64,000 nt of DNA from Brachionus manjavacas. Its lineage: Eukaryota > Rotifera > Eurotatoria > Ploima > Brachionidae. Location of the stretch: assembly GCA_019054805.1 (NCBI GenBank), contig JAHQIY010000017.1:310001-374000 (forward strand). Reading direction: 5' to 3'. Position numbers and translations under genes: made by a program. The notes beneath the pieces are model-generated. The model worked only from the letters and a program-made list of their open reading frames with translations. It ran no database searches and was not told where the DNA came from. Below, one piece after another: positions 1 through 64,000 of this stretch; the stretch's first letter is position 1, and the number at the start of each line of letters is the position of its first letter.

Positions 1-3000
1 TTAAAATCAGGCCTTTGAGTAAGATTTGGAAAAACAATTTCATAACTTGTATGAGAGAAATGAAATTGGTTTTCCATATCTAATTCAAAAGCCTGATTTC
101 AGTCTTGAGCTTAATTAAGTAACTAAAAGGAAGCAAAAATCAGGCTTTTGATTAGGAAATGGGAGAACAATTTCATAACTTGTATGAGAGAAGTGAAATT
201 GGTTTTCCATAATTGTTTCAAAAGCCTGATTTTTATCTAAAGTTCATACAAGTACCTAAAAGCACAAAAAAATCAGGCTTTTAATAAGACATGGTAAAAA
301 TAATTTCATAACTTGTATGAGAGAAGTGAAATTGGTTTTCCATATTTTATTCAAAAGCCTGATTTCAGTTTTGGGCAAATTTTAGCATAAAAACCCAAAA
401 TTAAAATCAGGCTTTTGAATAAGATGTGGTAAAAACAATTTAATAACTTGTATAAGAGAAGTGAAATTGGTTTTCCATATTTTATTCAAAAGCCTGATTT
501 CAGTCTTGAGCTTAATTAAGTAACTAAAAGAAAACAAAAATCAGGCTTTTTAATAAGACATGGTAAAATAATTTCATAACTTGTATGAGAGAAGTGAAAT
601 TGGTTTTCCATATTCTATTCAAAAGCCTGATTTCAGTTTTGGGCAAATTTTAGCATAAAAACCCAAAATTAAAATCAGGCCTTTGAGTAAGATTTGGAAA
701 AACAATTTCATAACTTGTATGAGAGAAATGAAATTGGTTTTCCATATCTAATTCAAAAGCCTGATTTCAGTCTTGAGCTTAATTAAGTAACTAAAAGGAA
801 GCAAAAATCAGGCTTTTGATTAGGAAATGGGAGAACAATTTCATAACTTGTATGAGAGAAGTGAAATTGGTTTTCCATAATTGTTTCAAAAAGCCTGATT
901 TTTATCTAAAGTTCATACAAGTACCTAAAAGCACAAAAAAATCAGGCTTTTAATAAGACATGGTAAAAATAATTTCATAACTTGTATGAGAGAAGTGAAA
1001 TTGGTTTTCCATATTCTATTCAAAAGCCTGATTTCAGTTTTGGGCAAATTTTAGCATAAAAACCCAAAATTAAAATCATGCCTTTGAGTAAGACATGGAA
1101 AAACAATTTCATAACTTGTATGAGAGAAGTGAAATTGGTTTTCCATATCTAATTCAAAAGCCTGATTTCAGTCTTGAGCTTAATTAAGTAACTAAAAAGA
1201 AACAAAAATCAGGCTTTTTAATAAGACATGGTAAAAATAATTTCATAACTTGTATGAGAGAAGTGAAATTGGTTTTCCATATTCTATTCAAAAGCCTGAT
1301 TTCAGTTTTGGGCAAATTTTAGCATAAAAACCCAAAATTAAAATCAGGCCTTTGAGTAAGATTTGGAAAAACAATTTCATAACTTGTATGAGAGAAATGA
1401 AATTGGTTTTCCATATTCTATTCAAAAGCCTGATTTCAGTCTTGAGCTTAATTAAGTAACTAAAAGGAAGCAAAAATCAGGCTTTTGATTAGGAAATGGG
1501 AGAACAATTTCATAACTTGTATGAGAGAAGTGAAATTGGTTTTCCATAATTGTTTCAAAAGCCTGATTTTTATCTAAAGTTCATACAAGTACCTAAAAGC
1601 ACAAAAAAATCAGGCTTTTAATAAGACATGGTAAAAATAATTTCATAACTTGTATGAGAGAAGTGAAATTGGTTTTCCATATTCTATTCAAAAGCGTGAT
1701 TTCAGTTTTGGGCAAATTTTAGCATAAAAACCCAAAATTAAAATCAGGCCTTTGAGTAAGATTTGGAAAAACAATTTCATAACTTGTATGAGAGAAATGA
1801 AATTGGTTTTCCATATCTAATTCAAAAGCCTGATTTCAGTCTTGAGCTTAATTAAGTAACTAAAAAGAAACAAAAATCAGGCTTTTTAATAAGACATGGT
1901 AAAATAATTTCATAACTTGTATGAGAGAAGTGAAATTGGTTTTCCATATTCTATTCAAAAGCCTGATTTCAGTTTTGGGCAAATTTTAGCATAAAAACCC
2001 AAAATTAAAATCAGGCCTTTGAGTAAGATTTGGAAAAACAATTTCATAACTTGTATGAGAGAAATGAAATTGGTTTTCCATATCTAATTCAAAAGCCTGA
2101 TTTCAGTCTTGAGCTTAATTAAGTAACTAAAGGAAGCAAAAATCAGGCTTTTGATTAGGAAATGGGAGAACAATTTCATAACTTGTATGAGAGAAGTGAA
2201 ATTGGTTTTCCATAATTGTTTCAAAAGCCTGATTTTTATCTAAAGTTCATACAAGTACCTAAAAGCACAAAAAAATCAGGCTTTTAATAAGACATGGTAA
2301 AAATAATTTCATAACTTGTATGAGAGAAGTGAAATTGGTTTTCCATATTCTATTCAAAAGCCTGATTTCAGTTTTGGGCAAATTTTAGCATAAAAACCCA
2401 AAATTAAAATCAGGCCTTTGAGTAAGATATGGAAAAACAATTTCATAACTTGTATGAGAGAAGTGAAATTGGTTTTCCATATCTAATTCAAAAGCCTGAT
2501 TTCAGTCTTGAGCTTAATTAAGTAACTAAAAAGAAACAAAAATCAGGCTTTTTAATAAGACATGGTAAAATAATTTCATAACTTGTATGAGAGAAGTGAA
2601 ATTGGTTTTCCATATTCTATTCAAAAGCCTGATTTCAGTTTTGGGCAAATTTTAGCATAAAAACCCAAAATTAAAATCATTCCTTTGAGTAAGAATTTGA
2701 AAAACAATTTCATAACTTCTATTAGAGAAGTAAAATTGGTTTTCTATATCTTATTCAAAAGCCTGATTTCAGTCTTGAAACTTAATTAAGTAACTAAAAA
2801 GAAACAAAAATCAGGCTTTTTAATAAGACATGGTAAAATAATTTCATAACTTGTATGAGAGAAGTGAAATTGGTTTTCCATATTCTATTCAAAACCCTGA
2901 TTTCAGTTTTGGGCAAATTTTAGCATAAAAACCCAAAATTAAAATCAGGCCTTTGAGTAAGATTTGGAAAAACAATTTCATAACTTGTATGAGAGAAATG

Positions 3001-6000
3001 AAATTGGTTTTCCATATCTAATTCAAAAGCCTGATTTCAGTCTTGAGCTTAATTAAGTAACTAAAAGGAAGCAAAAATCAGGCTTTTGATTAGGAAATGG
3101 GAGAACAATTTCATAACTTGTATGAGAGAAGTGAAATTGGTTTACCATAATTGTTTCAAAAGCCTGATTTTTATCTAAAGTTCATACAAGTACCTAAAAG
3201 CACAAAAAAATCAGGCTTTTAATAAGACATGGTAAAAATAATTTCATAACTTGTATGAGAGAAGTGAAATTGGTTTTCCATATTCTATTCAAAAGCCTGA
3301 TTTCAGTTTTGGGCAAATTTTAGCATAAAAACCCAAAATTAAAATCAGGCCTTTGAGTAAGATTTGGAAAAACAATTTCATAACTTGTATGAGAGAAGTG
3401 AAATTGGTTTTCCATAATTGTTTCAAAAGCCTGATTTTTATCAAAAGTTCATTCAAGTACCTAAAAGCACAAAAAAATCAGGCTTTTTAATAAGACATGG
3501 TAAAAATAATTTCATTTTTTTGTGCTTTTAGGTACTTGAATGAACTTTTGATAAAAATCAGGCTTTTGAAACAATTATGGTAAACCAATTTCACTTCTCT
3601 CATACAAGTTATGAAATTGTTCTCCCATTTCCTAATCAAAAGCCTGATTTTTGCTTCCTTTTAGTTACTTAATTAAGCTCAAGACTGAAATCAGGCTTTT
3701 GAATTAGATATGGAAAACCAATTTCATTTCTCTCATACAAGTTATGAAATTGTTTTTCCAAATCTTACTCAAAGGCCTGATTTTAATTTTGGGTTTTTAT
3801 GCTAAAATTTGCCCAAAACTGAAATCAGGCTTTTGAATAGAATATGGAAAACCAATTTCACTTCTCTCATACAAGTTATGAAATTATTTTACCATGTCTT
3901 ATTAAAAAGCCTGATTTTTGTTTCTTTTTAGTTACTTAATTAAGCTCAAGACTGATATCAGGATTTTGAATTAAATATAGAAAACCAATTTTACTTTTCT
4001 AATAGAAGTTATAAAATTGTTATTCCATGTCTTACTCAAACCTGATTTTAATTTTGGGTTTTTATGCTAAAATTTGCCAAAAACTGAAATCAGGCTTTTG
4101 AATAGAATATGGAAAACCAATTTCACTTCTCTCATACAAGTTATGAAATTATTTTTACCATGTCTTATTAAAAGCCTGATTTTGTTTCTTTTTAGTTACT
4201 TAATTAAGCTCAAGACTGAAATCAGGCTTTTGAATTAGATATGGAAAACCAATTTCATTTTCTCTCATACAAGTTATGAAATTGTTTTTCCAAATCTTAC
4301 TCAAAAGGCCTGATTTTAATTTTGGGTTTATGCTAAAATTTGCCAAAACTGAAATCAGGCTTTTGAATAGAATATGGAAAACCAATTTCACTTCTCTCAT
4401 ACAAGTTATGAAATTATTTTTACCATGTCTTATTAAAAGCCTGATTTTTTTGTGCTTTTAGGTACTTGTATGAACTTTAGATAAAAATCAGGCTTTTGAA
4501 ACAATTATGGAAAAACAATTTCATAACTTGTATGAGAGAAATGAAATTGGTTTTCCATATCTAATTCAAAAGCCTGATTTCAGTCTTGAGCTTAATTAAG
4601 TAACTAAAAAGAAACAAAAATCAGGCTTTTAATAAGACATGGTAAAAATAATTTCATAACTTGTATGAGAGAAGTGAAATTGGTTTTCCATATTCTATTC
4701 AAAAGCCTGATTTCAGTTTTGGGCAAATTTTAGCATAAAAACCCAAAATTAAAATCAGGCCTTTGAGTAAGATATGGAAAAACAATTTCATAACTTGTAT
4801 GAGAGAAGTGAAATTGGTTTTCCATATCTAATTCAAAAGCCTGATTTCAGTCTTGAGCTTAATTAAGTAACTAAAAAGAAACAAAAATCAGGCTTTTTAA
4901 TAAGACATGGTAAAATAATTTCATAACTTGTATGAGAGAAGTGAAATTGGTTTTCCATATTCTATTCAAAAGCCTGATTTCAGATTTGGGCAAATTTTAG
5001 CATAAAAACCATAAATTAAAATCAGGCCTTTGAGAAAGATTTGGAAAAACAATTTAATAAGTTGTAAGAGAGAAGTGAAATTGGTTTTCATATTTTTTTT
5101 AAAAGCCTGATTTCAGTCTTGAGCTTAATTAAGTAACTAAAAGGAAACAAAAATCAGCTTTTTGATTAGGAAATGGGAGAACAACTTCATAACTTGTATG
5201 AGAGGAGTGAAATTGGTTTACCATAATTGTTTCAAAAAGCCTGATTTTTTATCTAAAAAGTTCATACAAGTACATAAAAGCACAAAAAAATCAGGCTTTT
5301 AATAAGACATGGTAAAAATAATTTCATAACTTGTATGAGAGAAGTGAAATTGGTTTTCCATATTATATTCAAAAGCCTGATTTCAGTTTTGGGCAAATTT
5401 TTAGCATAAAAACCCAAAATTAAAATCAGGCCTTTGAGTAAGATTTGGAAAAACAATTTCATAACTTGTATGAGAGAAGTGAAATTGGTTTTCCATAATT
5501 ATTTCAAAAACCTGATTTTTTATCAAAAGTTCATTCAAGTACCTAAAAGCACAAAAAAATCAGGCTTTTTAATAAGACATGGTAAAAATAATTTCATAAC
5601 TTGTATGAGAGAAGTGAAATTGGTTTTCCATATTCTATTCAAAAGCCTGATTTCAGTTTTGGGCAAATTAAAGCATAAAAACCCAAAATTAAAATCAGGC
5701 CTTTGAGTAAGATTTGGAAAAACAATTTCATAACTTGTATGAGAGAAATGAAATTGGTTTTCCATATCTAATTCAAAAGCCTGATTTCAGTCTTGAGCTT
5801 AATTAAGTAACTAAAAGGAAGCAAAAATCAGGCTTTTGATTAGGAAATGGGAGAACAATTTCATAACTTGTATGAGAGAAGTGAAATTGGTTTTCCATAA
5901 TTGTTTCAAAAGCCTGATTTTTATCTAAAAGTTCATACAAGTACCTAAAAGCACAAAAAAATCAGGCTTTTAATAAGACATGGTAAAAATAATTTCATAA

Positions 6001-6240
6001 CTTGTATGAGAGAAGTGAAATTGGTTTTCCATATTCTATTCAAAAGCCTGATTTCAGTTTTGGGCAAATTTTAGCATAAAAACCCAAAATTAAAATCAGG
6101 CCTTTGAGTAAGATTTGGAAAAACAATTTCATAACTTGTATGAGAGAAATGAAATTGGTTTTCCATATCTAATTCAAAAGCCTGATTTCAGTCTTGAGCT
6201 TAATTAAGTAACTAAAAAGAAACAAAAATCAGGCTTTTGA
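1..6240. repeat. Satellite array of ~133-bp palindromic monomers
   Basis: Each monomer is an inverted repeat of about 95 bp. It opens with AAATCAGGCTTTT-type sequence, closes with CAAAAGCCTGATTT, and has a centre around AACTTGTATGAGAG. Three spacers alternate: one with CTTGAGCTTAATTAAG, one with GTACCTAAAAGCAC, one with GGGCAAATTTTAGC. Monomers form 3-mer units of about 400 bp and 2-mer units of about 267 bp; unit starts near 673, 1075, 1346, 1745, 2011, 2413, 2680, 2947 and 3349 show the alternation. About 47 monomers fit. Copies are nearly identical in the middle. Short open frames here are by-products of the repeat, with no sign of a protein. The array is cut by the left edge of the window. 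Confidence 0.95.
3514..4508 (-). repeat. Inverted block inside the satellite array
   Basis: From about 3514 the array continues as the reverse complement of the preceding units: the GTGCTTTTAGGTACTTG spacer appears instead of CAAGTACCTAAAAGCAC. It returns to the first orientation near 4508. The left switch falls just after TAATTTCAT, inside a monomer; the right switch falls in the arm of a palindromic monomer. Because each monomer is itself a palindrome, pairing between arms could have produced the flip. An assembly artefact is the other possibility. Confidence 0.85.
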
Positions 6241-6363
6241 ATTAGACATGGTAAAAATTATTTCATTACATATTTGACATAAGTGAAAATGATTTTCCAT
6301 TTTTTATTCACATGCTTGATTTTAGTCTTGAGCAAATTTAAGTAAATAAAACTTAAAAATTGT
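6241..6363. repeat. Degenerate edge copy of the satellite
   Basis: The last monomer (ATGGTAAAAATTATTTC ... AAAATGATTTTCCAT ... GCTTGATTTTAGTCTTGAGC) is visibly more diverged than the inner ones, after which repeat identity stops. Diverged edge copies are expected when unequal exchange homogenises only the interior of an array. Confidence 0.7.
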
Positions 6364-6563
6364 CAGATTTTTTATGTAAAATATAAAAAAAATAATTTTT
6401 TTTATTTATAATCTTTGATTACATTTTAAAATATTTTTTTTTAATTTAGTTTTGTCAATTTTACCATTTTTCGACATTCAAATCAAATTTCAACTTCGAT
6501 GGAACTGCTTTTTCAGGTAGTATAAATTATTGGATGTATTTCTTATGAAATTCGTTTTCTTAA

Positions 6564-6760
6564 CCTCTAGACTGATGGCTGATATTTTTCTTTTAAAGTC
6601 TCTAATTATCTGACTTCTTTAAATTTTATAAAATTAATAATAAAATTCATTTTTTAATAATATAAAATTTAAAGAAGTAAGAAATTAAAAGATAGCTTAA
6701 TTTAATCTTAAGCTTAATCCTTTTTTATAAATAGCAGATAAATATCATAGCCATTAGAGG
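6564..6760. repeat. Fold-back (MITE-like) element
   Basis: The outer arms CCTCTAGACTGATGGCTGATA and the complement of GATATCATAGCCATTAGAGG-like sequence pair imperfectly. Inside them, 6613-6630 and 6661-6678 form a perfect 18-bp inverted repeat (ACTTCTTTAAATTTTATA) with a 30-bp spacer. There is no coding capacity. It looks like a small non-autonomous fold-back element; target duplications were not identified. Confidence 0.5.
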
Positions 6761-6762
6761 GA

Positions 6763-7330
6763 GAATGAATTCTTTAGCTCTGTAGGTAGGACATTTTCGG
6801 GCCGTACGCGTGGGACCGTACGTTAATATTCCTGCACATTAATAAATAAATTAGGGCTGCCCACCCAGTAAGATTTCCGACAATGACATTGAGGCTTAAC
6901 GACCCGAAGTGATCATTACCTTGAGGTTGACTTAACGACTCATCTCTCATTGTATGCATGTGGCTCGGGAGCCCAAGGAGGCGCCTAAGTCGAGAACTTC
7001 ATGTTCTAGCTGACTTTTGATCGAGTAGGCGAATCTGGAAGGCGAACTGAGATCATGCAAGGTTTCGAGAACAATATGATCTTTAGAGTTTTTAACCGGT
7101 CGTAAAAAATCTTTAATTCTTCATTTATTTTAAAATTTTTTTAATTCGGATGGACACTTAATCGGGTAAATGTGTAGAGGGATTCGATTTTTATCAATTT
7201 CTTTTACCGCTTGTTTCACAATAACTCGGTCTATTGAGAAATTACTTACTAAAGAGTTGATAGGAGGAAGTCTTGTGCTCGAAGTTAACTCGGTTGGTGT
7301 CTGTCCTAGGTTTTTTTCAAATCAATATAC
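6763..7330 (+). other. GC-richer island with a tRNA-like A box; possible SINE
   Basis: This stretch is clearly richer in G and C than its surroundings and has no convincing reading frame. At 6773-6791, TAGCTCTGTAGGTAGGACA matches the tRNA D-arm/A-box consensus (TAGCTCAGTNGGTAGAGCA) at nearly every position. No good B box follows at the usual distance, so an active tRNA gene is unlikely. A degenerate tRNA-derived SINE or another structured relic is possible. No second copy was found in the window. From 7331 to 7812 the sequence returns to plain AT-rich DNA in which I see nothing. Confidence 0.35.
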
Positions 7331-7812
7331 GAAAAAATGATATGATGCAATAGACGCAAGCAAACAATTTGTCTTTCAACACGAATGGTTATCAAAACAG
7401 AAGATTTTTTTTATTAATTGTTTTTGTTAAATCTTTAATTTTTTGTTTTTTTTTTTATTTTTAATTATTTTAAATTAAATTTAGATTGATAAATAAATAA
7501 TCACAATATCAAATCTTTTTTTTGTATTAAATCAGTTGCTAATTATCGAAGAAAATTTATGAAAAAACATCATAGAATGCATAGAATTATGCTGTGTCAA
7601 TTATCACTCAAAGAATTATCTGCTTTTCACCGTGAATACAAAAATAAACTTTTTAATTTATATTTTTGAATAAATTGTTAATAAATGATTTTTAATAAAT
7701 TTTTTTTTTATTTCTTTTTTACAGTAATAACAAACTGTTTTAAATTTATTTTTACCACCTCTTTTATAAATCGTTTTGATTTTTTTACTTTAGATAATAT
7801 ACAAAAATTAAC

Positions 7813-9169
7813 ATGGTTAACCCAGCGAAACTCATTAAAAAGGATATCAGAGCCCTGCTCCCAAAAGCTTTTCATGAATTCAACAAAATTCATGGGGTTG
7901 GCGCATTAAACGCTCGAAAATTCAAAGAATTAATGAAAAGTATCCTATTTTTCATTATTTTAATTTTATTAATTTTTAATTTAATTAGAAAAAGGTTTAA
8001 AATTTGACAAAAGTGACGAAGAAAAAGCCAACTTATCGAAAGAAAAAGGCTTGGTCAATTTTTGGGTGGAGTACGATGGTAAAGAAACTTTTAAAATAAG
8101 AGAATATGACGACGCGGTTTCACATGTCCTCAAATTCAAAAGTCATGAACTTGACTTAGAGGTAAATTTAAAAGTACTTTTTCTTTTGGTAATTTTTCAT
8201 TATTTTTTGTTAAGAGTGAATCTTTGTATTCGGAAAATCGAACGTTAAGTACTGTTTGTGATTCGAAAAAAGTATTTTTTATCTACTAATTTTATTTATC
8301 TTTAAATTATTTTTTAATAGATGTCAAATCGTGATCTGGATAAGGAACGAATTAAAAACTGTTTCCTTAAATGCAAAAGCTGATGGGAAATGAGCTTGGC
8401 ATTGAGAACATTGATGAAATGAACGAATATTGCACTAGTTAGTTTTACATATAATTAGAAGAATTTTTTTGTAATTTTTTATATTTATTAATTAAGTCAA
8501 TAATATTGAACTTCCAGGCTTTCAAATGGATGATTCAATATATTCAAGAAATATTGTCGGCTTTGATATCTTTCAAGGCATCTTCACCATAAAACAAAAT
8601 GATAAAACGGAAGATGAAATGAAATCGATTAGAATTGCAAATAAAAATGTCAAATCGAGTATCACAATATCAAAACTAAGTGAATTTCAAGGCAAAGATG
8701 ATAAAGATAAGCAACCCGAGATTATTGTCTCGTCAGAAGAAATTTCAAAAGAAACGACATCTGAAATAAAAGTAATGCTTTAACAAATTTTAAATATTAA
8801 TGAACTTTAAATATTTTTAGGAAATTCCCGAATATGTCCACCAAGACGATATTTATTTCGACTTTGATGAAATTTTGGACACGAGAGTCCGAAAAAATAA
8901 GCGTCAGGCAAAAATTAAGTGGTCCAAACTCGGCGGAATAGATTTCAAACCGTATTATTTATTTTAACTAAAAAAAAATTTCGTTTTTAGTTTTATAATT
9001 CTTTTTCAATAGTACTTGGGAGAATTTTTCAATGATAAATCCTGGCTTTCAAAATGAAAGACCTGAGAGACCAGCAAAAGAAGATAGTGCAATTGTCCAT
9101 ATTTCTGACATGCAAAGTCAGAAAGGAACTTTGAATGAATTCAAAAAAAGGCGAAAATACAAATTTTAA
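7813..9169 (+). CDS. Unrecognised six-exon protein (about 297 aa)
   Basis: Splice signals and frame give exons 7813-7939, 7995-8161, 8380-8437, 8518-8771, 8821-8951 and 9013-9169, which sum to 298 codons including the stop. Starting exon 3 at the AG at 8378-8379 keeps one open frame; the stronger-looking acceptor at 8319-8320 would lead into a stop. The N-terminus begins MVNPAKLIKKDIRALLPKAF. The protein is rich in charged residues and ends in a basic KKRRKYKF tail. A central acidic stretch (VHQDDIYFDFDEILD) is followed by a basic one (RVRKNKRQAKIKW), which would suit a nuclear protein. I cannot assign a family. It lies 660 bp upstream of the transposon's JAMM gene and could be a host gene or a cargo gene of that element. 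Confidence 0.65.
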
Positions 9170-9828
9170 ATGAATAGATTTTATTTTTAGTTTTATTTTA
9201 AAATAAAATATTGATCATGAATCGTCATCTTCTAGAATTTTCTTCTTTCGCTTTCACTTTTAACTTATAAGTCTTCAATTGCCTCAATTTTTAATTATAA
9301 AAGAATTTTTTAAATCTTTAATGCTTAAAGCGACCATAAATATGTTGATAAAAATGAAAAAATTCCATTTACAACAAAAAAACTAAGAAATTAGGTATTT
9401 TTTTTATTCAAAAATTTTTAAAATGAAATTTTAAAAATTTTAAACTAAATTAATCAATTTTTGAGTCAACTCTAGAATGAAAGCGTTGTGAGTTATAAAT
9501 AATAGATCAGGCAGACCAGAAGAAAAAAAAATGGTTTATTTTTCTATTATAATTTTTATTACCAATAAATAATTAAAAAAAAATAAAACAATCAATAAAT
9601 ATTTTAAATTGAATCTTGTTCATTTTTTTAAAGAAATTATTTTCTTTAAAATTTTCAATAAATAATTCAAAAAGCTCATAAATAGGCTTCTTTTATAATT
9701 TTATTTTACTTCTTTTTAATTAGAGTTCCCGCTTAGAGACGAAATAAATTTTGTTGTTTTTGAATTTAATATATTAAATTATTAATTATTCTACTTTATT
9801 TTTAGAAAATTAGAAATTTAAACCGAAA
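9170..9828. other. AT-rich spacer before the JAMM gene
   Basis: The spacer is very AT-rich and non-coding. It holds the first copy of the shared upstream motif at 9612-9650. It probably contains the left end of the transposon, but no terminal inverted repeat matching the 17000 region could be seen. Confidence 0.5.
9612..9650 (+). promoter_or_regulatory. Shared upstream motif, copy 1 (JAMM gene)
   Basis: AATCTTGTTCATTTTTTTAA is followed by the palindromic TTAAAGAAATTATTTTCTTT. The same pair of blocks recurs at 10506-10555. Here it lies 179 bp before the JAMM start codon. Recurrence ahead of two genes of one element suggests a common promoter or protein-binding site; the role is inferred. Confidence 0.45.
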
Positions 9829-10374
9829 ATGTCCATACATATATCTAATATAATTAATGATCCACAAACAATGCATTTATCCTATGAAATGGGAGGTGTT
9901 TTCGAATTAGATACAAGAAATATCACCAATATTCAGAACGGAAGTCCAGAAACACTGTTCCTGGAATCAATTCCAATATTTCCTATATCCGATGAACTAA
10001 TTTCATGGCATACGCATCCAATTTCGTCGAATATCAGGAAAAATAACTATCAAGGACAGTTTGACGAAAATGAAATTAAAATTCATTTTGACGCATTTCC
10101 ATCGCCAATCGATATTGAAAACTTACTGAAAGCAGCCTTTCATTATGAAGCTGACACTCAGGAAATTATCTTTTCTGAAGAAGGCAACTTTATAATTCAA
10201 ACATTTATTTTTTCCAATCAACAATTGGATGAAATAAAAAAAAAAGAAATAGAAGAAGATATAAACAATATTTGTGATGTAATGTCGAATATCTCAGTGT
10301 CTTCTCATAATTGCGAAAGCATTTCTGTGGAGAATATAGTCGAAGACTATCTAGCAGATTTCGAAAAATTCTAA
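9829..10374 (+). CDS. JAMM/MPN-like metalloprotease, transposon-borne (181 aa)
   Basis: This is a single uninterrupted frame from an ATG preceded by AACCGAAA. The residues match the JAMM (JAB1/MPN) zinc-protease pattern: Glu20 in YEMGGVF, His61 and His63 in WHTHP, and Ser92 and Asp95 in FPSPID. The HxHP to SxxD gap is 28 residues, longer than the usual ten or so, so there is an insertion at the active-site edge. JAMM enzymes hydrolyse isopeptide bonds of ubiquitin-like proteins or process peptides; which applies here is unknown. The remainder is acidic, with a C-terminal tail of about 50 residues outside the expected fold. The gene sits upstream of the transposase in the same orientation and is the only coding part of the element with no interruption. 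Confidence 0.7.
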   Translation: MSIHISNIINDPQTMHLSYEMGGVFELDTRNITNIQNGSPETLFLESIPIFPISDELISWHTHPISSNIRKNNYQGQFDENEIKIHFDAFPSPIDIENLLKAAFHYEADTQEIIFSEEGNFIIQTFIFSNQQLDEIKKKEIEEDINNICDVMSNISVSSHNCESISVENIVEDYLADFEKF

Positions 10375-10505
10375 CATAAATTTTTTAAAATTAAGCATTT
10401 TTTTTAACTAATAATAACTTTAATAAATTGATTTAATAAAAATTATGTTTATACCCAACCCTGAACAAATTATATTGATGATTCATTTTAAATAAAATAT
10501 TTCAA

Positions 10506-10555
10506 AATCTTGTTCATTTTTTTAAAGAATTTTTAAAGAAATTATTTTCTTTAAA
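10506..10555 (+). promoter_or_regulatory. Shared upstream motif, copy 2 (transposase gene)
   Basis: This is the second copy of the block at 9612, with an 11-12 bp internal duplication of TTTTTAAAGAA. It ends 55 bp before the transposase ATG at 10611. A matching block was not found ahead of the third gene at 14039. Confidence 0.45.
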
Positions 10556-10610
10556 GCAAACTCTTTACATCTGAAAATTAAAAAAAATTTAAATTTTAGT
10601 ATTTATTAAA

Positions 10611-13600
10611 ATGCATACAGCAAAATTCGATAACAAAGAAGAACTAAAAAATATAATTGTCAATTATATGAAAGATAGAGGCTTGACTGATTTGAAGGGA
10701 GGACACAGAACGTCTAGTTCACATTTCGTAGAAATTTGTGAAAAATACTTCGAAAAATCAAAAGAATATTTAAAATTGGAAGCCCTTAATTAATATGTAA
10801 AATGGAGACGAAACGATAATGGGATTAAAAAATACATATTAGAAGAGCTACGTTGCAATGAAAAACTCTCAACTAATTCAGAAAAAAATCCTCAGCATCA
10901 TGAATTTGTTTTTTCATATGATGAATGGAAAAATTTAGAAGAAACAATTACTTCAGCAAGAAGGAAAAAATTTTTATCAGCAGCAAATGCATTAATATCA
11001 AAGAAAATTCAATCAGATGGAATAAATTGCTTATTCAAGCTCAAAAACAATTATTTTTGTTCTGTTAGATGTAATAATTATTCAAAAAATTTTTGGAATG
11101 GAACTTTGAAGTGTGTTCGTTGTAGCAAAGAGTTTAAATCGTTTATAAAGACAGAACCATTTGAAAATTCCAATTGCAAACTGATATTAATTTCAGAGAC
11201 AAATTTTTGTAAAGAAAAAGTAAATTTTGCAATTTTATTAAATAATCTATCGAGAATTGAACGAAAAGCCATTCAAAAAGATATTTATTCTAAAGGTCTT
11301 ATCAATTTTCAAACCGAAAACGATTTTTTAGAAGATGATGATTTTAAAAAACGTGAAATTAGTTATACATCTCTAAGAAAACTCAAAAGTCAATTCAGAC
11401 ACAGATTTCAGCTAAATAATGATCTTCGAATTGATTCTGACGCTACAAAACTAGTATTTGATCTTTTGGTACCAAAAACATCAAAGTCCTTAATTGAAGG
11501 ATATATACAAGAAGTTGTTTCAAATCCATTTGGCGCGCTTTTGGTATCAGAAAAACAAGCAAAAATGTGGGGTGTTATTCAAGAAAACAACCCAGTTTGG
11601 TTTTTTGATGCAACTGGTAAATTAATGCTAAAGCTAAAGGATCAACAAGAAATTTTATTATATTCTAATGTTTGTCATGATCAGACTTTTAAAAACTTAA
11701 TCCCTATCGCCGATTTTTGATCAAGTTCAAATGACACCATAATAATTTACTGTTTTTTAAAAAAAATTATCGAAAGATTTCATAAATATTCTTTTTTACG
11801 ATACCCCAAATTTTTCATTACCGACTTTTCATGGGCAAACATTAATGCATCTTTGAGGGCTTTAAATAATCTAGAAATCATGGATTATTTAGAGCTTGAA
11901 TACGAACTCATAGTAAAAAAAAACATGTGGGCCTCTTTACGAATAAAAACATGTGTCTATATTTGTTCGACTCATTTGCTAAAAAATGTTATTGATGAAA
12001 CCGAAAAAATTGTTGGTAGTGGAAGTTTACAATCAAATGGTCATGTAAAAAAAACTTTTATATGTAGCTTTAGCTTACTTCAGAATAGCACATCAATCGA
12101 GGAACTTTGCCAAATTTTTGAATGCATTCAAATTATTTTCATGACAAAATTCGAAAATGAAATTTTAACCCAAAAAATCCAAAAGCTAGAATTCTTTTTA
12201 TCCACTAGGAATGCAAAATGGCTAAATAACATATGCTATGATAAGAATAAGATGGAAAATGATATCAAGAAACAAATTTTCTTTTTCGAAAATAATGATC
12301 AAAATTTATTGCAGGAATCACCTTTTGCCAAATTTTTTCTCGATCTTTTAAGAGTAAATCAGAAAATTATAGATAAAATAAATGAAAACAATGTCTTGAT
12401 GCTAAAGAACATATTTTATTCACCTAGACTTTTTGAAATAATAAAAAAGAAGCTTCATTTGGCGCCTTTATGGACAGGTTTAATGATTAATAGCGAATTT
12501 CATGGCAAAACTCGTTTTTCAAATAATAACGTTGAGAGTTGGTTTAAGCATTTGAAAAATAGTGTCTTAAATATAAATAAGCGTGTTCGATCTTGTCGTT
12601 TACAATTCCTAAGTGAAATTTCTACGCCTTTGTATTTCTATATTAATCATAAGTATAAAGAATTCTATGAAGACATAGAATATCAGGCTCGGCACACTTC
12701 GAAAGAGAGAAAATTCAGAGAAATGTGGAAATTTAAGAAACCGGCAAAAAATTGTGTTGGTTACCATAATGTTGTTTTCAATATTGACAAGCAAAAAAAT
12801 GAGGATGATATACCAAAGGAAAACTTTTTTGTTGACATTTATAGTGAAGGGTCAAAAAAATTGGAAAATTCAGCAAATGAAATTGAAATAATCGATACAG
12901 AAGTTCCGATGGATATTGACAAAAAACATGAAAATAATTTCGGAAATTTTATCTATTTTAAAATTGAAAATTTTCTAATCCGAAAAAAGGCAATTGACGA
13001 TATTTTAACAAATAAATGGCTTACTGATAATGTAAATATTTCGAAAATTATTAAGATAAATTTATTTATTTCTAAATTAAGGAATTAATGGCTTTTGCAA
13101 AATGCGTTGTAAGTTACTCTAAAAAGAAAATTTTAATTCTCGATTGTTTTCATTCATCTCAGATTTTTAATGAAGGAAAATTAAATAGTGAAATTGGACT
13201 TGGAAATTATTTTGAAGTAGGTTTCTAATTAATAAGTAAAAGCTCTAGTTAAAAAATTATTCAAGTTTAAAAATTTTGATGTAATTTTCGGTTTTATTAA
13301 TGAAAACTTAAATCATTGGTCAATGATGTTTATTGAATTAAACGTAAGTAAATTTTACTATGTTGATCCATTAGGAGAAAAAATAGAAAATCAGAAAAAA
13401 ACTTTTGAAAACTGGAAGTAAGTATAAGTCAGTATTTCATCTAATAATTGTGGGGTATTTGTGAGCTTCTTTCAAAAATGTCTTGTAGAGGGAAAACCGC
13501 TCTTTTTCAATACGTTGAATAGTTCACTTCAAAAATTGCGTTCTGAAATGATTCGTATCTTCAGAAAAAATTCTAGTGAAAATTTCTGTTCCAAATGTGG

Positions 13601-13712
13601 TTCAGAAATCAAAACATTTAAAAATATTGTGAAAGGTGATTGCTTTCATAAATTTCACCAATCATGTATTGAAAATTATGAATTAAATCAGTCATGTCCA
13701 ATTTGTTTTTAA
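10611..13712 (+). pseudogene. MULE-type DDE transposase joined to Ulp1-like protease and RING-H2 finger
   Basis: One frame runs from the ATG at 10611 to 13031, interrupted by in-frame stops at 10791 (TAA) and 11718 (TGA). Catalytic positions are intact: Asp at codon 333 (WFFDATG), Asp at codon 405 (FITDFSWANINA) and Glu at codon 642 (NNNVESWFK). A CxxH pair (YICSTHLLKN) lies between the last two. A Cys-rich stretch near 11055-11120 may be an N-terminal zinc finger. A 50-bp intron (13032-13081) joins it to WLTDNELMAF, the start of a Ulp1/C48 peptidase. After a 49-bp intron (13217-13265) come His (NHWSMMF, 13314), Asp (YYVDPLG, 13365) and Cys (NNCGVFVS, 13449). A RING-H2 finger (CSKC ... CFHKFHQSC ... 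CPIC) ends the protein. Between Asp and Cys two stops lie around a possible splice donor at about 13418, so that join is unresolved. Confidence 0.8.
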
Positions 13713-14038
13713 AATAAATGATTTGACAAAAATTTTTTTTAATCTATATTTAACAAATAAATCTGTTAAATTAAATCGTAAATTTTAACTAAATAATTAC
13801 GAAGGTAATAAGATTATTAACCATATTTTACTAAAAGTATTTATAATTTGGCTTTCCAGCGAGTGTGCTCACTTAATAAGATAATTAAAATTTTAATAAA
13901 GTTAAACTAGAATTATTTTAGGCCTTTTAAATCCACAAAGTCTTAAAATTAAATTTTTAATCTTCTAAAATTTATTTAAAATTTAAAACTGTAATTAAGA
14001 CAAAACCTATACAATATTTGAATATTTTAAATTCAAAA
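13713..14038. other. AT-rich spacer inside the transposon
   Basis: This is non-coding sequence between the second and third gene units. A short palindrome (GCGAGTGTGCTCAC) lies near 13858-13872. I see nothing else in it. Confidence 0.5.
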
Positions 14039-14344
14039 ATGTCCGAAAACCTAAAAAAAAGATCAAATTCAAAATGTGATCCATACGTTGAAATTAAGGA
14101 TGGATCAGACAATGAGAATTATTCCAAAGATGAATTCAATAATGAATCAAAGGATAAAATTATTCTTAAAACATATGTTATTTCATCCTCACTAAAAAGC
14201 GATCTGGTCGAATCTCAACTAGTGAAAATTGATGATGGACCAAAAAAATGTATCAAAGTGAAGGAGAGTCCAAAAGAATGCAAGCAATTCTTTGATTTTG
14301 GCGAAGAAATACATTCAAATAGTTTAGATGATTCTTACATATAG
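14039..14344 (+). CDS. Small acidic ORF, probable first exon of the coiled-coil gene (101 aa as read)
   Basis: The frame opens MSENLKKRSNSK and encodes a hydrophilic Lys/Glu/Asp/Ser-rich peptide ending at TAG 14342. Its composition and position 60 bp before the next exon (14406) suggest it is the 5' part of the coiled-coil gene. No donor keeps the frame into that exon, so it may instead be a separate small gene or a decayed first exon. No domain is recognised. Confidence 0.45.
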   Translation: MSENLKKRSNSKCDPYVEIKDGSDNENYSKDEFNNESKDKIILKTYVISSSLKSDLVESQLVKIDDGPKKCIKVKESPKECKQFFDFGEEIHSNSLDDSYI

Positions 14345-14405
14345 ACATTTGTGGTTTGTTTTTTAAAATTTATGTTTTTAAAATTTTAAACAATTTTATC
14401 TTAAG

Positions 14406-16979
14406 AATAAATCATTTGAGCTAGTTGAGAATATTTCAAATGGAATTTCCAATTTTTTGCAAAATGTTTTTGAAAATGTCGCTGAAAAGCGGGATGATCA
14501 AAATACTGTGAGTATTTTTGAGTATTTGATAAACAATATTTTAAATTTATTTAGATCGACGTAATTTTTCAATCGTCAACTCCTCTTTTGAACGGAAGCT
14601 TTTCCGACAATCAAAATGTTTCACTTATGAATCATGATAATGGTGATATGGAATCAGAGATTGATAACTTACGAGTATTTAATTTTTTTTTCATCGAAGA
14701 TTAAATCTAATCTTCTTAAAAGGCTGCATTAAGATCAAAGACTGATCAATGGAAACAATTTTATCCTGAATGTATTTTAAATGAGGAAATCCTTCAAAAT
14801 GAAAATGAAGCATTAAAAGAAAACTTAAGGCAAAAGTACGAATCACAAAATCGACTGACTTTCATATTGGAAATAAATAAAATTGTATATTTTTAGAAAT
14901 GAGATGGAGAAAAAAGAAAGAGAAAGGCAAGATTACACAATACAGTCTTTAAAAAGAGATGTTGAGAAATTGATTCAAGAAAATGAATTACTTAAAGAAA
15001 AAACAACCAGGTCATGTCCTCTAATTAAAGAATGTAATGGCAGAGGAAACGTTAAAAGAGGTTTATCATCACACTTTGTAATCAAAAACTGTCCGTTCTT
15101 TAATAAGGTTTAGATTTTTGAATTTATTTAAAAATGTTTTTTTTCCTAAAATTTTTTCAAGCAAAGAGAAGAAAATGAAAAACTAAAAGAAGAAAATCAA
15201 AGACTGATTCAAGAACATTTAAAGTTAGAAGAAAGCTTAAAATTAAAAATTGAATCAAGCGAAATGAGATTTCAAAAAGAAAAAGAAGAAAAAGAAATAG
15301 TAGAACTGGAATTAATACAGAAAAGCAAAATATTAAACGAGTAATTTTAAGTCAAATAAAAAGAAACAAATTTAATATTATTGAAAGGAAATTTGAAATA
15401 ATCAGAAAATATTCTCAAACTGATTCTGAAAAATCTGAAATATTAGACCAGCTTTCAAAGAATAACCATTCTCAAGAATTTCAAATGTAAAGAAAAAAAT
15501 GAACTGTTTTTTGCTCTAATGAAAATATTTTATTTAAGAAAAAGATTAATGGAGACGACTGAAAATTTACGGGAAGAAGGCCTAGAGCTAAAAGAAGCAA
15601 AGTAATTTAAAAAAAAGGATATCAGATTATGTAAAAATAAAATAAATTTAACAAATATTTAAAAGAGAAAATGTGACTGAAAAACTCGTGGCATTAAAAG
15701 CTCATTTTGAGGCTGAAGTGTAAGATTAAAATAATGTATAATAATCAGAAAAATTTATATCTTAAAATACTAAAGAAAAGATCTAAATGAAAAGTTAAAT
15801 GCTTTTTCCGAAGAAAAAGAAAAATCTACTGAAGAAAAGTAAGTGATACAGAAAAATTAATTAAAATATTAATTTAAATTTTTTGAAGAGAAAATATGGC
15901 CGAAAAACTCAGCAAGTGTGACGCAGCTAAAGCTCATCTAGAGGATGAAGTGTAAGAATAAAAAAATATTTAATAATCAAAAAAATTTTTCTTTAATTCT
16001 AAAGGCAAAGTCTGAACGAAAAACTTAACGGTATTGCTGAAGAAAATAAACTTGAACTAAGTAGGCAAGAAATTGTGAAGATTCAACTTCCGGAATCAAA
16101 TGTAATTTTTTTTTGAAATCTTTTTTCCTTAATAATTTTTTTTTTAGAAAGATGATGGAGAAAAAAAAAGTTGTTCTTGGTATTGAAAACTCATTTTTAG
16201 ATAAAAAGTATTTATATTTTTAATACTTCTTATTATTATATTTTTATTTATTCTAGATCGAAAGAAATAACCTGTTTTAAAAAACAATTCATCGATCTAA
16301 ATTTTGAAGGCGATAGCTCAATACGTTTCTACGGAATGAAAAAAACGAATTGTCCATTTAAGTTTTGTGGGGGAAAAGGTCATATTGATCCTAAGAAAAA
16401 GAGGTATATAAGGTTATTTTTTAATAATAATTAAAATTTAACATATTTAAATTAAAAAAATAGTGGCCGTTATTGTCCATTTAATCCATCAAATAAAAAA
16501 ATTGGATACGAAAACCAGAATCAGAGACAACTAACTGAACTCAGGCAGGATTATGACGATTTGCAAAATTTAAATGAAAATTTAAAAAATGAATTAAGTA
16601 TGGAAATTTAATTATTTTATTATCGTGATTAATATTCATTTAAAAGCTGAGATGAAGTTTACAATGTTCCAATTACAGGAAGAAATTATGGAAAAAAATA
16701 CCTCAATTAAAGATTAAAAATTAAATCTAGAATCATCCGAAAAGAGAGCTAAAAACCCATAATGGTATAATTAATTTAATTTTTTTTTAATTGAATTATT
16801 CCCGTTTAAATAAAGATTTAGTTTTAAAAAAACGAAAACAAAGACGATCCTGTCGGAACTTATCGAAGCAACGGTTCAAATGGAAGTATTGTATTTAAGG
16901 GGAAAAGAGGCGGATTTTATTATTAAACCTCCGGAAAAAATCGAGTATACATTACACGCCGGGCTGAATCGTGCATAGA
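14406..16979 (+). pseudogene. Many-exon coiled-coil protein with two Myt1-type C2HC fingers and a chlorovirus-adaptor-like C-terminus
   Basis: About a dozen short exons (14406-14507, then about 14555, 14723, 14899, 15163 and on to 16718) are separated by introns of 45-65 bp. Most joins keep frame. The product is dominated by heptad-like Glu/Lys/Leu sequence (LIQENELLKEK; EKLNAFSEEKEK), with two exon pairs that look duplicated (NVTEKLVALKAHFEAEV and NMAEKLSKCDAAKAHLEDEV). Finger 1, from 15015, is C-x5-C-x11-H-x5-C with the GRGNVKRGLSSH core typical of Myt1/NZF fingers. Finger 2, about 16348-16480, is CPFKFCGGKGH ... YCPF and lacks a clear fourth ligand. The final segment, 16840-16960, reads GSIVFKGKRGGFYY, then a stop, then TSGKNRVYI, like the PBCV basic adaptor domain. 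Stops at 16716 and 16921, and an unresolved join near 16100, mark decay. Confidence 0.6.
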
Positions 16980-17112
16980 GTTTTTTTCGGATTAAATTTT
17001 TATATTTTTATTGTTTTGAATTTTTAATTTGAAATTTTTCTTATCATTTTAAACGAAAATTTGATATGAATATAGAAGAAGTTTTTAATATAATTCGGCA
17101 TGAACCCTCCTT

Positions 17113-17273
17113 TTCCTAGAATCAGTCAAAAGCTTTTTCATTTTCTTTCAAAAAAAAGGAAGTGTTAAATATTTTGATCAATTAATGATATGCATAACCA
17201 TCAAGGTTATAAGATATTATTTACCATTTTCGTTTTTTTAGGAAGAGATTGAAAAAGCTGGAGATTCTAGGAA
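17113..17273. repeat. Imperfect inverted repeat
   Basis: TTCCTAGAATC ... AGCTTTTTCATTTTC at 17113-17150 pairs with GAAGAGATTGAAAAAGCT ... GATTCTAGGAA at 17241-17273. The loop of about 90 bp has no coding potential. It lies just beyond the coiled-coil gene and could be part of the transposon's right end or an unrelated fold-back element. From here to about 17850 I see only AT-rich sequence. Confidence 0.45.
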
Positions 17274-17859
17274 TGCTGATCCATAATTTCGGATTATTTA
17301 ATTACTTCTTGAATATTCATTTCAGAGTTTCGTGAGAAAATGATAAGAATTATTTCAAAATAAATAAATTTTTTAAGAATATTTTTATTTTTTTATTTAT
17401 TTTTCCAATTTAAAAATTATAATTTAATATAAATTTTTGATAATATAATATATAAATTCATAGTGAATTGAAGAATGTTGATCTCGTTGTACCATACTTA
17501 AATTTTTGTTTTTAAATATGATTAGCATGAGACCAAAAAAATATTTTTCAAATAGAAAAGCTTTAAATTAATTCACTCCAAATAATTGACAAGCATGGTG
17601 TATTGAAATTCATTTTTTAAAATTTGGTTTAAATTTTTAAAATATTAAAATTTGACTTGGAGCAGCCCTTAGTACAATCAAAATGTTGTGGATTTATTTT
17701 AAAATTTTCTTATATAAAATGCACACTTTAATCGAAGCACTTTCACTGCATTCGCTATTCGTTAGCTTAGTGCTATATTTTTTAAAGAGTCAAATCTCTT
17801 TGAGTTCGTCATAAAACGATTTCTTTTATTATTTTTTCAGTTCAAGTTAAGCAGTGTAG

Positions 17860-17960
17860 TTGATTGCCTCTGTGAAGGTATTTCAGTCGGTACATGAGCG
17901 ATTGGAGGCCCTTGATCATCAAGATGACTTCGATTAGGGCCTATTTTTTTTTAAGCGCTG
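17860..17960 (+). repeat. Possible tRNA-derived relic (SINE head or tRNA pseudogene)
   Basis: TATTTCAGTCGGTACATGAGC resembles a D-arm/A box, and about 40 bp later GACTTCGATTAGG resembles the T-loop B box (GGTTCGANTCC). A run of T follows at about 17945. The stems do not pair well enough for a working tRNA. No second copy was seen, so SINE status is a guess. The stretch 17960-18480 holds nothing I can name. Confidence 0.3.
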
Positions 17961-18486
17961 AATTTTAGGACTAGGCTACTTTTTCATAGTCTTTGGTGTG
18001 ACAAAGCTGGTTTGACTTGTCGTCCTACAGAAGAACCCTTTAATATTGCTATAAAAACAATTAAAAATTTCAATTTTATTTTATAAAATCAATAATTAAA
18101 TAAAAAAATCTATAAAAGATAACTTGATTATTTTTTTCTTTGATTTTTTTTAATAATAAAAGACACTTTCTATTTACTATTCGGTTTATTTTTAAGTGGA
18201 TCCTGTCTGGTAAAACGCTTTATTAATTTGTAAGTAGGTTTCATGTAAGTTTTTGTCACCCGAATTCGACTCCTGGCTATCTTCTTTTTGAACTGGTTTG
18301 AAAATACCATTACAGTGCGCAGCAATTTTCAAAATATTTGTTTTCAATATTTTTTCAAATAAAAAAAATATTTTTAAAACACATTTTAAACATAACAAAA
18401 GTTTAAAATTCTATACTTTGGGCTGCCTAAACAGTGGTTTAAATGCTTTGTAAGATTTTGAATTTTATATTATTATTTTTACATTA

Positions 18487-18770
18487 AGTGGTGGTACAGA
18501 GGATGTAGCAGTTGCTACATTCTACAGAATATTTTTTTGCTTGTCCAAAATAAATCTATGGTGTATTTTATATTTTGTTTCTGATTTTGTACTAAAAATC
18601 AAAATTCTGAATTTTGCAGATGTATTGCAGAGTTTTGCAGAATCAGTATATTGGTGGTACAAAAAACGTTTCAGTTGCTACAATTTACAGAACATGTTTT
18701 GCTCCTTCAGAACCTGAGCTTTGACATTTTTTATATTTTGTATTTGGTTTTTGTACCAAAATTCACAATG
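18487..18770. repeat. Two diverged direct copies of a ~115-bp sequence (period ~165 bp)
   Basis: GTGGTACAGAGGATGTAGCA ... TTTGTACTAAAAATC at 18487-18600 resembles GTGGTACAAAAAACGTTTCA ... TTTGTACCAAAATTC at 18652-18765, sharing GCAGTTGCTACA-like and TTTATATTTTGT blocks. The second copy overlaps the end of the Tc1/mariner fragment, so both may derive from the 3' part of that element. TTTTGCAG motifs between them recall the fold-back element near 58600. Confidence 0.5.
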
Positions 18771-18990
18771 CCAATTCCACCCCAGATATGAATTTTACTC
18801 TTAAACTTAGATTTACATGGAATTGCTTCTGGTTGAGAAAAGAAAAGTCTTAAATGGTATGTAGGCTTATCATAAACAATAATGCTTGTTTCATCTACAA
18901 AAAAATAATCATCAAAATCACAGTTTTTATGTCTTAGACACCAAATCAAACGAGCTAACTTATGCAGTATGCAGGTGCTTTTCTAAGTCG
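18728..18990 (-). mobile_element. Tc1/mariner-type transposase fragment
   Basis: On the minus strand, 18949-18731 reads DDYFFVDETSIIVYDKP and then SKIHIWGGIG. This matches the DDE region of Tc1/mariner transposases: the first Asp in FxDE, then the H-[VI]-W-G-G motif. Upstream in the same frame, RLIWCLRHKNCDF fits the preceding helix. Only about 80 codons remain; no helix-turn-helix, third catalytic residue or terminal repeats are seen. It is an old truncated relic. Confidence 0.7.
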
Positions 18991-20492
18991 TCTACTACGA
19001 AATCCTCAACGAATTTCATTTTATTTTATTTAGTTATGAAGGCTTAATAGAATATGTTACCTAGTTTAAATCTATATTTTCGTATCACACTTGCACTAAT
19101 TTTTTTATCAAATTCTTTTTCTATTATTTTAGAAAGTTAAGTGGATGATTCTAAATCTTTTTTTTCGATCGTCCGATTCTTATGAGAAAAAAGATTAATA
19201 TAAATAATTTCATATTCAAAAAAATAATAATAATTACCCTAATATAATTAACTAATTCTTTTGAAATGGACCTTGAATTTTTGGTTCCTACTTTTTTCTT
19301 TCTTGAATTGCTTATTAGTTTTTGTATTTATTTAAGAACATATTAAAAATAGAAACAAATCAAAAAAATTTTAATTTTTTACTAGGATAGCTAGTTTATT
19401 AGAAAAATTAAAAAATTCTTAATTTTCTTTTAAAAGTTACTTTTTTTTTACCATATTTTACCTTTTTTTACATAAATTTACGTAAAAATATTACGAAAAT
19501 TAACTTTTTATAACAACGTATTTTTACGTAAATTTAGCAGAAATCCACTTGTTAAATCGGCACTGTAATCTCAAATAATGTAAGAAGTTGTTTTAAGAAA
19601 TTTAAGTTAAAGATACTGCTAACAATTGTTAAAAGATCAATGTTGAAGTTTTCGAAGTTTTAGCTCTCTATTTGCAATAACATTAACTTGATTTTTTTAG
19701 AATTTGCGGGAAAATTTGAATTGTTTAACTTGAACATATTATTGTTAAATTTTTGCAAATTATTTTGGATCTTTTTTTTTTTATTTTGATTTTACAATAA
19801 TTTTAAATTTTAAATGATTATTTTATAAAGAATTTAATTAAATTAAGTGTTAATAATTCTTATAATACCCTCCTTGAAACTTTGCCAATTTGCCAATGTG
19901 GCTTGGACTTTGATCAAATAAAATTTCAGATTGCGAAAAAATTCTTACAAAACTAAAAAAATTAATTAAAAATCAAATTCTTGTCTGAACAAGTTACATA
20001 ATTTTACAGCAATTTTCATAAGCTTACTGAACACTGTTTATTTTAAAAGCCTTTTTGAAACTCTTGACGACTTGAAATATATCAATCTTTGGGACCGAAC
20101 ACTTAAGACATATCTTTGGAGTATGCAGTTTATATTAAGAGTGTTTTGACATAGTCGAGATGATGTTTCGGTTTATGATACTCCATTGTGACGAAAAAGA
20201 TAATATTTTAAAGAATAACTAAAATAATTCTTGTTAGAAAAAAAATTAATTCGAAAAAAAATCAATTAATAAATTTTAATTGAAATTTTTAAATTATAAA
20301 ATTTAAAAAAATTTGCTGAAGGCAATTTTAAAAAGATTAATATTTTTATTTACATTTTTTAGTCTCAATTTACATGCCTTTTTAGTAATTAATTTAGCTC
20401 ACATTTTTTTTTAATATCGAAAAAAAAGCAAAATATTAATAAAAAGTACAATAAAATTATGAATCTTTATTAAAAATTAAAGGTTTACAAAT
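18991..20492. other. Gene-poor AT-rich stretch
   Basis: No gene is supported here. 19440-19560 carries several TTTACGTAAATT-type palindromic words like those near 36230, 53540, 54080 and 62760, probably remnants of one dispersed repeat. The rest is AT-rich sequence in which I see nothing. Confidence 0.5.
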
Positions 20493-21587
20493 TCAATAAA
20501 AAGATCCCAATTGTTTCATTGCTTCGTTCAAAATTTCATGAATAAGCCTAGATTTATCATGGCTTGCCACAGGATGTTCTTTCCAGCCTAAAAATAAAAT
20601 TCTATAAATAATCAATTAGGCTTTATTGACGAACCTTTTGATAAAGCTTCTCTGCAAGCTTCAGCTTCGAAGCTTAAGCCAACGCTGTTTGCAAAATTTG
20701 TAGGCGGACAGCTAGGCAGAGGTTCTTTATGTGTTGTTCGATCAGCTTTGATAAATTCAACCGGACACCATGATAAGTCCGGAATTTCAATCAAACCCTT
20801 GTCACCCATGACCGAAGTTCTTGCATTCTGGACACAAGTAGTCGACATATTAATCACAGCAATCCGGTTATTTTTGTACAGCAATGTGATCGATGCACTC
20901 TCGTCACATCCTGATGGCATCAGATGACCATTACAGCTTATCTTTAATGGTTTTTCGTGGTCCATTAAAAAACAAATCATTTGAATTGGATAAATTCCAA
21001 TACTTAAAAATAAAAAAATTTATACTGAAAATTTTTGTTTTTTTTGCTTACTCCAAAAGACCTCCTCCACCAAGTTCCCTGCATTTGATTCTTTCCACGT
21101 CTTTGATGGGAATCATAAAATTGCTGATTATGTATCGAATATCTCCGATAGATCCATTAGTGATTTGTTCTTTGAATTTTTTCATTATCGGAAAGAATCT
21201 TGTCCACAAAGCTTCCATGAAAAATATTCCTTTTTCTTCTGCTGCTTTCAACACTTCCTCTTGGTCTTGTTTGTTCAAACTCATTGGTTTCTCGCACAGA
21301 ATGTGTTTACCAGCACTGATCGCTTTAAGACAGACTTCTTTATGCGTGTTATTGGTGGTTCCAATGTAAACAATGTTCACATTTGTGTCAGCAAATAGCT
21401 CATCATAAGATCCATAGTGAGAAGGAATTTCGAATCTTTGGGCGAATTTTTCGGCTCTTTCAAGAGACCGTGCTGCACAAGCTTTAAGAACATGGTTTGG
21501 CATTTTTGTTGCTCTTAAAGCGGTACAAAAATCTTGGCTTATCAATCCACAGGCAACAATTCCCCAATTTAAAATAGTTTCACTCAT
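20493..21587 (-). CDS. DHDH: Trans-1,2-dihydrobenzene-1,2-diol dehydrogenase (Gfo/Idh/MocA family)
   Basis: There are three exons: 21587-21052, 21002-20635 and 20587-20493, giving 332 residues (the human enzyme has 334). The introns are 49 and 47 bp. The Rossmann fold opens with NWGIVACGLISQDF. It is followed by YIGTTNNTHKEV, the family's EKP motif (LCEKPMSLN), and LWTRFFP; the conserved GGGGLLD-IGIYPIQ spans the first intron. DHDH enzymes oxidise trans-dihydrodiols and reduce dicarbonyls and some sugars with NADP(H) in the cytosol. The start is the only ATG near the Rossmann fold (MSETILNWGIV). The gene is divergent from NUP43, with 195 bp between the start codons. Confidence 0.93.
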
Positions 21588-21782
21588 TTTTTAGATTAAG
21601 ATTACCATTTAAAAAAAACATTAAGGCTTTTATATTAGAATTTGAAAGGATTAGATTTTTATAAAAGAATCTAGAAGGATAAGGCTATTATAAAAGTTAA
21701 TAAATTTTGCAATTTTTTTTTAACAATTTTTAAAATTAGCATGCAAAAAATAGAAATCAAATAATTGTTCAAAATATCTAAA

Positions 21783-23288
21783 ATGTTTGAAAATATAAAT
21801 AAATCGGAAAAAATTTATCTCAATTACAATGCCAGTAAAGTTAGATGGCTCTCTGACTCCAATATAACCCCAAGTGATTTTTTTTGCCTCGGTTCGGCAG
21901 AAAATTTGGTAAATTATAAATTTTTGGATAAAACAAAAAAAAAATTTTCTTTGACAGAAAAGTGTTTCTGTTTGGAAACTTGATCCAACCCAAGATGAAT
22001 TCGAACCCATTCTTTTGTCAGACACAGAACATTTAGATGGTTTTGTAACAGAATTAAAAGTATTTAAATAAACTAAAACAATTTTATTTGATTAAATTTA
22101 TTTATCAAAGTCTAAAAGTTTAGAAGAATTTTTCTTGTCAACATCCAGCGGCAGAGTTTACCACTTTAAATATTCCCATGTTGATCAGGTAACTTTTGAT
22201 CATAGACTTGGCGATATGCTGGATTTACTGGGTCCAGTATTTTCAATTCTCCAATCTTTTTTATATCTTGGTCATTGACCCAATATGAATCGACACTCAT
22301 CTGGTCTAGTTGGCCCGCTTTGGAGAGATCATTAGTTGGCAAATTGAACCCTAGTTTTCTAGAGTCAAGTTCCATTAAATCTGACGAGTCGCCAATGGAA
22401 TCTTGTTTGTCTAATTTTGACATTTTAGCGACTTATTGAATTGAATAAATGGTCCAAAGTGGACAATTCGAGCCTAATAAATGGCTTTGATTGCAATAAT
22501 GATCGAGATGAGCTTTGTTTTGTTACTGAAAATGGAACTATTAATTTTATTAGATTAAAAAGTCAAACCAATTGCCTTAGTACATTAGGTATTGATTGAT
22601 TAAATTTTAAATTTTTTAAAAATTATGTATCTATTTTAGATTATAATGAATTATGCAGTTTAAACAGTGTCTTGTATCTTAAGCATTTTGAAATTGCTGT
22701 GAGTGATTCATTGGGAAGAGTTAAGATTTGGGATTCAAGGAGTAGAGAAAACAAAAAATCATGTCTAAGTTTATTCATGTAAGTCTGAAGACAAAAGGTA
22801 AATTTATTTATTGATATTTACCAAGGGAAGGAGAGAGCTCGTCTATAACTTGTATGGCGAATGATCCTAATAAGCAGCATATTATAGCTTGTGGAAATTT
22901 AAGTGGAATCATAGCAATTTATGACGTGAGAAGCAGCAAGAAGCCTTTTGTCCTTAGTCAGAATCATTCGGAGCCAAGTAATAAAATTTTCATAAATCAA
23001 GCTTAAAAAATGAAATTTATTAATTTTTTTTCAGTAATGGAAATTTGTTTTCATCCGTTTTCTAGTGATAGTTTGTTTTCCAGTTCGTTTGATGGTGCGC
23101 TATGGTCCTGGAACACAACAAACAGAGGTGAGCTAAAATCGGGATGGGAGGACCGATCAGTCAATTGCAAAAATTATCTTGATTCAAATCGATACACATT
23201 AAATTCTTTTGATTTAAATAATGATAAAATATTGGCAGTGAATAATAATTTTTGTTTGTATAAATTACGATATCAAAATTTGTTCTAA
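21783..23288 (+). CDS. NUP43: Nucleoporin Nup43 (WD-repeat subunit of the Y complex)
   Basis: Seven exons, all with GT-AG borders and consistent frame: 21783-21908, 21958-22059, 22111-22188, 22429-22588, 22640-22778, 22826-22977 and 23035-23288. The order of conserved blocks follows animal Nup43: an N-terminal KVRWLSD strand, SVSVWKLD, GRVYHFKYSH, LGRVKIWDSRS, SGIIAIYDVRSSKKP, MEICFHPFSSDSLFSSSFDGALWSW, and a short C-terminal NNFCLYKL strand. The protein has about 335 residues, slightly shorter than the human one (380). Nup43 is a beta-propeller in the Nup107-160 scaffold of the nuclear pore. Intron 3 (22189-22428) is 240 bp, much longer than the others (about 45-60 bp), and carries an open frame on the opposite strand. 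Confidence 0.92.
22166..22423 (-). CDS. Possible nested single-exon gene inside NUP43 intron 3 (85 aa)
   Basis: The frame starts at an ATG six bases from the 3' end of NUP43 intron 3, runs back through the whole intron and ends in TAA 23 bases inside NUP43 exon 3. The product (MSKLDKQDSIGDSSDLMELD ... VDSYWVNDQDI ... LDPVNPAYRQVYDQKLPDQ) is hydrophilic, acidic in its first half and of balanced composition, unlike the low-complexity frames usual in these AT-rich introns. No family is recognised. It may be a small nested gene or an exon of a larger minus-strand transcript. The match of frame to intron length is the main argument, together with composition. Confidence 0.5.
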   Translation of the reverse strand: MSKLDKQDSIGDSSDLMELDSRKLGFNLPTNDLSKAGQLDQMSVDSYWVNDQDIKKIGELKILDPVNPAYRQVYDQKLPDQHGNI

Positions 23289-23383
23289 AAATGTGAACAA
23301 TTTATAGGAATTTGAATAAAGCTTAAACTTATGAATAAATAAACTGAAAATTTAAAGAATTTTATTTTTTATTTAGAAAAAAA

Positions 23384-23446
23384 TGCACTGGCCGGAAACC
23401 GAACCCGGAACGCCCGCGTGGCAGGCGAGTATTCTACGACCAGTGC
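23384..23446 (-). pseudogene. tRNA-Gly(GCC) pseudogene with a deleted D arm
   Basis: The reverse strand reads GCACTGGTCGTAGAATACTC, then GCCTGCCACGCGGGC and the T arm, ending in CCAGTGCA. It differs from the intact gene at 24408 by loss of about eight bases of the D loop and stem and by substitutions in the T arm (GGTTCGGTTTCC). Acceptor ends and anticodon loop are preserved. It lies about 1 kb from the intact gene in opposite orientation. Confidence 0.85.
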
Positions 23447-24407
23447 TGCATTGAAATTTTTTGAGGCAATTGATAATTTATTAATTTAAAAATTAAGATT
23501 TTTCTCTTATCGAAAGGAATACTTAGATTTATTATTTTTAAAAATTTAAGCATTTTTAAATCTAAATCAATGTAGATGTAAATTATTGAAATAGATTTAA
23601 TTTGCTCACAATGAGTGTTTTATATTAAAATAATTAATTAAAATTGTTATCTACACAAAATGTATGATTCTATATTCACTATTTCACACTTTTTTATTTA
23701 GCAATTTTTTTTAATGATGAATATCTACTTAATTAAATTTTTTTGAGTATGATCAACAAAAATATTTAGCTATTTTCTTCAAGTAGATTTAAAAAAAATT
23801 TAAAGTAAAAAAAAATTTATCGATATCTCTGATTGATTAAAAATTAATTTTTTTCAGAAAATCTGTCGAATGGTACCATATGATCCTTGTTACCAAATGA
23901 TCCTGGACTCATATGTCAATCTTTTTTTAAAAGATTTTTGAGTCAATTCTAAAGCGTTAAACAATCAGAAACAAACCATTATTTTTTCAAGAGGAATTTA
24001 ATTTAAATAAAGGAAGAAAAGAAGCTTTAAGGGCTATTTTGCGCTTGGCTTAGCTTTCTTAAAATGAAATTGATAAATTTACATAGGCAATAAGCTTAGA
24101 TGAACTAATTATATAAAATTATTATAATTGAATAATCAAGTAATCTTTAAAATTTTTTATAATCAAATTATTTTTGGGTGATTAAGTAAATTAATTTTAC
24201 TTCATTGCATTTTTAGACTTTTTTTGTTAAGAGATTATCTATTTTTTAAGATTTGATTAAATGGTAGAAAAATTTAAATCGATTGTCACATCATTAGATT
24301 GAATAGAATTATCGAATTTATTTTTGAAAGTATTAATTAGTCTTGTTTTATTATTAGTATTAGTTTAATTTAGTGAAAAAAAATTAATGAATAGGTGTTA
24401 GTAGGAA
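23447..24407. other. AT-rich spacer between the two tRNA-Gly sequences
   Basis: No gene is seen. A short TTTTTCTCTTATCGAAA at about 23500 resembles the sequence just after the intact tRNA (TTTTTCTCTTATCAAAA at 24480), which may record a shared duplication. Confidence 0.4.
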
Positions 24408-24478
24408 GCACTGGTGGTTCAGTGGTAGAATGCTCGCCTGCCACGCGGGCGGCCCGGGTTCGATTCCCGGCCAGTGCA
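24408..24478 (+). tRNA. tRNA-Gly (GCC)
   Basis: The gene is 71 nt with a complete cloverleaf. The acceptor stem GCACTGG pairs with CCAGTGC, the D arm contains TTCAGTGGTAGAA, the anticodon loop carries GCC at 24440-24442 between CTCGC and GCGGG, and the T arm has GGGTTCGATTCCC. The discriminator base is A. No intron. A and B boxes are canonical, and a T run follows immediately. Confidence 0.97.
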
Positions 24479-24485
24479 TTTTTTT
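24479..24485 (+). terminator. RNA polymerase III T-run terminator
   Basis: Seven T residues directly follow the tRNA discriminator base, the standard pol III stop signal. Confidence 0.8.
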
Positions 24486-24741
24486 CTCTTATCAAAAATC
24501 GATCATTTTTGTTAATAGAAAAATTTAACACAAACTAAATTCAAATTATGCTCAAAATAAAAAAATTGAAAACAAGCCAAAATTTCAAATAAAATTCAGA
24601 ATCTTTTGCTCCCTTTCGTTTTTTTATAAGACTCATAATTTTCATAAAACATAAAAATACGGTTTCCCTAATCTTGCCTTAAGACCTCGAAATTCCATAC
24701 TACATTTGTAGTTTAAAGATACTGAAAGTTTAGCGCCCATC

Positions 24742-26651
24742 ATGCCCAAGACAGGTATTCACTGGTTTCGACATGGACTCAGATTGCACGACAATCCGGC
24801 CTTGTTGGCCTGCCAAGACGAAGTGGAACGTTTCATTCCAATTTTTATCTTTGACGGAAAATCTGCAGGTATTTTCCCAATTTTTTGAAATTTTTCCAAA
24901 TTTTCTACGCACTAACCTCTGTTCACAATCATCACATTCCTCTTCACGTGAATCCAAATTTAAGCTTAGTTATTTTTTTCACTTTTTTTCTTATCTTATA
25001 TTTTTTGTCAGGCACAGAAACATGTGGCTATGTGCGATTCAGATTTTTGCTTCAATCTTTGCAGGACTTGGAAAGTCAATTCAAGGAGCATGGAATAAAT
25101 TTCATGTGTTTTCATGGTGAGGCGCACAATGTGCTGGAAAATTTGATCAAAGAGTGGGAGGTGCGCGTCATCTCGTTCGAAAAAGACTCCGAGTCCATTT
25201 GGCACAAGCGGGACAATTTGGTGAAAGAGATGTGCGCCCGGCACAATGTGCAAGTGATAGAATGTGTCAGCAATACTCTTTATGATCCGGAAGAAGTGTT
25301 CAGCCTGAACAACAACCAGCCACCGAATACTTGCGAAGAACTGCGCAAGTCATGCTACAAAATTGGTGAGCCGGAACAGCCAGTGCCCAGGCCAGACCTC
25401 AAATTTATAGCATCTCACTTGGTGACCACAGATGACTTGTACGATCCAGTCCGACACAAAATACCTGACTTGGACTTTTTTAACATCAAGGCCGAAAATG
25501 AAAAGCAAGAAAAATGCATCTTTATTGGCGGCGAGACTAAGGCTTTGGAGCTGTGTAAAATTAGAATTCAGTACGAAAAGGAATCTTTCAAGGCCGGAAA
25601 ATTGAACCCCAATCTGTCCAAGCCGGTTTTGTTTACCAAAGAGGTCAGTCTGAGTCCGTATCTTAGATTTGGCTGCTTGTCAGTGAGAAAACTCTATGCG
25701 GATCTAAAAAAAGTTTATGTGAAAAATTTCAATGGTGTCAAAAATGTCTACTGTCCAGTTGAACAATTATTTTGGAGAGAATACTTCTATCAGTTGTCAT
25801 ATAAAAATGAAAAATTTGCTCAAGTAGATGGTAATCCGATGTGTTTCAAAATTCCATGGGATTATCATGGCAAACAGGACTTGTTTCTAAAATGGGAATC
25901 TGTAATTAAAAGAGAGAATGAATTTTTTTCTAAAATTAAATTTTTTTCCAAAGGGCCAAACTGGTTTTCCGTGGATTGATGCCTGCATGAGACAACTAGT
26001 CCAAGAAGGCTGGATTCATCACGTGTGCAGGAACAGTGTTGCTCTTTTTTTAACTCGTGGTGTCTTGTTCATGTCGTGGGAGCGCGGAATGCGCACTTTT
26101 TTAAAATATTTAATTGATGTAATTTCAGAGGGAAAACATTTTGCTTTGAAAAAATTTATTTTTCTAGGCGGACTGGTCTGTTTGTTCAGGCAATTGGAAT
26201 TGGATAGCGACTGGCGATCCGGAAGAAGTCCTTAATCCTACTGTTACTTTTTGTCCTGTCAAGTATGGCAAAAAAATTGATCCAAAAGGCGAATACATCA
26301 AGTATTTTTGAAAGTGTAGAGGAAAATGGGCTAAATTTAGCTTTAAGAAACTATGTGCCAGAACTGAGAGAGTTTCCTCTGGAGTATCTGTATGAACCAT
26401 GGAAAGCGCCTCTTGATTTGCAGGAAAAAGCTGGCTGTATGATTGGAAAGGACTATCCGGAGCCGATTGTGGATAACGAGCAGGCGTTCAGGGAAAATAT
26501 TGCCAAGTTGCAGCAGTTTTTCCATTCAGAGAGAAAGGAGATATTCGAGACATTCTTGAATGACAAGAACGCGCTCAAGCCGGCAAACAGCAAAGAATAC
26601 AGAGCATACACATTCGCAAAATTCTTGGAATCAGAGTTTGATGATTTTTGA
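24742..26651 (+). CDS. cry: Type I (Drosophila-type) cryptochrome, blue-light photoreceptor
   Basis: Five exons: 24742-24868, 25012-25901, 25954-26118, 26168-26301 and 26348-26651. They give 539 residues, close to Drosophila CRY (542). The N-terminal photolyase domain starts [18 protein letters not shown]-binding blocks include [46 protein letters not shown] and [13 protein letters not shown]. The RN following HHxxx, where (6-4) photolyases and vertebrate CRYs have RH, and the CSGNWNW and YVPELREFP blocks match the Drosophila-type clade, so a light-sensing role is more likely than DNA repair or clock repression. Trp residues expected for electron transfer are visible in these blocks. The last acceptor is the AG at 26346-26347, which keeps the frame. 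Alternative: a close photolyase relative. Confidence 0.92.
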
Positions 26652-28320
26652 TTTAAACAAAAATTTGTTGTTAATTGCTGTTTTTATTAAGAAAAAGCTC
26701 AAATGAAAGTAAAAGTATTTACAGCACACGGGTATCTATAAACATATTCTAAACGGCGAATAGAGATGAAGTTGGTTAACAAAAATCTTCTAGCAAATGT
26801 GGACATTTTAATGAAGTTCAAAATCAAAATTGATTTTTTATTTTAATTAATACAATTAAATTTTATTTCAAATTTTGTTCGTGTTTGTGTAAATTTTTAT
26901 TTTTAAATTTTTTAATTTTCAGTTATTAACACGTGTAGCGTTATTATTTCATTATTAATGTAATCTAAAGCTAAAAAAATTCAAGTTTGAAATAAATTTT
27001 TTTTCAATTTTTTTTAATATAAAGAATTAATTTTTTTAATTGAGCTAGTTTGAATCCGAGGACATTTTGAACTGTGAAAAAAAGCACAAAATAAAAAATA
27101 AGTTAATATTGCAAGCATTTTCATATTTGAAATTATACTTGATAATGAAATAGAATGAATTTAATTTTTATGGAAATGTGAAATAATATTGAAAATTCCC
27201 TTTTTAAATTTTAAATAATTTTATTAATATGTTTATTTGTTTATCTGTCCCGAGCTAATGCTCCTTCTTAAACTTGAATAAGATTAGAAAAAAAAAAGAT
27301 AAATAATTCATTTAGATCAAAATTTATCAATCGTTGACAACTTGGTCTAGTCGTTTAGGTGAACCTATTACGCGAACAATTCTTGTTCTCAGGTTTTCTG
27401 AACTATCAATCACCTATTTTTTGTTCAAGTAAAAGAGCAAAATAGAATTAGGTGAACGAATTTCAAATTATGTGAATAAATTGAATAAAACTATTAAATA
27501 AATGAACATTTGAAGTTATTAATTTTTTTTATGTAAATTTGAAGGAGCTTTAGAAATAGCATTTTATCTGATCTGGTTGACCTGGTGTTCACATAGATTC
27601 ATCTAAAAATCGCATTATATTACCTAGCCCACCCAACTTTAAATTTTTTATCTAATTGTTTTGTTTTTCTATCCTATTTTTTAATATAATATATAGATTG
27701 TTTCTAAATAGAAAAAACTCAATATAGGTGAACTAAAATCTGAGAAAAAGAATTGTTCCTGTAACTAGACCTCAAAAACTTTGATTTTTTCCTTTTAAAT
27801 TTTGAATTTATTGCTAATTGACGTTTGTTTGATGCATTTTAACAAAAATTCAAATGATAAAAAATGGATAACAGAGCGTAGATAGTTTTCTAAACTACAA
27901 ATATTATCTTAAGGATCATCATTATATTATTACTTTTTCAATGTTATTTCAACATTTGATACATTTTGTTATTAAAACACAAAAAATAAATATAAATGAA
28001 TTTTACTATTTTTTTTAAACACTAGATAAACGGGTAATCTACTTTTTATTTTGATTTTTCACTAGATAAAAATAAAAAAATATAATTAAGACTAAATATC
28101 TTTTTTCTTCTTTTACTTCTCAACTCTTGAACGTTAACGTCGTCTTTGTTATTTTGGAGTATTCTCTTGGATGTTGATTCCTGAATCGCTTATGGTCTCA
28201 CCTGGTTGTTTATCTAAGCATTCTTTTTTGACCGATAAGAACGACTCTTACAGAAATTTCGAACAAAAGAAGGCGCTTGGCCACGGCCACATCATGGTCA
28301 TTTTTACAAGATTATATTAT
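26652..28320. other. Gene-poor repeat-bearing stretch after the cryptochrome gene
   Basis: No gene is supported. It holds a GAGCTAATGCTCCTTC tail-like motif at 27252-27267, its reverse form GAAGGAGCTTTAG at 27541, and the fold-back element 27343-27774. Confidence 0.5.
27343..27774. repeat. Fold-back element with diverged arms
   Basis: TTGGTCTAGTCG ... CGAACAATTCTTGTTCTCAG at 27343-27397 pairs with CTGAGAAAAAGAATTGTTCC ... AACTAGACC at 27740-27772. The arms are interrupted and the interior is non-coding. The interior block from 27541 (GAAGGAGCTTTAGAAATAGC) recurs at 34622. Confidence 0.5.
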
Positions 28321-28680
28321 TAGGTTGTTTAATAAGTTTTTTCGTCGATTTTTAAATGAAAAAATCTCATCAAAGATTAAACTTTTTTATGCAATGTTGT
28401 ACATCATTTGAAAGAGCAACTCTTGTTCTTTCAAATGATATATAAGATTATATGTTTGCTTTTTAAATTTCTAAATAATTAACTAAATAAAAATGTATGA
28501 CAAAAAAATGCATATCCGCCATTGCATGTTATTCAAGTTTAACGAAGAAAAAAATGCGACAGAGGCTACCAAATCGATTTGTTTGGTATATGGCGACGAC
28601 GCTCTGACTGTTCGCACTTGTCAAAATTGGTTTGCTCGATTCAAAGCTGGAGATTTCGACCTAATATTATTTATCTGAAT
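28321..28680 (+). mobile_element. Mariner element fragment: 5' terminal repeat and N-terminal transposase
   Basis: TTAGGTTGTTTAATAAGTTT at about 28320 matches the end of mariner-family inverted repeats (TTAGGTTGGCTGATAAGT type). At 28493-28678 a frame reads HIRHCMLFKFNEEKNATEAT and TVRTCQNWFARFKAGDFDL, the first helix-turn-helix region of mariner (SETMAR-like) transposases. The rest of the transposase and the right repeat are missing, so it is a 5' fragment. A perfect short hairpin (CATTTGAAAGAGC / GTTCTTTCAAATG) lies in the leader near 28410. Confidence 0.8.
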
Positions 28681-29365
28681 CGAGCTCCATCAGAATAAAG
28701 ATATAAATCAAAAAATCATAAATAAAATTTGAAAAAAAATCAAAAAAATTAAAAAATATAATATAATAAAAATAAGTTAAAATATAAAAGAAAATTAAAA
28801 AAAAAAATTCATAACTTTTATTTATGATCAATTTAATGATCAAAATTAAATTTATTATTTACCATAACCTTCTTTGTTTATGGCTATAAATTGTTTTATC
28901 ACTAAAATAAATTTATATTGCTACATGCATTTATAATAACCTTTAATGAATAAATAACTTTTTTCACATAACTTTTTTTTCTAAAATAATGAAATATTTT
29001 TTTTATCTTAATAAGGTCGTTTTATGCATTTAAATTTATTTTACAAAGGTTAAGTTTAATTAGTGATATAAAAGTATTGCTTCTTAATATTCTAATTATT
29101 CTTAAAAAAATTTTAAACAAAATTTTACTGAAATTATAATGAAAGAAAAAACTGTTAATTTTGAAATCGGCCATATATTACACTTAAATAAATTAACAAA
29201 ATATGAACATGATCCCATAAAAAATTTGGGAAAACGTCTAAAAATCTTGTTTTTTTTCTTATCTGAATGTTTGGCTAAATTTTTTTTTTAATAGATCATA
29301 TGTATTATTAGATCCACATTGCTCAAGAAAATGAAATTCTGTTTTCAAATCTATTAATTTTTTTA
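28681..29365. other. AT-rich stretch, nothing recognised
   Basis: Very AT-rich, with long A and T runs. No frame, RNA or repeat is supported. Confidence 0.5.
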
Positions 29366-29929
29366 GCTTTAAATCACTTTAATAAATTTAAACTTTTAAA
29401 TTTCTCCAAAAATCTTAATACTTTTGGTTCATTTATTGGATTTAATTCTCTTTAGCAACATATCTTGTATTTTTCCCAAATCTGAAGGAGTATTGTTAAA
29501 TTCAATTACAAATTAAAAAAAATTTTCCTTTTTTGATAAATAAAAATTAAAGATAACAAAATATATCTGAAAAATACTTTAGAGAATGCAACATACTTTG
29601 TCGCACAATTAATACCTTAATAATTTTCTTAATGTTAAAACAAGACATGCTTTAAATCACTTTAATAAATTTAAACATTTAAATTTCTCCAAAAATCTTA
29701 ATACTTTTGGTTCATTTATTGGATTTAATTCTCTTTAGCAACATATCTTGTATTTTTCCCAAATCTGAAGGAGTATTGTTAAATTCAATTACAAATTAAA
29801 AAAAATTTTCCTTTTTTGATAAATAAAAATTAAAGATAACAAAATATATCTGAAAAATACTTTAGAGAATGCAACATACTTTGTCGCACAATTAATACCT
29901 AAATAATTTTCTTAATGTTAAAACAAGAC
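29366..29929 (+). repeat. Recent 283-bp tandem duplication
   Basis: GCTTTAAATCACTTTAATAA begins copies at 29366 and 29649, and each ends in GTTAAAACAAGAC. The two copies differ at only a few bases (for example AAACTTTTAAATT against AAACATTTAAATT). The content is non-coding. Confidence 0.95.
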
Positions 29930-30041
29930 GAAAACAAAACATCAAAAATTTAGTTCTCTAAATTCAATGTTTTTAAATTACATTTTATCATTGTTAATTT
30001 TCTGCAATTTGCTGTTAATATAGAACGATGAGGTCTAATGT

Positions 30042-30064
30042 TATAGCCTGATGATCAGGCTATA
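30042..30064. repeat. Near-perfect 23-bp palindrome
   Basis: TATAGCCTGAT / ATCAGGCTATA flank a central G. The AGCCTGAT and ATCAGGCT words are the same as the terminal words of the satellite monomers at 1-6240. Next to it, 30070-30190 is rich in GACTTTGACT and AGTCAAAGTC words. Confidence 0.55.
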
Positions 30065-30262
30065 ATAATTATGACTTAAGTGGACTCAAGTCAAAGTCAG
30101 ACTTTGACTCCAAAATAATTTCAGAGTCAAAGTTGGCTTTGACTTTGACTTTTAACGATTCTAACTTTAAAGTTTGACTTTTGATCAACTCTGCGCTGAA
30201 TTATACTGCAGTTTTTTTTTAATTTTATTTTATTATTTTTAATTTTAGATCTGGCCTGTAAT

Positions 30263-30544
30263 GTGACCAGTAATAAAGAATTTTTTAAAAAAAAAGGTTA
30301 TTTTTATGATTTTATTATTTACCAGTATAAAATTTACTTCGCTCATTTTTTATTTATAAAGCGCACTCTGGACAAGATATTGGATTTGTTTGTTTGCTCA
30401 GGCCTCTTTTTACATCAAGTTGGGTTCTTGGAAACAGTTGGAACTTTTTATGCGATTTTTGAATACTTCTCTAACTTATTCTTCGTTGGATTTATCTTAA
30501 ATTTATTTATAAATTATATTATTATATTTATATTAAAATTTTAA
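30263..30544 (+). other. Open but unassigned segment
   Basis: All three forward frames are fairly open between about 30350 and 30490. One reads ALWTRYWICLFAQASFYIKL, another RTLDKILDLFVCSGLF. Neither matches a family I know, and no neighbouring exon can be joined to it. It may be a gene relic or chance. Confidence 0.2.
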
Positions 30545-30850
30545 TTCCTTATTTCAAATTTATATGACCAATATCTATATTTATTTTACCTGGCTAAAAT
30601 GAAAAAAAACGCGTCAAAAAACCTAATTAAATTGAACTTTTTGAAATTTACTTAGAATTAACATTCTAATATTCTAGCATATATTTCGAACTACAGTAAT
30701 TCATGACTCAATATAATTTTATACTAAACATTGCTTCTATTATTTGAATAAACCTTTTTAATTTATTATTTTATTATTTAATGATAATAATAATAGTTTA
30801 TATTCTACGGTCAATTTAGTTTAACCAAATTAACCAAGCAGAACGACTAA

Positions 30851-31078
30851 CATAGTCCCGCTATAGTAGATAATTCTTTTAGTTTATTTCTATCGACTGA
30901 TTTAGTTGATCTTCTTAATTGGATGTTACCGTTACACAATAATATCCCCATTTTTCACAAAATTGAAAATTATGCTTCTTTAGCTCGCCTAACACCTCCA
31001 CTTGGACCATCATTATTCACTGAAGCACTTAACTCTGCACCATTTATTAATAAAATTAAATTATCAAAGCCAAATTGA
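30851..31078 (+). other. Open segment of 75 codons, possible exon or gene relic
   Basis: A single frame from after TAA 30848 to TGA 31076 encodes SFSLFLSTDLVDLLNWMLPL ... ARLTPPLGPSLFTEAL. Composition looks protein-like in an otherwise AT-rich stretch. There is no clear start, acceptor or homologue. Confidence 0.25.
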
Positions 31079-31297
31079 AAATTAAATTTTCATTAAAAAA
31101 ATCCAGTTAGAGTTTAAAAAAGGAAAAAGCAATATTTAAAAATTCAATTTATTTTTTCAATTTATAAAAAAAATATAATTAATTTTAGTAAAATAAAATT
31201 TAAAGTTCGATAAAATATCATTCATTGATAGTCCATTCGAAAATATAAAAAAATTAAAAAAGTTACATACAATTTCCATATTACGGTATTATGTTAT

Positions 31298-31485
31298 CTT
31301 GAAGTTGATGATCAATTCAATATATCATTTAAATTCAAAGAGTTTATCTTTAGATATTAAAATTAATCTTCGAACCAATTTAAATAATTTTGTAACACGC
31401 TTTACATTTTATTTATATTTAAATTGGTTCAAAGATTAATTTAATATCTAAATATAAACTCTTTGAGTTGATCATGAACTTCAAG
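31298..31485. repeat. Fold-back (MITE-like) element
   Basis: CTTGAAGTTGATGATCAA ... AATCTTCGAACCAATTTAAA pairs with TTTAAATTGGTTCAAAGATT ... TTGATCATGAACTTCAAG. The arms are about 80 bp with small gaps around a 25-bp loop (TAATTTTGTAACACGC region). It is non-coding. Confidence 0.85.
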
Positions 31486-31872
31486 GTGCTGATTTTATCT
31501 CGTAAAATAAGTATTTAATTTAATTGACCGAAAATAAAAATCTGCTTTATAATTTCCTAAAAATAAGATTCAGAATTGTTTTATAGATTATAATATTAAA
31601 GCTTGGATCATTGGAGTATTTCTGAGTATTTGAAATGACTCATCATTCTTTCAATCAATATATTTTATCTTTTATTTACTTAAGATAACAATGGTATCTA
31701 AAAATTGATTGCCAATCAATGTTAAAAAATGGTATTAAATCAGGATACTTTAATTTGGGCTTACAACTTAGCCCTTACTAGATGGCCAAATCTTTCAGCT
31801 AATAAATTACAAGATTATTGACAGATTTAATTAAACACGACTTTAAATAAAAAAATATAATTACTAAACAAT

Positions 31873-32877
31873 TTAATCAAAAATTCGAAAAACATTTCCA
31901 GAATTGAGAATAAAAAAATAGTCTTTTTGAGTCTTTATAAACATTTTCCAAATATTTTCAAAATTTTCGAAGTCAGTAAATGCAAACAGTTTGGATGCTT
32001 CTTGATAAGAAATCGAAGTTAAATTTTCTCCTGGCCTGTACCAATATAACTTATTCAAACTTAAAAAATTAGCTTTCAACCTGTTTGCTAGGACCCCTAC
32101 ATATATGTCTTCGAAGCGAAAAAACTGAGTGTTCAATGAAGTTTGGTAAAATTTTTCGGCTAGGTCAGTGCTGAACATATAGGCAGGACCTTGGTGATAT
32201 GATGGATAGTATTTTCCGTTCAACTCTTCTTCTTTAATGAACCATTTTGATTTTTTGTCTCTTAAAATTTTGGCGTTTTGCTGCAAACTGCCCATGTAAT
32301 AATTTTTATCTTTACCAGACTTTATTTGATTCTTTAAAAATTTTATCAAAACTGGCACATTGACGACCACATCGTCATCTACTTTGAGCGTGAATTTCGA
32401 ATTCGAACAATATGTGGAGACCCATTTAAGACCCATTACCGTCTTCAGAGTCAAATTGTCATAGGTATCCATGAAGTCCTCCTGAACGATATCGCCATAA
32501 GTCTCACTTTCGGCAATAAGCATTGAGTTTAGAGTTTCATTAGAACTAAGTCCGACTAGAAATACAGCTCGTATTGATGGAAACATTTTCCAGTTGGCCC
32601 ATGTTTGCCGTATTAGATTTCTGTGCTCAAAACTGTCAGGTGATATGCACACAAAGGCTATTAGGGCTAAATCAGTGGAACATATGCTTCTACCAGGGTT
32701 GATTAAATACTTAAAATTGTGCGGATTGTCTTGGAATAAAAGATCTGGCTTAAATTCGTCATAAAGATCATCAATTGATTTGTTATCAGCTTCAGAATTA
32801 TTTTTTGAAATGTAAAGTGTAAACAGGGCCCATACAATAATTCCGATTAAATAAAATAAAAAAAAATTAATTCGCAT
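31873..32877 (-). CDS. Beta-1,3-galactosyltransferase-like glycosyltransferase (GT31), single exon
   Basis: The protein has 334 residues. A short cytoplasmic tail and one membrane segment (residues about 4-23, FFLFYLIGIIVWALFTLYIS) make it a type II Golgi protein. The GT31 domain shows HRNLIRQTWANW (residues about 86-97), AVFLVGLS, EDFMDTYDNLTLKT, KWVSTYC, the metal-binding KVDDDVVVN, YPSYHQGPAYMFS and FRFEDIYVGV, all in family order. Members transfer galactose or N-acetylhexosamine in beta-1,3 linkage to glycans. Acceptor specificity cannot be read from sequence. The stem region is short. No introns, as in many animal GT31 genes. The start is the first ATG ahead of the membrane segment. Confidence 0.93.
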   Translation of the reverse strand: MRINFFLFYLIGIIVWALFTLYISKNNSEADNKSIDDLYDEFKPDLLFQDNPHNFKYLINPGRSICSTDLALIAFVCISPDSFEHRNLIRQTWANWKMFPSIRAVFLVGLSSNETLNSMLIAESETYGDIVQEDFMDTYDNLTLKTVMGLKWVSTYCSNSKFTLKVDDDVVVNVPVLIKFLKNQIKSGKDKNYYMGSLQQNAKILRDKKSKWFIKEEELNGKYYPSYHQGPAYMFSTDLAEKFYQTSLNTQFFRFEDIYVGVLANRLKANFLSLNKLYWYRPGENLTSISYQEASKLFAFTDFENFENIWKMFIKTQKDYFFILNSGNVFRIFD

Positions 32878-34794
32878 TTTAAATTTGCATTGCTGTAGAA
32901 GTTTATTTATTTATCAAAAAATTTTCACGTAAGTTATTTTTGAGAGAATTTTCATCCATACCGATTTATTCGGTCTTATTTTCAATGGTTTTTTTGTAGG
33001 TCGTGGTTTATTTATATAGTTTATATAAAAGTATTGCCTTTAAAATTTTGTATAATCATGGTAACTTAAAAAATTTGGCAAAACGATGACTTCATAGCAA
33101 CGCATTTATTTTTTATTTTCAATTTAAATTTAAGGATCGTTCATTTGTAAAAAACTTTATTTTTTAATTTAAAAAATATAAAAAAAAATTTAGATTTATT
33201 GTAGAATTTAAAATTTAACTGTCTGGTCTGAAACAACCAGCTATGCTAAAATAAAACATCAAAGTAACTAGACAACAAAAACTCTGAAATAATTTGAGGT
33301 AATTTTTTTAAAATGATGATTATTAAAATTTTGCTTTTAAATTATTGAAATAAGAAAAGAAAACTTAAATTATAATATAAAAATTTAACAAAATGCTGTC
33401 CACAAAACTAAAACGTTTTAACGCAAATGCAAAACTAATACCTGATACCGATAACCTTGAACATTAAAAATAAACTGTCTTCAAAAAGCATTGATATTAT
33501 ATGTATAAAATCCTAAAACTATTAAAGCAGCAATTTTGAATGCAAAAATTTAAAAAGAGAAATAATATTTTGAGAATATTTCATAAGCAAAATTCATAAG
33601 AAAATATTTCAAAATAAATATTCATTTGATTTTTAAATGATTGTATCAATTTCGAAAGAATTGTTATGGCTTTCATAAATAGGTTCGAGTGAATTAAGCG
33701 AGTGAAGTTTTGTTTGTAATATTTATTACAATAACTGTAGAAAAATTAAGAATAAAGAAAAAGCTTTTGACGAAAAAAAAATTATTTGTAGTATAGACAA
33801 AATTTTAGAAAAAATAATAGCTAAACTGCAATTTTATTATTCTATAAATGCAAATGTTTTACTTAAAAAAAATAAATACATTAATGCTAAAATTTATTTT
33901 CTTATTCAATAAGGTTTTTCTTTATTCTGTGTTTTTTTTACATTCGTCAAAAGCCGGCAACTTGGAGTTCATGATCATGATCACATGATCAAAACTTAGT
34001 AGATTAGAACTTTCATAAAAATGATGAAATATGCTTTTTAAAATATTTATTATCTTAATTTAAAAAAAAAAAATTTTCCCGATTGATCTTTAATTGATTT
34101 TAATTAAATATTAATTTGAAAATTTTACAGACAAATTTAAAGCATCCAAATTATGGCTTTAAATGATATTTTAATATTAATTAAACTATATTAAAGCGTA
34201 ACAAAGTTAAATTTTGTGTTGCAAAATTTTAAAATATTGATTAAGATTTAATTTAACTTCAGGTAAAAATTCATATAATTTCTTCCTAATTAAAGATTAA
34301 ACAAATCATGTTTAATAAAGTTTCCTAACTTAATATTTAAAATATTGATAGAAAAATACCTTTATTTTAAACCAAAACTAAAGGTTTTGACTTGAAATTT
34401 ACATCTGATTCAAAATCCATCGTCCTTATGAACAATACCATATGCAAAATTAGTTTTTAATAAAAGAATGAAACAAGGGATAGAAAGAGAGAGAAAAGAG
34501 ATGTTTGATGTGCGAGGGACAAAACAGAATGAAGGATTTTTTTTTTTTAACTTTAGATCAAATTTTTTTCGTTTTCGTTTCAATATAAATTTTAGATATA
34601 AAATTTTGTGTTTTTTAATTTGAAGGAGCTTTAGAAAAAGCATTTTCTATGATCTGTTTGACTTGGTATCAGACTTTCAACAATCTCTAATCACCCCTTA
34701 AATCACGAAGGAATAAAAAAAATAAACTCTGTCCAAGTGATTTCTAGGACAAAATTTTATGCTCTTTCACGCAAATAATTGAGAAGTTTAAAAT
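32878..34794. other. Gene-poor AT-rich stretch
   Basis: No gene is seen. A 50-bp block from 34622 (GAAGGAGCTTTAGAAAAAGC ... GATCTGTTTGACTTGG) repeats the sequence at 27541-27590. Confidence 0.5.
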
Positions 34795-35210
34795 TAGTTC
34801 TGTGAATACAGAATGATGCAAAATTCAAAGTTGCATCAACTGTAAAAGTCTGCTAATGGTGTGCAAAATCTCTGCAAAATGAACTACGCTCGCTTGTATT
34901 GGAATTTAATTTCTGCTAAATTCTGAAAATTTAGCAGACCTTTATATTTGATGCAACTTTAAATGTTGCATTGGCAAAGTAAAATTTTTGCTCGATTTTC
35001 AATTTGCTCTTTTTGCTCAAAAATTTCAAATGCGCAATTTAATTACATTGCATATTTGCAATTATTTTAAATTGAAATTTGAAAGCTTTAAAAGTTAAAA
35101 AACTGTGTAAATTGCAATGCAATTAAATTGCGCATTTGAAATTTTTGAACAAAAAGAGAAAATTGAAAATTGAGCAAAAAATTTACTTTGCCGTTGCATT
35201 TACAGAACTA
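34795..35210. repeat. Nested fold-back element with ends TAGTTCTGTRAAT
   Basis: The outer ends TAGTTCTGTGAATAC and GCATTTACAGAACTA are inverted repeats. Inside lie two further palindromes. In 34810-34968 TTGCATCAACTG ... AGTCTGCTAA pairs with TTTAGCAGACC ... TGATGCAAC. In 34974-35191 arms of about 85 bp start GCAAAGTAAAATTTTTGCTC and end GAGCAAAAAATTTACTTTGC. It is non-coding. The same terminal word recurs at 51441 and near 58662 and 58850, so it is a dispersed family. Confidence 0.8.
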
Positions 35211-35483
35211 AGTTTAAACCTTATGAAAAAAAGTTATTCAATTTTTTTACATTTTTTTGTGTTCTTTTTTTCTTTTTGTACTGAATTTCATAAAACCAGT
35301 TTGAGCAATATTTGAAAATCGATTTTTGATTTGTGAAGTTAATTTTGTATTATAAAAAAATTGAATGTTAATTTTTTTAATTAAATTTTTTCAGTGTTTT
35401 ATCAAAGAATACTCTAGTTATGTTCATGGTCTTGGCAACAAGAATTTATACTGGAGAAGAAAATGGTAAAAAATTGTGAGCAA

Positions 35484-35617
35484 AGATATAATTTTTTGAG
35501 TAATAGAATTGTAAGTTAGTGGAATCAATTAGATGAATATATTATAAATTCAAAAACTGTAAATGAATTTAAAAACAAAATTGACAAAACGAATTTCAAC
35601 AAGGTTTTATGTTGAGG
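35484..35617 (+). mobile_element. C-terminal fragment of a CR1/L2/Jockey-like LINE reverse transcriptase
   Basis: The frame reads QRYNFLSNRIVS, one stop (TAG at 35517), then WNQLDEYIINSKTVNEFKNK. This is the typical end of the ORF2 protein of CR1/L2-group LINEs (FFSNRVVxxWNxLPxxVVxAxSVxxFKxRLDK). Only the last 40 or so codons remain, as in 5'-truncated copies. LINE-tail sequences occur at 36902 and 37272, but not directly after it. Confidence 0.75.
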
Positions 35618-36540
35618 CTACTCCCTCATTTAATGTGAACTTCATAGGTTATTATTTTTTTACATTATTATTTTATATAACTGACTCAATGTCCATTGTA
35701 AAAATTTAAAAAAATTTAAAAATTATTGTAAAACAAATTTTTTTTACCAATATTTATTTTGAAAAAGTAATCTATATTTTATTTGAACAAAATTGCTTCT
35801 AACTTCGCTCCACCTATAGCTAATGCTTAATTGAGATTGAAGTTTAAATTTGATATAAAAAATTTTCAATTAAAAATAATGTTATTAATTTTGAAAAATC
35901 AAAACTTTAATTTTGACTGCTATATTCTTTTATTTCAATTCATACTTTTGAGATTGAGGTGACGATACATGAATAAACATTTAGGTAAAACTTTAAAAAA
36001 AAGGAAATAAAATTTAAAATTATGAAATTTTTTACCATGTTTTACCATTTCTTTCAAGAACTAATTTAATTTTGCATAAAATTACCAAAAATTACAACAA
36101 ATATTGAATTAAATTAAAAGATTTTATTAGAAAAAATTCAAAAAAATTTATTAAAGATAAAAAAAAAAGCAATTTTTTGGCTGAAATCGAATTTATCGTG
36201 TCTTACAGATATGGATGTAATTTTACGTAATCTTACATTAGATTTAATTTGTAAAAAATTGTAAAATTACGTAAAATGATGTAATTTTACACAAATTACA
36301 CAAATTTCAGTAAGAACCATGAAAAATAAAAGCAATGTATATTTTTTTTTAATTGGCTTCAGGCTTATAATATTTTGCGCAATTCGAGAATTCAATAGAT
36401 TTTTGACATAAAGATTCATTAAAAAATAAACAGTTGTTTACGATTTTTGCAAAAGCATCTTTAATTTTGAAAAGAATTAACATTTAAGAGTGCGTAAAAA
36501 GGTATAGCTAAATAAAAAGTCCATAATATACAATCTCGAG
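35618..36540. other. AT-rich stretch with TTTACGTAAAT repeat words
   Basis: There is no gene. At 36020-36060 and 36225-36305 it carries TTTTACCATG and ATTTTACGTAATC words shared with 19440-19560 and 62755-62960, remnants of a dispersed repeat. Confidence 0.45.
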
Positions 36541-36747
36541 ATGGTAGCAAAAGGACGCAATATGAAAGCGGATAGACTTATTAATGCTTGTAAGCTTGTG
36601 GATAATCTCAATAGGAGTATACATGATATGGAATATGGGAGTGAAATAGCAGATAAAAAAAGGATTGGACTAAAGGAAGGGTTAGGGTTAGGATTGAAAA
36701 AGTTAATGAGTTACTTAGCTCAGTGTCCTGTACTTGACCACTTTTGA
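36541..36747 (+). CDS. Small open frame with balanced composition (68 aa), unassigned
   Basis: The frame starts MVAKGRNMKADRLINACKLV and ends in LAQCPVLDHF. Its base composition is less AT-rich than its surroundings. The Gly-Leu stretch GLGLGL comes from the telomere-like GGGTTAGGGTTAGG. No family is recognised and no flanking exon seen. It may be a relic of a mobile element. Confidence 0.25.
   Translation: MVAKGRNMKADRLINACKLVDNLNRSIHDMEYGSEIADKKRIGLKEGLGLGLKKLMSYLAQCPVLDHF
36679..36692 (+). repeat. Short interstitial telomere-like repeat
   Basis: GGGTTAGGGTTAGG corresponds to two and a third copies of the animal telomere hexamer TTAGGG. It is too short to show an end fusion. Confidence 0.4.
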
Positions 36748-36796
36748 ATTAAAATCATGATCTTGTATTTACCACTTTTGAATTAAAATCATGATC
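36736..36796 (+). repeat. Direct repeat of 26 bp
   Basis: ACCACTTTTGAATTAAAATC followed by ATGATC occurs at 36737 and again at 36771, nine bases apart. Confidence 0.85.
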
Positions 36797-36901
36797 ATAC
36801 GAAAGATATTGTAATTTTTATTTTTATACAAATTTTATACAAAGTGAGCTTTTTTTTTATTCGTAATACTAAATTTTTAAAACAATATCTTACTATAATA
36901 A

Positions 36902-36950
36902 ACATCGCCGTTTGGCGTTAATTGAATTAAATAAATAAATAAAAAAAATA
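36902..36950 (+). mobile_element. LINE 3' tail, copy 1
   Basis: ACATCGCCGTTTGGCG, a small hairpin, is followed by TTAATTGAATTAAATAAATAAA. A hairpin then a (TAAA)n-type tail is typical of CR1/Jockey-group LINE 3' ends. Related copies lie at 37272 and 59834. Confidence 0.6.
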
Positions 36951-37271
36951 AAACTTAAGAAAATTAGCTTTAAAAAGAAACAAATCTGATTATTTTAATC
37001 TATTCTTACTATTTTGGTGAAAGAATAATAATTAAGTTTGGATCGATACATTTAATGAGGCTCTGATTTCCACTTATATTTATGGACCAACTGACTCAAT
37101 CAATTGAAAAATTAAATGTCTTGAGCCATCTATTAATAGAAAAGTTTAATAAATTATTGGTAATTGAAATGATCTTTTTTTTAATCTTGCTTTTGTCACT
37201 AATTGAAAAAATTGGGGCTATTATTTATTGATTTATGCATTGCTTAATTTTTAAATTTTATTTTTTTCTTC

Positions 37272-37318
37272 AACATCGCCGATCGGCATTTATTGAATAA
37301 ATAATAATAATAATAATT
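37272..37318 (+). mobile_element. LINE 3' tail, copy 2
   Basis: ACATCGCCGATCGGCATTTA is followed by TTGAATAAATAATAATAATA. Same family as 36902 and 59834; no coding part is attached. Confidence 0.6.
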
Positions 37319-37343
37319 ACTTTTTTAGTTAATTTTCTGTGAC

Positions 37344-37400
37344 GAGCTAAAGCTCCTTCAGATAAAAACAAAAAAGTAAAATATAACTATAATAAAATAA
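37344..37400 (+). mobile_element. Second tail family with GAGCTAAWGCTCCTTC
   Basis: GAGCTAAAGCTCCTTCAGAT is followed by an A-rich tail. The same word is at 27252, and its reverse form (GAAGGAGCTTTAG) at 27541 and 34622. The hairpin-plus-A-tail layout again suggests LINE or SINE 3' ends. From 37400 to 38170 I see nothing else. Confidence 0.45.
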
Positions 37401-38170
37401 AATATGATTAAAGCATTGAAGAAAATTAAAATAAATAAATAGAAATAGAGAGTGACAAACTGTACATGTCTGAGTATTTGTAGGTTCTGGGCAAAAAGAA
37501 GAAATTTTAAGGTAGCAATAAGACTTTGAGCTGTTGACAATGAAGCTAAATGTTCTTTTAGGTCCTTTTTTGGTCTGCAGAATCTTCTTTTTTTTAAATT
37601 AACCCTTCTTAAATTTTTAAAATTTTTTAAATAAAATATCATTTCTTTTATTATTTACACAGCCCGTTTTCCTAAAACAACTGGGTCCTTTTTTAGAAAA
37701 GAATGATTTGAGGCATTTTGCATAATACTACAAAATGATTTGTAAAAAATAACAAGCATTGAAAGAATTGGAGTCAAAAACGATAAACAAAAGCTTTTTC
37801 AGACCAAGTTAAGACAGACATTTTTATTTATTCAGGTAAAAACGATCGAGGCATCAGAACATTTTTTCAAATCGATTTTTATTTATTTCTTTTTTATGAA
37901 AAAAAAAGAATAATACATCCAAGAGAATTATTAGTATTTTTATTTTTTTAAAAGAAATAAAACTTAGTATAAAAAAATTAAACTTGTTATACACATTTCA
38001 ATGAAAATTTCCAATTTTCAAAAATAATTCACATTCATTCTTTAAAAAAATCAAATTTTCTAATCTAGACTTGTTCTAGAGATCAAATTTTAGAATAAAA
38101 AAGAGAGAAAAATCGGCTCAACCAATATACAGTTTTACATCATCAAAAATCACATCTATTTTTGATTTAT

Positions 38171-41100
38171 CTAAAAAATTTCAATCATTTTACATTCATC
38201 TTCATTGATGACGTCCAAATTTATTTCTGTTTTTTCTTCATCACACGTGTCTACTGAGTTTTGGTCATGCAGGCAGTTTTCATCATTTTTTTGTGTGGAC
38301 GTCAAATTTTTGTAGAATTTTCCGGGTGAAAGACATTCCTCTAAGCTCTCCAGTGCACAATTGCTAATTTCTTTGAGTCTTGAGTTAACTGAATTTGGTG
38401 TACAGCCAGGCTTGGCGACTATTTGTCTCATTGGAGTTGTCACAATTTTTTTCTTGGTCGTACTCTTCCACGGAGAATCAATCATACTCTCTTTAACAGC
38501 AATCTCATCTTGTTCAATCGAAGCATCCAAATCGATTAACTCTTCATCAGAGTCTCCTTAAATAAATAATCTAATGTTGATTTCTAAATGGCAACTTTTT
38601 TTTTACTGAAATCATTTGAAGACTTGGGAATAATCCTGCCAAGCTATTTTCACCATTTAGCAGTTTAGCTATCGAATTTTTGTATTTTGCAGATCAAAAT
38701 TAGAATTTAAAATTTTAAGTTAAGTTTGATTTGCAATATTTAACAAAAAATTTTCAATAAAATTTTAAATTACTCAGAATTATTAAGAAAATTAATTTTT
38801 ACGATAAAAAATTTTCCACTTAATCATAAATTTAGCACAATTTTTTAGAATGTTCAAATTTTTGCATTTAAATGACAATTTTTTCAAATAAATTTTCTGC
38901 TTTTTTGAGTGAAAAAAATAAAAAAATTAGATAGTTGATCTACTGAATGGTGAAAAAAAAATTTGAAAATTTACTCAAAATTTTGGCTAAATCATTCCAA
39001 AGTCTTGAAAAAAAATTATTTCAATAAAATAAAGTTGCCAAATGGATGTTAGGCCACTGATTCAAAATGATCAATTAATTTCAATCTGATAATTTATTTT
39101 AAATTTTTTTAAACAAAAAAATCTTACTTCTAGTCCGTTTGCTGGGTGGCTGAGATTCGTCTGCGAACAAATTAATAGATAAAGTGTCATCATTCGCCTT
39201 TTCTATTCTACTAACAGTGATTGATGATTGAACAGTGGCCGAAAATGTCAACTTTTTGGCCACAGAATCATTTAAATTGGCTTGTTTTTCAATCACAGGC
39301 GACTTGTAAATTAAGTCCTCTTCTTTGTCTTCCACACCAGTCACTTGGTTACTTTCACCCGAGTCTGTGTCATCCAAATTAGGCAACACACTACTAGCTG
39401 CACTGTCTGTTCGTTTTCGCTTCAAAGTTCCATTCTTGAAATAGTTCATTAGATCAGATTTTTTTTCCGGAAATGACTGGTCCTGTTTGCCAGTGTCGCT
39501 CTCATCTGGTTTCTTTTTGACTTCGGTTTTTTTCTTCTTAGTCTTGACGCGTCTCTTTTCGCGCCAAATATTTTTGCGTACTTTGCGAGGCTTTTTTTTA
39601 TGCACAACCTCAATGTCATCATATTGATCGTCCTCGTTGTCCAAGTCCAAAGCTTGCTTCATCTTGTCATCTAATTTAATTGGCACTTTTAGTCCTTTAA
39701 ATAGATCAGAGCTAAAACAGTCGACTAGTTTGACTTCACAAAATTTTTTTAGATCAAATTTTTCGTAGGCCCTCTTGACAAACTGGTCCTCTTCGATCAA
39801 TTTTTGATCAATTTTTTTGCTATCAGCTTTATTGTTGTAATTGTAGTAGTTGGTAATAGGATTGTAGTCGAATAGGAGATTCCGGTTTATTTTGTCGCGC
39901 TCTACATTGTCCTTGTCATCAGGGTTTATCTTAGGCTTGAGGGTGTCAGCTTCGGCTTGGTTGTTTTCCTCGGCACCATTCGCTTTACGAACACTCGGGC
40001 GGTTTTTTTTGTTGGCTTTTTTTTGCTTTTGGTTACCGAACTCGACCAGATTATTGCTGGATGAAGAACTAATTACGTCATTAGACCGACTTGAACTTAC
40101 CGAGCTACGCCGGTAAATTTCAACATTTGACTCAAACTCAGCCTTTTCTTGCTTGATGTGCGTCAAAAACTCGGCATATGTTGAGGTATACAGTTTAGAG
40201 TTTAGATCCCTGACTGCTTCCGGGTTTGATTTGACCAGTTTGTTGGACAGAATGTCAAATATGAGACTAAAGCTTTTTTTTGTTTCCTTGCGGCTTTTTT
40301 TTGATAACTGAGTTTGTGAAGATGATACAGATGATGGAATAGTGGACTCGGTTACTTCCATCTCGGCTGATTCGGCTCCTTTGCTGCATGTTTCTTTGCT
40401 TTTTTCATTCTTTTTGCACTTAAAACGATCTATAGACCATTTTATACTTGTATATAGCCTATGCAGGTCTTTATAAGTCCTTTTAGAAAATAAATTTTAA
40501 CCAAGAAAATTGAAAAAATTTAATTTATTGTATTAAGTCCAGTTTCCCATAAAATTTCCATCTTTTAATTGATTTTTTAAATATCAATTTTTTAATTGAT
40601 TATTAATTTTCTACGAAAATTAAAGATGAGGATAAAATTTTTAAAAAAATTTCAATTTTTATTAATAACAAAACACGTAAAATTAATAATACAGAAAAAA
40701 TACTAAAAAAAAATTTTTAAATATTAAAATAAAAGATTATGTTTAAAATAAATTGAAATATTTTATTTAATTTTTAAATAAATATTTTTTTACTTTTTTC
40801 AAAATCAATAGCAATAGTCATTAAAACTAATTCATTTTATATTACAAGCTCTTATACAGTTTTATAGATTAAACCTATCAATTTTTATTTATTTATTATT
40901 TTTGTTTTAAAAATTTGAATTTTTTTATTTGAAATTTAAAAATTAAAATTTTTAGTTGAGAGAAATACTTGGCTAAGCACCATGTTACACAATTAGAAGT
41001 TTTTATACAAAAATAATTAGATTTTTATCATTTTTATCTTTTTGTGCTGATTTCCCCAATTTTTTATATTTAATTTCAATCACCTAGACTTTTTATTTAA

Positions 41101-41916
41101 AAAAGATTTTTTATCTATTTAAGATTTTTTTTTCTTTATAATTTAAAAAATTTTGATCAAAAAATTTAAATATTTTAAAAGCAAAAGAAAACGTGATCTT
41201 AATTTACTTTTATTAAAAATTTGATATTTTTGTAACTTTTTCTGAGCTCACTTGGAGATATCTGAATAATGTATATGATAAATGTCTATCAAAATTTTCA
41301 TCAATTAAATTTTTTTATAATTATTTTATAATTCATTACTTGAACTATTCAATCCAGTTAGTTATCACAGAAATTTTGATAATTTATTTTTTTCTAAAAT
41401 CTTTACTTAAGATAAAAAAATAGATTTTTGTTACTTACTTTGAAAATTTTAGATCAGAATTGAAGCTATTTAAATCAATGAAATCATCAATTTTAACATA
41501 CTGTGAGCTATCCATTAAATTTTCCATATTCTTAATTCAGTAATCATTTTTTAGAAAAAATGAAATTCAATTTTAATTTTAAAATTAATTACTTTTAATT
41601 GAATGAGAGCACAGTCGTTAGCGATATAGATCTCTAGTCGGTAAATTACATCATACTTTTTATATTGAAAATCATAAAAGCTATCATTAGCAAGCCAATT
41701 CGAGGGTAGAATATGATGAAGCTTGAGAAAAAATTTTTTATTTTTATTTATTAAGAAAAGTTAAATTAGTTTCATTACTTCGGATTCATTGTAGCATCTA
41801 AATCGGTTTTGGATCATGGACCAGTGAACAAACAAGACAAGCGGATCGGCAGGCTTGGTAAACTTGGTCGAGTAATGGATAAAATAGATTTCAAAATGAG
41901 AAAAGTCAAGCGACAT
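38171..41916 (-). CDS. PI31-type FP domain protein with a long basic, Ser-rich C-terminus (698 aa)
   Basis: Five exons: 41916-41779, 41721-41593, 41530-41439, 40479-39128 and 38556-38171; the frame closes at 699 codons. The first three exons and the start of the fourth match the N-terminal FP domain of proteasome inhibitor PI31 and FBXO7: DPLVLFVHWSMIQNRFRC, ILPSNWLANDSFYDFQYKKY, then VKIDDFIDLNSF and TYKDLHRLYTSI. PI31 uses this domain to dimerise and to bind FBXO7. The remaining 540 or so residues do not look like PI31's Pro-rich, DPLR-bearing tail. They are Ser/Lys/Glu-rich, with basic clusters (KKKPRKVRKN; KRRVKTKKKK; LKRKRTD) suited to nuclear entry, and an acidic C-terminus. Introns are 571 and 959 bp in the 3' part. 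Start chosen at the ATG of MSLDFSHFE, where the domain begins. Confidence 0.75.
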
Positions 41917-43180
41917 AATATGATAGAAGAACAAGTTGTCTATTCCGAATAGGTTTAGCGCTTTTTTTTTGTTTAAACTAACAAAAATTTTTAACAATGT
42001 ATTTAATATTTTAAAATTTTATTTTTATTTTATAGAAGATTTGCAATTGCTTTAGGAGTCTTGAAACTAAAATTGTCCTGTGCACATTGTTTAAACATTT
42101 TCTAATCAATTTGAAGCTTTTGAATCTAGATTATCAAAAGAAATTTTTTAAATTAAAATAGCAATAATAATAAATAATTTTATTAATTTTTTCTGAAAAT
42201 TTTTCTTCGCTAAATAAAAAATTATGCCAGCTTCAAATGCACATAATTATATCCGAATACAAAGGCGTCAAAACCAGATTATTCAATATTTTTGAAATAT
42301 TTTACCAGAAAAAAATTTTCTAAAATCATTTGAATTTTTTCACAGTTATAAAAAAAGTAATGTTTTTTTGCTTTCAAAAGATTACATGGCTTCTAATTTT
42401 TAAGAATAAATTTTTCATAATTTTATTTATTAAATATGTGTCGCAATTAAGGCTTACAATTAGTTTTGGATGACATTAGAAAATTCTTGATTTTTTAGAA
42501 AATTAACTTGATTAAATTTAAAAAAATTTTTATAGTAGTTTTTTTACTCAGAGCAACAGACGAATAGGTCAAGATTGACAAACTTAAAAAAAGTGCTGAT
42601 TTAACTTATTTCTAATAAGTTGCCATTGTTCTAATTTTTTACAATTTAGACAAATTCCGCTCGGCCTACTTAGCTAATTAATCCTAAAGCTCTGGTCTAA
42701 GAAACTAAAACAAACAATCTTAAAAAGCCATTTAATTGTTCCCAAAGATTAGATAAATTTATTGATATAGGCAAAAAGATTGCATAAAAATTTGCAATAA
42801 TTTAAACTCTCAAAAATAGCTTAGCTAGCTAGATCAGATTTTTCAAATTAGTTCTTGCTTTAAGTATTCTTTATTGAAATATAAACATAATTTTTATGAA
42901 TAAATTGTTTTCAAAAATAAAAAATTATTTACAAATTTTGATTGATATTTAACGTGGTCTATTGTTCCAAAAACTAGGTCCAAAATTTAGGGCTAAGACG
43001 TGCTGTAAACACGAAGCTATCTAATTTTTTTTATTTAAAAACTAAGTTTATTTGAACACAAGGTTGCTCGAAGTCAGCCCAAATTGGTCTTTTTAATTAA
43101 TATTATCAAATGCCCATGAAGAATAGCCCAGTTTAAATTGACTTTTTTTAATTAACTTTTAGAAAATGAATTTTTGAAAA
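41917..43180. other. Divergent intergenic region between the FP-domain gene and the DOCK gene
   Basis: The two start codons face away from each other across 1.26 kb of AT-rich DNA. No promoter motif or repeat could be singled out. Confidence 0.5.
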
Positions 43181-46100
43181 ATGGAGCGAAAATTTGTCTC
43201 AAGACTAAATCAATTGCGGCCAGCCGCGGAGGCCCGCAAACAAGCCAGCTCCCAGCTCAAAGAAAACATCAAACTGGTAGGTCTGCACACACACTCAATT
43301 TTTGCTTCTGATACATTTTTATTTCCTAGAACAAACTCAAACAAGTCGACCCAGTCGACTTTGATTTGTATGTGCAGCAAAATTATGAGCTTTTGCGAAA
43401 AGATGCTTGTTCAAAACAGCTCATTTTGGTGCCAAATGATGAAGTAATTGCTGAGACCGAGCCAAGCGTGTCAGAAAGCAGAAAAATTGACCCTTTCCTA
43501 ACAAACAATTTATTTGTTTCCGATTGTTTGGAAACTTATGTGAATAAAAAATATCTAGTCAAATATAAATATCATAGCTATGGCGGTGGTTATAGACAGT
43601 TGCCTTCTTATCAAGACACCAATAAGGCCTTTTTAAACACCGTTGATGATTTAGAGTAAATTTAGAAAGAGAAAAATTTGCTTTAGAATTATTTTTTGAT
43701 CAGAAAAGGTATTGGAAATAAAAATTTGCTCATACCGGAATTTTGTTATGAAATAGACGCCGAACAAAAATCTGTAATTAGCAGTAATTTTGACACAAGT
43801 ATTAAATATATTTTTAAACTCAAAGGAAAATGTTTATCCATCAGTGTCCAGCTTGCACAAATATAGCGGAAAATTCGAGCACCAAGGATGGCTGAACTAC
43901 CGAATCTCTTCAAGTTCAGACAAAGTAAAGATTTTTTTTTAATAAAATTAATTCAAAAAATTTTTCTATTTTTTTAAAAAGTCATTTAAACGCAGGTATT
44001 TCCATCTAAGGACTAGTAATAGTCCAGCGCAGTCAAGAAGCAATTCGATTGACAGTCGTCGAGTGCTGCCAGCTAATGTGTTCATAATGGAGTGCTTTAA
44101 AGAAGTTCCAGGTCAAAAAAAAGCCGAGAACCCAAAACATCAAATAATTCTCGACTTGAGAATTAGCTGTGTGCAAAAAACGCCAGCCAAATTCGGACCA
44201 TATTCGTTTGAAATGGTCGAAAACGGCGACCTGGAGTTGCATCACGTATTTTTCGCTGACGGACAGAAACAATTCGATGAATGGTTCTCTAGACTTGACC
44301 AAATAGTGAGAAAAAGATGCCAGAATGGACCTTTGCCGACTATTTGTTCATCGCCCAATTCGACTACCAACACATTTGACTCGGGAAATTCTTCGGTAAA
44401 AAATGAAATTTATCAATCTAAAACAGAGGATTTGGGCGCTTCGCTGAATGAAAGCGCGGACTCAAATGACATCAGAATGCTGACTAATGGAAACAATGAA
44501 CAAGCAGTCACAATCAAGCAATCTAATCAAGAGTTTATAAACTCATTTGATTTGAATAAAGTAAATTTTTAAAAGAATAGATTTTAGATCGGAAAAAATA
44601 AAATAAAATTATTCTAGTATTTAAGTGAAAAAGACGAAGAGCTTCAAGTAAAATGCGAGCAAACCAATCTGTTCAATTTATATGAATCAAATGATAAATT
44701 TTGTGATGAAGAAACCGAACTTGAGTGCCTTTGGCCGGAAAAAATCACCGCAAAAAAACTGCTTTTAACTTGTAATAATTTTCAGCTAAATCTTCGCTTG
44801 CCGTCAACAAAAATCGGCAATGAAACCGACAAAAAAACGACAAGAAACAACATGAATGTAAGAAAAAATTTTTTTTTGAAATTTTTATCAATTAAATAAA
44901 TTTATTTTGTAAAGCCTGAACTTTTTTATATTTCACTTTCTTTGTATGATGTAAAAAACAATCAAAAAATAAGCTCTAATTTCGACTGGATTCCGAATTA
45001 TGACCAGTTTGCCTGTCAGATCATAGCCCAGTCCAAGTCATCAATGTCATTTTTGAACCAGACCAAAGAAAACAGCTCGACAATTTTGAACAATGCGGAA
45101 AAAAATATTTTTTCCCTTAATGGAATTGACTTTAGCGAAAATCCGGCTCAGTTGCTAAATTCCGAACTAAAACAGTCATTGTTTAATAGAATATCTAAAG
45201 CTTTGTTCACTATCTCGGATGTACATGAGGACATTTATTTGGTGGGTCGAGTGGAAAAGATTCTTGACGGAAACAGCTTGCACACCTCTATTCAGCCCTA
45301 TCTCATTCAAATGAACGAAGCAAGTAGGATAAAAGCAGCAATTAAGCTTAATAAAAAAATTCAGCAATTGATGAAAACTAGGCTCAACTCGTACCGTCAA
45401 GCATTTGCCTGGTTCGCTAGACCAATTTATAAGCGTTTGGCAACCTCTAAAAATTTTGATTTTGTGCTGGACAATGAGTCGAAATTTGTGGTCTATGAAC
45501 AGGACGAAAATCATTTGAGTGATGAGGATTTGTTCAAATACCTGGGTGATTTTAAACATAAGGACAAGTACATGAACAAGATGGCAAGTCTGAGCGCGGA
45601 TATTTCAATTTTTTTAAATGATTTTGATAAAAAAATTAATGAAAATCAAACTGATAAAACAAGTAATTTTTTATTTAAAAAAATAATGTCCATTTTATTT
45701 AAAAAATTCAAAAATTAGAAAATTTTTTATAAACCTTAAATAGTTATATTGCTTGTCCAGATCTGCTAGGATCTGGTGGTTCGCGGTTGTAACATAAATA
45801 ATAAAGAAAAATTTTTTTTTCTAGTTTTACACAGTGTTAAATACTAGCGACTTGCTAAGCGCATGAGATCATAGTATTGAACTGTGAAATTATAGACATT
45901 TAAGTTGGCTTGAGTCGGTGTTGAAGTTATTGAGGAAATACAACAAATTTTTAATCTTACAAATATTTTTGTTTGCCCGAAAGGTCTTTTAAAAATTTAA
46001 TGTGATAATGTGATAGAAATCAAGGTTGAATAAAAAATAAATTAGATTTACTGCAATGAAAAATGAAAATATTGTGTTATTTAATTAACTGATTCAAAAA

Positions 46101-49100
46101 TAAATATTTTTTATCTTTCGATCTAAATTTGATCTGAAACTTCAATTTGCCAAAATTTGGTTAAAAAAATCTTTTTGTTTAATTGAAGAGTAAATTTCAG
46201 AACCAAAGTTTTTTAGAAAAAACAGTGAAATAAGCTTGTTTTGATGTTGTTTTATATTTTATATATTTTCTGATAAGTAAAATGACATTGAAAAAATAAG
46301 GCTATAGATCAGAATTAATTGATATGTTAGTCAAAGAAATTTTTTTTTCTAAAAAAAAGGCCAGTTGAAAATAAATGAAAAATTGTGATATTTTTTATTT
46401 AAAAAATAAAAGTTTTCAAAATAGCCAACATCATTTATCCTCTATTTGATAAAGAATTCGAATCCTATCTATCACAAAATAAATAAAATAATCAACAATT
46501 TATGATTCTTTATGAGAACTTTATTAGTTTAAGGGAAGACCCGCTTTCTTCGGTCCAAAATTTGTTCACTTTAACTTTAGTTTATCTTTTTTTAAGCTCA
46601 TGTTTTTCTCTCAAAATTTAATTAGTCTATCATGAATGTAGATGCAATGTATGATGTCATACTATTTCCAGAGATTTGCGGATATAAATTCAATTTTGAA
46701 ATTTAATGCTTACTTCTAAAATTTTCCTCTGCAATAAAATTTTAAATAAATTAGTTCTAAAAAAATATTTTCTGCCACTTTATTATTAGTTCGTTTAATT
46801 GTAGGGAAACAACGTTTTAAGAGAAGCCAAGTTTTGGCATTACCAAAATTTATTTTTTAAATATCTTTTTTTCGTGTTAATAAAAATATTGTCTTTAAAA
46901 GTTAAAATTGATCATGTTTTAAATTGCGTAAATTAGTAAAATTTTTGGAAGCTGGCTGAATATTTGTGGTATCAATTTAAGAAATTCTGGTATTTTTTTG
47001 TGGTCTATAATGTTTTTATAAAAGATTAAGATTAATTTAATAAAAATGTTTAAATAAACATCACATTTCTATCATGTTATTTCAAAATTGTATGTAGATT
47101 TTAATTAAAAGAGGAAAAAGACCAAAAACATTATTTTTTGATTTTGCTTTTTGGCATTTAGAAAAATAGTAAATTTTCCTTATATTTAAAATAAATATTT
47201 TGGTCTCCTCTGTTGATTAATATTATTAAAAACAATTTGATAACCAGAATTAACAAAACAGTTAGAAAATTAAAAAAAAAATTTCTAATTTTAAAATATT
47301 AAAATGGACTTTAAACAAAATTTAAAAATAAAATAAAATTTTCTATTAAAGTGATAATAAATTCTTGCTTGCAGTTTGGCTCTGCTAAACTGGACTGGTC
47401 ACGTGCTACTAATTTCATTCTACAAGTAGACCACTTTGATTTAGTTCCTAAATTGAACCCGGCTAATTTATCTCAAATTGATGATATTGAGTCCAATTTA
47501 TCTGAACAAAAAGATCAGATCAAAAAAGCTAAATTGCTCAGAATAAATACCGAATTTAAAAGTTTTTTATATTTGTACCCAATAAGCCTAAAATACGACA
47601 CACAAAAAGTATACTCAAGGGCCAGAAACATATTGATTAAAATTGAATTTAGAGATAAAGACATTGATTGTTTGTCAACCCAAGCTCTAAATTGTATTTT
47701 TAAAACAAATTCAAATTTAAATAACTTAAACTCTGACTCAAATTCGTGCCTTGTCTCTTGTTACAAGACAATAGTAACTCATCATAACAAAACACCTCAA
47801 TTTTACGACGAAATCAAAATTCTCCTTCCGCTAAATCTTCACGAAAAGCATCATATTTTGTTCAAATTTTACCACATCAGCTGTAACAATGCCAAAACAA
47901 TTCACGAAGAGTGTGACACGAGTTTGTCCGAATCGATCAATATTAATGGTAAAAACGTGGAGAGTTTGATCGGATTTTCTTGGCTACCTGTGTTTAAAAA
48001 TGGAAAGTTGTTCAATGGAGAAAAGTCAATGCCAATAGCTCAGAATTTACCAAATGAGTACCTTTCATTCGAGCAGATTGGTCTTGGTCAATCTATCGGT
48101 CCTAGTGACATAAAATGGATAGATAACATGAAACTGCTTTTTAAAATAAATTTACTAGCAAATTCAACAGTTCATACTATTGTAAATAATTTAAATTTTT
48201 TTTCAAATTTTTTTCATTTTTCAAAAAAAATAAAATTTATAATTTTTAATTAAATAATTTTAAAAAGGACCCGCACGTTGCTAATTTTTATTCGCAATAT
48301 GAAAAAATGAGTCAGAGTGTGGCTAAGCCAACAGATAGTGAACCAATTCAAAAAGCACTCGTGCAGCGAAGTATGAGCAAACGTAAAGCACCTCTGATTC
48401 CACCCAATTTGAATGCTCAAAAAGCCGAGAATAGGTCAGAAGTTGAAAACGAAATTTGTATCAATTCAGTCAAAGTAAGTTGTCGGATTTTTCGAAAAAA
48501 AATTGTAATTATATTTGCTAGCTACCTATAACTATGATCTGGTCCAAGCCAGTCAAAGAAGAGCTTAGTTTAAGTCTTAACCTTAAAGTATCACATTTTT
48601 AGCTTTTAAACTTTAATTTACTAACTCTTTATTCAATTAAAATTTATTCGAAATTAATTTTCTTTGACTTTTTTAGGCTCTTCATGCTACTGAAATATCA
48701 ACAATTGTTAAATATATGCCTACTTTGTTCAACCGAATACTCAGCACCTTTGTCACAACTGTGAGCACCAATGTCGCAATACACGCTGTCAGGTCAGTCT
48801 TTTTTAAAGTTTTTTTCCCAGTCTTAGATAATTTTTTTAAAATATTGAACAAAAAATTTTTTGTCACTTCCACAAGGTGAATATATTTTTTGATTAAACA
48901 AAAATTCGATTTAGTAGATCCCAGAAAAATGGAAAAGTAAAGTTTTTTCTAAAATATTTACTAACAACGGACCTGTATCACTCATAATTCATTTGGAATT
49001 CAAAAGTTATAAAATTTTTCCTGCTATTTCGATGATTTGAAATTTTTTATAATTAAAATTATGAAAAAAAAAGACATTTATACTTAAAAATTTTTTGATT

Positions 49101-52100
49101 GAAAAAATGGTTCTATAGTATAAAAAAGTCTACTTAATTAATATTATTTTAAGATAATTAATTAAATTTATTAAAATTTATTAAAAGAAATTCAAAATTT
49201 AAATATAACTATTATCAATGGTTTTAAGGGCTTTGCTTCATTTTGTTTGGCAAATGACATTAATTGGAAAACTTGACAACTTAAAATCGTTTATAAAGTA
49301 CATGTTTCATGTGGACTACACAGGCTACTTTGCTGACAAAGATCATGATCAACTCCCAACTTTGCACCACGAATTGATTACAAATCTTGTCGACTATTTA
49401 AAAGACAATGCAAACAATCTACAAAATCAGTTTCAAACACACCGGTTTTTGACAAATTGTTGGTTTTTTATGGAAATAGTACTCAAAAGCTTGGCCTTAT
49501 ACACAATTCAATATAAAAAAAAATTCCAAAAATGTCCTATTTTTTCTCAAGACTTTTACAAGTCAGTAAAAGATTTTTTTGATCTTTTAATAGATTTGTT
49601 GGTTAAACATGCCAGCGTTTCTAATTCAAAAGACAAACAGTCCTTAATTTCAGCGGTTCGGAAATGTAATAGAACCATAGCAATGTTCATTAAAAAAAGT
49701 CTAAATTTACTCAATAAAAAGCTAATTTTTACCATTATTAATCGCTACTTGGACGCCACAAACATTAGTGATAAAATAATCCATGAAATAAAGCTTGATT
49801 TTATTCGCATAGTCTGCAACCATGAACACTACATAGCTTTTAGTTTACCAACTAGGAAAGCTGTTGCCAATATCCACGATTTTGCCGGTAATTTACCACA
49901 TTTTTTTTTTAATTGTTATAATTTATTTTTATAAATAAATAAGATCTAAAAAAATACTCCAAGAGTAACCAAATTTATTAAATTATTTAGATTAGAAATT
50001 AGTTTATTAAATTTTACAAAATTAAAATTTACCTAAAAAAAATTTTTTTTTAAGATATAAAATATGAGTTTATTTTGTCAGACCAGTTTCGTCAGTTCCA
50101 TTTTCTGGTCGGTGTTCTCCTAAGCCAATTTTGTTTGTCACTTAACGAGAATAAGGACCAGCGCAAGGCAAGCATTCAAGTGCTTCGAAACTTGATTTGT
50201 AAGCACTCATTTGACTCACGCTACAACTCGGACAAACAGAAACAAGCTCGAATAGCCTCTCTCTATTTGCCACTTTTGGACATATTGATGGAAAATATCA
50301 CACGATTGTCCAGTCATGCAGCTAGTTCGGCCAAGAATAATCAATCTGTTAATTATTCCATGGTGAACACATCAACAGATTCATGCAGCAAAATATCTAA
50401 CTACACACTGGTGAATCCGTATCAAGGTGCTGCTTCATCAGCTTCAATGTCAAATGGAAGCGTTTACCACTCATATGACCAGAGCTCTACTAGGACTAAC
50501 TATGATCCATTGTCTGTGATTGCTGGACTATCTAAAGCCGATTTCGACCCTATTTCAAACGGCTTCTCTGACACAGACTCCTTGTCAAGCTCTGATGACT
50601 TCAAACACCTTAATTCGGACAAGCGATCTTCTTTTTCTTTCACAGCCTCTACCAACCCAAGCGACATTACCGCTCTGAACAATAATTCATCGAATTGTGC
50701 TTCGATTAACCCGAGTCATCTAGAACAGCAGTCAATCACCAAGTCCTATCTAATTACTAGAAAGGACAAGTTTGATTCAAGCGAAATTAAGGATTTATTG
50801 ATATGTTTAATATTTGTTTTGAAAAATTTAAATGATGATGCTCTTTTGGGTCTGTGGTACAATTATGATGATGGTGAATTTAGCGCTTTTTTGACTCTGC
50901 TTGATTTATGCCTGACTACTTTCAAATATCGCGGAAAATCAAATATTCACAAGCTTAAGTAATTTATTTAATTTTTTTAATTAAAAAAGTATTAAAATCA
51001 GTATTAAAATTTAAAAATATAAAATTTCAGGTCTCTATGAAATCATTTATTGAAATTTTTATTTTTAATTCAAAATCTTGTCGAATTTGACGAGAATTTT
51101 ATTATTTTCAACAATATTGTCAAACTATTAAAACTTGGTTAATTATTTTAGTCAAAAATTGACAGTATCGGATTAATAAAAACATAAAGCCATTCGGAAG
51201 CCATAAAGTAAATCCATTAATTTGTATTTAAAAAAAAAAAGTATTGGGACTAGAAAATGACTTTAATTATCAAAAAAATTAATTGTACAAAACTTAATAG
51301 GCTAAATATTTATTCAATTTATCAAGCAAAAATCAATAGTATGCTAAGATTAATTTTTGTATCTTTAATATAAAAAATGTTTCTGGGTGTAGTAAAAAAA
51401 TTGATTAAAAATTAAGCGACTTTTTTATGTAATTCCAAAATTAGTTCTGTGAATGCAACATGCTTCAAAGTTGCATTAATTCTGTAAAATTTTGCCGAAA
51501 TCAAATTTTAAATAATTTAAAATTTAGTACAATTTTGTATAATATAAAAGCTTTGCTTAGTTTTTATTATTTTGTTTTGTTCTTTTGTAATGAATTTCAC
51601 AAAATCTAACTTTTATTCAAAATTAGTTCTAAATAAACAATTTTAGTTAAAAATCATCAACAAATTCGGAAAATTAATTAAATTTTTGTATCAAGTATTT
51701 AAAAAATACAAGAATTTAAATATTAAGCAGTTCCGTCAATACTAAAATTAAAATATGATACTCCCTCTAACATATACATCACGAATATAAATAATCAAAC
51801 TAAATAATTTTTTTATTTAAAAATTAAAAATAAGCATGCTTTTGATTTTTGACAATTCTTTATTTAAAAAAAAAAATTAAATATTAAATTATTTCAATAT
51901 TAAAAAAGGATATATTCCATGAATTACTTTTATTTTTTTCCATTACAGATACACGAAAATGTTGAAAATATTTCCTGTTGGCTCTTGTACAGATTTGCAA
52001 AACTAAATTTTATAATTCTTTAAAAATTTTTGTTTAACCGTAGTCCCAATTTTGTTTGATTTTCCCATAAAAAGAATATTTTTGAATGACTTTCTCTGTT

Positions 52101-55100
52101 GGAAAATTTTTTTTATGCTTGACTTTACCCTTCACCCTAAACACAAAAGTTAATTAGCGTTACCAACTTTTTCAATTCTTTGATTTTAAATTAGCTTCAA
52201 TGGCAAAATTTTGGCAAAGTTTGGAAAGAAAAAAAATTGAGAAAACAACTCAATTTTCCAATATTTACATAACCAAATAAAAAATTTAATTTTTTGATTT
52301 CAAGTGCAATTAGTAGAGGTCAAGACATAAAGGCCATGATAAAATCACCGCGCAACGAAATCAGCAACAGAATATCCAACATAGAACTATTAGATAAGAT
52401 ATCATCAAGTGCAATAATGTTCACGAACCGATCAGCGTCAATGAACAGAAATACTCAATTGACACAATCAATAGCAGTTAGTGCAGCGCCCCAATTTCGT
52501 CCCGAAGCAGACTCGAAAAAAATCAATCGTTCCATTTTGATCGAGTCTAATTTGTGCCATCAAGTGAGTGCAACTGTTCTCAACATCCTCTCATTTGTGC
52601 TAATACACCAAAAAGATAAATTACAAGAAAACAATGGAGACAACGCAATATGCAAAAAAGTTCTAGACATGTACTTCTACATGCTTCAGAGCAATCAGTC
52701 CGAACTGGTCAAGCTGAGGGTTTTTGCTGCTCTGAGACATTTAATCATCAAACTGCCATCAGTCTTCTTCGATGGACAAGCAACTCAATGCTTTAGCATC
52801 TGCATGGAGACTCTCAAGTGTTTTAACTCTAAATTCGAGTCGATTAGACTAGAAGCCTGTGTTCTTATATATTTGTTGCTGCGTAAAAATTACGAGCACA
52901 CTCGGCTAAAATCCATATCCAGGGTGCATTCACAGACCATTATATCAGTGAGTCAACTGATTGGTAAAATGAAGTTGTCAGGCAATTGGGAAATACTTGA
53001 ATGTTTGTCCATAATTAATCAATTGGCTTTCAATGACCAAATTTTTTTGAACTCGAGATTTTCGCTTGAAGTGGACGATTTGACCAAGAGAATAAGAAAC
53101 ATTTTCTTGGCCACAGCTCAAATGAAAAGCTTTCAGAATGACACCGAAATGCTTATTGATTCACAGTATTGTCTGGCTAAATCTTATGCCAATTGTTTGG
53201 AACTGAGAAGAACGTGGCTGGAGTCAATGGCTTCAATTCATATACATGACAAAAATTATTCAGAAGTAAGTTTTGAGAAAAATTAAATTTCTTTCTTGTA
53301 TGCATTTGTCTGAATTTTTTAAAAATTCCGCAGCTCTAAGGTGTCATGATTCTTCCATTTTTTTTATTCTAAAAATAATATGAACCTCCTGTATATTGAA
53401 TTTTTTTTAATTTTATTTCAAATAAAATTAATGAATTAAAAAGAAATTACAATTACAGTGGCGTTACGCTTTTTGCTTTTTACAACATTTTAATTAAAAT
53501 AAAGTAAATTTTCAAAAGCAAAAAATAATAAATTTACCAGATTCTACGTAAATTATTGTAAAAAAATGACGAATTTGTCAAATATAGTTAAAAGTCAAGT
53601 ATTAAATTAAATTTCATTTATTTATTTATTACATTTTTCAAATAAAATATTTATGTCTAAGAAAAAAATCTAATAAATGAAACATAAAAAAAAAAAATTA
53701 TTTATTAAAGCCTTTTTAATGTTTGCTGGTCTACCTGTGGCACGAATTTTACTTAGAGGTACTGCTTCTGGGAAATCTTGGATTAGATTGATATCTGAAC
53801 TGTCGGTTGGTTTCGTCAGAATCGAGATCGTCTTTTCTAACATCTACCTTTTATATCGACGAACTTGACTGAGTAATATCATCATTTTCGTCAAAATTGC
53901 GTCTTTTATGTTTCTTTAGTGATTAAGGAACTTGATGCTTTTCTTTTTAATTGATTTTTTTTATAATCAAACAAAATATTAATTATAAAAAAAAATCTTT
54001 TAAACTTACATTTTATAATAAACTCCCTCAAAAAACGTCAAAGCTCTTAAATTTTTTGAGCTTTTTGATTGAATAGCAATTTACGTATAATATTGAAAAT
54101 TAAACTAATTTAACGTAAAATCTGAAAAATTTATGATTTTTTACTTTTTGATTTTTTTGTTAATTTACGTAAATTGCTGTAAAATACAAAAAGCGGGGTT
54201 TATGTTTTCACTGTATTTTAGATAAAGCGGGGTGATGTTTTCACTGTATTTTAGATAAAGGTATTTAAAAAATGTTTACATCATTAAACAATAAAAAAAA
54301 TTTTCGAATTATGAAAGCTTGTTAAAAATTGAAAAAATTCAAAAGTTTCAGTATTGATCAAGCATTACATTCTGAATTTTTGCTTGATTATTTTTTACAA
54401 GTCGACGATTTTAATTTTTTTAGTAAGTTAGTTATTTATTAAAATGATAATATAATTACTAATGAAAGTATTAGAGAGGGAGTTGAAAATAAAAAAATTA
54501 TTATTAACTTTATTATGTGTTTGTTTTAGGAACTCGGCTTACAATTAATTTGAACAAGAATAATTTTTCTCAAATAAAAATTAATCTAGTTTAAATAATT
54601 TATATTTTTAAAAATAAATTTATTATTTAAATTTACAAATAAAAATGAAAAGATTTTTATTAAATAATAAAAATAAGAATTTAAAAAAAATCAAATTAGA
54701 TTTAATAAATTAATCCTGAGTCTATGTCCCGTTATTAGACCCTTGAGTCAGAGTCTTCTATGTTAAATTTTTGTTTTATTAAAGTAGATTTTGTTTTAAA
54801 AAATAAAAAGAGTATTTAATTTTATACAGACTTTATTGAAGTTTATTTCAAAGTCGTGACTTAAATTTTAAAGAATCAAGTCAGTTTTATGTCAAAAATA
54901 AAAACTGTATTTTTTGGCCACGGTCTTTCCATGAATTTTTGTCCGGAGCAAAATTGAGAATTGACTTTAAAAAAATAATCTTAAGTCAAGTCATTTAATT
55001 GAAAAAATTCTGATTTTATGATATTTTTAAAACTGTATGTTAGATAAATTTTTTTTTGTAAAGTGAATTTGTTACGCCAGTAAAGTTGAAAAAGAAAATA

Positions 55101-58100
55101 AATTTTTTATGAACATTTGTGAGCCTTAAATGCTGGACAAATGCATATGTCTTCTTTTCATTTATTATTAATTTTACTTATAATTTTAATTTTTTCTCTA
55201 AAATAAAAGGCGGCACATTGCTATTTACACATTGCGGCATTTATAGCTGAAAATTTGAAGCATCAAGGAATGTACACTTTGGGCTGTCAGGTTTTTAAGA
55301 AAATTACGCCTAATATTCAACTTGAAGAAGAAATAAACAAAAATAGTGATATCAGTAGAAATGGAGATAACTATCAGTTGACAGATTTGAACCAGGTACA
55401 GTACACCCAGAGTCAATTGCTTGACTATTTGTACAAATCAACAGGAATGCTTAAACTTGCCGAGCGCTATGATTTTATGCCGGATATATTCAAATTAGTG
55501 GTAGCCATATACGAATCAAACCGGGACTATGAACAACTACAACAAACCCATTTGAACATTCAAAAAGCCTACTCTTACTTGGCTGAACGTGATCAGCGTT
55601 CCAAAGAAAAACCACTGGCCACATTTTACCGAGTTTCATTTTACGGAAAAGCTTTTGAGCAAGAGAATAACAAAGTTTATATTTACAAAGAGCCTGGCAA
55701 TACGAAGCTATTCGAAATTTGTGATCGCTTGAGGAGGGTTTACTCGAAGCGCTTCGGTCAAAATGAGAGTGTGGAAATTTTGAGCGACAGTAGAAAGGTA
55801 AATTATTATTTATTTTAATAAAATTTTTTTTTTAAATTATTATTTTTAAAAAGCCTAGCGAACTAAATCTAGATACAGAATCTAAAAATTATATTCAAGT
55901 TACTTATGTACAGCCTTATTTTGACGAAAATGACACACTCGAAAGCCAAATCACCTATTTTGAGCGAAATAATAATTTAAAAAAATTTTATTATGAAGTT
56001 CCGTATCAAATGAAAGAAAAAGAATCTAACAATGATTGCATTGAGCTGCAACCACAACAACATGCAGAGCTTTTAACCTTGTGCAAGCGAAAAATAATAC
56101 TTGAAAGTAATTTTAATGCCTTATAATTACCATGTTGATATCTTTGAGTTGAAAAAATTTCTTAAACAAACCTTTATTGAGAACGATTAAAATCGATACC
56201 TCAAAATTTAAATGAAATATCCCAAGAATTAAATGATTTTTTATATGATATTTAGTTCCTTCACTTTAGATTATACAAAAATCCAAAATCCAAAAATTAA
56301 GGAAAAAATAATAAAAATTAAAAAAAATTAATTGAAATAAAAGAGCGACAAAATAAATTTTATTATTTGTGTAATTTTTAAAATAAAATTTAGTTTCTTT
56401 TAACTTAAATTAGTTTTTATTTTTTAAGAAAAAGTGTCAATACGCAAAAATATTGGATTTATATTTTATAATGTGTTAATTAATTTTATTTCATGTACAA
56501 TTCTAATAATTGGGGAATTTTCTTTGAACAAAACATCCTTTAAAATATTTAATTCATATAGAAAGTCCAAATCACTTTGTCGTATTATTTCCTTTAGAGG
56601 TAAATTGAAGTTTTGGTCCAAATTCAATGATCATGCTCATGAATTTGAAGTTTTTTACCTTTATTAAATAAAATTTATTACCGAAGCATTTTTTAAAGTA
56701 AACTTTCAATGCTTAGCATAATTTTTTAATGTCTATATTTAAAGCCATTTCTGTTCAATAAAGTCAAGTTGCCTTGTTTTTTTTTAAATTAAAAGGATTT
56801 AAAAAAAGAATGAAAAATGATTTTTATAATCTAAAATTACCTTTATTTTAATTTTCTTAGTGTTTATTAGATGTAATTTAATATAATCTATTTTCTAAAA
56901 AAAAATTATGAAAGAATTTTATTAAATACTTATTCAAAATTTTTATTTTGTATTATAAGCAGTTTAAATAATAATTTCCAAATACCAAAAGTTTCAGAAC
57001 TTAAAAAAGAGACTTTTTAAAATTCAAGTACAAATATTTTAGGACTTATTTTGAATCAATTTTATCATGTTTTAAGATATTAATCATTTAAAAAATCTGT
57101 CCTTTTTTAGCCATATTTTTTTCAAGATAATAGAAGAAAAAATATTATACATAAAAAAATCATTCTTTTTTTCTAATTTGAAGAAAACCTCTCAAAAAAT
57201 TCTTTTTTAATTCTCTTAATTTTTATTTATTTTGCTTTTTCTTTAACAATAGTTAAATAAATTAATTTAAATAATTAAAAAAAAAATTAAAAATAATTTT
57301 ATAAATGAAGCTTCGAATTGGTTTCCATATGTGAAAAAAAGAATTTTAGTTGTTTACGAAAAACCTATAGAACTAAATCCATTGGAGACGGCAATAGACG
57401 AAATTCGCCTCAAAATAGAAGATTTCGAGAGCATTTTAAAGAAAAAAGACATTACGCTGCTAGAACTTTATCTCCAAGGCGGTATAATGCCCCAGGTAAT
57501 TCTTAAGTATATATTTTTTTAATTATTACGACTAAATATGAACCAAAGGTACACAAAGGACCACTGGCTTATGCAGAAGCCTTTCTAGAACCAAACGAAT
57601 TCAATTCAAAATACTCTAAAGAATTGAAGAAAAAATTCAAGCTCACATTTAAACACTTGGTAGACTCGTACAAAAAAGGTGTCGATTTGTACTTTCAACT
57701 GAGCAAAAAGATAACTCAGTCATGTGCGGATGTGCAATTAAATTCAAAAAATTCGGCTATAAGTATTTCAAATCAGACAAATAAATATTTGGAAATGTAT
57801 CGTATTCTGGCTGAAAAATTCGCTGAATTGGAAAACAATTTTAGAAATTTGCTTTTAATTGACGGGGTTAGTCGACGTTTATTCGATATCACTGTTTTTA
57901 ACCAACTTTTATAGGAAAGGAGACAATATAAAAAAAAATGTGTAAATCTAGCTTAAAATTAGAAATTCCTCTTTTAGAATTGAACTTTTTTCTTTAATTT
58001 TATTAAATATTTTTTTAAGGATTTTGAGCTTTATCAGCTCCAATTGAATAATTCTCAAATGGCTCGTTTGATAATGGACAGTACAATTGTGGGCTCAAGT

Positions 58101-58109
58101 CAAGCGTGA
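43181..58109 (+). CDS. DOCK9/10/11: DOCK-D (zizimin, DOCK9/10/11) Rho-family guanine nucleotide exchange factor
   Basis: At least 18 exons: 43181-43276, 43330-43655, 43704-43773, 43826-43924, 43982-44560, 44618-44857, 44915 to about 45660, 47375-48181, 48268-48474, 48677-48792, 49229-49887, 50055-50958, 52305-53265, 55210-55797, 55854-56106, 57311-57495, 57549-57866 and 58020-58109. All joins keep frame except exon 7-8, where no donor fits the acceptor at 47374; a small exon in the 1.7-kb gap is likely. Order follows DOCK9-11: the N-terminal RPAAEARKQ motif, a PH domain (GWLNYRI ... FDEWFSRLDQI) found only in DOCK-D, a C2/DHR1 domain (FYDEIKILLPLNLHEKHH), a helical middle (VCNHEHYIAFSLP), and DHR2 (MASIHIHDKNYSE, TLGCQVFKKITPNI, ELNPLETAIDEI, GPLAYAEAFL). 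DHR2 exchanges GDP on Cdc42 in family members. About 2,400 residues. Confidence 0.93.
45720..47374 (+). other. DOCK9/10/11: DOCK intron 7 region (possible missing exon)
   Basis: The 1.65 kb is AT-rich. No clear coding exon was found, though the phases of exon 7 donors (1 or 2) and of the acceptor at 47374 (phase 0) do not match, so one small exon is expected here or the exon 7 end is misread. Confidence 0.4.
51441..51500. repeat. Partial copy of the TAGTTCTGTRAAT fold-back family in DOCK intron 12
   Basis: TTAGTTCTGTGAATGCAACA followed by TTCAAAGTTGCATTAA matches the left end of the element at 34795. The rest of the intron (50959-52304) has only AT-rich sequence. Confidence 0.6.
53690..53935 (-). 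pseudogene. Degenerate coding fragment in DOCK intron 13
   Basis: On the minus strand two frames carry protein-like text. One reads RRNFDENDDITQSSSS, then KVDVRKDDLDSDETNRQF. The other reads SDINLIQDFPEAVPLSKIRA and then TGRPANIKKAL. They look like parts of one coding sequence now out of register. GRP recalls an AT-hook. A host processed pseudogene or a DNA-transposon relic is possible; no family was recognised. Confidence 0.35.
54193..54259 (+). repeat. Direct repeat of about 33 bp in DOCK intron 13
   Basis: GCGGGGTTTATGTTTTCACT then GTATTTTAGATAAA at 54193-54226 is repeated at 54227-54259 with a small internal change. The flanks at 54080-54190 hold TTTACGTAAATT words of the dispersed repeat. 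Confidence 0.85.
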
Positions 58110-58569
58110 TTTTAAAAATTAAATTTTAAATTGTGAATAAATTTTAAACGATTTCAAATTGGTGCAATTCTTTTATAATTTTTGAATATTTTATTTTGAA
58201 TTTTGTAAAAAACGCTTCAGGTGTTTCATTGCTAATATATTAACCAAAAAAGTTTACGAAGTATTTTTTTAGTTTATTAATTTTGGAATGAATAATTTAT
58301 TGTACAATTAAGAAATATTAAATTAGAATATTTGTCAAAATTTTTTGACCATTTTCATTGTCAATTTTCAATAAAGATTTCTCTTTTATTTCTCTTTTTT
58401 GTTTTTATTCCCGCAGATTATTTCCAAAAAAACGACAAATTCTAAAAATAAGAGACGAATTAATATAAAACAAATTTAAGTTTTCCTAGTCATATTAACT
58501 AATTGTTTTTTTTAATTTTTTAAAACAAACTTGTTTTATGGTATGTTTTAATAAAAAAAAAACATAAAG

Positions 58570-58866
58570 ATACTCTGCAAAACACAGTTTTTTGCATTTT
58601 GCACACTCTGCAATTACATTGCAAAGTTTTTGCAGACATATACTTTCGGATTAAGGAATAATTTTGTTCTGTAAAACGCTTAATGGTTAAGCAATTTTGC
58701 TTAATCCGAAATTATGTGTCTGCAAAAACTCTGCAATATAATTACAACATGATTAGAATACTTTTTAATGTCGTACAAAATGCAGAAAATTGCAGAGTGC
58801 TTTGCAGAGTTATTTTACTGCATTTAGAAAATTTGCTTATAATTAAGCATTTTACAGAACTAAATA
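58570..58866. repeat. Nested fold-back element with GCAGAGT words
   Basis: The inner arms TTGCAAAGTTTTTGCAGACA ... TTTCGGATTAAG (58619-58655) and CTTAATCCGAAATTATGTGT ... CTCTGCAA (58700-58736) are nearly perfect complements. Outer CTCTGCAAAACAC and GTGCTTTGCAGAG extend the pairing to about 58815. TTTTGTTCTGTAAAACGC at 58662 and GCATTTTACAGAACTA at 58850 form a further pair of the TTCTGTAAA family seen at 34795. Confidence 0.8.
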
Positions 58867-59833
58867 TACCTTTAAGCAATAAAGTTATTCAAATTTCTCT
58901 GAATTGAAATAATCAAATTGAAATAAACTTCACAACCCCTTTTAATTTGTGAAAACAAAGTTAATATGATTTCTTTAATTTCATTTCATTATCAAAAATA
59001 TTATTTTTAACTGAAAGTAATGTTTTTGATTATGAAATGAAAACATCATGTGAAATGATGTTTTTATCAAATATTAAATTATTTTATAAATTATTATTTA
59101 CATATTATTTCATAATAAAATTTTTACTTCTTTTATTTGTTTATTAACGCCGCACTAAATCCCATGAAAATGGTCAAGTGACTCAAAAAAAATAGAATTT
59201 TCAACGATTAAAATTTTAAAGATGAAAATCATGATCGCCAAAGCTATCACATAGCTAAATTTTCAGTAATATACTAGTATCAACTGAGAGAATAATTAAA
59301 TAAAATAATAAAATTTAAAAAAATTAAAAATCTATCAAGTATTTTTACAATCAAATCAAATTAAGCATTTACAGAAAATTTACAATAAAGTAAAGATTTT
59401 TTTAGCTACATTAATAAATTTTTTTTTATATCTAGAATATCTTTATTTTTTCTTCAAAATTGGTCAAATTAAAGAGAATAAAAATCTCCAAAAAATTGAT
59501 GGGTTAGGCAGTAGGCTGGGTAAATTATGGGACTACCTGTCCAAAGACACCATAAAAATTGGTTCTATCAAGACTTAATTATTAGACTACCCTGAAATAT
59601 TTATAGCATACTGTTTCAGACAAAATTTTAAATCAATTTCCTAATTAAGGCCTTCTGGAAAAAATTAATATAAATCAAGAGGACATTTTCTGAATAACAA
59701 ATATAAAAAAAAATTTATGTATGATTAAGTAGAAATTATTTACTTTCTAATTTTTATTTTATCTTCGCGTGAGCGAAATCAGAGTAACAAATATTTCATC
59801 ATTTTATTATTTTTTAAATTTTTTAATTGAATG

Positions 59834-59875
59834 TACATCGCCAGAGTTGGCGCTAATTGAATAAATAAAAAAATT
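59834..59875 (+). mobile_element. LINE 3' tail, copy 3
   Basis: TACATCGCCAGAGTTGGCGC is followed by TAATTGAATAAATAAAAAAA. Same hairpin-plus-tail form as 36902 and 37272. Confidence 0.6.
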
Positions 59876-60794
59876 TAGTTCAAATCAATTAGACAACTGT
59901 AATAAACGTGGTTTTTGTTTATTATCTTTCTGAGTATAGACGAGTATTAATTCAATAACTCCCGCTATGCTTTTGTTGAGAGACCAAACAATAAAAGAAG
60001 AAACTTTTAAAGGATAAATCTTTATTTGAAATAAATTGGAATCTCCCTAATAAGTGAAAAACAAGCATTTAAATATGAAAAATTATGACTTGAAAATAAT
60101 AACTACTGTAACTGTTAAAAATAATATTGTAACTGTTTATTACTCAAATTTAATATGACATTAAATTTGGGTTATAACACAACTCTAAATGATATATTTT
60201 TTTTTGTTAAATCCATAATGTAAACCTTAACAGATAATTTTGGACATGTTGAAGTTTATGATCAAAGATGATCAAATTAATTTTTAATTATGAAATAAAT
60301 TATTATTTATTAAAAGAATTAAAGCAGAGTCACCTTTTTAGATCTACCATACTATTTTAGATATAAAGATGGCTTTTGCAATATCAAAATGTACATTGCA
60401 TAGTGCACACCATCTAAACAATGCTATTTTTAGTAAGTAATTTTTTTTAGTATTTTGAAGATTTTACCTTTAGATTTAAACAAAGTATCCTAAATACAAA
60501 AAAGTACCTCTGAATTAATTTCAAAATTAAAATTTTGTTTGATCATTTTGAGCATTAAAAATTGATCGTAAATTTCAAAATGCTTAATTTTGTTCAAATA
60601 TTTTGAAGGCAGGGTGTACGTTTTAAAATATACAAAATACCGTAAATAAAAATAAAAATAAAATAAAAATTGTGCATTAACTTCACAATTAAATTATTTT
60701 CAAAAGGACCTATACAATTTGAAAAATAAATTTTCTCATCTAAAAATAAAATTTGATAATTATTCAAAATTAGTTTTATTCACAAGAAAAGTTG

Positions 60795-62216
60795 TTAACA
60801 AAAATTAAAGTTAAAAAATTTATTTTTCTTAAGAGTTTTGGCCAGAACAAAAAAATCTTTTCGGAAACTTTTGCTCAAAAAAGAGTAAATTATAGGATTG
60901 ATTATGTTATTTAGCATGTACAAATTCGACCAAAATATGTTGTAGTCAATTATTTCCAACGTAGACAACACCCACGGTATCCAGCTAAGAACAAAAATAA
61001 CAGTCACTAGGAAAAACATTTTTGCCACCTTCCAGTCCTTTCTAAGAAACGAATTCCACACACTAAAATTCGACATTCTTTTTCTGAAAATATAGGGCTG
61101 ATCTTGAGCCATCTCATCTACATCCGCCACTTTTTGATTATTTACTTGATTTGCCTCGCTGTTAAGCATAAACAGACGCGCTACATTTTTGGCCGGCTTT
61201 TGCTCTCTAAAAACATAATTCTGCGCCTTGCACCTCAAATTATCTTTGACTATTTCATTAATCTTAATAGCTGTCTGTTTCTGATCAACACTCTCACTTA
61301 CCGTGTTGATTTTCGACTCGGTTCTGAACGATTCGTACGAGCACGATTTGGGCAAATCGGCAGAGTACGACTCGCTCAGGATGCAGCTGTTTGTGGCCAT
61401 AAAATAATTGTATCTAAAATCGAACACATTCTTAGGCGCTGGTTCATAGTCAACTTTATCGGTTGGCTCGTCTGATATTTGAGTCAAATTTGCTTCACAT
61501 CTGTTGGCAGTGGACTTTTCTGAATTGGTAAAGCGGACCAAAAAATTTAGCAAAAGTGTTCTCTTGGGTTGATAAGAATCCAAATTTTTGATGAATATCC
61601 TATTAGTTGCTTGTTTGACCACTAAATAGGACTTTATGTATAGGACTATCATTCCGATCATGATTAGAGTCAAAACAACAATGCAAAAGACACTGTAGGT
61701 CGAAAAGGATAATGTGGTGCTGAAGATTAAAATTTGCATTTTAGGCACACAAGCCTTGAGTGATTGATTAGGTTGATAGAAGACAAAACACCAGACAGCG
61801 GTGACGAAACAAAGGACAACAGCGACTACAATCGCTCTTTTTGTGTTGTATACGAGGCTTTTTTGCAGAAAGCGAAGCCGTGTCATGGTTTTGGCGCTGA
61901 TGGTCTTGTATCTTTCCAGAGCGATCAGGCCTAGTAGGACGCATGACATTGAGCTGCAGAAATAGCGCATGAAGTATATGAGGCCACAATAGAATACGTC
62001 ATTGATGTAGAAATGTTCTGTGGAGGAAAAAATAGTCATTGGAATTACGCAGGCGGATATGAGAAGGTCGACCAATGCCAATGACCAGAGAAGGAAAACC
62101 GATGCGTTCGAACTAGTTCGGTTTTTGTATACCAGGAGAATTGCCAAGTTGAGCACAGTGCCGAATATGGACAGCAATGACATGTACACAATGAAAATAA
62201 TATGATGACTTGGCAT
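60795..62216 (-). CDS. Class A (rhodopsin-family) G-protein-coupled receptor, probable peptide receptor
   Basis: A single exon encodes 473 residues with seven membrane segments. Landmarks: Asn23 in TM1 (GTVLNLAILL), Asp50 in TM2 (LALVDLL), Cys77 before TM3 paired with Cys156 in loop 2 (KACVPK), ERY at 101-103 at the end of TM3, TM5 about 169-193, a long third cytoplasmic loop of roughly 190 residues, TM6 with VLSWIPW, and NPIIYSF in TM7 followed by a basic helix 8 (KSFRKDF). The N-terminus is very short (about six residues) and carries no glycosylation site. The motif set fits rhodopsin-type receptors for peptides or amines, but TM3 has no amine-binding Asp that I can place, so a peptide or orphan receptor is more likely. 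The ligand is unknown. Confidence 0.88.
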   Translation of the reverse strand: MPSHHIIFIVYMSLLSIFGTVLNLAILLVYKNRTSSNASVFLLWSLALVDLLISACVIPMTIFSSTEHFYINDVFYCGLIYFMRYFCSSMSCVLLGLIALERYKTISAKTMTRLRFLQKSLVYNTKRAIVVAVVLCFVTAVWCFVFYQPNQSLKACVPKMQILIFSTTLSFSTYSVFCIVVLTLIMIGMIVLYIKSYLVVKQATNRIFIKNLDSYQPKRTLLLNFLVRFTNSEKSTANRCEANLTQISDEPTDKVDYEPAPKNVFDFRYNYFMATNSCILSESYSADLPKSCSYESFRTESKINTVSESVDQKQTAIKINEIVKDNLRCKAQNYVFREQKPAKNVARLFMLNSEANQVNNQKVADVDEMAQDQPYIFRKRMSNFSVWNSFLRKDWKVAKMFFLVTVIFVLSWIPWVLSTLEIIDYNIFWSNLYMLNNIINPIIYSFLSKSFRKDFFVLAKTLKKNKFFNFNFC

Positions 62217-64000
62217 GTTGCCTTCTCTTCTTTTTTGTTGATAAATTTTTTTAGATTTATTTTTCAGGAATTAATTATATTTATTTTAAATTTTATCTAG
62301 ATTTATTAGACTTTTAGATTATTTGTCAAAATTAAATTTATTGAGTTTTGGTTTTTTTATTGATTTTTGTTCAATGATGTTATGTTATTTTTTGTAGAAT
62401 TTCTACTACTATCACTCATTTAGTAAATGGGAAAAAATTGCTCTGCAAGAATTAAAATTATTTTCATCAACAAAAATTCAAAAGCAAAAAATTTACTTTT
62501 TTTTTCAAATAATCATTTTTCTAAGATCTTCAATACAAATTTGAAAATGTCACTTTTGTGTAACATCACACACAATCTCAAAGAGGACTTTAAAAAAAAC
62601 AAAATAGTACTATTCACATGCAAAGCTACATGGAAACAAACATGGTGAAATTTTAATTTTAATGTACATAAGCAAACGAGGAAGCATAGAATAGTCTCAA
62701 CGCTCTTGGATTTGCTTTTTTTCTATACAGAACTCCTGAGATTAGTGGATTTTTGGTGATTTTACGTTAATTAGCGTAAATTTACGTAAAAAACGAAAAT
62801 AACTTTAACATAATTTAACATTGATTATCATTAAATTATCGTAAAGCTAAAAGGGTCTAATATCTTCAATTACAGTATTTTTCTTTAAACCGCAGAACGG
62901 GTAATATTACACGATTTTACGTAATTTTACACCATAAAATGTAACTTTACATAAAATTGAAATTTTACATCTTTTAACATTTCATTCAAATCTAATACTA
63001 ATATTATATATTTTATAGTTATATTATCATCATATTATATTATTATATAAAAATTGTAAAAAAAAGGTAATTTTTTGTAATATAGTAAATATTCGATTAT
63101 AGAGAATAAAAAATATTTTAGTCATCTCTATTATCGAAAACGACTTTTGACCATAAAAATGTTTTATCAGGGAAAAAAAAAGAAAGGGTAATAGTTGAAA
63201 ATCTTTTATTTAAAAAGGCAATTTTATTATTTAAATTATAGACAAAATTTAGAAAAAATTTAATTAAAATCAAGTCGTCTTCGAACAATTGAGATGGCTG
63301 AGATAATTTTAATAAATATCAAAATATTCATAGGACAGCGATCAAAGGGTTAAACTTCCGTATTTTAAAGATGTAGGTTGTTTAATAAAGACGAAAATGA
63401 AAAAATAGAAAATAATAGAATCTATTTATTAGTTGTCAATTTTTTATTTCCGGAAGTAAATTTCAAAACTTATCAAGCCGAAAAAAAAAACCTAAGACAA
63501 CAATTGTGTAAGAAAAAATGAGCAAAAAATAAAGCGGGAAAGGCCTGTAGGTTCAAAAATGAAACTAGAGATTTTAAATCAAGTTACTAAAGGCTCAAAA
63601 AAATAAAAAAACCTAATTTTAACTTTTTACTTAGAATATTATAATTCATTTTTAATCAGAAATAATTGAAAAATATTTAAAAAAATAAATTTTTTGTTGA
63701 TACCTAAGTTTAATACCAATAAATAAAAAAACAAATACTATTACTGAAATAAAAATGATCCCTAAAAAAAAAATATTTAATACCAAGAATAATAGAGGCC
63801 AATAATTTATTGTTTAATATTGAACATTTTAAAACTGAAAGAAAATTTACCAAATAACCATCTATTACCGATTTTTTGAAAAAATTAACTTTTTGTATTT
63901 TTCCTCATTTTTATTTTATTTTTTTCTTACTCAATAAAATTTAGTTTGAATTTCATATTTATTAAATAAATTTTGTTTATTATTAAATTAAATCCTCAGA
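62217..64000. other. Gene-poor AT-rich right flank
   Basis: No gene is supported. 62755-62960 carries many TTTACGTAAA and ATTTTACGTAATTTTAC words of the dispersed repeat. At 63373, TAGGTTGTTTAATAAAGACG resembles the mariner end at 28321 and may be a solo terminal-repeat relic. The rest shows only AT-rich sequence. Confidence 0.5.

Follow-up and report, generated by a model that had tools for sequence, protein, structure and literature searches.

The window, the whole stretch of 64,000 nucleotides that was analysed, probably contains a copy, now decayed, of a large DNA transposon of the Mutator-like (MULE) type from a rotifer of the Brachionus plicatilis group. The element appears to combine a transposase-Ulp1-RING gene, a coiled-coil gene and a young cassette with a JAMM motif that has spread between transposon families. 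A DNA transposon at this site had been proposed in an earlier note, and this proposal was borne out by terminal inverted repeats (TIRs), mostly 9-bp target duplications, the transposase-Ulp1-RING gene and the coiled-coil gene. The coordinates of the features are collected in Table 1.

Table 1. Features of the element within the window (positions of the window; strand as read).
Feature	Position	Strand	Remarks
134/267-bp satellite array, internal to the element	1..6342	.	TRF; extends left of the window to L061:5294
Upstream multi-exon gene	7813..9169	+	Exons match P0009 (B. plicatilis protein model); ends by eye
Direct repeat flanking the JAMM-like insert, left copy	9612..9650	+	Single in JAMM-less copy L085
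81-bp piece	9663..9743	+	In family B directly precedes the transposase ATG (B transposase 5' region)
JAMM-like cassette	9742..10460	+	Found in A, B, B2 and C, shared with C as far as about 10427-10443; 5' edge at 9742 in each of the four
JAMM-like ORF, 181 aa	9829..10374	+	E20, H61, H63, S92, D95; open in the window copy
Direct repeat flanking the JAMM-like insert, right copy	10506..10555	+	
MULE-type transposase, Ulp1-like peptidase and RING-H2 fusion	10610..13712	+	Decayed in the window copy
RING-H2 finger	13566..13709	+	PF12678 31.7 bits, cut-off 31
Coiled-coil gene with C2HC (Myt1-type) finger	14039..16979	+	Many short exons, repeated exon units; ends by eye
Right terminal inverted repeat	18324..18772	+	Element terminus ...GTACCAAAATTCACAATGCC at 18772
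8-bp target duplication	18773..18780	+	Right AATTCCAC, left copy AATCCCAC; one mismatch

Extent, ends and copies of the element

The transposon spans 20,436 bp. Its left end, L061:4838, lies 1.66 kb to the left of the window, and its right end is window position 18772. The limits of 9600..16980 given in the earlier note were too small at both ends. They were ruled out as element boundaries by the end mapping, and the upstream gene and the satellite array also lie inside the element. This upstream gene was conserved in family-A copies; window and P0009 residues combined into one sequence gave no Pfam match above the cut-off.

The copies were aligned, as the note had suggested, and both the TIRs and the target duplications were located. 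TIRs of up to about 450 bp were found at both ends of several copies, and 58 bp of the left TIR are retained in the window copy. Nine end pairs were compared: five had perfect 9-bp duplications, one had a 9-bp duplication with one mismatch (8/9), two had 8-bp duplications (including the mismatched one of the window) and one, C6, had none. The pairs without a 9-bp duplication were C6, C13 and the window. For families B and C, a search of 10-11 kb turned up no TIRs. The target duplication of the window falls within a mariner-type transposase ORF, the mariner name being given by eye.

The same gene order was found in eight colinear copies, which are 97-98% identical over window positions 9501-13444 or nearly so; seven of them extend past the start of the coiled-coil gene. 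Four families (A-D) are present in the genome, with transposase identities of 34-38% and saturated transposase dS values of 1.5-4.5. The genes had been expected to recur side by side. This was so for the transposase-Ulp1-RING gene and the coiled-coil gene in the four diverged families (the coiled-coil gene of C being less sure), and it was not so for the JAMM-like gene. Transposase copies that lack the JAMM-like gene were likewise found, and none that lack the coiled-coil gene.

The transposase-Ulp1-RING gene and the coiled-coil gene

The proposed joining of the transposase to an Ulp1-like peptidase was confirmed, as the ORF continues in frame into the Ulp1-like domain. This gene is broken in the window copy, where stops interrupt the reading frame at 10791 and at 11718 and where, relative to the sister copies, about 107 bp are absent near 13443. 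In the B. calyciflorus homologue P0001 (1073 aa, 38% identical), Ulp1, MULE and RING signals occur in a single predicted protein. Its Peptidase_C48 match reached 49.4 bits (E 6.6e-13, cut-off 20.7), and the Ulp1 His-Asp-Gln-Cys residues were read by eye. When one copy per family (A-D) was scanned, all four also had Ulp1 and RING signals; their Ulp1 Cys-box exons gave E values of 0.0008-0.004, below the cut-off.

The MULE profile PF10551 matched the homologues P0001 (E 0.001), P0006 (E 0.0053) and P0002 (E 0.029), all under the curated cut-off, with a best score of 19.9 bits vs a cut-off of 27.6. The match in P0001 covers the expected D..D stretch. The remaining six scanned homologues, the ORFs of the window and the open 808-aa transposase of family C gave no match to this profile. 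DDE-type motifs were recognized in the transposase by eye. An AlphaFold model of P0001 with nine relatives had a pLDDT of 40.4.

The C-terminal RING-H2 finger of the earlier note passed its cut-off in the window. The C3H2C3 RING-H2 profile scored 30.7 in the sister copy L009, below the cut-off; families B, C and D were likewise below it, and RING_2 matched the C-terminus of P0001 with a sub-cut-off E of 4e-4. The finger and coiled-coil gene described there was found 3' of the transposase gene, and its C2HC finger matched PF01530 with an E of 5.4e-5, below the cut-off of that profile. Judged by eye, it has relatives in families B and D and a probable one in C. A PBCV basic adaptor-like tail had been suspected by eye in this gene; Pfam showed no such domain in the family-B tail, and the idea was dropped.

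A JAMM-motif cassette in diverged families

The gene ahead of the transposase had been called JAMM-like. Its motif (E20, HTHP and SPID) holds within the ORF, and its membership of the JAMM family found no support, since every profile test failed. The JAB/JAMM models did not match the protein, a Prok-JAB search found three host genes and not this one, and with a home-made JAMM HMM, run without a positive control, the protein scored no better than shuffles. Profiles upheld Ulp1 (in P0001) and RING (in the window) and failed for JAMM. Of 55 candidates from a protein database search, none was a homologue at E <= 0.01. A PDB sequence search gave two matches, neither a JAMM protein, which were taken as chance.

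The motif itself is not easily a product of chance. With spacing limits that were chosen after the sequence was seen, the loose pattern occurred in 334 and the strict pattern in 14 of 300,000 shuffles. Among 180 distinct ORFs of at least 100 aa, 17 matched: 14 copies of the JAMM-like gene and three host proteins, named Rpn11, AMSH and CSN5 from their sequence. H61, H63, S92 and D95 were invariant in nine aligned rows, four of which are relics of B2 and C. The gap between P64 and S92 is 27 residues vs 6 in the three host proteins. It is possible that the protein is not a metalloprotease and is a transposon-specific accessory protein with HTHP and SPID by chance, and we lean against this. The failed profiles, the lack of a homologue among the 55 candidates, the unusual spacing and a pLDDT of 37.5 in a single-sequence AlphaFold model all agree with such a protein, whereas the shuffles, the restriction of the motif to the JAMM-like copies and three host JAMM proteins, and the invariant residues argue against it.

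The JAMM-like gene is an accessory gene that stands beside the transposase in three families, and all 22 of the 22 clusters with cassette matches adjoin transposase-family sequence. It lies upstream of the transposase in the same direction in A and B, and head-to-head with it in C. It was absent from the family-A-related copies C4 (L008+L085) and C2 (L028), and no match was found within 4.5 kb of three family-D copies (for C27, also over 2.6 kb upstream). Because some A relatives lack the gene, three D copies have no match nearby and its orientation is reversed in C, we rejected the view that it belongs to the constant gene set of the element. In family C, the copies that carry the cassette are relics; in C34, of the same family, a stretch like the cassette 3' tail remains, which suggests loss of the cassette.

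The 5' edge of the cassette falls at the identical base in A, B, B2 and C, with 84-96% identity over the 80 bp downstream. Upstream of the edge, eight of nine cross-context pairs were no better than shuffles. The ninth pair, A vs C51, exceeded all 200 shuffles, and the edge may be less sharp there. Between families, the cassette DNA is 88-96% identical with a dS of 0.08-0.29, and the window and B L041 cassettes are 95.6% identical over coding DNA. For A L034 vs B L041, the dS was 0.076 and the dN/dS 0.39; for A vs C, they were 0.17-0.29 and 0.27-0.38. On this divergence, the cassette copies are shown to be far younger than the split of the transposases that carry them. The dN/dS of the JAMM-like gene between families was 0.27-0.47 (Fisher p 0.04 to 2e-5 in six comparisons), vs about 1.0 and 1.1 in two relic pairs. 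The purifying selection indicated by these ratios shows only that the protein matters.

We believe that a small protease-like cassette was probably exchanged between transposon families, because the low cassette dS contrasts with the saturated transposase dS, the 5' edge is common and the gene has been under purifying selection. The family-A cassette would derive from a family-B-like element, since it carried along 81 bp from in front of the B transposase. A quite improbable alternative is an inherited core gene of these families: the JAMM-like gene would seem young only through homogenisation of its copies across elements by gene conversion, with no transfer into naive elements. Low dS is equally expected from gene conversion, the gene occurs in three families, and C34 seems to have lost it while keeping the tail-like stretch. 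Against inheritance stand the differing orientation in C, the unrelated flanks in eight of nine comparisons, and the situation in A, where the gene is enclosed by duplicated repeats, of which the JAMM-less C4 has one copy, and adjoins part of the 5' region of the family-B transposase. Retroposition of the cassette was also considered. A single exon, the fixed 5' edge and an AATAAA near the 3' edge would suit it, but neither poly(A) nor a short target duplication was seen by eye, and the family-A insert includes DNA from ahead of the B transposase. The furthest extension of cassette exchange, in which the JAMM-like gene is a mobile cargo of about 0.7 kb with a fixed 5' edge, hopping between diverged MULE families of one genome and giving each a second enzyme against ubiquitin-type tags beside Ulp1 and RING, is rather unlikely. 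For a viral origin, one viral-contig scan using two N-terminal patterns only found no relative.

Possible function and comparison with known systems

Animal transposon silencing relies partly on SUMO and ubiquitin. We infer from the encoded domains that the element may edit host ubiquitin/SUMO tags. The transposase would cut and paste the element, while Ulp1 and RING might act in cis on the transposase or on SUMO/ubiquitin-tagged host silencing factors. The JAMM-like protein could contribute zinc-dependent isopeptidase activity. A plainer account, which we consider somewhat unlikely, is an ordinary MULE with an Ulp1 domain, in which the RING and JAMM-like genes are passengers with no role in transposition. 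MULEs with an Ulp1 domain are known from elsewhere, as is the capture of genes by MULEs, and the JAMM-like gene is missing from three family-D copies and some A relatives; a C-terminal RING-type signal in the one scanned copy of every family (4/4) and in P0001, mostly below cut-offs, and the low between-family dN/dS of the JAMM-like gene compared with the relic pairs speak against mere passengers.

In an animal MULE, a transposase that bears SUMO-protease-like and RING domains makes the element a direct candidate for counter-silencing. If a small protease-like gene is exchanged between distant families within one genome, accessory genes are shared among mobile elements as they are among phages and plasmids, and the modular evolution of eukaryotic transposons becomes testable. 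If the gene is mobile cargo, competing transposon families would have a shared pool of counter-silencing genes.

The Mutator/MULE superfamily includes MuDR, Phantom and Muta1, with target duplications of 8-11 bp, mostly 9. The rotifer element resembles it in its 9-bp target duplications, long TIRs, DDE-type motifs (by eye) and the weak Pfam MULE match of its homologues, and differs in its 20-kb length, internal satellite array, several genes and RING-H2 C-terminus. Ulp1-bearing MULEs, for example the Kaonashi elements of plants, share the Peptidase C48-type domain. Unlike in these, the Ulp1 of the rotifer element is an in-frame extension of the transposase with RING-H2 after it, the host is an animal, and some copies carry the JAMM-like cassette. 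The JAMM/MPN+ metalloproteases (Rpn11, CSN5, AMSH) have the same motif order of E, HxHP and SxxD, whereas the rotifer protein has the longer HxHP-SxxD spacing and no profile match. MULEs may capture genes via recombination or gap-repair template switching, and the cassette may have spread between elements by the same routes. As in Pack-MULEs and other gene capture by MULEs, a gene was gained between transposon sequences, with duplicated element sequence on its flanks; unlike in Pack-MULEs, the rotifer cassette is common to coding, diverged families and has an identical 5' edge in each.

Limits and insertion of the element

In the source genome (G000, a 114-Mb eukaryote genome of 61 contigs), the window is C17:310001-374000. 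The limits proposed in the earlier note, 9600-16980, enclosed only the middle part of a larger element, as DNA matches to sister copies go on both upstream and downstream and end near window 18772. The right end of the element, ...GTACCAAAATTCACAATGCC, lies at that position, and the reverse complement of GTACCAAAATTCACAATGCC opens the left end at L061:4838 (C17:308337; L061 is a stretch reaching left of the window), which gives a full length of 20,436 bp. The window copy has kept 58 bp of the left TIR.

Features of the window copy and its surroundings (window coordinates unless stated)
Feature	Position	Length	Remarks
Satellite array inside the transposon	1-6342 and L061:5294-6501	~7.5 kb	134/267-bp units
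JAMM-like ORF	9829-10374	181 aa	E20, HTHP (61-64), SPID (92-95)
Transposase gene	starts at 10610		stops at 10791 and 11718 in the window copy
Right TIR	18324-18772	~450 bp	
Mariner-type stretch	18773-19380		named by eye; 92% identical stretches on C5 and C6
Dehydrogenase-like stretch	20490-21590		named by eye; a second copy, 90% identical, lies left of the transposon at C17:302503-303620

Nine end pairs were compared for target duplications. Five had perfect 9-bp duplications (C29, C30:109030, C35, C26 and a short element on C23), the C2 pair had a 9-bp duplication with one mismatch, the C13 pair an 8-bp duplication, and the window copy an 8-bp duplication with one mismatch (AATCCCAC/AATTCCAC); no duplication was found in the C6 pair. 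Long TIRs and nine-base target duplications are marks of the Mutator superfamily.

The window copy was inserted within the mariner-type transposase reading frame, which by eye is continuous when one flank is joined to the other. MITE-like derivatives of about 1 kb, with only the TIRs of this family, also occur; the one at G000:C23:190541-191510 has a 9-bp duplication, and similar TIR-only pairs were seen on C19, C4, C9, C3 and C6. The copies at G000:C2:9449560 and C30:286560 have their left flank in common, which points to segmental duplication or an uncollapsed haplotype. At G000:C13:1711610-1716467, one element-end flank recurs as the reverse complement at another end, either an inverted duplication or an assembly fold-back. 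Sister copies match the satellite array over differing extents, and on C6, where there are two element units, it comes after the RING region of the first.

The core of the element

The earlier note described one gene joining a transposase, a Ulp1-like domain and a RING-H2 finger. That order stood, and the final long transposase ORF continues in frame into the first box of the Ulp1-like domain. The window copy is interrupted by stops, and about 107 bp present in sister copies are missing near 13443. The transposase search matched Brachionus proteins, one of which, a B. plicatilis model, is 94% identical along some 100 residues of the transposase; this places the host in the B. plicatilis group. 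The B. calyciflorus homologue P0001 is a single predicted protein of 1073 aa; its residues 4-860 align over window 10617-13034, and a further alignment covers 13278-13709. P0001 matched Peptidase_C48 above the cut-off (E 6.6e-13), MULE below it (E 0.001) at the expected place of the first two catalytic aspartates, and RING_2 below it at the C-terminus (E 4e-4). MULE matches were found in three of nine scanned homologues, each below the cut-off. For PF12678, the window RING passed narrowly and a sister-copy RING fell just short (30.7 vs 31). Ulp1 domains are already known in MULEs; a MULE whose Ulp1 domain is followed by a RING-H2 is not known to us.

The same order occurs in three further families of the genome: B (L022, L019), C (L023, L024) and D (L025, L027, L029). 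The transposases of families A (that of the window copy) to D share 34-38% identity, with synonymous sites saturated (dS 1.5-4.5). A coiled-coil gene follows the RING in A (C2HC finger PF01530, E 5.4e-5, below the cut-off), in B (weak C2HC match, E 0.09) and in D (judged by eye on common SSTP and PIxDP stretches). It is probably also present in C, judging by acidic repeats and a coiled coil. The side-by-side recurrence of these genes was borne out, less surely for the coiled-coil gene of C, and the comparison indicates that they form the core of the element; the coiled-coil kinship in C and D was judged by eye. The transposase would move the element by cut-and-paste, and the Ulp1 and RING domains would act on SUMO or ubiquitin on the transposase complex or on host repressors.

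In the copy at G000:C29:550698-557041, 338 bp of the coiled-coil gene (window 15714-16050) matched 14 times, about 462 bp apart, so the repeat number varies strongly among copies. The deposited B. plicatilis protein P0009, annotated as a MAP kinase kinase kinase kinase, results from a gene-model fusion; it takes in exons of this transposon and omits the JAMM-like gene.

The JAMM-like gene and its copies

For the JAMM-like gene of the earlier note, the motif was confirmed and a place in the JAMM family was not. A loose motif pattern occurred in 334 of 300,000 shuffles and a strict one in 14 of 300,000, the pattern having been written after the ORF was seen. It was matched by 17 of the 180 distinct ORFs of at least 100 aa in the DNA examined: 14 copies of this gene and three host proteins, which from sequence we take to be Rpn11, AMSH and CSN5. 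Searches of Pfam, PHROGs and NCBIfam gave no JAMM model for the ORF, and the Prok-JAB profile, at E up to 10, matched only the three host genes. An HMM built from four JAMM domains, run without a positive control, placed the ORF among shuffles; the profile results thus speak against membership. With hhalign against the JAMM HMM, the HTHP patch alone aligned, and AlphaFold gave no usable prediction for the protein. Because of the profile tests and a P64-S92 gap of 27 residues vs 6 in the host proteins, the ORF is called JAMM-like by motif and is not assigned to the JAMM family. If a true metalloprotease, its product would trim ubiquitin-type tags.

Transposase, JAMM-like and RING hits, grouped with a 4.5-kb gap, gave 70 clusters; nine of 38 RING hits were dropped as second pieces at places already counted. 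All three hits were found in 15 clusters (the C6 cluster holds two sets), RING and transposase in 8, JAMM-like and transposase in 2, transposase only in 35, JAMM-like only in 5 and RING only in 5. These counts are lower bounds, as only 93 of the 149 candidates in one hit search were scored, and diverged RINGs, that of C34 among them, escape the family-A RING query; all 37 JAMM-like candidates were scored. Transposase-family sequence adjoins the five JAMM-like-only clusters when their flanks are read (L046 by DNA similarity only). The gene was therefore transposon-linked in all 22 clusters carrying it, and none looked like a host gene.

In A and B, the JAMM-like gene sits upstream of the transposase and is read in the same direction; in C the two genes are arranged head-to-head (L046, L047, L048, L051 and L052, all relics). 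Its presence in the set is not constant. A family-A relative on C4 (L008, L085) lacks it and has one copy of the direct repeat flanking the insert in A; in another, L028 on C2, the sequence passes from window 9428 straight to 10649, so that gene and repeats are both gone. Three family-D copies (C27, C29:534278 and C9:3845161) had no JAMM-like hit within their own clusters, nor was the gene seen in 2.6 kb upstream of the copy on C27. On C34, the family-C copy whose 808-aa transposase is open lacks the gene and probably lost it, since a stretch resembling its 3' tail is kept. Across these copies, the gene is an accessory cassette.

Probable exchange of the cassette between families

Sequence comparison indicates that the cassette has moved between transposon families. 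The JAMM-like coding dS was 0.076 between A (L034) and B (L041), 0.113 between A and B2 (L045, a further context) and 0.17-0.29 between A and the C relics; transposase dS between the same families was 1.5-4.5. Protein constraint alone does not account for this likeness, because the non-coding flanks are nearly as alike as the coding part (window vs L041: 5' flank 94.3%, coding 95.6%, 3' flank 91.9%). Purifying selection on the gene was evident, with dN/dS of 0.27-0.47 between families (Fisher p 0.04 to 2e-5, six comparisons). Two relic pairs gave 1.0 and 1.1. The window-L034 pair had 6.5 non-synonymous vs 0.5 synonymous changes, as expected of a decaying copy.

In all four contexts, A, B, B2 and C, the 5' edges of the cassette coincide to the base, at window 9742. 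The 80 bp downstream are 84-96% identical across contexts, and the 80 bp upstream are at shuffle level in eight of nine cross-context pairs (25-140 of 200 shuffles reach the score); A vs C51 lay above all 200 shuffles, A vs C48 did not. The 3' edge lies near 10427-10443 against C and at 10460 against B. The 81 bp ahead of the cassette in A are the DNA directly before the transposase ATG in B. Since this B piece precedes the cassette, the arrangement is best explained by transfer of the gene into A from a B-like element, in the course of which DNA of the element was duplicated around the insert. Such an insertion is of the kind that gap repair with template switching would leave. We know of no JAMM-like cassette common to transposon families. 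Gene capture by Pack-MULEs is known, and the gain of the cassette by family A may be likened to it.
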